Assembly (NCBI GenBank): GCA_944322835.1 | Contig: CALUQF010000003.1 | Coordinates: 1 to 36,087 of the forward strand | From: Candidatus Gastranaerophilales bacterium | Lineage (GTDB): Bacteria; Cyanobacteriota; Vampirovibrionia; Gastranaerophilales; Gastranaerophilaceae | Direction of reading: 5' to 3' | Length of the DNA stretch: 36,087 bases | Part shown: in pieces, positions 1-36,087 of the stretch | How the letters are laid out: each line of letters starts with the position of its first letter | Position numbering within the stretch: position 1 is the first letter of the stretch | Position numbers and translations under genes: made by a program | Notes under the pieces: model-generated | What the model saw: only the letters and a program-made list of their open reading frames with translations | What the model was told of the DNA's origin: nothing | Databases searched by the model: none

Positions 1-17
1 ATTCTGACTTAAATTAA

Positions 18-1382
18 GTTAGCGCAACAAGTATTGTTGAAGGACTTAAGAAAAACGGATACCGTTATAAAGTATCAGAAGACCATCATTCAATTTTAGT
101 TCCGTCTAATGTTCGGGATGAAATGAGAGTTTTTGTTGCGGAAAATGATTTAATAAAAAACGAGGACAGCGGTTTTGAGCTATTGGACGATATGCAGTTG
201 GGCTCAACTGATTTTAAAAACAAACTCACAAGACAAAGAATTTTTCAAGGCGAGTTAACCCGTTCAATAGAAAAAATTGATGGTGTAAAATATGCGCGCG
301 TTCAGCTTGCAGAGCCGGAACGTTCAATTTTTGAAGATAATGACGCAAAACCTACTGCATCGGTTGTTTTGGTATTACAGCCGGGATATAAAATTAAAGC
401 CTCACAGGTTAAAGCAATAAAAAATCTTGTTGCTTATGCTGTACCGAGAATGACGCCAGAGCAAGTTTTTATAACAGACCAGAACGGAAACAGTCTTTCT
501 GATGAGACGTCTAAAAATTCTACCGATATGGAGAGTTTTAAATCAAATCTGGAAAAAGACACTGCAAAAAAAGTTTCTGACGTTTTAGAAAAAATAGTTG
601 GTAAAGGCAATGTATCCGTTCAGGTTAATGCTGATATTGATTTTAATTCGGCAAAAGCTACAATTGAAAGCTATATTCCTCTCGAAGGTAAAAGCGAAGG
701 AGTCGTAACAAGTTCTCAGACAGAGGTTGAGACTTACGAAAACCCGAATAATCTGCCTAATGCAACAGATGCAATGCGCAGAAACTTAAACTATTCTAAA
801 CAAAAAACGGCTGTAAACTACAGCGTATCAAAAGAAGTTAAACAGGTTGTTTACGCACCAGGCACAATAAAACGGCTTTCGATTGCGGTTGCAGTGAATA
901 AAATTTTGACAGACTCCGAAAAAGAAGAATTACGCGGCTTAATCCAATCGGCTTCCGGCGCTGATTTTTCGCGCGGAGACGTAATTTCTGTATCAGGATT
1001 ACAGTTTGAAGGAGCAACGATTGATAAAAAAGCTCAAGAAGCGTTTGCAGAACAATATCAGAAAGAACAAATGTTCTACTTTATTACATCTTCTGTAATA
1101 CCGCTTATCATAGTATTGATTCTTGGCTGTTTTGCGCTTTATATTCTGAAGAATTTCATATCCAAAATGCCTTCTTCAAGAAAACTTGAACGCCGAACTC
1201 AAGAAGAAATAATAGAGCAGCAGACCGAAGAGCCGGAGCCGGAAGAGGATATGCCAAGAATAGAATTAAGTAAAAAAGAGGTTAAGACTCAAAAAGAACA
1301 AAATATTAATGAGTTGAATGAAGCCGTAATGGCAGCTCCGGAGGAGGCAGCAAAATTGTTGACATCGTTTATTAAGGATTAG
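18..1382 (+). CDS. fliF: FliF, flagellar MS-ring protein (5' part missing, in-frame stop upstream)
   Basis: FliF forms the membrane MS ring that anchors the flagellar rotor and surrounds the export gate. The frame encodes the typical periplasmic ring-building region (QLAEPERSIF, YAVPRMTPEQV), the variable loop, a C-terminal transmembrane helix (residues ~318-342 counted from the ATG at 123) and an acidic cytoplasmic tail ending LLTSFIKD that normally binds FliG. Family similarity extends upstream of the first ATG at 123: codons 18-122 read VSATSIVEGLKKNGYRYK, a conserved FliF segment. Codons 3-14 read SDLN in the same frame, as in FliF (SDL..), but TAA at 15-17 interrupts it. The N-terminal membrane helix would lie outside the window. 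Either the gene carries a nonsense mutation, or the assembly has an error there. fliG follows after a 195-bp gap containing an inverted repeat. Confidence 0.9.
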   Translation, partial: VSATSIVEGLKKNGYRYKVSEDHHSILVPSNVRDEMRVFVAENDLIKNEDSGFELLDDMQLGSTDFKNKLTRQRIFQGELTRSIEKIDGVKYARVQLAEPERSIFEDNDAKPTASVVLVLQPGYKIKASQVKAIKNLVAYAVPRMTPEQVFITDQNGNSLSDETSKNSTDMESFKSNLEKDTAKKVSDVLEKIVGKGNVSVQVNADIDFNSAKATIESYIPLEGKSEGVVTSSQTEVETYENPNNLPNATDAMRRNLNYSKQKTAVNYSVSKEVKQVVYAPGTIKRLSIAVAVNKILTDSEKEELRGLIQSASGADFSRGDVISVSGLQFEGATIDKKAQEAFAEQYQKEQMFYFITSSVIPLIIVLILGCFALYILKNFISKMPSSRKLERRTQEEIIEQQTEEPEPEEDMPRIELSKKEVKTQKEQNINELNEAVMAAPEEAAKLLTSFIKD

Positions 1383-1577
1383 TGAGGGGGGAAGAGATGT
1401 GATTAAGTGACTGAGTGACTAAGTGGCTAAGAAGGTATATAAATTCCCCCATTGAAATTGAAGAGGGGGAGAGTTACGATAAGATAACAATTTGTACACG
1501 TAAAATTAATAAAGAAATTACAAATCTCCTAGTCACTCAGTCACTCAATCACTCCCTCCCCACAAAAGGAACACAAA
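1383..1577. repeat. Inverted repeat between fliF and fliG
   Basis: The gap contains two arms of about 24 bp, at 1399-1423 and 1529-1552, that are near-perfect reverse complements built on GTGACTGAGTGACT. Weaker G-rich/C-rich complementarity continues outward on both sides. A smaller C5/G5 hairpin sits inside (about 1443-1472). The structure looks like a small palindromic or MITE-like insertion within the flagellar operon, or a large transcript hairpin. No gene is supported here. The fliG start at 1578 has a modest AAGGA ribosome site just after the right arm. Confidence 0.7.
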
Positions 1578-2627
1578 ATGGGTATAGAAGAAATAAAAAA
1601 AGCAAAAGAAGAAGCCAAAAAGACAATAACGCGTCCGAGCCAGAAGGTCGCGGCGCTTTTGATTGCGCTTGGACCTACTACCGCTTCCGAAATACTTAAA
1701 AATATTAAAGATGAAGATTTACTGGAACAGATTACGCTTGATATTGCTAATTTGGGTAAAATCTCGGATGAAGATTTGAACGAGGTATTATTAGAATTCA
1801 AAACAGTATTTCAGGCAAAAAATTATGTTGCTCAGGGCGGTATTGGATATGCAAAACAGCTTTTAGCCCAGACCTACGGAGAGCAGGAAGCGTCTAAACT
1901 TCTAGAAAAAGTAAACGCAATGGTTAATACTAACCCGTTTTATTTTCTTAACGAAGCAGACCCTTCCCAGCTTGCGAACACATTTGCTTCTGAAAACCCG
2001 CAACTCTTAGCTTTAATACTTGCATATTTGAGACCGGAATTATCAGCACAGGTTCTTGCGTTTTTGCCGCCGGATGTTCAGGCGGTTGTATCAATGAGAA
2101 TTGCAGATATGACACCGACAAACCCGGAAATCTTGTCTACAATTGAAGATATAGTTGAGCGTAAATTCTCGGCTCTTTTGGTTCAGGATTTCTCAAATGC
2201 AGGAGGTGTAGAGTCTTTGGCGAATATTCTCAACTGCTGCGACAGAGGTACAGAAAAGAATATTATGGAATGGCTGGACATTGAAAACCAAAAAATGGCT
2301 CAGGAAGTCCGTGACTTGATGTTCGTATTTGAAGATATTATTATTCTTGATGACAGAGCAATTCAGAGACTCCTTAGAGAAATTGATACAAAACAGCTTG
2401 CTCTTGCGCTTAAGGGTACAAAAGATGAGATTAAGGAAAAAATCTTCAAGAACATGTCAGAACGTGCAAAACAAATGCTTACGGATGATATGGAATATCT
2501 GGGCCCTGTCCGTGCAAAAGAAGTTCAGGAGGCTCAAACAGGAATTGTTAATGCTATCAGAAATCTTGAAGCAACAGGTGAAATTACTATTACGCGTGCA
2601 AGTGTTGAGGATGAATTAATTGAGTAG
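1578..2627 (+). CDS. fliG: FliG, flagellar motor switch protein
   Basis: FliG sits between the FliF ring and FliM in the C ring and carries the torque-generating face that contacts the stator. The 349-residue length is normal. The middle-domain EHPQ motif appears as ENPQ (139-142). It is followed by the AxVLAFLP-type helix and the C-terminal motor segment around MFVFEDIIILDDRAIQ (248-263), whose acidic and basic residues (D258, D259, R260, R267) match the family. The start is ATG with AAGGA upstream. The last codons overlap the TTG start of fliH, which suggests translational coupling. Confidence 0.96.
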   Translation: MGIEEIKKAKEEAKKTITRPSQKVAALLIALGPTTASEILKNIKDEDLLEQITLDIANLGKISDEDLNEVLLEFKTVFQAKNYVAQGGIGYAKQLLAQTYGEQEASKLLEKVNAMVNTNPFYFLNEADPSQLANTFASENPQLLALILAYLRPELSAQVLAFLPPDVQAVVSMRIADMTPTNPEILSTIEDIVERKFSALLVQDFSNAGGVESLANILNCCDRGTEKNIMEWLDIENQKMAQEVRDLMFVFEDIIILDDRAIQRLLREIDTKQLALALKGTKDEIKEKIFKNMSERAKQMLTDDMEYLGPVRAKEVQEAQTGIVNAIRNLEATGEITITRASVEDELIE

Positions 2628-3378
2628 CAACAGGATAAAAGGTCAGGAAATTCAGATGGGCGAAAGTTTTGTTTTGCCCGTAGAACAAACGCGTGTTACA
2701 AGGCAGCAGGCGAAAGTCCAGCAAATTATAGAGGAAACTGACGCTAAAGCTCAACAGATTCTTGCAAATGCCGAAAATAAATCACAGGTCATAATTCAAA
2801 CTGCCAATAATGAGGCGGAAAGGATTATTGAAGATGCAAGAAAAAAGGCCCAGAAAGAGTATGAGACAATAAAAAAACAGGCTTATGATGAAGGGTTCAA
2901 AAAAGGCGAGCAGGATGGACTTTATAAATTCCAAAACGATGCAAAAGAAGGGTTAAAATCATTAGAGACTCTTGCAAGCTCATCTTACGAGATGAAAAAA
3001 AATATTATTGATTCCGCGTCCCGTGATATTGTTGATTTGGTTGGTGCTATTGCAGACAAAGTATGCCACCAAAAATTCAATAGCAAAGTGCTTTATAGAA
3101 TAACGGTCGATGCAATAAAACAGCTTAATGATAAAGAAACGATTACAGTCATTGTAAACCCAAAGCTTGTGGAAAATATTAATAAACTTGTCCCGGAGTT
3201 TAAGAATGAATTCCCGAAATTGCAAACATTTAAAATTTTGGAAGATAATTCAATCTCTCCTGACGGTGTGATAGTAGAAACTCCTTCAACACGGCTTGAT
3301 TCAAGGATTTCATCCCAGATAGCAGAGATTACCGAAAAAATGATTACGGGTACAGAAGATGAGCTGGAACAAAAATAA
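2620..3378 (+). CDS. fliH: FliH-like flagellar export ATPase regulator
   Basis: FliH binds the export ATPase FliI as a dimer and links it to the C ring. The 252-residue protein has a long charged coiled-coil segment (about residues 25-100, rich in A, E, K and Q, with repeated Ala heptads). A compact C-terminal domain (about 125-245) resembles FliH and V-ATPase E subunits. Sequence identity within this family is always low, so the call leans on position between fliG and fliI. The chosen start is TTG at 2620, with GAGG about nine bases upstream and overlapping the fliG stop. An ATG at 2656 is the alternative. The 3' end overlaps fliI by 20 bp. Confidence 0.85.
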   Translation: MSSNRIKGQEIQMGESFVLPVEQTRVTRQQAKVQQIIEETDAKAQQILANAENKSQVIIQTANNEAERIIEDARKKAQKEYETIKKQAYDEGFKKGEQDGLYKFQNDAKEGLKSLETLASSSYEMKKNIIDSASRDIVDLVGAIADKVCHQKFNSKVLYRITVDAIKQLNDKETITVIVNPKLVENINKLVPEFKNEFPKLQTFKILEDNSISPDGVIVETPSTRLDSRISSQIAEITEKMITGTEDELEQK

Positions 3379-4684
3379 ATACTTCGAGATTATAAAAAAT
3401 ACCCGCTCTATTAGAGAAATTGGTAAAATAACGGAAATTATCGGACTAACGATAGAATCTGACGGGCCAAAATCTTCTATCGGCGACTTATGCTATATTT
3501 ATAATAATTATGATGACGAGCCGACAATGGCCGAAGTTGTAGGATTTAAGCGCGACAAAATTCTTTTGATGCCTCTTGCTAATCCGGATGGTATCCGCCC
3601 GGGCGCTCTGGTTGTTAATACGGGAGGCGCGATGAAAATCGGAGTCGGAAATCAGCTCATAGGGCGCGTACTGGACGGGCTTGGCAGGCCGATTGATACT
3701 TTAGGAGATATTAGGTTTTCAGAATACCGCTCTACAAGAGCCGAAGCGATTAATCCTTTGAAACGTAAACGGATTTCCGAACCTTTAGCTCTCGGAATAA
3801 AATCCGTAGACGGCTTTATGACACTTGGAAAAGGCCAAAGAATGGGGATTTTTGCGGGTTCTGGCGTTGGGAAAAGTACAACTATCGGTATGATGGCAAA
3901 AAATACCGCTGCCGATTTGAATGTCATAGCGCTGATAGGTGAACGCGGACGTGAGGTTAAAGAATTTATTGAAGAAATATTAGGCCCTGAAGGTATGAAA
4001 CGCTCGATTGTCGTTGCTGCAACATCGGAGCAGCCATCTTTGGTTAAGATAAAAGCCGCTTTTGTTGCAACATCTATTGCAGAATATTTCAGAGATAAAG
4101 GGCTGGACGTTTTGTTTATGCTGGATAGTGTAACCCGTATTGCAATGGCACAAAGAGAAGTTGGGCTTGCAATCGGCGAGCCGCCTGCTACCAGAGGTTA
4201 TACACCGTCTGTATTTGCTCTTATGCCTAAATTAATGGAAAGAGCCGGAACAAACGAGTTTGGAACCATTACGGGGTTGTATACCGTACTTGTTGAGGGT
4301 GATGATTTTAACGAACCTATTTCCGATACTGCAAGAAGTATTTTAGACGGGCATATTGTGCTATCAAGAGATTTGGCGCATAAAAACCATTACCCGGCCG
4401 TTGATGTTCTGCAATCCCTGAGTCGTGTTATGGGAGATGTTACGACTAAAGAACACAGAGAAGCTGCCGGAAATATCAGGAATTTACTTGCCGTACATAA
4501 GAAAAACGAAGATTTGATTAATATTGGCGCCTATGTTAAAGGCTCTGACCCGGTTTGTGATAAGGCTATTGCTTTAATGGGAAATATTGATGGGTTTTTA
4601 ATGCAAACAACGGGTGAAAAAGTTGAGTATCAGGAAACAGTCGATAGGCTTTTACAACTTAATCAGCTTGCCGGCGGGGGATAG
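3359..4684 (+). CDS. fliI: FliI, flagellum-specific export ATPase
   Basis: FliI is the F1-beta-like ATPase that powers or primes flagellar type III export. At 441 residues it has the full family length. The Walker A motif GSGVGKST is at 167-174, the GERGREV signature at 194-200 and Walker B VLFMLDSVTR at 251-260. These are followed by the family pattern GEPPATRGYTPSVF. The flagellar neighbours fliF, fliG and fliH favour a flagellar role over an injectisome role. The start overlaps the end of fliH, implying coupled translation. The expected fliJ does not follow. Confidence 0.96.
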   Translation: MSWNKNKYFEIIKNTRSIREIGKITEIIGLTIESDGPKSSIGDLCYIYNNYDDEPTMAEVVGFKRDKILLMPLANPDGIRPGALVVNTGGAMKIGVGNQLIGRVLDGLGRPIDTLGDIRFSEYRSTRAEAINPLKRKRISEPLALGIKSVDGFMTLGKGQRMGIFAGSGVGKSTTIGMMAKNTAADLNVIALIGERGREVKEFIEEILGPEGMKRSIVVAATSEQPSLVKIKAAFVATSIAEYFRDKGLDVLFMLDSVTRIAMAQREVGLAIGEPPATRGYTPSVFALMPKLMERAGTNEFGTITGLYTVLVEGDDFNEPISDTARSILDGHIVLSRDLAHKNHYPAVDVLQSLSRVMGDVTTKEHREAAGNIRNLLAVHKKNEDLINIGAYVKGSDPVCDKAIALMGNIDGFLMQTTGEKVEYQETVDRLLQLNQLAGGG

Positions 4685-4717
4685 CAAAAAATTTTTTTTT
4701 TGTGTTTTATAACTGAT

Positions 4718-5464
4718 ATGATGAAGTTAAGTATTAATAAAAGCAAGGCATTTTTGCCGTTATCAATGTCAAAGGGAACCACGGAGCAAAGACTGCAAAA
4801 AGCGCGGTTATTGAACTTGAGATTTTACGATAATCTCTTGGATAAGTTTGATAACAGAGAAGTGAAACCTTCTGTGTTTAAAAGAGTTTTAAAAGAGACA
4901 AGCGGTACAAAGCCCGGTGTTGAAATTTTTGATTCTAAGGATTCAAGGAAAGCTTTTCTTACGCCTATACTCGGAAGCGTCAGGAAAATAAGAGGTTATG
5001 CCTTATATCTTCCGCTCACAATTTGGGATGGCAATATCAGGCAAAGTTCGACACGTCTGTTTCTAAAAGAAACCCAAAGATTTTTTAATGAAATGTGTAA
5101 GCCGAAATTTTTAACCCGTAATATTGCTATGTTCAATAAGCACTATAATGTAAGGGAAGCACAAGAATTCTATTCAAAAAACATTGAAGGGAAGCAAGTT
5201 TTAACGGCGGAAAAACTTGATGAATTTTTGAAGGATAAAAAGGCGGATGAAAAAATAAATACTTTGCAATTTTTGAGGTATACTCTACAAGGCGACAAAA
5301 ACGTCAGTCAGGCTCAATATGGAATTGATAAGCATATTGAAAAAGCCGAGCATTTACAGTTCCCGAATAAGAGCTATGATTTGTCGGAATATCAATATGA
5401 TGAAAAATTGAATCTGTTAAATCAAAGATTGAAAGAAGTAATTCAAATCCAAAGAAAAAAATAA
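4718..5464 (+). CDS. Hypothetical protein downstream of fliI
   Basis: I do not recognise this 248-residue basic protein. It begins MMKLSINKSKAFLPLS, has no signal peptide or membrane segment, and is predicted mainly helical with many Lys, Glu and Gln (for example LTAEKLDEFLKDKKADEK). It occupies the usual fliJ position but is far longer than FliJ and lacks its uninterrupted coiled coil, so fliJ is not supported. The ATG pair at 4718/4721 was chosen because the upstream TTG at 4700 sits in a run of ten T's. No clear ribosome site is visible. Its N-terminus (M-K-L-x-I-N) loosely recalls the short-motif hypotheticals found later in the window. Confidence 0.7.
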   Translation: MMKLSINKSKAFLPLSMSKGTTEQRLQKARLLNLRFYDNLLDKFDNREVKPSVFKRVLKETSGTKPGVEIFDSKDSRKAFLTPILGSVRKIRGYALYLPLTIWDGNIRQSSTRLFLKETQRFFNEMCKPKFLTRNIAMFNKHYNVREAQEFYSKNIEGKQVLTAEKLDEFLKDKKADEKINTLQFLRYTLQGDKNVSQAQYGIDKHIEKAEHLQFPNKSYDLSEYQYDEKLNLLNQRLKEVIQIQRKK

Positions 5465-5488
5465 ACAGGGTATAAATTTATACCCTGT
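5465..5488 (-). terminator. Rho-independent terminator of the truncated acyltransferase
   Basis: A perfect 24-nt palindrome, ACAGGGTATAAA joined to its reverse complement, is followed on the minus strand by TTATTTTTTTC. That gives a stem plus T-tract just past the 5501 stop. On the plus strand no T-run follows, so it primarily serves the minus-strand gene. Confidence 0.75.
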
Positions 5489-5500
5489 ATGAATTTAGGT

Positions 5501-5905
5501 TCATCTGGAGTTTTTGAATATCTGATAATTTTGTAAGTCTCTGAAATTCCAGTTAATATCATTTTTGATAATTTTTGCCGGATTTCCTGCTATGATTACA
5601 TTTGTTTCATTAAATTTTCTGGTAACAATACTTCCCCATCCGATAATACTGTCATCAGAAACTTTAGTATTTTTACCTATTTTTACGTCTTTGCCAATCC
5701 AAACATGGTTTCCGATTTCGATTGATTTACCGTAATTTATTGCGTTACCATCCAAATCTGTAATTGTATGAACATCTGTACACCAAATATCAATTTCCCA
5801 GGATATCATGCAGTTATTGCCGATAGTTATTGACGTATTGTCATCTTGCAAAAATAATCTTGCGCCGCATACAACAACATCATTATCTATCTCTATATTA
5901 CTAAA
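5501..5905 (-). pseudogene. 5'-truncated hexapeptide-repeat acyltransferase
   Basis: The encoded segment is the C-terminal part of a left-handed beta-helix O-acetyltransferase (WbbJ/maltose-acetyltransferase type). It shows repeated I-x-I-G-x turns (SITIGNNC, SIEIGNHVWIGKDVKIG), the catalytic-type His in CTDVHTI, and the closing VIIAGNPAKIIK motif. The first usable start is a TTG at 5851, but hexapeptide-like coding (DVVVCGARLFLQDD) continues upstream to 5905, where TAA closes the frame. The N-terminal turns are missing. A dispersed repeat element begins only about 10-15 bp beyond the break, so repeat-associated rearrangement probably destroyed the gene. Polysaccharide modification is the usual role of the family. 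Confidence 0.75.
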
Positions 5906-5914
5906 TTATTTTAA

Positions 5915-6005
5915 TAAGCCTGTAGGTTTTGGAAATCTATGATTACCGAAACATCATTACTTATGTTTTTGATGCGGTAAATCACAGATTTGCCGCATCC
6001 TACAA
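5915..6005. repeat. Dispersed palindromic element, copy 1
   Basis: About 90 bp here match 15841-15934 in reverse orientation. The core is a hairpin at 5971-5999 with arms GATGCGGTAAATC / GATTTGCCGCATC. The shared outer sequence includes TGTAGGTTTTGG and GATTACCGAAACAT. The outer ends are roughly complementary (CCTGTAGG / CCTACAAG). A shorter relative of the hairpin lies at 12076-12104. Confidence 0.8.
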
Positions 6006-6283
6006 GACTTCACGTGATTTTAAATTTGAAGACAGCTGGGAAGTCGGACTCCGGGATTTTCAGGAGTTGAATAAGAATAATAAAAAGAGAGCATAGCCGT
6101 TTTATGTATCAAAATTTTTGAACTTAAATATAACAAATCTATACATTCTTGTCCATGCCAGCCAACAAAAGTTTTATCTTTAATCTCCAATATTTTGGGT
6201 GAAAGAACTACTATTCCTGTTTGACTATATTTTAGCAATACATTAAAATTACAGTTATGTAAAAAATATTACTGGAGAAATGT
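6006..6283. other. Non-coding or decayed stretch
   Basis: No convincing gene. A minus-strand frame of about 72 codons (6020-6238, TTG start) runs into sequence next to the repeat and has no ribosome site. Its upstream part (KTFVGWHGQEC) might be a gene remnant, but I cannot assign it to a family. A strong Shine-Dalgarno (TGGAGAAATGT) for the next gene lies at its right edge. Confidence 0.4.
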
Positions 6284-6475
6284 ATGAACGAAAAATTCGA
6301 AAACAAATTATGTATGATAGGTGCAAAGATTAATATAATTGAAACACTATCACGAGTATTACTGGAATGTATAAGAAATGGTGAATATGGAAATGTAGAT
6401 ATTGAACATCTTGCAATAATATTGCAAAATCGAATTAAAGACCTAGATTATAGATACAAAAGCCTAAATCTATAG
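6284..6475 (+). CDS. Small hypothetical protein (63 aa)
   Basis: A 63-residue helical, soluble protein of unknown function (MNEKFENKL...YRYKSLNL). It has no Cys pair or membrane segment beyond a single Cys near the N-terminus and one in the centre. It is supported by a good ribosome site, GGAG followed by eight bases and ATG, and by ending exactly next to the convergent oadG stop. Its pattern of acidic and aliphatic residues would suit a small regulatory or adaptor protein, but no family is recognised. Confidence 0.65.
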   Translation: MNEKFENKLCMIGAKINIIETLSRVLLECIRNGEYGNVDIEHLAIILQNRIKDLDYRYKSLNL

Positions 6476-6706
6476 TTATACTGACTTAGTAGCATAAGCA
6501 CAGGCTACTGCAAGCGCAATTTCTTCATCATTGTTTGGAGATTTCTTCTCTACAGGCAGCTCTTCAGGAAAGAATTTGTTAACAACTTTTTGCATAAAGA
6601 TGGAATTCAATTTCATTACCCAAATCATTACTGTCAGGAAGACGAAAACTGTCCCCATTCCGATTATCATAACAAATAAACCTTCTTTTAATAATGAGAT
6701 ATCCAT
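6476..6706 (-). CDS. oadG: OadG-like sodium-pump decarboxylase gamma subunit
   Basis: The gamma subunit of Na+-pumping oxaloacetate/methylmalonyl-CoA decarboxylases anchors the alpha subunit to the membrane beta subunit. This 76-residue protein fits: a single N-terminal membrane helix with the family's GMGTVFVFLTVMIW pattern (about residues 13-32), a short linker, and a soluble tail with EEIALAVACAYA. The start ATG at 6706 has AAAGGAGAG upstream. No alpha or beta subunit lies within the window, so partners must be encoded elsewhere. Confidence 0.8.
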   Translation of the reverse strand: MDISLLKEGLFVMIIGMGTVFVFLTVMIWVMKLNSIFMQKVVNKFFPEELPVEKKSPNNDEEIALAVACAYATKSV

Positions 6707-6871
6707 CTTCTCTCCTTTTTTAAATTTTCTTTTGTTTTTAATTTTACTACAAATATAAATAAAATTTCATTTCCCCCAAATAAAGCACCATTACTATACA
6801 TGTAACCCTTGAAAAATAAATTTGATTTAGTACAATTTTGATAAGGGTATAAAAATAAGAAAGGGATTAGC

Positions 6872-8260
6872 ATGCTTAAACTGAACTGCAGAAACACAGA
6901 TTCGGCGATTATAGGCGAGGAAAACGGCTTAAACTTAAATGAAGAGTTTGAAAATTATAAAGACAGAATTGCAGATATCATCAAAAGTTTAAACCAGCGC
7001 AAAGATAAACCCGGACAGTGGCTGCAGTGGATGAATTTAGGCTATAACGAAGAGACCGTATGGTATGTTAAAGAATTTGCCTCTATGGTTGAAGGCAGAT
7101 TTGATAATATTCTTGTTTTAGGAATAGGCGGTTCGGCTTTGGGTGGAATTGCTGTTACAGAAGCTTTGCTAAAACCTTATTGGAACCTTTTGACACCGGA
7201 GCTGAGAAACGGGCTTCCAAGAATTTTCTTTTTAGACAATATTGACCCTGACAGCATAAGCGGCCTTTTGCAGGTTTTGGATTTGAAAAGAACATTAGTT
7301 AATGTTATCACCAAATCCGGCTCTACTGCCGAGACAATGTCTCAATATATGATTATCAAAAATCTTATGGAGCAGGAACTCGGGGATGATTACAGAAAGA
7401 ATTTTGTAGCAACAACTGACAAAAAAATGGGTGTTTTAAGACAGCTTGCTGATCAGGAAGGGTATAAAACATTCTTTGTACCGGATGATGTCGGCGGCAG
7501 ATTTTCGGTATTTTCAGCCGTAGGCCTTGTTCCGTTTGCGCTTGTCGGATTGGATATTGACCAGCTTATGAACGGAATTAAGGATATGGATTTGGCTTTA
7601 AAAAATACTGATATTCATCAGAATATTGCAGCGCAGGGTGCTTTAGTACAGTATCTTTTAGATACAAAAAAAGGTAAAAATATTTCCGTTATGATGCCAT
7701 ATTCAAGCAGATTAAAATATGTTTCGGATTGGTTTGTTCAATTATGGGCAGAATCTCTGGGTAAAGAATATAACCTTAACGGTGAAAAGGTTAATGTAGG
7801 GCCGACTCCGGTTAAAGCTCTCGGAGCAACAGACCAGCACTCTATGATTCAGTTATATAATGAGGGGCCTAATAATAAAGTTATCACTTTTATCAGAGTG
7901 GAAAATTTTGATACAGAATTAGAAATCCCAAGGATTTTCGAATACACGGGAATCGGATACTTGGGCGGTAAAACTATTAATGCTCTTATTAATGCTGAGG
8001 CTGATTCTACACGTGTAACTTTAGCGGATTGTGCACGTCCTACTATGACGATTACTTTAGAAAAAATTGATGAATATAATGTTGCACAGCTTCTTTATAT
8101 GCTTGAGGTTCAAACCGCTATTGCCGGTGAATTATATAATATAGATACATTTAACCAGCCGGGAGTCGAGCAGGCAAAGAATTATACGTATGCTCTTATG
8201 GGGCGTGCAGGATATGAAGAGTCTGCAAATATACTACAGGAAAAAATGGTTTCCGTTTAA
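6872..8260 (+). CDS. pgi: Glucose-6-phosphate isomerase
   Basis: Interconverts glucose 6-phosphate and fructose 6-phosphate in glycolysis/gluconeogenesis in the cytosol. The 462 residues match the shorter bacterial PGI type. Visible signatures are the first SIS-domain phosphate loop VLGIGGSALGG (about 81-91), the KSGSTAET loop, the GGRFSVFSAVG active-site stretch, and GATDQHSMIQLYNEG carrying the catalytic His. The ATG has AAAGGGA eight bases upstream. The 3' end overlaps the convergent membrane-protein gene by four bases. Confidence 0.97.
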   Translation: MLKLNCRNTDSAIIGEENGLNLNEEFENYKDRIADIIKSLNQRKDKPGQWLQWMNLGYNEETVWYVKEFASMVEGRFDNILVLGIGGSALGGIAVTEALLKPYWNLLTPELRNGLPRIFFLDNIDPDSISGLLQVLDLKRTLVNVITKSGSTAETMSQYMIIKNLMEQELGDDYRKNFVATTDKKMGVLRQLADQEGYKTFFVPDDVGGRFSVFSAVGLVPFALVGLDIDQLMNGIKDMDLALKNTDIHQNIAAQGALVQYLLDTKKGKNISVMMPYSSRLKYVSDWFVQLWAESLGKEYNLNGEKVNVGPTPVKALGATDQHSMIQLYNEGPNNKVITFIRVENFDTELEIPRIFEYTGIGYLGGKTINALINAEADSTRVTLADCARPTMTITLEKIDEYNVAQLLYMLEVQTAIAGELYNIDTFNQPGVEQAKNYTYALMGRAGYEESANILQEKMVSV

Positions 8261-9267
8261 TGCTTTGGCTTTGGTTTTTTGTGAGGTAAATCCAGTTTCG
8301 GATTATGATCCGCAATATCGGCAAGGAATGTCGAAATAAACGGAATTACCATATAGTAAATACCGCCGACTATCAAAATTGGTTTTGCAATCTTAAAACC
8401 TTCTATCTGTTTTTCAAGATTAGGGAGACCTTTGTTTGCCTTTTTGAAATTCTCGATAAATTTTTCGGCTGGTTTGTCAAGCAGCTTATCAAATATATAT
8501 CCGCTTATTATACTTAAAAGAGTAGAAATCCCTGCATTATAAATTAAGGCTTTTTTCCTGTTTTCCTCTACTGTATCGCTTCTCTCAATTGAATCAATAA
8601 AGGCAGCCGTGTTGATTATATCGGTTGCTGCAATAATATGCATAGGAAAATTAGAATCTTTGTGTTTATTTGAAAATTTCTGCACACTTTTTTTATCAAG
8701 AACTTTGCCGATATTATGTGCAAGCTTTTCGTTGGCCTTACCTTTGAAAGTCAAATTTTCCTGCTCTTTGCCATTTTGAGGTTTTGGTTTATGAAACAGT
8801 TTTTGCATAATAAACGGCATGCCGGCACAGGTTAAAATAGCTTTAGGGGCCGCAACTACTAATCCGACCCCAAGTTTAAACATTTGGGTTGCAAGAGCAT
8901 AACTCTTAGATTCTTCTAGTTTTTGCGTGCTTTCTCTAAAATTCTTAATCGTGTCCGGCTTTAAATATTTTCGTGGATTTTTGTCTATTTTTTTCATTGC
9001 TTTCATAAGCGGCATCGAAAGAGCTAATGTCAGTAAAAAACCCGCACCGCTTGATGAAATTGATTTGGCACAGGCTAATTTCTTATTCTCTTTATCTGTA
9101 TGCGGAGCTAACCAAATTGAGAGCGGTCTTACTATCGCTGATAAACCCAATGTCGTAGTTGCAGCAAATAACGCACCGTTATCTGCGGCAAACTCCAGCC
9201 CTTTTTTTAAAGGCTTGCTGTTATAAAATCCTTTGAATGAGATATCCCTTTGAGAATTTACTTTCAT
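8257..9267 (-). CDS. Hypothetical membrane protein with N-terminal SFKG motif
   Basis: Unrecognised 336-residue protein. It begins MKVNSQRDISFKGFYNSKP and has several hydrophobic segments: about residues 27-45, 72-92, 128-155, 240-260 and 295-315. Basic loops between them contain KKIDKNPRKYLKPDTIK. It ends in a Lys/Pro/His-rich tail. The layout suggests an integral membrane protein without enzyme motifs. The N-terminal ISFKG resembles SVGFKS and VAFKS at the starts of two other hypotheticals in this window. It overlaps the end of pgi by four bases (convergent), and its start lies 25 bp from the pnuC start (divergent). Confidence 0.75.
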   Translation of the reverse strand: MKVNSQRDISFKGFYNSKPLKKGLEFAADNGALFAATTTLGLSAIVRPLSIWLAPHTDKENKKLACAKSISSSGAGFLLTLALSMPLMKAMKKIDKNPRKYLKPDTIKNFRESTQKLEESKSYALATQMFKLGVGLVVAAPKAILTCAGMPFIMQKLFHKPKPQNGKEQENLTFKGKANEKLAHNIGKVLDKKSVQKFSNKHKDSNFPMHIIAATDIINTAAFIDSIERSDTVEENRKKALIYNAGISTLLSIISGYIFDKLLDKPAEKFIENFKKANKGLPNLEKQIEGFKIAKPILIVGGIYYMVIPFISTFLADIADHNPKLDLPHKKPKPKH

Positions 9268-9291
9268 CTATATTTATTAGATAACATAAAT

Positions 9292-9972
9292 ATGAACAGA
9301 TTAAAACAGAAAAATCTAAAAAATATTGAAATATCTGCTCTTATTTTTATTTATTTGCTGCTTTTTTGTAATGCAGTATTTTTAAAAGATAGTATTGCGG
9401 CAGTAATATCGGCTTTTTTTGGAATAACATATACTGTGCTTGCAGGTAAGGGAAAACCCGTTTGTTATTTGTTTGGACTCACAGGTTCCGGATTTTATGT
9501 TTATTTATCTTATAAAAATGCTTTGTGGGGAAATCTCATTTTATACGCTGCTTACTATATTCCGATGCAAATTCTGGGTTTCTTCAGATGGAACCGCCAT
9601 TTGAAGGAAAACAAGCGTGAGATTATAAAAATTAGTTTAAATATCAGGGAAAGATTAAAATTATTTGCAGTAACATTATTATTAACTCTGGCGGCAACTG
9701 TTTTTTTAGTTTATACTGAGGATAAAAGCCCTTTTATAGACGGAATTACAGCAGTTTTCTCCGTCCTTGGAATGTATTTGACAGTAAGACGCGCTATTGA
9801 ACAGTGGGTTGTATGGATGTTTGTAAACGGCTTATCTGCCTTTATGTGGCTGAAGATAGCAATCAGCGGTGAAAGAGTGTTTTCTACCGTTATTATGTGG
9901 AGTGTCTATTTTATTCTGGCAATTTATTTCTATGTCTGCTGGAGACGAGAGATTAAAAATGATGCTAATTAA
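9292..9972 (+). CDS. pnuC: PnuC-like nicotinamide riboside/mononucleotide transporter
   Basis: PnuC proteins are seven-helix (SWEET-like) facilitators importing NAD precursors such as nicotinamide riboside. This 226-residue polytopic protein shows the family pattern: ITYTVLAGKGKP and YLFGLTGSGFYVYLSY in the first half, and SVLGMYLTVRR..EQWVVWMFVNGLSAFMW in the second, with the Gln-Trp-Trp binding-site region. The ATG at 9292 was preferred to a TTG at 9250 because the extra 14 residues overlap the divergent gene's start and resemble nothing in the family. The true vitamer may differ (for example riboflavin or thiamine in PnuX/PnuT relatives). No riboswitch was seen upstream. Confidence 0.88.
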   Translation: MNRLKQKNLKNIEISALIFIYLLLFCNAVFLKDSIAAVISAFFGITYTVLAGKGKPVCYLFGLTGSGFYVYLSYKNALWGNLILYAAYYIPMQILGFFRWNRHLKENKREIIKISLNIRERLKLFAVTLLLTLAATVFLVYTEDKSPFIDGITAVFSVLGMYLTVRRAIEQWVVWMFVNGLSAFMWLKIAISGERVFSTVIMWSVYFILAIYFYVCWRREIKNDAN

Positions 9973-9982
9973 TGTGTTCAAA

Positions 9983-10062
9983 GAGCCTCCTCTCCTTACA
10001 GGAGAGGATAGAATTTCAATACGAAACGAAGTTGAGTATTAGAAATTCTTGGTGAGGTGGCG
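9983..10062 (-). repeat. Dispersed GC-rich repeat, family A, inverted copy
   Basis: The reverse complement resembles two copies at 11713-11788 and 16059-16132: a CACC..AATTTCTAA block, CAACTT, TTGAAATTCTA, then a C-rich/G-rich hairpin (CCTCTCC / GGAGAGG). Ordinary intergenic sequence continues to 10175. Confidence 0.7.
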
Positions 10063-10175
10063 GTCAAACATTAAGTAAACAATTTTTTTCAGTCCCACTA
10101 AAAAATTATTTTTATCCTCAAAATAACGAAAAAATATGAATGATTAAAACCTGTATTGACTTTTGTTTTTCTGAC

Positions 10176-10250
10176 TGCCCCCTCACCGCATCCGTAGTTT
10201 TCGACGTAGTCTCAAATACGGCTGCTCCTCTCCCGCAGGGTGAGGGATGG
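10176..10250. repeat. Dispersed hairpin repeat, family E, copy 1
   Basis: Arms CCCCCTCACC and GGTGAGGG bracket CGCATCCGTA..CGGCTGCTCCTCTCCCGCAGG. The same plan recurs at 15750-15823. It lies immediately past the stop codon of the glycosyltransferase gene and may act as its terminator or RNA 3' end. Confidence 0.75.
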
Positions 10251-10257
10251 ATAAATC

Positions 10258-11181
10258 TCAACTCTTTAAAGCATATGCAATAATATACTCGTACAATGTA
10301 CCTTTGAGCGCAATATTCTTTTTCTTCCCTGCAAGAACCTTCCATTTGTACGAAAGCTTATGTATCGGAGATATTTTCTTCAACTCCTCAAAACGCTCTG
10401 CAGAATATGTATTTAAGAGTTCTTTTTCCATAATCTGCACCGGAATATATGAAGAATAAAACATCTTATCCCATTCTTTTCTGTTTTCTTCGGAAGAATT
10501 GGCAAGAAGCGTAAAAGCATGAGCATAAAAGAAATAATTTATTACAAAATAATTCTTGCTCCAGTAATTTTCTAAAAACTTTTTCATTTTTGCAATAATT
10601 ATACTGTTTCCTTTAGATGACATAAAATAATTTGTCATTTTCAAATTATCAGCATCATTCTTTTGCTTGTTCTGAAATACAAATAACTCGGACCATTGAA
10701 TATATTCAAGAAGAGGTGCTGTTAAATATACCGTTGAATCAATCCAGCAGCCGCCGTGTTCATACAAAAGCCAGGTTCTTAAAATATCTGCAAAGTGAGC
10801 TTTTGATATTATGCCTTTTTCTTTTAATTCATATATAAAAGAGGGGATTTCTACATAATTCTTTATTGTATCATTATTTAATACTACGTGCTCCAAATCA
10901 CCTTTAAATTTTTCAACACTCGATATACAAGCTTTTACAATCTCCGGAGCGTTGGCTAAACCCCCATCCCAATACTGCCATAGTCTGTATGTTTTGTCTT
11001 TATTTTGCGATGGCTCGGTTTTATGACCCTCAACCTCTCTTATATCCGGTGTTAAAAACCATTGACAAAATTTTCCTTTTAATACGCGTCTTATTTTTTT
11101 ATCAAAAATAAAAATTTCAAGAGAAAGTTTTACAATTGAATTAAGTGCCGGTTTTAATTTTGATACAAAGTTGTTTAGCAT
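10258..11181 (-). CDS. Capsular polysaccharide synthesis-type glycosyltransferase
   Basis: Likely a GT-A-fold sugar transferase of the Caps_synth/GT32-like group acting on surface polysaccharide. Features in order: basic N-terminus; RLWQYWDGGLANAPE (66-80), equivalent to the family IWQ.W..G start; ISKAHFADILRTWLLYEHGG (125-144); then CWIDSTVYL, which supplies the DxD-like metal/nucleotide-sugar site. At 307 residues it is of normal length. It stands alone here, away from the glycan genes at the right end. Donor and acceptor are not predictable. The start ATG at 11181 lacks a strong ribosome site. Confidence 0.85.
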   Translation of the reverse strand: MLNNFVSKLKPALNSIVKLSLEIFIFDKKIRRVLKGKFCQWFLTPDIREVEGHKTEPSQNKDKTYRLWQYWDGGLANAPEIVKACISSVEKFKGDLEHVVLNNDTIKNYVEIPSFIYELKEKGIISKAHFADILRTWLLYEHGGCWIDSTVYLTAPLLEYIQWSELFVFQNKQKNDADNLKMTNYFMSSKGNSIIIAKMKKFLENYWSKNYFVINYFFYAHAFTLLANSSEENRKEWDKMFYSSYIPVQIMEKELLNTYSAERFEELKKISPIHKLSYKWKVLAGKKKNIALKGTLYEYIIAYALKS

Positions 11182-11252
11182 AGATTTTATTTATTTAAAA
11201 GAACAATTTTAAGTTATAAATTTGCTGTATTATCATAATACGATTATTAATT

Positions 11253-11269
11253 CTGTTATGAAACAACAG
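11253..11269. promoter_or_regulatory. Small dyad upstream of the XRE regulator
   Basis: CTGTT-N7-AACAG lies about 75 bp before the regulator's start. XRE repressors often bind such dyads near their own promoter. A TATAAT-like box lies about 20 bp downstream but without a convincing -35. This is a weak, pattern-only call. Confidence 0.25.
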
Positions 11270-11345
11270 TTTTGTCAATACAAACTTCTATAATATAGTG
11301 TGTTATTCCTGATAAAATGACGCTATTCTTAAATATGGTGATAGA

Positions 11346-11672
11346 ATGGGTGAATTAAGCAGAAAAGTAGGAAGGCGAATTAAAGAAATCCGCGAAGGGC
11401 TTAAGATTAAGCAGTATGAGCTTGCGGAAAAACTGGATATGGAACCTTCCAACCTAACAAGGATTGAGAGCGGATACCAGATGCCAAAAGAAGAAAATTT
11501 AGAAAAAATTGCTAGTCTGCTTGGTGTTCGTGTAAAGGATTTGTTTGATTTTGATGAAGAATATACACGGGAAGATTTAATTTTAAAAATTGTATCAATA
11601 CTAAAAAATTCCGATATTGTTGAACTTGAATATGTTTATAAATTGGTTTCGGAATTGAAAAAGATGAAATAG
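11346..11672 (+). CDS. XRE-family helix-turn-helix regulator
   Basis: A 108-residue DNA-binding protein. Residues about 9-66 form a Cro/CI-type HTH: VGRRIKEIREGLKIKQYELAEKL is helix 1-2, EPSNLTRIESGYQMP is the recognition helix and turn, and LEKIASLLGVRVKDLFDF closes the domain. A short charged C-terminal helix (EDLILKIVSILKNSDIVELE) may dimerise. It has no phage or toxin partner next to it, so it may be a stand-alone regulator. Repeat-rich non-coding DNA follows. Confidence 0.9.
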   Translation: MGELSRKVGRRIKEIREGLKIKQYELAEKLDMEPSNLTRIESGYQMPKEENLEKIASLLGVRVKDLFDFDEEYTREDLILKIVSILKNSDIVELEYVYKLVSELKKMK

Positions 11673-12094
11673 AATGTAGGTTGGGTGAAACCCAACAATA
11701 ACATTATTAATTAACCCCCACCCGAATTTCTAAGTTTCGCCTTAAGGCTCAACTTGAAATTCTACCCTCCCCGCTGGAGAGGGGTAGGCTGTACGCTAGG
11801 CGTGGCGCTAGCTTCGTAGGTTGGGTGAAACCCAACAACTTTTTATGAGCCATGGAGATTCTTCAGTCGCTCCCGCTCTCTCAGAATGATGATACGCTAG
11901 AAGGCAGACCTACCAGCCATTTACATTTACTCCCCCAGAATGACGCAAATCCCATAAGTTTGACATCTCTGCCCGACAAAAAATTCCCCTAAACTTATAA
12001 ACTCCTCAACCAACCCATTACCTCCACCCGAATTTTTAAGTTTTACCTTTAAGCCTACTCGCCTTCAGCTGGCAGGATGTGGTAAATCATAGAT
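11673..12094. repeat. Repeat-filled intergenic region
   Basis: No gene. Two copies of GTAGGTTGGGTGAAACCCAA (starting 11676 and 11816), each a GTTGGGT/ACCCAAC hairpin, flank a family A repeat at 11713-11788. A partial family A start (CCACCCGAATTTTTAAG) lies at about 12027. The region ends in the palindrome at 12076-12104. Base composition is visibly richer in G+C than the neighbouring genes. Confidence 0.75.
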
Positions 12095-12104
12095 TTACTG
12101 CATC
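12076..12104. repeat. Palindromic repeat overlapping the bcp 3' end
   Basis: GATGTGGTAAATC-N3-GATTTACTGCATC, the third member of the family at 5971-5999 and 15845-15873. The right arm supplies the bcp stop codon and its last two codons. Confidence 0.8.
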
Positions 12105-12541
12105 AGAAACTTAAGTATTTCATCCACATGCCCTTTGACTTTTACCTTTCTCCACTCTTTTTCAATTTCACCATCCGCTGAAATTATGAAAGTTGAGCGC
12201 TCAATCCCCATATATTTTCTGCCGTACATTGATTTTTCTTTCCAGACTTCAAAAGCCTCTGCCAGTTTATGTTCTGTATCAGAAAGCAAGATAAAATTCA
12301 AATCCTGTTTTTCTTTGAACTTTTGATGGCTCTTTATGCTGTCAGGACTTACGCCTATAATAGTTGCTTTAGAAGTCAGGCGGTTCATGTTATCTCGAAA
12401 ATCGCAAGCTTCTTGAGTGCAGCCGGAGGTATTATCCTTTGGATAAAAATATAAAACAATACGTTTTCCTATGAAATTATTTAAAGAATATTCTTTTTCT
12501 TCGCCATTAATATCAAGTCCGTTTAGTTTTATATTTTGCAT
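12095..12541 (-). CDS. bcp: Thioredoxin-dependent thiol peroxidase (PrxQ/BCP)
   Basis: Reduces hydrogen peroxide and organic hydroperoxides using thioredoxin. The 148-residue protein has the peroxiredoxin active site YFYPKDNTSGCTQEACDF: peroxidatic Cys41 and resolving Cys46 five residues later, which is the BCP/PrxQ arrangement. GVSPDS and the later R-S-T-F-I-I strand also match. The start has AGGGGGAAA upstream. Its C-terminus (LKFLMQ) and stop run into a dispersed palindromic repeat, so the last residues may be repeat-derived. It is divergent from the MATE gene. Confidence 0.95.
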   Translation of the reverse strand: MQNIKLNGLDINGEEKEYSLNNFIGKRIVLYFYPKDNTSGCTQEACDFRDNMNRLTSKATIIGVSPDSIKSHQKFKEKQDLNFILLSDTEHKLAEAFEVWKEKSMYGRKYMGIERSTFIISADGEIEKEWRKVKVKGHVDEILKFLMQ

Positions 12542-12626
12542 AATATTTCCCCCTTCATGTTTGCCCCTTCAGGTTTATTATAAAATAAAAATTTTTCATT
12601 TATAATAAATAAAAAGGCTAGTTGAA

Positions 12627-14006
12627 ATGATAAATGATTTGACAAAGGGAGCACCCGTAAAATTAATGCTGCTGTTCTCTGTACCGCTTCTTATAGGTAA
12701 TATTTTTCAGCAGTTTTATAATATAGCAGATATAATAATTGTAGGAAGAACGCTAGGTATGAAGGCTCTGGCTTCTGTCGGAGCAGTTTCTCCGCTGTTT
12801 TTTCTTATTATGTTTATAATTGTAGGCCTAACGAGCGGGTTTTCTGTTATAACAGGGCAAAGATTCGGGGCTAAGGATTATGACGGAGTCAGGCGTTCTG
12901 TTACAATGTCAACAATTTTGAGTTTTTTATTTACGGCAGTTTTTACTATATTCTGTGCTGTTTTTATGAATCAACTCTTATTTTTGATGAATGTGCCTAA
13001 AGAAATTTATCATGACGCCTTCTGGTATATTGAAATTGTAGTTTTAGGGCTTTTTGTCGCAAATTTCTATAATCTGCTTGCAAATATTATAAGAGCTCTT
13101 GGCGATAGCATGACACCTCTTTATTGCCTTATTATTGCATCTGTTTTGAATATATTATTTGCCTTACTATTTATTATAGAATTCCACTGGGGCGTTCCGG
13201 GCTCTGCTGTTGCGCTGGTTCTTTCACAGGCAGTATCCGGACTTTTGTGTGTATGGTATATGAAAAAACATTTTCCTATACTGCACCTTAAAAAAGAAGA
13301 TTGGATTTTTGACTGGAGGCGGGATTACGGATTTGCGTACGAACATTTAAGAGTTGGAATTCCTATGGCTATTCAGTTTGCAATTTTAGGATTAAGTATT
13401 TTAATTATTCAAAGTGTCTGCAATAGTTTTGGAGCCGATGTTATAGCTGCATTTACGGCAGCTTTAAGAATAGAGCAGATAGCAACACTACCTATGATAT
13501 CATTTGGTGTTGCTTTAGCCTCATATGTTGCTCAAAATTTTGGTGCGTGCCATTTTTCAAGAATAAGATACGGAGTTAAAAAAGCTTCGCTTATTAATGT
13601 AGGTTTAAGTATTTTTATGGCTGTTATTATGCATTTTTGGGGCGGACATTTTGTAAGGATTTTTGTCGGAAGCGGCAATGAACATGTAGTAAAAATTGCG
13701 CACGACTATCTATTTATAAGTTCATTATTTTATTTCTTCCTTGCTCAGATATTTATTTACAGAAATGCTCTTCAAGGTTTGGGACGCGCTACAATACCTA
13801 TGCTTGCTGCTGTCGGCGAACTTATGATGCGCTCTTTTGCAGCAGTCTTTCTTGCCGTTAGAATAAGTTATTACGGTGTATTCTTTGCCGGGCCGATTGC
13901 CTGGGTAGCAGCTTCACTGGTATTAGCCGTAGGGTATTATTCTACAATAAAACAATTTATATATAAAACACAGCAAAAACTTCGAAGTGAAAGAAATAAA
14001 GCTTAA
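12627..14006 (+). CDS. MATE-family efflux transporter
   Basis: A 459-residue polytopic protein with about 12 hydrophobic helices. It begins with the MATE signature region PLLIGNIFQQFYNIADIIIVG and has the pseudo-repeat in the second half (GIPMAIQFAILGLSILIIQ ... LRIEQIATLPMISFGVALASYVAQNFG). Members are Na+- or H+-coupled exporters of cationic drugs and metabolites. It resembles the NorM/DinF-type Firmicute cluster, but the substrate is unknown. The ribosome site is weak (AAGG). The stop overlaps the convergent 65-residue gene by four bases. Confidence 0.93.
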   Translation: MINDLTKGAPVKLMLLFSVPLLIGNIFQQFYNIADIIIVGRTLGMKALASVGAVSPLFFLIMFIIVGLTSGFSVITGQRFGAKDYDGVRRSVTMSTILSFLFTAVFTIFCAVFMNQLLFLMNVPKEIYHDAFWYIEIVVLGLFVANFYNLLANIIRALGDSMTPLYCLIIASVLNILFALLFIIEFHWGVPGSAVALVLSQAVSGLLCVWYMKKHFPILHLKKEDWIFDWRRDYGFAYEHLRVGIPMAIQFAILGLSILIIQSVCNSFGADVIAAFTAALRIEQIATLPMISFGVALASYVAQNFGACHFSRIRYGVKKASLINVGLSIFMAVIMHFWGGHFVRIFVGSGNEHVVKIAHDYLFISSLFYFFLAQIFIYRNALQGLGRATIPMLAAVGELMMRSFAAVFLAVRISYYGVFFAGPIAWVAASLVLAVGYYSTIKQFIYKTQQKLRSERNKA

Positions 14007-14200
14007 CCGCGTTTTACAACTGTTGCAATAAGTTCTCCATAGCTGTTGAAGCAGCCGTTTGTTTCTTTAATTTCATAAGAAATATCGCTATCAGAGGCTT
14101 TTTCATTTTTAGCAAAAGCTTCTGCACTTTCTAAATCCTTGAATTCACCGGCCATATCCGGTTCAAAATATGATGGTTTATCTATATATACCTGATACAT
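14003..14200 (-). CDS. Small hypothetical protein (65 aa)
   Basis: Soluble acidic 65-residue protein (MYQVYIDKPSYFEPDMAGEF...IATVVKRG) with a plausible beta-alpha-beta pattern: YQVYID strand, LESAEAFAKNEKA helix, SYEIKET strand, and GELIATVVKR strand. One Cys in the centre. Function unknown. The excellent Shine-Dalgarno AAGGAGG before the ATG makes it a real gene. Confidence 0.75.
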   Translation of the reverse strand: MYQVYIDKPSYFEPDMAGEFKDLESAEAFAKNEKASDSDISYEIKETNGCFNSYGELIATVVKRG

Positions 14201-14293
14201 AATCTATTCCTCCTTATTTTCACTCTACGCCGGATAGAATAATTAGTCAAGAAATATTAGGTGTAGATTTAGTATGCAGTAAGTCATAACCAA

Positions 14294-15124
14294 CTATCCG
14301 AGCATAGCAACGTTTGTTTTACCAAACTTTGCTGACATATCATCAATATGGTGAATTAAATAAACGTAAGGTTCTAAATCTTTTTCATTTAAATCAACTA
14401 TTGCACCCCACTCTATACGTCCGTGGTGTGCGGCTATCATTTTGGCGACACGTTTAAATCCTGCTGTCATACAGATAGAAAATCCGTATTGCGAATGAGA
14501 TATCCACTCTTTTCTGAAATTCTCATCGTAATCAATAAGCCCGGACTCTGTATCTACGGTATATTCAAAGATTTTTCCGATATCGTGCAAAAGACAAGCT
14601 GCAAAAACTTCGTCCTGACGAACTTTCTGGAAAAATATTTCTAAATTCTTTTCTGCATATTTTAAACATTCCAGGGTATGAACCATCAAACCGCCGATGT
14701 AGTTATGGTGCATTAGTTTTGCGGCAGGCGAAATCATGAGTTTCTCTTTGTTATCCGAATATATTTTAGATACAAAATTCTTTAAATTCTCATCTTTAAT
14801 CTTATTAATGTATTCTTCCAATTCAGAATAAACTTTTTCCTGTTCTTCTTTATCTATACCGGTTTTTGCTTCTTTAATCAGTTCAAGAGAGGATACAAGA
14901 CAGTTATTATATCTTTCATTAAATGAGCCGGATACTATTTTCAGCTGGTTTCCGCATCTAAACAGTTTCATATCCATTCTGTTAAGAGCTTCTTCCCACA
15001 AAATACAGTTTAAAAATTCACCTGTTTTGGGGTCCTTCAACTGTAATTTACCCATTTTTGAACCCGATTTTGTATCGCCGATTGCAAAAGTAACAACCTC
15101 ATATATAATATCTGTACTGAACAT
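14294..15124 (-). CDS. YhaM-like 3'-5' exoribonuclease (OB fold + HD domain)
   Basis: Resembles the YhaM/CBF1 family, metal-dependent 3'-5' exonucleases. The N-terminal ~90 residues look like an OB nucleic-acid-binding fold (GKLQLKDPKTGEFLNCILW). An HD domain follows with HHNYIGGLMVHTLECL (His149), ACLLHDIGKIFEY (His180-Asp181), ISHSQYG (His210), AAHHGRIEWG (His233/234) and HHIDDMSAKF (Asp261), so the metal ligands are intact. At 276 residues it is slightly shorter than the ~315 of Bacillus YhaM and ends soon after the last HD helix. The start has AGGAGAAAT upstream. Confidence 0.85.
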   Translation of the reverse strand: MFSTDIIYEVVTFAIGDTKSGSKMGKLQLKDPKTGEFLNCILWEEALNRMDMKLFRCGNQLKIVSGSFNERYNNCLVSSLELIKEAKTGIDKEEQEKVYSELEEYINKIKDENLKNFVSKIYSDNKEKLMISPAAKLMHHNYIGGLMVHTLECLKYAEKNLEIFFQKVRQDEVFAACLLHDIGKIFEYTVDTESGLIDYDENFRKEWISHSQYGFSICMTAGFKRVAKMIAAHHGRIEWGAIVDLNEKDLEPYVYLIHHIDDMSAKFGKTNVAMLG

Positions 15125-15178
15125 TATAAATTTCTCCTGATTATTGTTTGATTATATCACACATTATCCCTAAACACC

Positions 15179-15208
15179 AAAAAAGATGAATTGATAATCC
15201 AATTCATC
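15179..15208 (-). terminator. Rho-independent terminator
   Basis: On the minus strand GATGAATTG-N6-CAATTCATC is followed by CTTTTTTGG. It closes the small gene at 15238-15567 and separates it from the YhaM-like gene. Confidence 0.85.
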
Positions 15209-15237
15209 CAATCTGTCAGAAAACAAAAAGCATTTTC

Positions 15238-15567
15238 TTATTTTTTCTTTCTGTACTTGCTTTCTTCTTCGTCCACCTGGTCAAGTACATTTCCTGCCGC
15301 GCCTCCGAGTGCTCCGAATGTGGCGGCGTAAGCTCCGTATGCAATAGGTGCTGCAAGTCCGCCTGATAATACCGATATCAAACCTAATGCGCCTACTCCT
15401 ATTAAGGCTCCAAGACCGGCTCCTTTTACGGCTTTGCTTTTGAAGGCAACAGTGTCTGTTTTCGGTTCATCAAGATGGAGATTTGGAGAGCTTGTTTTAC
15501 ATTGCCTGTTGGCAATTCTCAAGTTCGAATTAACTGCCCCGCCATTTTGGATGGCATAAATTCTCAT
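15238..15567 (-). CDS. Glycine-zipper small membrane-associated protein
   Basis: A 109-residue protein beginning MRIYAIQNGG. A polar N-terminal half contains two Cys-free stretches and one Cys (NRQCKTS). An FKS motif (VAFKSKAV, about residues 42-49) precedes a small-residue hydrophobic segment, AGLGALIGVGALGLISVLSG.. then GAYAATFGALGGAAGNV, typical of glycine-zipper membrane insertion. It ends in a charged tail (DEEESKYRKKK). ATG 15567 was chosen over upstream ATGs because AGAGAGG is nine bases away and the start then matches the MRISLIQN start of the gene at 20091-20828. Function unknown. Confidence 0.7.
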   Translation of the reverse strand: MRIYAIQNGGAVNSNLRIANRQCKTSSPNLHLDEPKTDTVAFKSKAVKGAGLGALIGVGALGLISVLSGGLAAPIAYGAYAATFGALGGAAGNVLDQVDEEESKYRKKK

Positions 15568-15599
15568 AATCATATACCTCTCTTTTAACACACGCATGC

Positions 15600-15628
15600 A
15601 CATTACAATAAAAACGCTGTTTTGTCAA
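15600..15628 (-). promoter_or_regulatory. Sigma70-type promoter for the glycine-zipper gene
   Basis: On the minus strand a consensus TTGACA is followed by 17 bases and TAATGT. The -10 is only a partial match. It lies about 35 bp upstream of the chosen start. Confidence 0.5.
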
Positions 15629-15749
15629 GCCTTTTGTTATAATTGTTTACATATTAGACACACTACTGGCCGAGATAAATTTATAAACAAATATTGTATA
15701 CTACGACATATTTGCAATTGCGGAATATTATAGGATGTATAGGCATAAA
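15629..15749. other. Intergenic spacer, no feature seen
   Basis: AT-rich sequence between the promoter above and the repeat cluster. No supported gene or structure. Confidence 0.4.
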
Positions 15750-15823
15750 AAGGCCCCCTCACCCGCATCCGTAATTCGCTAACGCTCAAACGGCTGCTCC
15801 CTCTCCCGCAAGGTGCGAGGGGC
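15750..15823. repeat. Dispersed hairpin repeat, family E, copy 2
   Basis: GGCCCCCTCACCC ... GGTGCGAGGGGCC with the same interior (GCATCCGTAA..CGGCTGCTCCCTCTCCCGCA) as the copy at 10176-10250. Confidence 0.75.
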
Positions 15824-15840
15824 CTATTACGCCAAATCTT

Positions 15841-15934
15841 GTAGAATGTGGTAAATCTGTGATTTACCGCATCAAAAACATAAATTATGTTTCGGTAATC
15901 AAAGCTTACCAAAACCTACAGAACTTCAAGCCTG
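15841..15934. repeat. Dispersed palindromic element, copy 2
   Basis: Reverse-oriented match to 5915-6005, including the hairpin at 15845-15873 (GTGGTAAATC / GATTTACCGCATC) and the outer TTCGGTAATC and CCAAAACCTACA blocks. Confidence 0.8.
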
Positions 15935-15949
15935 TAATTCCGTGCCTTG

Positions 15950-15984
15950 TCATTGCGAGAGCGATTAGCTCGAAGCAATCCAGC
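15950..15984. repeat. GTCATTGCGAG...GAAGCAATCCAG palindromic repeat
   Basis: GTCATTGCGAGAGCGATTAG followed by CTCGAAGCAATCCAG. This is the short imperfect palindrome found scattered between genes in many unrelated bacteria. Confidence 0.7.
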
Positions 15985-16463
15985 CGATTATTAACTATAT
16001 TATTTTTAAAGATTAGTTGCGTAGGGTAGACTGAAGTCTACCTTAATTATTAACGAACTAACCCCCACCCGAATTTCTAAGTTTCGCCGTAGGGCTCAAC
16101 TTGAAATTCTACCCTCCCCCTCGGAGAGGGAATTCGCGCTACGCCAGACGTGGAACCTACCCGCCCCGCCAGATTGACCTCTGCGTGGGAGCGGATTTGC
16201 GGATGGACGGGGGTAAATGTATAGTCCGAATTGCGGACAGATGGAGCCGGCTAAACCGTTAGATTTAAAGGCGGAACGTTGTGAGCGTGGAGTAAATCCA
16301 AAACAGGGCCGAAATCTTTAATTTCGGGGAGGGGTCCTATACAGATGTTGTATTAGTATTTTTTACTCCTAAAAATTATCTTGGACAGTTGTGCATATTA
16401 GACAGTCAGATTATGCTTATGTGTAATTACAAATTCCATACTTAATTCTATCATATACTTGCT
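15985..16463. repeat. Repeat-rich intergenic DNA including family A copy (16059-16132)
   Basis: No gene. Contains GTAGGGTAGACTGAAGTCTACC (16021-16042, hairpin), then a family A repeat nearly identical to 11713-11788. A GC-rich tract of about 200 bp follows, with small hairpins GTCCG/CGGAC (~16222-16236) and CCGAAAT/ATTTCGG (~16308-16326). The last 120 bp are AT-rich and presumably hold the promoter of the next gene, but no clear boxes were identified. Confidence 0.65.
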
Positions 16464-18047
16464 ATGACAAACAATTTTAATGAAGATTATCAATACGACA
16501 GTTGTGTATCGAGAGGAATCTGCTCGGTTAATCCGAGAACTTCCTCTTTGCAGGAAATTCTTGTTCTGTATTTGAGATTAAGTTCTTATTATGCTTTAAA
16601 ACTATATGAAAACAACTCTCCTGATTCATCGATTAAAGATATTATTTTAACTACTATATCGATACTTGTTTCCAATCCGGAATTTTCAGAGACGGATTTC
16701 AAGGCTGTAACAGAGAGGTTTGATGAAATTCTTCCGGGAATTATAGAAAAATATGAAGAGCTTTGCAAGGAGCAGGACACTGTACCGGAGTGTTTGAAAT
16801 CGGTTTTAAAGTTCAATAAGAATATCGATATAATAAAATCCATCCGGCTCGGGGAAAAAGAATTTTTGAAAAAAATTCAGCAGGTTCCTCGGGAAATCAG
16901 GGATTTGTATAAAATTTTATTTGTACTGGCTAAAAGTATATGCACAAATGTTCTTGATTTGGAAACTTATGATAAAGACGGAAATGAGGGATATCTTACT
17001 ATACTTAAATTATTGAATAGTTTGAATTCCGAAAACAGAGATGCAGATATTTTTAAAAACTTATTAGAAGAAGGTGCAAAAGTTGATAATGAACTTATGA
17101 AACTTGTGCGCTTAAAGCAGGAAGAGCGGTACGGTAAGCAAAAAATAACCGAGGTTTCTTATTCTACAACTCCATCCAAGGCGATTCTTGTGGTCGGGTC
17201 GAATATCAGAGAGCTTGAAGATGTATTAGATGCAGTTAAGGATAAGAAAATAGATGTTTATACCCATGATGAAATGATGCTTGCCCATACATTTCCGAAA
17301 TTTTCAGAGTATAAAAATCTAAAAGGCCAATTCGGACAGGGGATGGAAAATTGTCTGCTTGATTTTGCAACTTTCCCGGGACCTATCATACTTACAAGAC
17401 ATTCGCTTTATAATGTAGAAAACCTTTATCGCGGTTTATTATATACGACCGATTTTGCTTATTCAAAAGGCGTAATACCTATTAAAAATAAGGATTTTTC
17501 CGGGGTTATTAAAGCCGCGGAAGATGCAAAAGGTTTCAAGAACGGAAAACAGTGCGAATCTGTGGCTATCGGATATAATTATGAAAACTCCGGAGATGAA
17601 ATCAGAGAAAAAATTAAAAACGGAAATTTCTCTCAAATATTTTTGATTGGCTTAAACGGCTACACGCTTGAACAGCAGGCTTATTTTGACAAGCTTATCA
17701 AAGAAACTCCGGATGATATTCTGATAGTATCTCTTTCCTATTGCAGAGAGAAAAATAACGTTCTATGCCTGAACGCGTGTTTTGACAGTTTTGCAATTGT
17801 TGAATTTGCAGAAAAGATGATAGAAGAATTTAACCTTTCGGTTACGGTCTTTTTCCCGACATGTGACAGACATACAATATCACAGATGATTTATCTATCT
17901 AAAAATGATAGGATTTCCGTGTATGTGGGCAAATGTACGCCTATTATTCTTAATCCGAACTTAATTAATACATTAAACAAAATATTCAAAATTAATGGGT
18001 TAAGCTCTGTAAAAACAGATTTGGAAGATATTTTGAATAAAAAATAG
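16464..18047 (+). CDS. Hybrid-cluster-protein (Hcp/prismane) homologue lacking most cluster ligands
   Basis: The C-terminal half aligns with hydroxylamine reductase/Hcp. DVYTHDEMMLAHTFP (264-278) equals VYTHGEMLPAH, FPGPIILT equals the FPGPI.MT strand, and KDFSGVIKAA, IFLIG and NACFDSFAI also match. Compared with the eight hybrid-cluster ligands of E. coli Hcp, Glu270, Cys427 and Cys439 are kept. Ser246 replaces His, Ser314 and Leu397 replace two Cys, and the terminal Glu/Lys pair (WFEQKA) reads FPTCDRH. The N-terminus has only CVSRGIC (Cys14, Cys20) instead of the four-Cys motif. It is therefore probably not a hydroxylamine/NO reductase; a structural or regulatory role is possible. The ATG has no clear ribosome site. 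A CpaE-like gene follows after 64 bp. Confidence 0.75.
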   Translation: MTNNFNEDYQYDSCVSRGICSVNPRTSSLQEILVLYLRLSSYYALKLYENNSPDSSIKDIILTTISILVSNPEFSETDFKAVTERFDEILPGIIEKYEELCKEQDTVPECLKSVLKFNKNIDIIKSIRLGEKEFLKKIQQVPREIRDLYKILFVLAKSICTNVLDLETYDKDGNEGYLTILKLLNSLNSENRDADIFKNLLEEGAKVDNELMKLVRLKQEERYGKQKITEVSYSTTPSKAILVVGSNIRELEDVLDAVKDKKIDVYTHDEMMLAHTFPKFSEYKNLKGQFGQGMENCLLDFATFPGPIILTRHSLYNVENLYRGLLYTTDFAYSKGVIPIKNKDFSGVIKAAEDAKGFKNGKQCESVAIGYNYENSGDEIREKIKNGNFSQIFLIGLNGYTLEQQAYFDKLIKETPDDILIVSLSYCREKNNVLCLNACFDSFAIVEFAEKMIEEFNLSVTVFFPTCDRHTISQMIYLSKNDRISVYVGKCTPIILNPNLINTLNKIFKINGLSSVKTDLEDILNKK

Positions 18048-18111
18048 ATTGTTCTTCTGCTTAATTTGCGGTATATTGAAAAAAGAATTTTTAGAAGAAG
18101 AGGTCTTATTT

Positions 18112-19269
18112 ATGCAAAATAATCTTTCAGTAATCGTTTTAGACAAGAATGAAAACTCCAGAGAGGTTATAAAAGGTTATCTGCAAGATATTGGATTTAT
18201 TTCCGATGTAAAGCTTTTTGACGATTATTTAAAAGGATACGAAGAAATAAAAGCAGCGGGAGATAATTGTATTGTGCTTATGGATATTTCGTCCGAAGAG
18301 GATGAGGATGTAAGAAATATTGCGGAGAAGATTAAACTCTGTACTCCGAGACTTGTAATATCTTCTTCCGACTATTCTACAAATACTATTATTAAAGCCC
18401 TAAGAGCAGGTGCAAAAGAATTTCTGCCCAAACCGATTTTAAAAGAAGATTTGATAAGAGTTTTATCGCAGATGGCGAGTATTAATCCCGAACAGGAATT
18501 TTCTCAGGCCAAAATTATAACTGTATATTCTAATAAAGGCGGTATCGGAAAAACTACAATTGCGGTTAATCTTGCATCAGAACTTGCTAAAGTCACCAAA
18601 GTCAAGGTGGCGCTTGTGGATTTGAATCTACAGCTCGGAGATGTATCAACTTTTCTTAATCTAAATCCGACATTCGATGTTAATTATGTTATTAAAAATA
18701 TGCTCGATAAAGAAGAGGATGTTTTCCTTAAAGCTTTTGAAAAATATAAAGAGACGTCTTTGTATGTTTTATCTGATCCGAGTTATATAGAGCAGTCCGG
18801 GAGTATGACTCCTCAAATGATTACAAATTTGTTCAAAGCTCTTAGAAAAGTTTTTACTTATATTGTTGTTGATATGTCATCAAATATTGATGCTAATTCA
18901 CTAAAAATTCTTGACTGCTCGGATTGGATTATATTTACAACAATCGTCAATATTCCGGCTATTAGAAACGCACAGAGATGCCTCAATCTTTTTAGGTCTA
19001 GAAAATATCCGGGTGATAAAGTAAAAATTATTATTAATAGATATATGGATAATGATGAAATAAAAGTTGATGATATTGAAAATACTCTCGGTGAAAAGAT
19101 TTACTGGAAAATTCCGAACAATTATTTCACGATTATGGAGGCTCTCAATAAAGGAAATACGGTTGCAGAGATTAATGCGTCCTCTAATGTTGCGAACAGT
19201 TTTAGAGAGTTTGCATCAAAGGTTTCGGATGATATTATTGAACAAGAGGTTATACAATACAGGGTTTAG
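18112..19269 (+). CDS. CpaE/TadZ-like protein: receiver domain fused to MinD/ParA ATPase
   Basis: Residues 1-~125 form a response-regulator receiver with the acidic pocket (LDKNE), phosphoacceptor Asp58 (VLMDIS) and conserved Lys107 (FLPKPI). Residues ~133-375 are a MinD/ParA-type ATPase with deviant Walker A NKGGIGKTT (141-149), ALVDLNLQLGD and IVVDMSSNID. This architecture is that of CpaE/TadZ, which places pilus machinery at cell sites; most family members have degenerate receivers, while this one looks intact. No tad/cpa pilus genes adjoin. ATG 18112 was chosen over an earlier start for AGAAGAGG at proper distance. It lies between the Hcp-like gene and a membrane protein in an apparent operon. 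Confidence 0.85.
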   Translation: MQNNLSVIVLDKNENSREVIKGYLQDIGFISDVKLFDDYLKGYEEIKAAGDNCIVLMDISSEEDEDVRNIAEKIKLCTPRLVISSSDYSTNTIIKALRAGAKEFLPKPILKEDLIRVLSQMASINPEQEFSQAKIITVYSNKGGIGKTTIAVNLASELAKVTKVKVALVDLNLQLGDVSTFLNLNPTFDVNYVIKNMLDKEEDVFLKAFEKYKETSLYVLSDPSYIEQSGSMTPQMITNLFKALRKVFTYIVVDMSSNIDANSLKILDCSDWIIFTTIVNIPAIRNAQRCLNLFRSRKYPGDKVKIIINRYMDNDEIKVDDIENTLGEKIYWKIPNNYFTIMEALNKGNTVAEINASSNVANSFREFASKVSDDIIEQEVIQYRV

Positions 19270-19277
19270 GAGATAAA

Positions 19278-20099
19278 ATGTTAAATTGTATTCAAGAGAG
19301 CTTTAAGCTTACGAATAAATATATTATACTTGCAACACCATTAATTCTGTTTTCGCTGTTGTCGAGTTTGTATATACTTTTTTCTATGGGCGGAAATGTG
19401 ATTAGCCTGGCTGTTGCCGGTGTTTTGTTTGTTCTTATGTTTGCAGCATTTTTATCCGGATGGTTTTTTATGATTCGTGAATGTGTAAAAAACCCTGATA
19501 CAGAGGACCCTAATTCGTTAATAAAATACTTTCCGGAAGGTGTCGGAGAATATTTTTTATCGGCGTTGGGAGGAGTATTATTTGCTCTTATTATTGCATC
19601 GGCTCTTGTTTTGGTTTCCTATTTTGCCGGCATGAAATTAATCGGTGAAATCGGGATTCCAAATGATGTTCTTGCAAAAGCCATGGAATCTTTTAGCGAA
19701 TTAAAATCCATGCTGCTTTCATTAAGCGAAGAACAATTGCTAAAGCTTAATGCCTGGAACATTTTGTTATTTCTAACCATGATTTTTACTTACTTTATAA
19801 TGATGTTTTACGCTCCCGTGATGTTGTTTAAAGAAAAAAATCCTTTTATTGCGTTTTTTGTATCATTGAAAGATTTATTCAGCCGAAAATTCCTGCAAAA
19901 TCTTTTACTATTTGCAGTCATATTTATATCGTATTTTATCCTGTCAATACTTACAACAATTCTTGGTATGAATATTATTATTCATTTTATTTTTACGATT
20001 ATTAACTTTTATTATCTGGTATTGATAGCAGTTTTGGTTTTTAATTTTTATTATAACAATTACGCCAGAGTTGGCTCTAAGATAGATAAATTATGTTGA
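19278..20099 (+). CDS. Polytopic membrane protein, function unknown
   Basis: 273 residues with about six hydrophobic helices: ~18-37, 41-68, 95-117, 160-180, 207-232 and 240-262. A short amphipathic region (ESFSELKSMLLSLSEEQLLKLN) lies in the middle. The pattern recalls DUF-type bacterial membrane proteins related to glycerophosphoryl/YciC-like families, but I cannot name one. AGGAGATAAA precedes the ATG, eight bases after the CpaE-like stop, so it belongs to that operon. Its 3' end overlaps the convergent CheR-like gene by nine bases. Confidence 0.75.
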   Translation: MLNCIQESFKLTNKYIILATPLILFSLLSSLYILFSMGGNVISLAVAGVLFVLMFAAFLSGWFFMIRECVKNPDTEDPNSLIKYFPEGVGEYFLSALGGVLFALIIASALVLVSYFAGMKLIGEIGIPNDVLAKAMESFSELKSMLLSLSEEQLLKLNAWNILLFLTMIFTYFIMMFYAPVMLFKEKNPFIAFFVSLKDLFSRKFLQNLLLFAVIFISYFILSILTTILGMNIIIHFIFTIINFYYLVLIAVLVFNFYYNNYARVGSKIDKLC

Positions 20100-20828
20100 T
20101 TTTTCGTATACGTAACGGTTAAAAAGGCGCCTAAATCCATTTTCGGCTAAATATTTATCGGCGTTGCTGCTTAGAATATCATGTTCTCCTAATACAAGAA
20201 GGCTCGTTTTATCCATCTTTTCTCCTAGTTTTTGTGCCAGAAATTTGCAGTTTGAATCTTTAAGATATTGCCAGAAATTTCTGCACAAAAGTACAGTATT
20301 CTGAAATTGGATTTCGGAAACATCCTGAAGAATATCGCCCTGCTGAAAAATTACTTTATCTTTTAATATCGGACGCGGCTTTAATGCCAGATGATATTCC
20401 GAAGATTGAGCCGGAGAATATGAGAAAAAGCGGTTTAAATTATTGTTTGTGTAATAGCTAATTTTATACAAATCATTATTATTAATACCTATTTGACTGC
20501 CCTTTTGAGCATTAATAATATTATCGGGGTTGATGTCTTTTGCCAGTATCGGGAAAAATTTTTCCGCTGTTTTACCCAGCGACAAGCCTAACTGTATAAT
20601 TAAAGAATATACTTCCGGGCCGTTAGAACATGCGTGATTAATAATATTAACTTTTGGGGTATTTCGGTATTTATTGTTTAATAAATTAATTAATCCGTGC
20701 CAATCCAAATCATCCCGAAAAAAATAAGTTGTTGTTTTATATAATAACCCGCCTGATTTATCCGTTATCCGGCGGTTATTGCTTTTAAAACCAACTGAAG
20801 GAGAATTTTGTATTAAAGAAATTCGCAT
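20091..20828 (-). CDS. CheR-like SAM-dependent methyltransferase with N-terminal FKS motif
   Basis: The 245-residue protein starts MRISLIQNSPSVGFKSNN. The following YKTTTYFFRDDLDWHGL resembles the CheR T.FFR. motif. INHACSNGPEVYSLIIQL fits the SAM-binding motif (CheR: ..CASTGEEPYSLA). ILAKDINPDNIINAQKG gives the acidic ribose-binding strand, and TVLLCRNFWQYL equals CheR's FCRNVLIYF. The CheR N-terminal helical domain is absent, and no chemotaxis genes are near. It is thus an orphan CheR-fold enzyme of unknown substrate. The N-terminal motif links it with other hypotheticals here. Confidence 0.7.
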   Translation of the reverse strand: MRISLIQNSPSVGFKSNNRRITDKSGGLLYKTTTYFFRDDLDWHGLINLLNNKYRNTPKVNIINHACSNGPEVYSLIIQLGLSLGKTAEKFFPILAKDINPDNIINAQKGSQIGINNNDLYKISYYTNNNLNRFFSYSPAQSSEYHLALKPRPILKDKVIFQQGDILQDVSEIQFQNTVLLCRNFWQYLKDSNCKFLAQKLGEKMDKTSLLVLGEHDILSSNADKYLAENGFRRLFNRYVYEKST

Positions 20829-20963
20829 AATATCTTAAAACCTGTAAAATATATTTTTGCCTTGAGAGCTTGTAAAAAAAAATATATTTTTAGAAAAATT
20901 ACTAAGCAGTATTGTGCACTATATGACATTAACTTTTTCGTTGTATAATCATCCATAGAATAA

Positions 20964-20997
20964 AATATCCCCGTTAATATTGATTAGCGGGGATATT
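20964..20997 (-). terminator. Terminator of the SLH-protein gene
   Basis: AATATCCCCG-N14-CGGGGATATT followed by T-rich DNA on both strands. It lies about 20 bp past the stop at 21019. It could also stop plus-strand transcription. Confidence 0.8.
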
Positions 20998-21018
20998 TTT
21001 ATTTGAAGCTTTTATCTA

Positions 21019-22434
21019 TTAATAAAGAATAGTTAATTCTTCATCCGGATTCAATGCAGAATCGTTAGTTGTGTTAGGTACAAAGATGTACTTAGCTTCA
21101 TCAACGAATTCATAGCAAACACCGAATACGCCGCTTCCAACAAGTTTAACAATGTTGTAAACACCTTTACCTACAGTGATAAAGCTGCTTCCAACACTCT
21201 TAAGTCCTTTTAGCGGGTGAAGTGATGCTGTATCGCAGAATGCATCAGACCAGTTGTCGCCGTATTCTTCTAAGCCGTTAGCTACGACTTCAACACCTGA
21301 TGATGCTGTTCTGCCTGCAACACCGACAATTCTTCCGGCCATTGAGAATGGAGCTGCAAGAACTCTTGATACAACATTCGGGTTCTTAGAAACGTTAACT
21401 TCTGCGCTTGAAAGCTTGTTCGGGAATTCTGCGCAGTTGTCGCCGTTAGAAATACTCTTGAATGTAACTTCTACATAGCCCGGATTTTTAACTCCAGGTC
21501 TTGAAATTCCTGAAACAATACCCTTAACTGTAGAACCTGCAGGATAGCAAACGCCTGCTACAGTTACATCTTCTGTTGTTTTTGCTGTAAATGTATCGCC
21601 TACATTAGATGTTCTTGCGCTTATTCTTTCGCTAAGTTTAATCTTAATTGTCATAGGTTCATACTTAGTAGCGCAGTTTACAGCACCATTTGAGGTATCA
21701 ATATTGAAGTTAGCTTTCAATGCACCGAGCATATATGCAACTTGTTCTTTTGACAAGTATTCATCATTGATAACTTTATCTTTATCAGCGATTTTGTTCA
21801 AAATGCCGGAAGATATTACTTCATTTGCTGCTTCATAGCCCCATGCAGGAACATATTTTACGCTCTGGCCTTCAAAAACAGGAGCTTTTTTGTCTGCAGA
21901 AACATTCATCATTTTTGCAAATGTTGCAAAAACTTCTGCCTTGGTAATCGGCTGGTCAGGCTTGAAAGTAGAGTCAGGATAGCCAATCATAACATCAGCT
22001 GTAAGAGCTCTATCGATTTGATCTTTTGCCCAATAATCAGCTGCTACATCTGAATAACTATTACCCTTAACTTCTTTAAGCTCTAAGCCGTCTGCAAGAA
22101 TAAAAGCCAATTCAGAACGTAATACCGGCATTTTCGGATTAAAGATACCGGCGCGTTTTGCATCCATTTTGTCTTTCATATTGCAAAGCATTTCTTTTGC
22201 AAAACGGTTAACAATAACATTCTGCTTGCTTTCAATTGTCTTAACATGACATGGTTTGTAAACTTTGCCGCCGATTACTACATCATTTTCAGCTGTAGTA
22301 AGGGTGTGTGATTGTGAGCCGAACAACGTCGGATGAGCATAAGCTTGTACATCTGCAGGGCATTTTGCCATTGCAGCACAAGATACTACACATACGACAC
22401 TAAGTGCCGTTAAAATTTTACCAGATAGTCTCAT
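21019..22434 (-). CDS. SLH-domain envelope protein
   Basis: Exported 471-residue protein: signal peptide MRLSGKILTALSVVCVVSCA, cleaved near AMA-K or, less likely, a lipobox VVSC. It is followed by about three S-layer-homology units: ~95-125; 126-180 with YSDVAADYWAKDQI and GYPDSTFKPDQPITKAEV; 185-240. SLH modules bind pyruvylated cell-wall polymers or, in cyanobacteria, link outer membrane to peptidoglycan. The second half (~260-360) is beta-rich (KIKLSERISARTSNVGDTF..AGSTVKGIVSGI). A glycine/valine-rich hydrophobic stretch follows. It has no porin barrel, unlike cyanobacterial SLH-porins. AAAGGAGAAG precedes the ATG. It lies 16 bp after the GNAT gene and has its own terminator. Confidence 0.88.
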   Translation of the reverse strand: MRLSGKILTALSVVCVVSCAAMAKCPADVQAYAHPTLFGSQSHTLTTAENDVVIGGKVYKPCHVKTIESKQNVIVNRFAKEMLCNMKDKMDAKRAGIFNPKMPVLRSELAFILADGLELKEVKGNSYSDVAADYWAKDQIDRALTADVMIGYPDSTFKPDQPITKAEVFATFAKMMNVSADKKAPVFEGQSVKYVPAWGYEAANEVISSGILNKIADKDKVINDEYLSKEQVAYMLGALKANFNIDTSNGAVNCATKYEPMTIKIKLSERISARTSNVGDTFTAKTTEDVTVAGVCYPAGSTVKGIVSGISRPGVKNPGYVEVTFKSISNGDNCAEFPNKLSSAEVNVSKNPNVVSRVLAAPFSMAGRIVGVAGRTASSGVEVVANGLEEYGDNWSDAFCDTASLHPLKGLKSVGSSFITVGKGVYNIVKLVGSGVFGVCYEFVDEAKYIFVPNTTNDSALNPDEELTILY

Positions 22435-22450
22435 ACTTCTCCTTTCTTTT

Positions 22451-23446
22451 CTACTTTTTCTTTTTCTGCATTAGATATGCTTGAGGATAGCAGAAATCCT
22501 CTCTAAAACCTATTCGCCTGTACATTTTTAAGGCTTTGTAATTATTAGTTTCAGTTGTAACATTAACTTCACTAAACTCTCTCTTTCCTAATTTTGTCCA
22601 ATCTACAATAGTCTTGATTGAACGATTTAAAAGATGCTCGGAAAAACCATGACCTCTGTGCTCTTTTTCAATTGCAACAAGAGGGATATTTGCAATTTTT
22701 CCACCGGTTACATTCGCAAAAGCAAATCCTACAGGTGTGTCTTTATATAATAACACAGAAGTAACATCAGGCAAGAACTCGCCATAAATATTTTCAACGA
22801 TTTTATTAATAATGTCTCTGGTACCTTCCATTGACTTAAATCTTGTATCATACAAAGCATCTTGCGTATCACGGAATGATTCATGTATAATCCTTATTGC
22901 ATCTTCATAATATGAATCAGAATAGCTTACGATTTTATAATCATCAGAACGTTCTGAAAGCTTCATATTCTCTAAAATTCTTTCAGAAGAGGCATTTCCC
23001 ATCATAAACCTTAAAACTGCAAGTCCTACAAACTTGAACCCAAATCTTGCAATATCAGCTGTAAACACTGATTGATGACCTATCATCGGATAAGAAACAA
23101 CCTTGTTTTCACGCTCGCTTGCTGTTAGTTCCAAAAACTTTTCAAGAAGAAGCTTTATTTTCGTAATTTCATCTTCTGTTCCAAGGCAATGTATGAGATT
23201 AAGCTCGATTGATTCTGAAATAGAAGTTGTATATACAAGAAATGCTGTCGGAATATCATTTTCTTTTAAAACAATGCAGTGCATATAATTTTTTTCAACA
23301 GCATCAATAAATTCTTCATAACTCAACGGTTCAAGTTCAAATTTATACTCGCTTACAGCCTTAGCCTTAAAATCATTGTATACACCCGCAAAGATTTTAG
23401 ACAAACTGCCGTTTAATAATTCTACTTCGTATGCTGTTTCTGCCAT
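22451..23446 (-). CDS. Double-GNAT acetyltransferase
   Basis: 331 residues with two GNAT-like halves. The N-terminal half (~1-150) lacks a visible acetyl-CoA loop. The C-terminal half (~170-325) has the motif A sequence PLVAIEKEHRGHGFSEHLL (H-R-G-H-G at 263-267), an upstream PVGFAFANVTGG strand and a TETNNYKALKMYRRIGF motif B. The arrangement resembles mycothiol-synthase-like tandem GNATs, but the substrate is not predictable. AAAGGAAAG precedes the ATG. It is placed 20 bp after ribBA and 16 bp before the SLH gene on the same strand, suggesting co-transcription. Confidence 0.85.
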   Translation of the reverse strand: MAETAYEVELLNGSLSKIFAGVYNDFKAKAVSEYKFELEPLSYEEFIDAVEKNYMHCIVLKENDIPTAFLVYTTSISESIELNLIHCLGTEDEITKIKLLLEKFLELTASERENKVVSYPMIGHQSVFTADIARFGFKFVGLAVLRFMMGNASSERILENMKLSERSDDYKIVSYSDSYYEDAIRIIHESFRDTQDALYDTRFKSMEGTRDIINKIVENIYGEFLPDVTSVLLYKDTPVGFAFANVTGGKIANIPLVAIEKEHRGHGFSEHLLNRSIKTIVDWTKLGKREFSEVNVTTETNNYKALKMYRRIGFREDFCYPQAYLMQKKKK

Positions 23447-23466
23447 AAACTTTCCTTTACTTCCGC

Positions 23467-24672
23467 TTACATCAAGTGATGCATTTTTTCTTTTTTGGTA
23501 TTTATATACCGTTCATTGTATTTGTTAACTTCTGATTTAATATTAATATTCTCGTGAATTGTAAGTCCGTAACCTTTCAAGCCCACGATTTTTTTAGGGT
23601 TATTTGTAATAAGATTAAAATTATTAAACCCTAAATCAAGAATAATCTGTGCTCCGACGCCGTAATTTCTTAAATCAGGCGCAAATCCTAGAGAAACGTT
23701 TGCCTCTATTGTGTCCTGCCCCTGTTCTTGAAGCTTGTAGGCTTTTAATTTATTAATAAGCCCGATACCGCGGCCTTCATGGTCTCTAAGGTAAATTAAA
23801 GCACCTTTGCCGTATTCATCTATCATATGCAGAGCATTATGCAGCTGCCAGTTGCAGTCGCATTTCAGACTGTGGAAAATATCGCCGGTCAGACATTCGC
23901 TGTGAACCCTGATTAGCGGAATTTTATCCGAGCCGTCGTCTTTCACAAGCGCAACATGTTCGCAGCCGGTAATAGTATCTGTGTATCCGATTATATTAAA
24001 ATCGCCGAATTGCGTCGGTAAAAATACTTCAATCTCTCTTTTGACAAATTTTTCACTTTTAAGCCTGTAAGCAATCAAATCGGCAACTGTTATAAACTTA
24101 AACCCGTGTTTTTGTGCGAATTCATGCAAATCATCACGCCTTGCCATCTCTCCGTTTTCTTTCATAATTTCGCACATAATGCCGGCTTCTCTATGCCCGC
24201 AGAGTCTTGCTAAGTCGACAACGGCTTCCGTATGCCCGCATCTTTTAAGCACACCGCCTTTTCTTGCAACGCATGGAAACAAGTGTCCGGGACGTCTTAA
24301 ATCAGAAGGCTGTGCATCAGGTGCTATAGCAACTTCAATGGTTTTTGCTCTATCAAATGCTGAAACGCCGGTTGTTACACCATATTTAGGATGTGCATCG
24401 ATACTCAAAGAAAAAGCCGTCTGCATACTTTCAGTATTTTTTTCTACCATCTGCGGCAAATCCAATTGTTTTGCGATTTCATTGGATATTGCAAGACAGA
24501 CAATCCCGCGGCATTCCTTAGTAATAAAATTCACGAGTTCAGGGGTTACAAACTGCGCCGAGCAAATTAAATCACCTTCGTTTTCTCTGTCCTCATCATC
24601 CGCAACAATGATAGGTTTTCCGCTGCGAAAATCCTCAAGAGCTTCTTCAATTGTATTAAATTGATTTGTCAT
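23467..24672 (-). CDS. ribBA: Bifunctional DHBP synthase / GTP cyclohydrolase II
   Basis: Supplies both precursors of riboflavin. Residues ~1-205 are RibB (ribulose 5-phosphate to 3,4-dihydroxy-2-butanone 4-phosphate), with DDEDRENEGDL (25-35), RRPGHLFPC and GHTEAVVDL. Residues ~206-401 are RibA (GTP ring opening), with zinc ligands Cys260, Cys271 and Cys273 (HSECLTGD..LKCDC) and DHEGRGIGL (297-305). Both active sites appear intact. It starts two bases after ribE, so the genes are co-transcribed. ribD and ribH are not in the window, and no FMN riboswitch-like fold is visible upstream of ribE. Confidence 0.97.
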   Translation of the reverse strand: MTNQFNTIEEALEDFRSGKPIIVADDEDRENEGDLICSAQFVTPELVNFITKECRGIVCLAISNEIAKQLDLPQMVEKNTESMQTAFSLSIDAHPKYGVTTGVSAFDRAKTIEVAIAPDAQPSDLRRPGHLFPCVARKGGVLKRCGHTEAVVDLARLCGHREAGIMCEIMKENGEMARRDDLHEFAQKHGFKFITVADLIAYRLKSEKFVKREIEVFLPTQFGDFNIIGYTDTITGCEHVALVKDDGSDKIPLIRVHSECLTGDIFHSLKCDCNWQLHNALHMIDEYGKGALIYLRDHEGRGIGLINKLKAYKLQEQGQDTIEANVSLGFAPDLRNYGVGAQIILDLGFNNFNLITNNPKKIVGLKGYGLTIHENINIKSEVNKYNERYINTKKEKMHHLM

Positions 24673-24674
24673 AA

Positions 24675-25304
24675 TTAATAAAATCCGTTTCTTTTCAGAA
24701 AATCCATATCAATTCTTGACCTATTATCACTCGTTGATAAAAATTTTTCAACATATTTAGCCAGAATATCCACCTCAATATTTACATAATTACCGGTTTG
24801 AAGGTTTTTAAGGGTGGTATTTCTGAATGTATGCGGAATTACTGCAATTTTTATAGCGTTTCCGCTTATATCGGCAACAGTAAGGCTTACCCCGTTTATA
24901 GCGATTGAACCTTTTTTCACAACATAACGTGCATCTTTTGGATTAAGCTCTATTGAGAGGTCAAAAAATCCGTTATTAGGAGTTACATTTCCAACCTTTC
25001 CTATTCCATCAATATGCCCGGAAACAATATGACCTCCGAACCTTCCATCAGCGGGCATTGCGCGTTCAAGATTCACGGAAGAACCTGGTTTTAACTCGTG
25101 TAAAGCTGTAACCATAAAAGTTTCAGGTGAAACATCTGCAGAAAAAGAGTGGGTTCCTATCTCTGTAACAGTAAGACAGGTGCCGTTTACCGCGATACTG
25201 TCGCCTATTTTTGTGCTTTCTAAGACCATTTTGCATTCTATTACTGCTTTTTTTTCGGTAATAGACAGGACCTTGCCAATTTCCTCGATGATTCCTGTAA
25301 ACAT
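24675..25304 (-). CDS. ribE: Riboflavin synthase, alpha chain
   Basis: Dismutates two 6,7-dimethyl-8-ribityllumazines to riboflavin. The 209 residues contain the duplicated lumazine-binding domain: MFTGIIEEIG start, SIAVNGTCLTV in the first half, GGHIVSGHIDGIG at the junction and SIAINGVSLTV in the second half. The start at 25304 matches the invariant family N-terminus. Only 46 bp separate it from the TPR gene stop, so the promoter is either in this gap or shared with the TPR gene. Confidence 0.96.
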   Translation of the reverse strand: MFTGIIEEIGKVLSITEKKAVIECKMVLESTKIGDSIAVNGTCLTVTEIGTHSFSADVSPETFMVTALHELKPGSSVNLERAMPADGRFGGHIVSGHIDGIGKVGNVTPNNGFFDLSIELNPKDARYVVKKGSIAINGVSLTVADISGNAIKIAVIPHTFRNTTLKNLQTGNYVNIEVDILAKYVEKFLSTSDNRSRIDMDFLKRNGFY

Positions 25305-25350
25305 ATGGGTATTTTATCATACACAAGACAAAATGTATAGTCTGAAATTT

Positions 25351-27027
25351 CTATTCTACAGAAGCTAAAAGAGCATTTATCTCGGATATTAAATCTTCAT
25401 TAGTAGTCTTTACAGCATTCACCAAAGCCTTTTTCAATAACGATTTAGCTTTATTCGGACTGTTAAAATCAATCATAATCTGTGCTGCTGATTTATAATT
25501 AATTGCAATTTCTTCCTTTGCATTTGTTTTTTCATAATTTTTCACAGCTTCAGCATAATATTTCAATGCTTTATCACCTTTCTTAAATTGAACACAAGCA
25601 TCAGCGGTATTGGATAATACATAACCTTTCATTGTACTGTCAGTTGTCTGTTCTATAAGTTTGCGTGCAACTTCATAATAATCAAAGGCGTTTTCGTTGT
25701 ATTTGTCCGTAAAAATATTTGCCATTCTTGTTAATGAATCAGACTGACCGATTAAATCATCGGATTTCCCTGCATATGAAATTGAAGTCATATAGTGATT
25801 TAGAGCCGGTTCTATTTCATTAACATCATCATAAATCTGTGCCATTGAATAGTGAGCTCTGGATTTTACATTAACATCGGTTGTGTATTGTAAAGACTTA
25901 TTATAACTGTTCAGAGCCTGTACAACATGATCATTATCATCATATATTTTACCGATTTCAAGACAAATTCTTGATTGGGTTTCATTATCTTTAAGCTCTT
26001 CAGCACGAACAAAAGCCTCTTTGAAAATTTTCATTGCTTTTTGCGGGTTATTTGAAAAGGCTTGTTTTTTTGCTTCTATGAACAATGATTTAAGCTTTGT
26101 ATCTTGTGGAACAATTGTAATATTTGGTTTTTTAGATATTGTTTCCTGTGCTTGGGTAAATTCTTCTTCGAGAGAAATTTCTTCCGGTTCAAACTCTATA
26201 ATCTCTTGCGAAGGTTCTTGCTGTGGTATTTGAGCGGCCTCAACTTCCTGCTGAACGGGTTGCTGCTCCTCAAGTTTTGACTGTTCCTGAGGTTTTGTTT
26301 TAGGATTATTTTCAGGAAATTTTACAAGGAAGCTCGGATTAACTTCATCTTCATTGTAACTGTAATTAATTTTTTGCAAAAATAAAGCATCCAGCCAGTT
26401 CTGAACGACTTTCGAATCTTTATTCAATGTTTCGGAAATGTATTTATCTAAAAGCGATGCTGCAATTTTTAAATTGCTCTGTATAAGGTTAACCTGCGGT
26501 TGGGGAGAACGAACCTGTTCATCCACAATTTGGAGATAATGATTAACCTGCTCTTCTACTTCCGGAGGAGTAGCAATCGCCTTTATTGTATTTCTGAAAT
26601 CTTTAAGAATTTGTGCAATATTAATTTTATTGCTTCTATGCTGCTGCGGTGCCGGCTGCGACTGCGGTGCCGGAGCTTGTCCTATTTGCTGATATCCTGC
26701 CTGTGCAGCTTGATATTGAATGGGATTGATCTGGTGGGGGGTGTATCTTATAGGAGGGGGTGTCTGAACCTGATATGTCTGGCGTTGAGGAGCAGCTGAA
26801 TAGGCATTATTTGCTGGAGAATAAATTGCCGGACGGGTATTAACAGCTGGTGATTGCTGCATATCTTCCGCCCTGCCGCGGGCAACAACATGTTGATTCT
26901 GGTGCTGTTGCTGCTGGTCTTGCGTGTTACCGTTATGACCGTCCTTGTCAGTACCGTCGCTGCCTGCGTTATAATTGCCTCGCTGCGGATAAGGGCGCGG
27001 GCGTACTGTGTTCATTGTGTTAAACAA
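25351..27027 (-). CDS. TPR-repeat protein with Gln/Pro-rich N-terminus
   Basis: 558 residues. Residues 1-~135 are low-complexity Q/P/N/Y-rich (DQQQQHQNQH, PAPQSQPAPQQHR). A short helical domain (~138-215) follows, then an acidic Gln/Glu linker (~235-305). Tetratricopeptide repeats occupy ~315-550 (SQSRICLEIGKIYDD-like helices, ALNSYNKSLQY, ALNHYMTSISYA, ALKYYAEAVKNYEK). TPRs usually scaffold protein complexes; no catalytic motif is present and no signal peptide is seen. The TTG at 27027 is favoured over ATG 27015 because GGAAGG is ten bases upstream of it. The gene diverges from coaBC across a 136-bp gap with a perfect dyad. Confidence 0.8.
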   Translation of the reverse strand: MFNTMNTVRPRPYPQRGNYNAGSDGTDKDGHNGNTQDQQQQHQNQHVVARGRAEDMQQSPAVNTRPAIYSPANNAYSAAPQRQTYQVQTPPPIRYTPHQINPIQYQAAQAGYQQIGQAPAPQSQPAPQQHRSNKINIAQILKDFRNTIKAIATPPEVEEQVNHYLQIVDEQVRSPQPQVNLIQSNLKIAASLLDKYISETLNKDSKVVQNWLDALFLQKINYSYNEDEVNPSFLVKFPENNPKTKPQEQSKLEEQQPVQQEVEAAQIPQQEPSQEIIEFEPEEISLEEEFTQAQETISKKPNITIVPQDTKLKSLFIEAKKQAFSNNPQKAMKIFKEAFVRAEELKDNETQSRICLEIGKIYDDNDHVVQALNSYNKSLQYTTDVNVKSRAHYSMAQIYDDVNEIEPALNHYMTSISYAGKSDDLIGQSDSLTRMANIFTDKYNENAFDYYEVARKLIEQTTDSTMKGYVLSNTADACVQFKKGDKALKYYAEAVKNYEKTNAKEEIAINYKSAAQIMIDFNSPNKAKSLLKKALVNAVKTTNEDLISEINALLASVE

Positions 27028-27046
27028 TATAAACCGTCCTTCCTTT

Positions 27047-27065
27047 AATAATATCGGATATTATT
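27047..27065. promoter_or_regulatory. Perfect dyad in the TPR-coaBC divergent gap
   Basis: AATAATATC-G-GATATTATT, 9-bp arms, 20-38 bp before the TPR start. It contains a TATTAT -10-like hexamer on the minus strand. It may be an operator or simply an AT-rich promoter core. Confidence 0.35.
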
Positions 27066-27163
27066 CAAGGTTCTTTACTGTTTTATTAAAATTTCATTTG
27101 TTTAGATGATATTTATTTAATGAACAACTTTAAGAAGTCATGTTTTTAGGTTAAAATGTATTT

Positions 27164-28426
27164 ATGCTAAAGGGTAAAAATATTTTAATCGGGATTACAG
27201 GCGGTATCGCAGCGTATAAAATATGCACGCTTATCAGGCTTTATAGGAAAGCAGAAGCCAATGTAAGAGTTGTATTAACACCAAATGCCTTAAATTTTGT
27301 TACAAAACTGACTCTGCAAACACTGTCCAACAACGAAGTCTATGTTGAAAATTTTGAAATCGATGAATACAAGCCCGAACATATTGCTCTTACAGAGGCT
27401 GACATTTTTGTAATTGCGCCGGCAAGCGCCAATACAATCTCTAAACTCGCTAACGGAATCTGCGACAATCTGCTTTTGTCAACAGCCTGTGCGTTTAATA
27501 ATCCGTTTCTGATTGTTCCTGCAATGAATACAAATATGTGGAACAACCCGCTTATCCAGGAAAATATAAACAAATTAAAAACCTCCGGATACCATATATT
27601 GGAGCCGGAAAGCGGTTATCTTGCCTGCGGTACCAACGGGTTAGGAAGAATGAGGGAAGTCGAAGAAATATTTGATAAAACTGTAGAGATTTTATCAGGC
27701 AGGCTCAAAGGTAAAAAGATATTGATAACAGCCGGCGGTACAAAAGAAAAAATTGATCCCGTCAGATACATCTCTAACTCGTCTTCCGGAAAAATGGGGC
27801 TTGCGCTCGCAGATGAAGCTTACGCCATGGGGGCAGAAGTAACACTTATTTCAACCTTTAAAACAGATAAAAAGTATAAAAATATCGTAACAGAATCCGC
27901 TTTAGAGATGGAAAAAGCCGTAAAAGAAAACCTCTCTGCCCAGGATTGTGTAATTATGGCCGCTGCAGTTGCTGATTACAGGGTTGAGAATTATTCAGAA
28001 CAAAAAATCAAAAAAGGGGTAAATGGAGGGGTAGGGGTAAATGAGGAGGTAAATGGAAGGGCAAATGATGAGCTTACTCTGAAGCTTATTAAGAACCCTG
28101 ATATATTGAAAGGAATATGTATTGCATTGCAGGAAAAACGTAAAACCCCTCCCCCTAACCCCCTCCCACACGGGGCGGGGGAACTTTGCCCGATTATTGT
28201 CGGATTTTGCGCAGAAAGCGAAAACTTGATTGAGAATGCTAAAATTAAGATTAAAAACAAAGGGTGTGATTACTTAATTGCAAACGATATTTCAAGGAAA
28301 GATATCGGATTCAACAGCGACGAGAATGAAGTTTACATTCTTGACAAAAACCTTAATATAAAACATATTGAAAAAGATACCAAACAAAATATAGCCAAAC
28401 GTATTTTGGAGGAGATTTTTGAATAA
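27164..28426 (+). CDS. coaBC: CoaBC, phosphopantothenoylcysteine synthetase/decarboxylase
   Basis: Catalyses two steps of coenzyme A synthesis: ligation of cysteine to 4'-phosphopantothenate and FMN-dependent decarboxylation. CoaC half (~1-180): GITGGIAAYK, EHIALTEAD (catalytic His), PAMNTNMWNNP and a Cys-containing substrate flap (YLACGTNGLGRM). CoaB half (~185-420): ISNSSSGKMGLALADEA and the AAVADYR motif with the KIKK lysines. Two stretches do not belong to the family: about residues 285-301 (V-N-G-G-V-G-V-N-E-E-V-N-G) and 327-342 (RKTPPPNPLPHGAGEL). The second is a GC-rich hairpin repeat read in frame. Both fall in the CoaB loop region before IVGFCAES, so activity may persist. It overlaps nif3 by eight bases. 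Confidence 0.95.
   Translation: MLKGKNILIGITGGIAAYKICTLIRLYRKAEANVRVVLTPNALNFVTKLTLQTLSNNEVYVENFEIDEYKPEHIALTEADIFVIAPASANTISKLANGICDNLLLSTACAFNNPFLIVPAMNTNMWNNPLIQENINKLKTSGYHILEPESGYLACGTNGLGRMREVEEIFDKTVEILSGRLKGKKILITAGGTKEKIDPVRYISNSSSGKMGLALADEAYAMGAEVTLISTFKTDKKYKNIVTESALEMEKAVKENLSAQDCVIMAAAVADYRVENYSEQKIKKGVNGGVGVNEEVNGRANDELTLKLIKNPDILKGICIALQEKRKTPPPNPLPHGAGELCPIIVGFCAESENLIENAKIKIKNKGCDYLIANDISRKDIGFNSDENEVYILDKNLNIKHIEKDTKQNIAKRILEEIFE
28017..28068 (+). repeat. Short tandem repeat within coaBC
   Basis: Three imperfect copies of a GGTAAATGGAGGG-type unit, read in frame as repeated VNG/VNE. It follows the conserved KIKKG of CoaB and precedes the conserved DELTLKLIKNPDIL. Confidence 0.65.
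28142..28190. repeat. GC-rich hairpin repeat inserted in coaBC
   Basis: CCCCTCCCCCTAACCCCCTC then CCACACGGGGCGGGGG forms a C-run/G-run hairpin like those of the intergenic repeats (families A and E). Here it is translated as KTPPPNPLPHGAGE. G+C is far above the flanking gene. Confidence 0.75.
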
Positions 28427-29081
28427 ATATGAAATTGTTAAAAAAATAGAGGATTTTGCACCGTTAGAAACGCAGGAAAGCTGGGATTCAAGCGGCTGGG
28501 GGGTAGATACGGAAGGAAGTGAAGTAAACAAAATCATGTTTGCTCTGACGGTTACCGACAACGTGGTTGAACAGGCGCGACAATCCGGATGTGATATGAT
28601 AATTTCGCATCATCCGCTGTTTTTTATTCCGTTTAAATACAAAGATATAAATATTTATTCCGCTCATACTAATCTCGATAGAGCGGAAGGCGGAACTACA
28701 GATACTCTGATTAAGGTTTTAGGTTTTAAAAAAAGCAGAAATGATGATTTTGCACGGATTGTGGAACTTGATGAACCGATTAGTGTAGAAGAATTGAGAG
28801 AAAAACTCTTAAAAATATCGCCAAATTTGAGATATGTGAATAATAAAGGCTTAACGCAAATAAAAACAATCGGGTTTTGTGCAGGCTCCGGTTCTGAATT
28901 TATTGATAAAACCGATGCATTTGTAACCGGCGATATAAAATTCCATACAGCACTGGACGCTAACACAGTTCTTTTTGATATAGGACATTTTGAGAGCGAA
29001 ATTTTTGCGCCAGGGCTTTTGATGGAAATTTGCGATGCGGGTGGGGTAATTGCTGATGAAAAGAGTCCTTTTATTTATTAG
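28419..29081 (+). CDS. NIF3/YbgI-family dinuclear metal protein
   Basis: Member of the widely conserved NIF3 (YbgI/YqfO, GCH I type 2-like) family with a two-metal centre of uncertain function. Metal-ligand motifs are visible: ISHHPLFF (His pair), SAHTNLDRAEGGTTDTL, FVTGDIKFHTALDA and DIGHFESE (His and Glu). At 220 residues it is shorter than the usual ~250-370 and lacks the PII-like insert of longer forms. The start is TTG at 28419 with GGAGGAGA just upstream inside coaBC, giving an overlap and coupling. Confidence 0.9.
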   Translation: MNKYEIVKKIEDFAPLETQESWDSSGWGVDTEGSEVNKIMFALTVTDNVVEQARQSGCDMIISHHPLFFIPFKYKDINIYSAHTNLDRAEGGTTDTLIKVLGFKKSRNDDFARIVELDEPISVEELREKLLKISPNLRYVNNKGLTQIKTIGFCAGSGSEFIDKTDAFVTGDIKFHTALDANTVLFDIGHFESEIFAPGLLMEICDAGGVIADEKSPFIY

Positions 29082-29604
29082 TATATTTTTCCTGTCTGCT
29101 TTAGCAGTGTTTGCTTATGAAACTATTATAATAAAGTTTCCTGATAAAGAATTGTGGGTTAAAGCGTATTATAAAAAAGTAAATAATGAGGCAATTCTCC
29201 AGTATGTTCCAAACGGCCAGAGCAGTAATAATTGGACAAGAACCGTTGTTGTTCACTCATATAACGGCTCAACTTATCCGATAAATATTTTTATGAATAA
29301 TAATCTGGCACGTATGAAAAAAATTAATCCGACCGGCCGATATAAGACATTAAGACTTACAGCCAATGATGCGATAGCCGGAAGATGTACGGATGATTAC
29401 GGTAATATAAAAGGGCAGTGCGAGTTTTTGAGGGTTACAAGGGGATATGAAGGGATTGTTACTATTCATTATATGAATAAAAACAAAGAAGATTTTATGG
29501 ATGAATATTCTAAATGGTACAACATAATTAAAAAAGCCCGCCTCTATAATAGCTACTATAGAGACGAGCGTACACTTGATAAAGCTGAGTATTTTGAATT
29601 GTAA
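29056..29604 (+). CDS. Secreted hypothetical protein
   Basis: 182 residues with a clear signal peptide (MKRVLLFISIFFLSALAVFA, cleavage before YE). It then has a beta-rich mature part with one Cys pair (GRCTDDYGNIKGQCEF, a six-to-ten-residue loop likely disulfide bonded) and many Tyr/Asn. No family recognised; export to the periplasm or surface is the only safe inference. ATG 29056 was chosen since GGTGGGG is nine bases upstream and the peptide then starts with a basic n-region. It overlaps nif3 by 26 bases. A 22-nt near-palindrome (29542-29563) lies near its 3' end. Confidence 0.75.
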   Translation: MKRVLLFISIFFLSALAVFAYETIIIKFPDKELWVKAYYKKVNNEAILQYVPNGQSSNNWTRTVVVHSYNGSTYPINIFMNNNLARMKKINPTGRYKTLRLTANDAIAGRCTDDYGNIKGQCEFLRVTRGYEGIVTIHYMNKNKEDFMDEYSKWYNIIKKARLYNSYYRDERTLDKAEYFEL

Positions 29605-29617
29605 AACTTGAAGAGTA

Positions 29618-30424
29618 TTAATATGTTATTTTATATCCTTCTGATATAACCCGAGCAGTACAAGCATACCCATTCCAGCTGATATTTCCATTTACTGGAC
29701 ATGTATTTTCCCAAGATCTTGTACCAGGGTCAAAAACTACAGAATCTAATCCACCTACAGGATATAGAATCCCATTCTCTCCAAGGTAAAAATAAAACAA
29801 ATCACGACCAATTACATTGGGAGCACTTGCACCGTTTACATCAATAACAACTGCAGCTGCTTGATTAAATAATGAACCGCCTTGATTTATAATATTTCTT
29901 CTTGTGGCTTCTGTCGGATTTTGATCTCTACAAGGAGCAATGAAAATAGCTGCTCCATTTTTCATTTCAATAACGTGATTTGTTCCAATACCCAAATTTG
30001 GGTCTCTTGCCATTACATTAATAACATCATCAGAAGATTCATCGTCACGTGTTCCATTTTCGTCCATCCCTGCGGGTAAAGGTTGCCCGGCGTAGTATTC
30101 TCGGATCATATCAGCCCCGTCTCCATCGTCTTCATGCGGAAGCCTTGAACCATTAATATGCATAAACCTTCCTATATTACCTGCAAAAGCTCTTCTATTA
30201 TCAACTTGGGCCCAGGCTTGCGTTTGAAACATATTATCAACCCCTTCACTTATAATCATATTTGTAAATGCATTTTCTAAATTTGAGATTGACACAGAAA
30301 GTTTAGCAGCATTGGCTTCATTTCTGCTGCTCATAACCAAAGCTGGCGCAGTGAGTGCAGCTACAACACCTATAATTCCAAGTGTAATCAATACTTCAGC
30401 CAACGTGAATCCAGATTTTTTCAT
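29618..30424 (-). CDS. Type IV pilin/pseudopilin-like prepilin (paralogue 1)
   Basis: 268 residues starting MKKSGFTLAEVLITLG: a class III/IV signal cut by prepilin peptidase between Gly and Phe, with Glu5 of the mature form and a hydrophobic N-terminal helix (IIGVVAALTAPALV). The globular part ends with two Cys in NTCPVNG..YACTARVISEGY, likely a disulfide-closed D-loop, and has VVIDVNGASAPNVIGRDLF shared with the paralogue at 30880-31725. ATG 30424 was chosen over an earlier in-frame start for TAGGAGAG upstream and the family N-terminus. The assembly machinery is not in the window. Confidence 0.9.
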   Translation of the reverse strand: MKKSGFTLAEVLITLGIIGVVAALTAPALVMSSRNEANAAKLSVSISNLENAFTNMIISEGVDNMFQTQAWAQVDNRRAFAGNIGRFMHINGSRLPHEDDGDGADMIREYYAGQPLPAGMDENGTRDDESSDDVINVMARDPNLGIGTNHVIEMKNGAAIFIAPCRDQNPTEATRRNIINQGGSLFNQAAAVVIDVNGASAPNVIGRDLFYFYLGENGILYPVGGLDSVVFDPGTRSWENTCPVNGNISWNGYACTARVISEGYKITY

Positions 30425-30443
30425 AAAAGCTCTCCTATAAAGT

Positions 30444-30475
30444 GTTACATTGAATGTAACATAATACATATTGTG
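30444..30475 (-). promoter_or_regulatory. Dyad element upstream of prepilin 1
   Basis: GTTACATT-G-AATGTAAC (30444-30460) overlaps GTAACATAATACATATTGTG (30456-30475). The reverse complement of the latter, CACAATATGTATTATGTTAC, is identical to the sequence before the plus-strand prepilin. It lies 20-51 bp before the start. Confidence 0.6.
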
Positions 30476-30647
30476 GTGCTACGCACGTAGGAGACTGGTC
30501 GACAGGCATTCTATCTAAAGACTACCAGATAATATTTGGCCTACTGACCTGTCTCAATGTACGCCCATGTAACTTAATACATATTGTGTTACATTAGGGG
30601 TAAATATTAGGGGTGGAATGCAGAGTGCAAGAGGGATGGAGGCTTAC
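30476..30647. other. Spacer with inverted segment and a third dyad copy
   Basis: A GAGACTGGTC / GACCTGTCTC inverted pair (~30492-30501, ~30547-30556) sits between two direct copies of an ATGTAAC(A/T)TAATACATAT-type sequence at 30455 and 30568. The second copy extends to a full GTAAC-N14-GTTAC dyad (30569-30592). No coding potential. Confidence 0.55.
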
Positions 30648-30771
30648 GCCCTCATCGGGTCATCCGGCCAGCTTCTGCAGTCTTAGGGAGAAGCAACAAG
30701 ATGCACTAAACTAGCGCGTTTTAGCCCTTCTCCCCATGTGGGAGAAGGTGGGCGGAGACCGGATGAGGGGT
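30648..30771. repeat. Long imperfect inverted repeat
   Basis: Left arm 30648-30693 (CCCTCATCGGGTCATCCGG ... GGGAGAAG) and right arm 30727-30771 (CTTCTCCCC ... GGATGAGGGG) are imperfect reverse complements around a 33-bp loop. The right arm itself contains CTTCTCCC/GGGAGAAG. Probably a MITE-like repeat, richer in G+C than its surroundings. Confidence 0.65.
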
Positions 30772-30787
30772 AAATTTTATTAAAAGC

Positions 30788-30817
30788 TTGAAGTTCGCAC
30801 TATATGTGTGTTATAAT
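30788..30817 (+). promoter_or_regulatory. Sigma70-type promoter of prepilin 2
   Basis: TTGAAG-N18-TATAAT, about 62 bp before the start of the plus-strand prepilin. This places the dyad at 30837-30860 in the 5' leader. Confidence 0.5.
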
Positions 30818-30836
30818 GAGATAAATTAATGTTAAT

Positions 30837-30860
30837 GTAACACAATATGTATTATGTTAC
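30837..30860 (+). promoter_or_regulatory. Dyad element in the leader of prepilin 2
   Basis: GTAACA-N12-TGTTAC, whose 20 bases CACAATATGTATTATGTTAC recur upstream of prepilin 1. It is followed by a GAGAGGATAATTT ribosome site and ATG. Operator or leader-RNA hairpin are both possible. Confidence 0.6.
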
Positions 30861-30879
30861 CTAAGAGAGAGGATAATTT

Positions 30880-31725
30880 ATGAAAAAAATCGGATTTACT
30901 TTGGCGGAAGTATTGATTACACTTGGAATTATAGGTGTTGTAGCAGCACTTACTGCGCCAGCTTTGGTTATGAGCAGCAGAAACCAGGCCAATGCTGCCA
31001 AATTGTCGGTTGCTGTTTCAAATCTCGAAAATGCTCTACAGAATATGTTGGTAACAGAAAATGTTGACACTTTATTCCAAACAAGAGCTTGGCAAAACGC
31101 AGGTAATCGTCCAGCATTTGCTGGTAATATTGGACAACATATGCGAATAAATGGCTATCGAGGAATTGCTGGTGAACAATCGGAGGCCGAGGCTGGAGGG
31201 GGAAATTTAGTTCGTCAATATTATGGGGCTAATAACCTTCCTAGTCGTATGACAGCTGATGGTGCTAAAGATATGACGGAGGCAGCTAACAATGATGTAA
31301 CAAATACTATGGGACGCGCACCTCAAGGCAATGCTGGGGTTAATCATATTATTGAAGCAAAAAATGGTGTAGTATACTTTTTCACTCCAAATGTTAACGT
31401 AAACCCTACACAAGCAGAAAAGGATAACATAATAGCACAAGGCGGAGCATTATTTAATGAAGCTGCTGATGTATATATCGATGTTAATGGTCAATCGGCG
31501 CCGAATACTTTAGGACGTGATATCTTTGCATTTTATCTTGGAGACGACGGAATAATGTATCCAATAGGTGGCCTTGATGTATCTATTTTAGATAACCACG
31601 GAAATACCGACATGTGGAATACTGCAGGAGCAGATAGTAACCGAAATTGCCGGGATGGTTCAATTAATCAGGGTTATGGCTGTACCGCGAGAGTAATTGC
31701 TGAAGGATATCAAATGAATTATTAA
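30880..31725 (+). CDS. Type IV pilin/pseudopilin-like prepilin (paralogue 2)
   Basis: 281 residues with MKKIGFTLAEVLITLG, the same prepilin-peptidase site and hydrophobic helix as paralogue 1. The alignment continues throughout: MSSRN(Q/E)ANAAKLSV, NLENA, INQGG/IAQGGALFN, IDVNGQSAPNTLGRD and the C-terminal YGCTARVIAEGYQMNY. The central region (~95-175) is the most divergent and probably forms the exposed face. Two Cys near the end match the likely D-loop disulfide. The start has GAGAGGA upstream, and the gene ends in a strong terminator. It is transcribed divergently from paralogue 1. Confidence 0.92.
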   Translation: MKKIGFTLAEVLITLGIIGVVAALTAPALVMSSRNQANAAKLSVAVSNLENALQNMLVTENVDTLFQTRAWQNAGNRPAFAGNIGQHMRINGYRGIAGEQSEAEAGGGNLVRQYYGANNLPSRMTADGAKDMTEAANNDVTNTMGRAPQGNAGVNHIIEAKNGVVYFFTPNVNVNPTQAEKDNIIAQGGALFNEAADVYIDVNGQSAPNTLGRDIFAFYLGDDGIMYPIGGLDVSILDNHGNTDMWNTAGADSNRNCRDGSINQGYGCTARVIAEGYQMNY

Positions 31726-31742
31726 TATATAGAAATTAATGC

Positions 31743-31784
31743 AATGAGATTGAATGGCTATCATTCAATCTCATTTTTTATTTA
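31743..31784 (+). terminator. Rho-independent terminator of prepilin 2
   Basis: AATGAGATTGAATG-N5-CATTCAATCTCATT followed by a T-rich tail (TTTTTATTT). It lies 18 bp past the stop. Confidence 0.92.
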
Positions 31785-31807
31785 ATAAATTTTTGAAAAC
31801 TCCAAAA

Positions 31808-32293
31808 AGTCAGGTAGGGTGGGCAAAGTCTCTTTATTATAGGTATTTTAAATTATTTTATGTATGGCGTGCCCACCGATTAATTTTTGATTTAAGTTTA
31901 TGGTGGGCACGCTGTACCAAGTTAAAACCAATTATTTGTAATTTAATGTAGCTTTGCCCACACTACCTAACTTCACTGCCAAAATATTCACACTTAATGT
32001 CTTCCATCTTATTCTCTCCTTTCTAAGCTAACTCATTAGGTATTGCATAAAGTCAGGTAGGGTGGGCAAAGTCTCTTTATTATAGGTATTTTAAATTATT
32101 TTATGTATGGCGTGCCCACCGATTAATTTTTGATTTAAGTTTATGGTGGGCACGCTGTACCAAGTTAAAACCAATTATTTGTAATTTAATGTAGCTTTGC
32201 CCACACTACCTGACTTCACTGCCAAAATATTCACACTTAATGTTTTCCATCTTATTCTCTCCTTTCTAAGCTAACTCATTAGGTATTGCATAA
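31808..32293. repeat. Tandem duplication of a 243-bp unit containing a MITE-like element
   Basis: Two head-to-tail units (31808-32050, 32051-32293) that differ at only two positions I could see. Each unit holds a 163-bp element (31809-31971, 32052-32214) with 20-bp terminal inverted repeats (GTCAGGTAGGGTGGGCAAAG / CTTTGCCCACACTACCTAAC) and inner arms GCGTGCCCACC / GGTGGGCACGC. Each also carries an 80-bp tail whose last 28 bp are the final codons and stop of the adjacent FkbM gene. AAAGT occurs at all three junctions, fitting microhomology-driven duplication. No transposase is encoded. Confidence 0.88.
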
Positions 32294-33408
32294 AGTACGG
32301 TTTCTGATGAAGTTTCAGAATAATGCCCAAGTCTGAATTTATAGTTTTCCAGATTTTCTTGTAAATAAAGCGGAATAGTAATTAAGTCTTTCCCTTCCTG
32401 ATGATAAATTGAAATTGCAAGTTGCGGACGGCATTTTTTTATTGTTTCAATTCCGCCTTGGAGGGCGGAAAGTTCTGCCCCTTCTATATCCATTTTGATG
32501 AAATCCGGTATAATGTTTTTATCATTACAAAAAGTATCTATAGTTGTAACATCTACTATTCGGCAATTCCATTCATCAGAATCTTTAGGAAGTGTTTTTT
32601 CTGTTATATCTTCTCCAAAAGAACACCAAGCAAAAGACTTATTTATATAGAAATTGATTTTTTGATTTTTAGCACCTAAAGCAAACGGAATAATTTCAAA
32701 CTTATCTTTAGGAAGAAATTGCTCAATATAAGGATTTCTTGTTATGTCGTATATTGCTTCAAATCCATATATTTTTTCAACATTAGGAAGAAGCTTATTA
32801 AAAGCAATAACATTGATTCCATCATATGCTCCTGCATCAAAAACCGTTTTTATAGCATTCTTATTTATTTTTTCCAAATATTGTTTTCTAAAAACACGAT
32901 TAGTTTTATATTTTTGTGCCACATTAGTATAATAATGATGTTTATAAAAATCCGGTTCCAAGATTTTGATTCTTGTTTTTACAATATTTTGAAACAACTC
33001 CTTGTCTTCTGTTTTGTCAAATATTTCGACCGCCTTATTGAACCTCTCATCATTGAAAGTACTTAAATTATTCCTATAATAATTACTAACAAATTCTGTC
33101 TGCTTAATAACCGGAATATCGTACAGATCTAAAATATTGATAGTAACATTTTGATCATTTGTTGTAGACATTAAAACTGTTACATCTTCTTGTTTTTTGT
33201 CAACAAATTCTTTTAAACTCCATACCGGAAAACCTTGAAAAGAGCCTTTTACATTATTATCAATAAATCCTAAAATTTTATTGTTTGGTTTTATATTTAA
33301 TAAGTCTTTTAAAATTTTTTCCCCTGTTATATTAGCACCAAATATTACTATATTTGTTTGGCTCGTAATTTTATCAAATAAATCTATATACAACTGCTTT
33401 TTTATCAT
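32266..33408 (-). CDS. FkbM-family methyltransferase with N-terminal Rossmann-like module
   Basis: 380 residues. Residues ~18-100 form a Rossmann-like module (VIFGANITGEKIL, ILGFIDNN, then VPV strand), related to modules in the next two genes. Residues ~186-335 are an FkbM SAM-dependent methyltransferase: motif I DAGAYDGIN (191-199), GFEAIYD, ALGAKNQKINFY, VDVTTIDTF and DFIKMDIEGAE (302-312). FkbM enzymes O-methylate sugars or polyketides; the glycosyltransferase neighbours point to glycan methylation. AGAGGGAAG precedes the ATG. The 3' end is duplicated in the tandem repeat downstream. Confidence 0.9.
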   Translation of the reverse strand: MIKKQLYIDLFDKITSQTNIVIFGANITGEKILKDLLNIKPNNKILGFIDNNVKGSFQGFPVWSLKEFVDKKQEDVTVLMSTTNDQNVTINILDLYDIPVIKQTEFVSNYYRNNLSTFNDERFNKAVEIFDKTEDKELFQNIVKTRIKILEPDFYKHHYYTNVAQKYKTNRVFRKQYLEKINKNAIKTVFDAGAYDGINVIAFNKLLPNVEKIYGFEAIYDITRNPYIEQFLPKDKFEIIPFALGAKNQKINFYINKSFAWCSFGEDITEKTLPKDSDEWNCRIVDVTTIDTFCNDKNIIPDFIKMDIEGAELSALQGGIETIKKCRPQLAISIYHQEGKDLITIPLYLQENLENYKFRLGHYSETSSETVLYAIPNELA

Positions 33409-33430
33409 AAACTTCCCTCTTTTAACCTAA

Positions 33431-35449
33431 TTATACCCATTCATGTATATCCTTTTTTGAAATTTCCCAGCATTCTCCGTAAATTCGTCTTTTTACATCA
33501 CAATATTTGCAAAATGGTATTGGAGATGCCAAAAATTTCAATATTTCTTTTTCAGATTTTGCTTTATGAATGTCAATCCCATCTTGATTTGTAAGTGGAA
33601 TGTTGTATCCAAAATATTTATTGAAGTGTTCAATATTAGGCGCTATAGCACAGGTATAAAGCCGTCCGTCTTTTAAAAATATGCATCTGTTTGCACATTC
33701 ACAATGTTTAAAACTGGAAGACTTGTTCTGTTTGCCCGCAGTATCAAGAATATACAAGTTACTGGTTTTGTTAACTTGTCCCGTATTACAAAAATATCCA
33801 TACTCTACATCATATTTTTCTGCAAGATGTTCAATCTTGTTAAAATCAATATTTATCGGATATTTAGTTACTTCAATAGCGATATTATATTTATTACAAG
33901 CTTTCCAAAACTCTTCTTTTTGAGTTGGTAAAAGAATACCGTTTGTTAAAATTATTATTCTTGTATTTGGTAAATTTAGGCGGGATAACCTTAAAAATTC
34001 GATTAAATCCGGGTGTAATAAGGGTTCTCCGCCGATTAAATAAACTCTCTTTAGTTCATTATCAGTTAATTCTGCAATTCTTTTTATGTCACGCTCATAA
34101 GTTTTAATATCTGCAAACTTTTTCTCTGCAAGCGGAGAAAAGTTGTTACACCCTTTACAATTTAAATTGCAATGTTCAGCAAGATGTATCGAGAAACGTT
34201 CCAGTCTTAATAATGGTACGGTTTGTTTATGTTTAGCTTCAAGTGAAAAAGCGTTTTTAAGAAGCTGTATATCCGGCAAATTCTCTTCAATATATTCTTT
34301 GATTTGAGTATAAGCATCATTATGTTTAATTGTGCAAATAACTGATTGTACATTAAGTTCTTTAATTTGTGCCGGCGGATAAATGGTAAATCCGCCAAGC
34401 TGTTTACCCCATTTCCTTGAATCATTATCAATAATTCCTACAATATTTTTATCCCGAATATTGTATTTCTGTATAAAAGCTTCTAAAAATAAGCTGGCTC
34501 CCCAAAATACCAGCCTTTTATGTTTATTTAATATAATTTGTTTTAATATTCTGAAATCATCTAGTAGTACAACAAGAACATCAGGCATAAAAAGTGCTGT
34601 TTTTATCAAAAATTGCTTTTTAATTTTTTTATATTCTTTGCTTTCTACAATTCCTTTTACATAGGACAGAAACCTCTCATTATAAAGGTCATATAATTTA
34701 TTGTTTTTCAAATAATCATGTATTAATTTGACAATTTCAATATGATCAAAAAGTCCTTTATTTTCATTATGCAATTTATACATTACAGATGAAGAATTTA
34801 TAATTCTATAATACAGATACTCGTTTATATAGTAGAAATTACTTACGTATGGCATATAAAACCAATAGAATGCCACATCTTCATGAATTAAATTTTCAGG
34901 AAACCTAATTTTATATTTTTCTATAATGCTTCTCTTATATAATTTGGCGACAGGACCTAACCTCAAAATTTTAAAATACTGGTCGAAACAGTAAAATCCT
35001 GTATTTAACTCCGTAGCTTTATAGTTCAGCCTGTCTTTCAGACTCACCAAATTCTTATTATCTTTATCTAATATTATATTCTCAACACTTGTTATGACCA
35101 GATCGCAAAAATTTCTTTCCGCCTTCTTATACATTTTTTCCAAAAGTGTTTCTTCTACATAATCATCTGCATCTATAAATGTAATATATTTACCTCTGGC
35201 AATATCTAATCCGGCATTTCTGGCTGCTCCTTGTTTTTTATTTTTATCAAAAAATATAGCTTTAATTCTGGAATCTTTTCTTGCGAAATTATTTAAAATT
35301 TCTTTTGAATTATCCGTGGAACAGTCATCAACACAAATAATTTCAATATCATTAAAAGTTTGGGCTATAACACTATCCAAACACTTCTCCAAATATTTTT
35401 CAGCATTAAAAATTGGTATTATAACAGAAATCTGCGGGCTATTATTCAT
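33431..35449 (-). CDS. Three-domain protein: GT2 glycosyltransferase, Rossmann-like module, radical SAM
   Basis: 672 residues. Residues ~5-225 are a family 2 glycosyltransferase: ISVIIPIFNAEKYLEKCL, ICVDDCSTD, FIDADD (91-96, metal site) and IHEDVAFYW. Residues ~310-400 are a Rossmann-like module (LVFWGASLF at 313-321, VGIIDND, FTIYPPAQI). Residues ~415-665 are a radical SAM domain with CNLNCKGC (Cys427, Cys431, Cys434 bind the 4Fe-4S/SAM), GGEP (473-476) and further Cys near the C-terminus (CECANRC, CAI, CKYCD) that may hold a second cluster. ATG 35449 was chosen for GAGGGAG upstream. It overlaps the preceding GT2 gene by eight bases. Probably modifies or assembles surface glycan; the radical SAM reaction is unknown. 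Confidence 0.85.
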   Translation of the reverse strand: MNNSPQISVIIPIFNAEKYLEKCLDSVIAQTFNDIEIICVDDCSTDNSKEILNNFARKDSRIKAIFFDKNKKQGAARNAGLDIARGKYITFIDADDYVEETLLEKMYKKAERNFCDLVITSVENIILDKDNKNLVSLKDRLNYKATELNTGFYCFDQYFKILRLGPVAKLYKRSIIEKYKIRFPENLIHEDVAFYWFYMPYVSNFYYINEYLYYRIINSSSVMYKLHNENKGLFDHIEIVKLIHDYLKNNKLYDLYNERFLSYVKGIVESKEYKKIKKQFLIKTALFMPDVLVVLLDDFRILKQIILNKHKRLVFWGASLFLEAFIQKYNIRDKNIVGIIDNDSRKWGKQLGGFTIYPPAQIKELNVQSVICTIKHNDAYTQIKEYIEENLPDIQLLKNAFSLEAKHKQTVPLLRLERFSIHLAEHCNLNCKGCNNFSPLAEKKFADIKTYERDIKRIAELTDNELKRVYLIGGEPLLHPDLIEFLRLSRLNLPNTRIIILTNGILLPTQKEEFWKACNKYNIAIEVTKYPINIDFNKIEHLAEKYDVEYGYFCNTGQVNKTSNLYILDTAGKQNKSSSFKHCECANRCIFLKDGRLYTCAIAPNIEHFNKYFGYNIPLTNQDGIDIHKAKSEKEILKFLASPIPFCKYCDVKRRIYGECWEISKKDIHEWV

Positions 35450-36087
35450 AAACAATTTCTCCCTCAAAAATATTCGGTAAAAGCTCTATATTTGGATAAT
35501 TCATTTTAAATTCTTTTTGTAATGACTCATATATTGTTTCATTATTCGATAAAACGGTTAAAATTACTGCATCAGGGCATAAGTCATTAAGAGCCTGCGG
35601 CGGGTAAATAGTATAGTTACAGAAGGATTTTCCGGCAGAAGCTGTATTCCTGTCAATTATCCCTAAAATATTTGGATTCTTCTTTGTTTCTTTCTCCAAC
35701 ACCTGTTTAATAAATAAACTTGCTCCCCAAAGCATGACCTTCCTATCTCCTATTAATTTATTTAAATACTCTGGTGTTATATAATCTTTTCTTAAAGCAG
35801 ATTGAAATAATCTCCAATCTTCCGGCATTAATGTTTTAAGGTCTTTTATAAACTTTTGATATTGTTCGTCATTACAATGGCTGATTTCCCAGCTTATATG
35901 CATTTTTATTGCTTTTATATAACTCTTTTTTAATTCTTCAAAAAATCCTCTCTCTTGCAAAAACTTACGAATTTCCAGAGCTGCATAAATAATATTTTCT
36001 GCACATTTGGCTCTAAATTGTGTAATACTTCCACTTCTTCCACAGCGGTAATTAACTAGTTCTTTGTTAAATACAACAATTCTCTTT
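35442..36087 (-). CDS. GT2-type glycosyltransferase C-terminal part with Rossmann-like module (runs off the window)
   Basis: The reading frame is open to the window edge, so the TTG at 35960 is not the real start. The edge-proximal part (FNKELVNYRCGRSGSITQ) matches the tail of GT2 glycosyltransferases, where a PL..YR...S.(T/S) pattern is usual. A helical linker follows, then the module LWGASLFIKQVL, NILGIIDRN, YTIYPPQAL, clearly homologous to residues ~310-400 of the next gene. The catalytic domain lies outside the window. It is translationally coupled (8-bp overlap) to the radical SAM fusion, suggesting one glycan pathway. Confidence 0.8.
   Translation of the reverse strand, partial: KRIVVFNKELVNYRCGRSGSITQFRAKCAENIIYAALEIRKFLQERGFFEELKKSYIKAIKMHISWEISHCNDEQYQKFIKDLKTLMPEDWRLFQSALRKDYITPEYLNKLIGDRKVMLWGASLFIKQVLEKETKKNPNILGIIDRNTASAGKSFCNYTIYPPQALNDLCPDAVILTVLSNNETIYESLQKEFKMNYPNIELLPNIFEGEIVYE

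Follow-up and report, generated by a model that had tools for sequence, protein, structure and literature searches.

Can one polypeptide truly unite a radical SAM (rSAM) domain with a glycosyltransferase and a Rossmann-like module, and which reaction would such a protein catalyze? The question is raised by an open reading frame in the window, i.e. the whole stretch of 36,087 nucleotides of Candidatus Gastranaerophilales DNA that was analysed, for which a first-pass annotation had described a 672-residue chain combining a family 2 glycosyltransferase (GT2) with these two other parts. The description is confirmed. The ORF is open from its ATG to its stop codon with no internal stop, its length is far beyond chance expectation and its three domains follow each other in one frame, with no missed stop or frameshift between them on inspection of the sequence. 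An alternative TTG start 18 nt upstream of the ATG would yield a protein of 678 aa, and the gene shares its first 8 nt with the end of the gene upstream of it. Domain searches with Pfam matched Glycos_transf_2, Radical_SAM and Fer4_12, and all the cluster-ligand cysteines are present in the sequence. The coordinates of all features are collected in Table 1.

Another genome of the genus (G012) encodes the same GT2-Rossmann-rSAM chain, with 56% identity over the whole chain (672-678 aa). In both genomes the fusion gene is the second of a three-gene cassette, between a GT2-Rossmann gene and a Rossmann-FkbM methyltransferase gene. Since both the set of three domains and the three-gene cassette recur in this relative, the fusion is not an assembly artefact. 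The genome assembly is fragmented (212 contigs) and a clearly odd ORF joining an MmeI-type restriction N-terminus to an rSAM domain occurs in another metagenome-assembled genome, but a chimera, a missed stop or a frameshift is exceedingly improbable for an architecture and a gene order that recur in a second genome, with every domain in one stop-free frame. The odd ORF itself (L107, 4717-6762, from a Synergistaceae genome) was not accepted as a genuine fusion because its junction lies in a possibly shared YGIEI stretch and it was encountered a single time; it is probably a misassembly.

The three-domain fusion is thus real, and it is also rare. Of the 65 genomes of the genus, 2 encode the trio, and 2 of the 111 sampled members of the rSAM family have this architecture. 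A sample of 386 genomes from the phylum yielded no further case. These counts are in line with the earlier description of the trio as uncommon. A survey of domain order in relatives recovered the trio order in G012, and the rSAM tree, much of whose backbone is weakly supported, places the trio at a single origin (support 96).

The surroundings of the cassette differ between the two genomes: prepilin-like genes lie downstream in the window, and an upstream fragment in G012 was read as restriction-enzyme-like. Flagellar genes are common to both contigs, at different distances from the cassette. At 29%, the GC content of the cassette (32266-36087) is below the 36% found elsewhere in the window, which suggests acquisition by horizontal transfer. 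Two similar, divergent prepilin-like genes (29618-30469 and 30880-31725), starting SGFTLAEVLITLGIIGVVAALTAPALVMSSRN and IGFTLAEVLITLGIIGVVAALTAPALVMSSRN, respectively, adjoin the cassette. At its 3' end, positions 31803-32288 hold a MITE-like element with terminal inverted repeats of 22 bp, duplicated in tandem as 243-bp units that are 99% identical. The second unit extends into the final codons of the FkbM gene, and about 10 further copies of the element, with 77-91% identity, are present in the genome.

Table 1. Features of the fusion gene and its cassette (positions in the window; residues are those of the fusion protein)
Feature	Position	Strand	Basis
Upstream GT2-Rossmann gene, C-terminal part, cut by the contig end	35442..36087	minus	full-length 427-aa counterpart in L049
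GT2 - Rossmann - twitch radical SAM fusion ORF, 672 aa	33431..35449	minus	ORF and Pfam; architecture also in G012:C38
GT2 glycosyltransferase domain, residues ~6-255; DADD 93-96, HED 189-191	34685..35434	minus	Pfam and home-made GT2 HMM
Rossmann-like module, residues ~311-390; WGAS 316, GIIDN 338; Methyltransf_14 C-terminal-domain-like	34280..34519	minus	relatives' Pfam, AF2, Foldseek
Radical SAM and twitch domain, residues ~415-672	33434..34207	minus	Pfam, Foldseek SpeY/BtrN, family alignment
CX3CX2C, C427/C431/C434, predicted SAM-binding [4Fe-4S] ligands	34148..34171	minus	kept in 110, 111 and 111 of 111
GGEP motif, residues 473-476	34022..34033	minus	family alignment
C583-x11-G595-x4-C600, predicted auxiliary cluster ligands 1 and 2 of the twitch domain	33650..33703	minus	111/111 invariant; signature PMC6231123
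Codon of C589, the predicted H-atom donor, at the alignment position of Cys183 in the inferred HygY orthologue	33683..33685	minus	105/111 and alignments
C647-x2-C650, last two twitch ligands	33500..33511	minus	111/111
Rossmann - FkbM methyltransferase, last cassette gene	32266..33408	minus	Methyltransf_21 E=3e-19; counterpart L043 8915-10078

The N-terminal part of the fusion is a complete GT2 domain. It matches Glycos_transf_2 over residues 8-174 (E=2.5e-42) and carries the acidic DxD-type motif as DADD. Both traits are shared with the PglI-, TuaG- and EpsE-like GT2 enzymes of surface polysaccharide and glycoprotein pathways, although the scores of the fusion against the equivalog models are all far below cut-off. 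The GT2 part of a full-length AlphaFold model is mostly below pLDDT 50, so that no usable orientation of the domains could be drawn from it.

The middle module of the fusion has no Pfam match of its own, but relatives of the module (in L032, L033 and L020) score above the cut-off of PF08484 (Methyltransf_14). Modelled alone with AlphaFold, it reaches a mean pLDDT of 95, and in Foldseek the model is similar to Rossmann domains of the Rex type and to the C3-methyltransferase KijD1. The likeness to the NAD(H)-binding domain of Rex is one of fold only (E ~1e-4). The model superposes on KijD1, an example of the C-methyltransferases with a PF08484 C-terminal domain, with an rmsd of 2.7-2.8 and a TMq of 0.66-0.67; unlike C-methyltransferases of the KijD1 type, the fusion chain has no methyltransferase domain. 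Each of the three cassette genes carries one such module, which is also borne by GT2, GT8, pyruvyl transferase, several methyltransferases and one rSAM-SPASM protein. By its distribution, the module appears to be a promiscuous Methyltransf_14-like add-on of many glycan enzymes, and our guess is that it serves as a shared docking, ligand-binding or ligand-sensing part of the glycan machinery and not as a catalyst. In two rSAM-SPASM proteins (L033, 1144-2745; L034, 742-2337; Pfam was run for L033), a Rossmann module is inserted between the rSAM core and the SPASM domain.

The C-terminal part matches Radical_SAM over residues 425-526 (E=1.4e-11) and Fer4_12 (E=2.1e-8). The family was represented by an alignment of 111 sampled rSAM relatives with a mean identity of 41%. 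Twitch domains follow the signature CX9-15GX4C ... CX2C, which ligates one auxiliary cluster (PMC6231123). The extra C-terminal cysteines pointed out by the first-pass annotation conform to it: C583, C600, C647 and C650 are invariant among the 111 aligned members and are not followed by the CX5CX3C..C continuation of a SPASM domain. The motifs thus identify the rSAM domain as twitch-type, with C427, C431 and C434 as predicted ligands of the rSAM cluster and C583, C600, C647 and C650 as those of the auxiliary cluster. A peptide (RiPP) maturase is not favoured, given a twitch domain rather than a SPASM domain and the glycan neighbours. Among the NCBIfam equivalogs, tungsten cofactor maturase, viperin, MoaA and NirJ gave matches to the rSAM core only, far below cut-off, and were rejected.

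The closest solved protein in both sequence and fold is SpeY, a twitch rSAM dehydrogenase (PDB 7WZV, 7WZX and 7X0B). It ranked first in Foldseek against solved structures (E=4.5e-13) and in a PDB profile search (E=4.7e-20). The second-best fold is BtrN (PDB 4M7T), a 2-deoxy-scyllo-inosamine dehydrogenase whose twitch domain has a fully ligated auxiliary cluster; it shows low identity to the rSAM domain of the fusion and belongs to an antibiotic pathway, without a glycosyltransferase. Both are rSAM dehydrogenases of aminoglycoside or aminocyclitol pathways. The rSAM domain could accordingly convert a hydroxyl group of a sugar or cyclitol into a ketone, as SpeY and BtrN do, in preparation for amination or another step, and the complete set of auxiliary ligands, as in BtrN, would suit this reaction. 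We consider it unlikely, since the three-gene cassette contains no aminotransferase or reductase and since SpeY, an unfused enzyme, has a serine at a position where 105 of the 111 family members have a cysteine.

This cysteine, C589 in the fusion, lies exactly 11 residues before C600 or its equivalent in 97 of the 105 members that keep it. A comparison with the hygromycin B enzyme HygY was made possible by searches of phages and plasmids for rSAM relatives, which returned distant matches only, one of them encoded on the plasmid NZ_CP016083.1 of Streptomyces sp. SAT1 (L161). Its gene adjoins one predicted to encode the hygromycin B phosphotransferase APH(7'')-Ia (95% identity), together with antibiotic-sugar genes, and because of this neighbourhood we infer that it is the orthologue of HygY. 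The hygromycin-B-type gene cluster lies at the end of the linear plasmid. HygY is presented, in the title of a reference listed in PMC10991966 and PMC10863075, as a twitch epimerase with latent dehydrogenase activity revealed on mutating one cysteine. The sequence of the inferred orthologue shares the CX3CX2C motif and the four twitch ligands with the fusion and has an additional, non-ligand cysteine, Cys183, which precedes the second auxiliary ligand, C194, by 11 residues. Two alignments obtained by different methods superpose Cys183 on C589, and the serine of SpeY falls at the same position within a gapless stretch of its alignment to the inferred orthologue. The cysteine mutated in HygY is presumably Cys183, acting as hydrogen donor.

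The alignment of C589 with Cys183, the serine of SpeY and the title of the HygY study therefore favour an epimerase over a dehydrogenase, and by this analogy the rSAM domain of the fusion is predicted to be a redox-neutral sugar epimerase. Identity of HygY and SpeY to the fusion is only about 22-26%, and the HygY sequence sits on a very long branch of the rSAM tree. HygY (~26%) is moreover a stand-alone antibiotic enzyme without a glycosyltransferase or a Rossmann domain, unlike the fusion. Another rSAM enzyme, the neomycin C epimerase NeoN, likewise epimerises a sugar in the assembled product with a cysteine, Cys249, as hydrogen donor (PMC10991966); the likeness to the fusion is drawn here from this description. 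Six of the 111 aligned members lack C589, so not all members of the family need be epimerases.

The functions of rSAM enzymes are hard to predict from sequence (PMC6231123), and the NCBIfam matches spread over many rSAM families, all far below cut-off. Other radical chemistry on the glycan, the lipid carrier or the aglycone, such as deoxygenation or C-C or C-S bond formation, would be in keeping with this spread. It is similarly improbable to a dehydrogenation, as the nearest structural and catalytic-residue matches are sugar-acting redox or epimerase enzymes and no precursor peptide was noted in the cassette.

A profile built from six relatives recovered at least 483 encoded rSAM relatives in public genomes, the best 79 of which include loci from Bacteroidota, Spirochaetota, Bacillota, Campylobacterota, Synergistota and others. 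Named isolates such as Desulfosporosinus hippei and Leyella lascolaii are among the carriers. At a threshold of 1e-20, the rSAM family is matched in 99 of the 383 genomes of the order. GT2- and GT8-rSAM fusions recur, and GT-rSAM fusions do so in this bacterial family. Of the 111 sampled members of the rSAM family, 11 are fused to a glycosyltransferase (four GT2-rSAM, three GT8-rSAM, two GT2-Rossmann-rSAM, one GT2-GT2-rSAM and one GT2-GT8-rSAM), and the fusion state changes seven times on the rSAM tree with its largely weakly supported backbone. The Rossmann module directly precedes the rSAM domain in three more members. Two of the fusions are longer than the trio, namely the GT2-GT2-rSAM protein (L157, 4507-7413, 968 aa) and the GT2-GT8-rSAM protein (L158, 4470-7730, 1086 aa). 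Unfused arrangements bring the same parts together. In a congener (G017), a stand-alone rSAM gene is immediately preceded by a separate GT2 gene, and a Lachnospiraceae contig (L111) carries a GT2-Rossmann and a Rossmann-rSAM gene in one run, i.e. a split trio in another phylum. Among the immediate co-directional neighbours of sampled rSAM genes, 23 of 82 are GT2 and 5 of 82 match Glycos_transf_1; the nearest relatives of the query are over-represented in this sample.

Most members, however, are stand-alone (84 of 111 have only a short N-terminal extension), as would be expected if the parts were fused for co-expression only, the GT2 and rSAM domains acting on different molecules or at different stages. 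This explanation appears quite improbable when two glycosyltransferase folds, GT2 and GT8, are found fused to the rSAM domain and the GT2/rSAM gene pair of G017 suggests coupled steps. The proposal of the first-pass annotation, that a surface glycan or glycolipid is transferred and radically modified by the same enzyme, fits the fusions and the glycosyltransferase-rich neighbourhoods; it left the radical reaction unspecified, for which the twitch ligands and the HygY-type cysteine are pointers to epimerisation.

With evenly balanced confidence, we propose that the fusion is a bifunctional glycan-tailoring enzyme in which GT2 transfer is combined with epimerisation by a HygY-like twitch rSAM domain. 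In the presumed order of steps, the GT2 domain would extend a growing surface glycan, its putative substrate, by a sugar taken from an activated donor. The cluster held by C427, C431 and C434 would then cleave SAM, and the 5'-deoxyadenosyl radical would abstract a hydrogen from a carbinol carbon, either in the newly added sugar or in an adjacent one. C589 would return a hydrogen to the opposite face, yielding a rare stereoisomer with no net oxidation, and the auxiliary cluster (C583, C600, C647 and C650) may help to re-reduce the thiyl radical. Together with the GT2-Rossmann protein and the Rossmann-FkbM methyltransferase, the cassette would install an epimerised, probably O-methylated sugar.

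In the textbook view of glycan assembly, most tailoring of sugars takes place before transfer, while they are still nucleotide sugars. Radical epimerases are known from a few antibiotics and peptides. Literature searches on GT-rSAM fusions, rSAM proteins of O-antigen loci and polysaccharide rSAM epimerases returned nothing relevant, and in them no report was found of a radical epimerase acting on a surface polysaccharide. The rSAM relatives look like a large unstudied enzyme family; many of them lie in sugar-polymer gene clusters, and in some a glycosyltransferase is part of the same chain. More tentatively than for the fusion itself, we suggest that this uncharacterised twitch rSAM family epimerises sugars in assembled surface glycans and that some gut Gastranaerophilales have welded the epimerase to the glycosyltransferase that deposits the sugar in question. 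If the prediction holds, C589 alone would directly discriminate epimerases from dehydrogenases. Beyond the rare fusion, the weightier finding is this predicted family of HygY-type epimerases tied to surface-glycan assembly. If true, rare sugar isomers would arise after transfer and not at the NDP-sugar stage, and glycan stereochemistry would be rewritten after transfer in many host-associated anaerobes (Bacteroidota, Spirochaetota, Lachnospiraceae, Campylobacterota and Melainabacteria).
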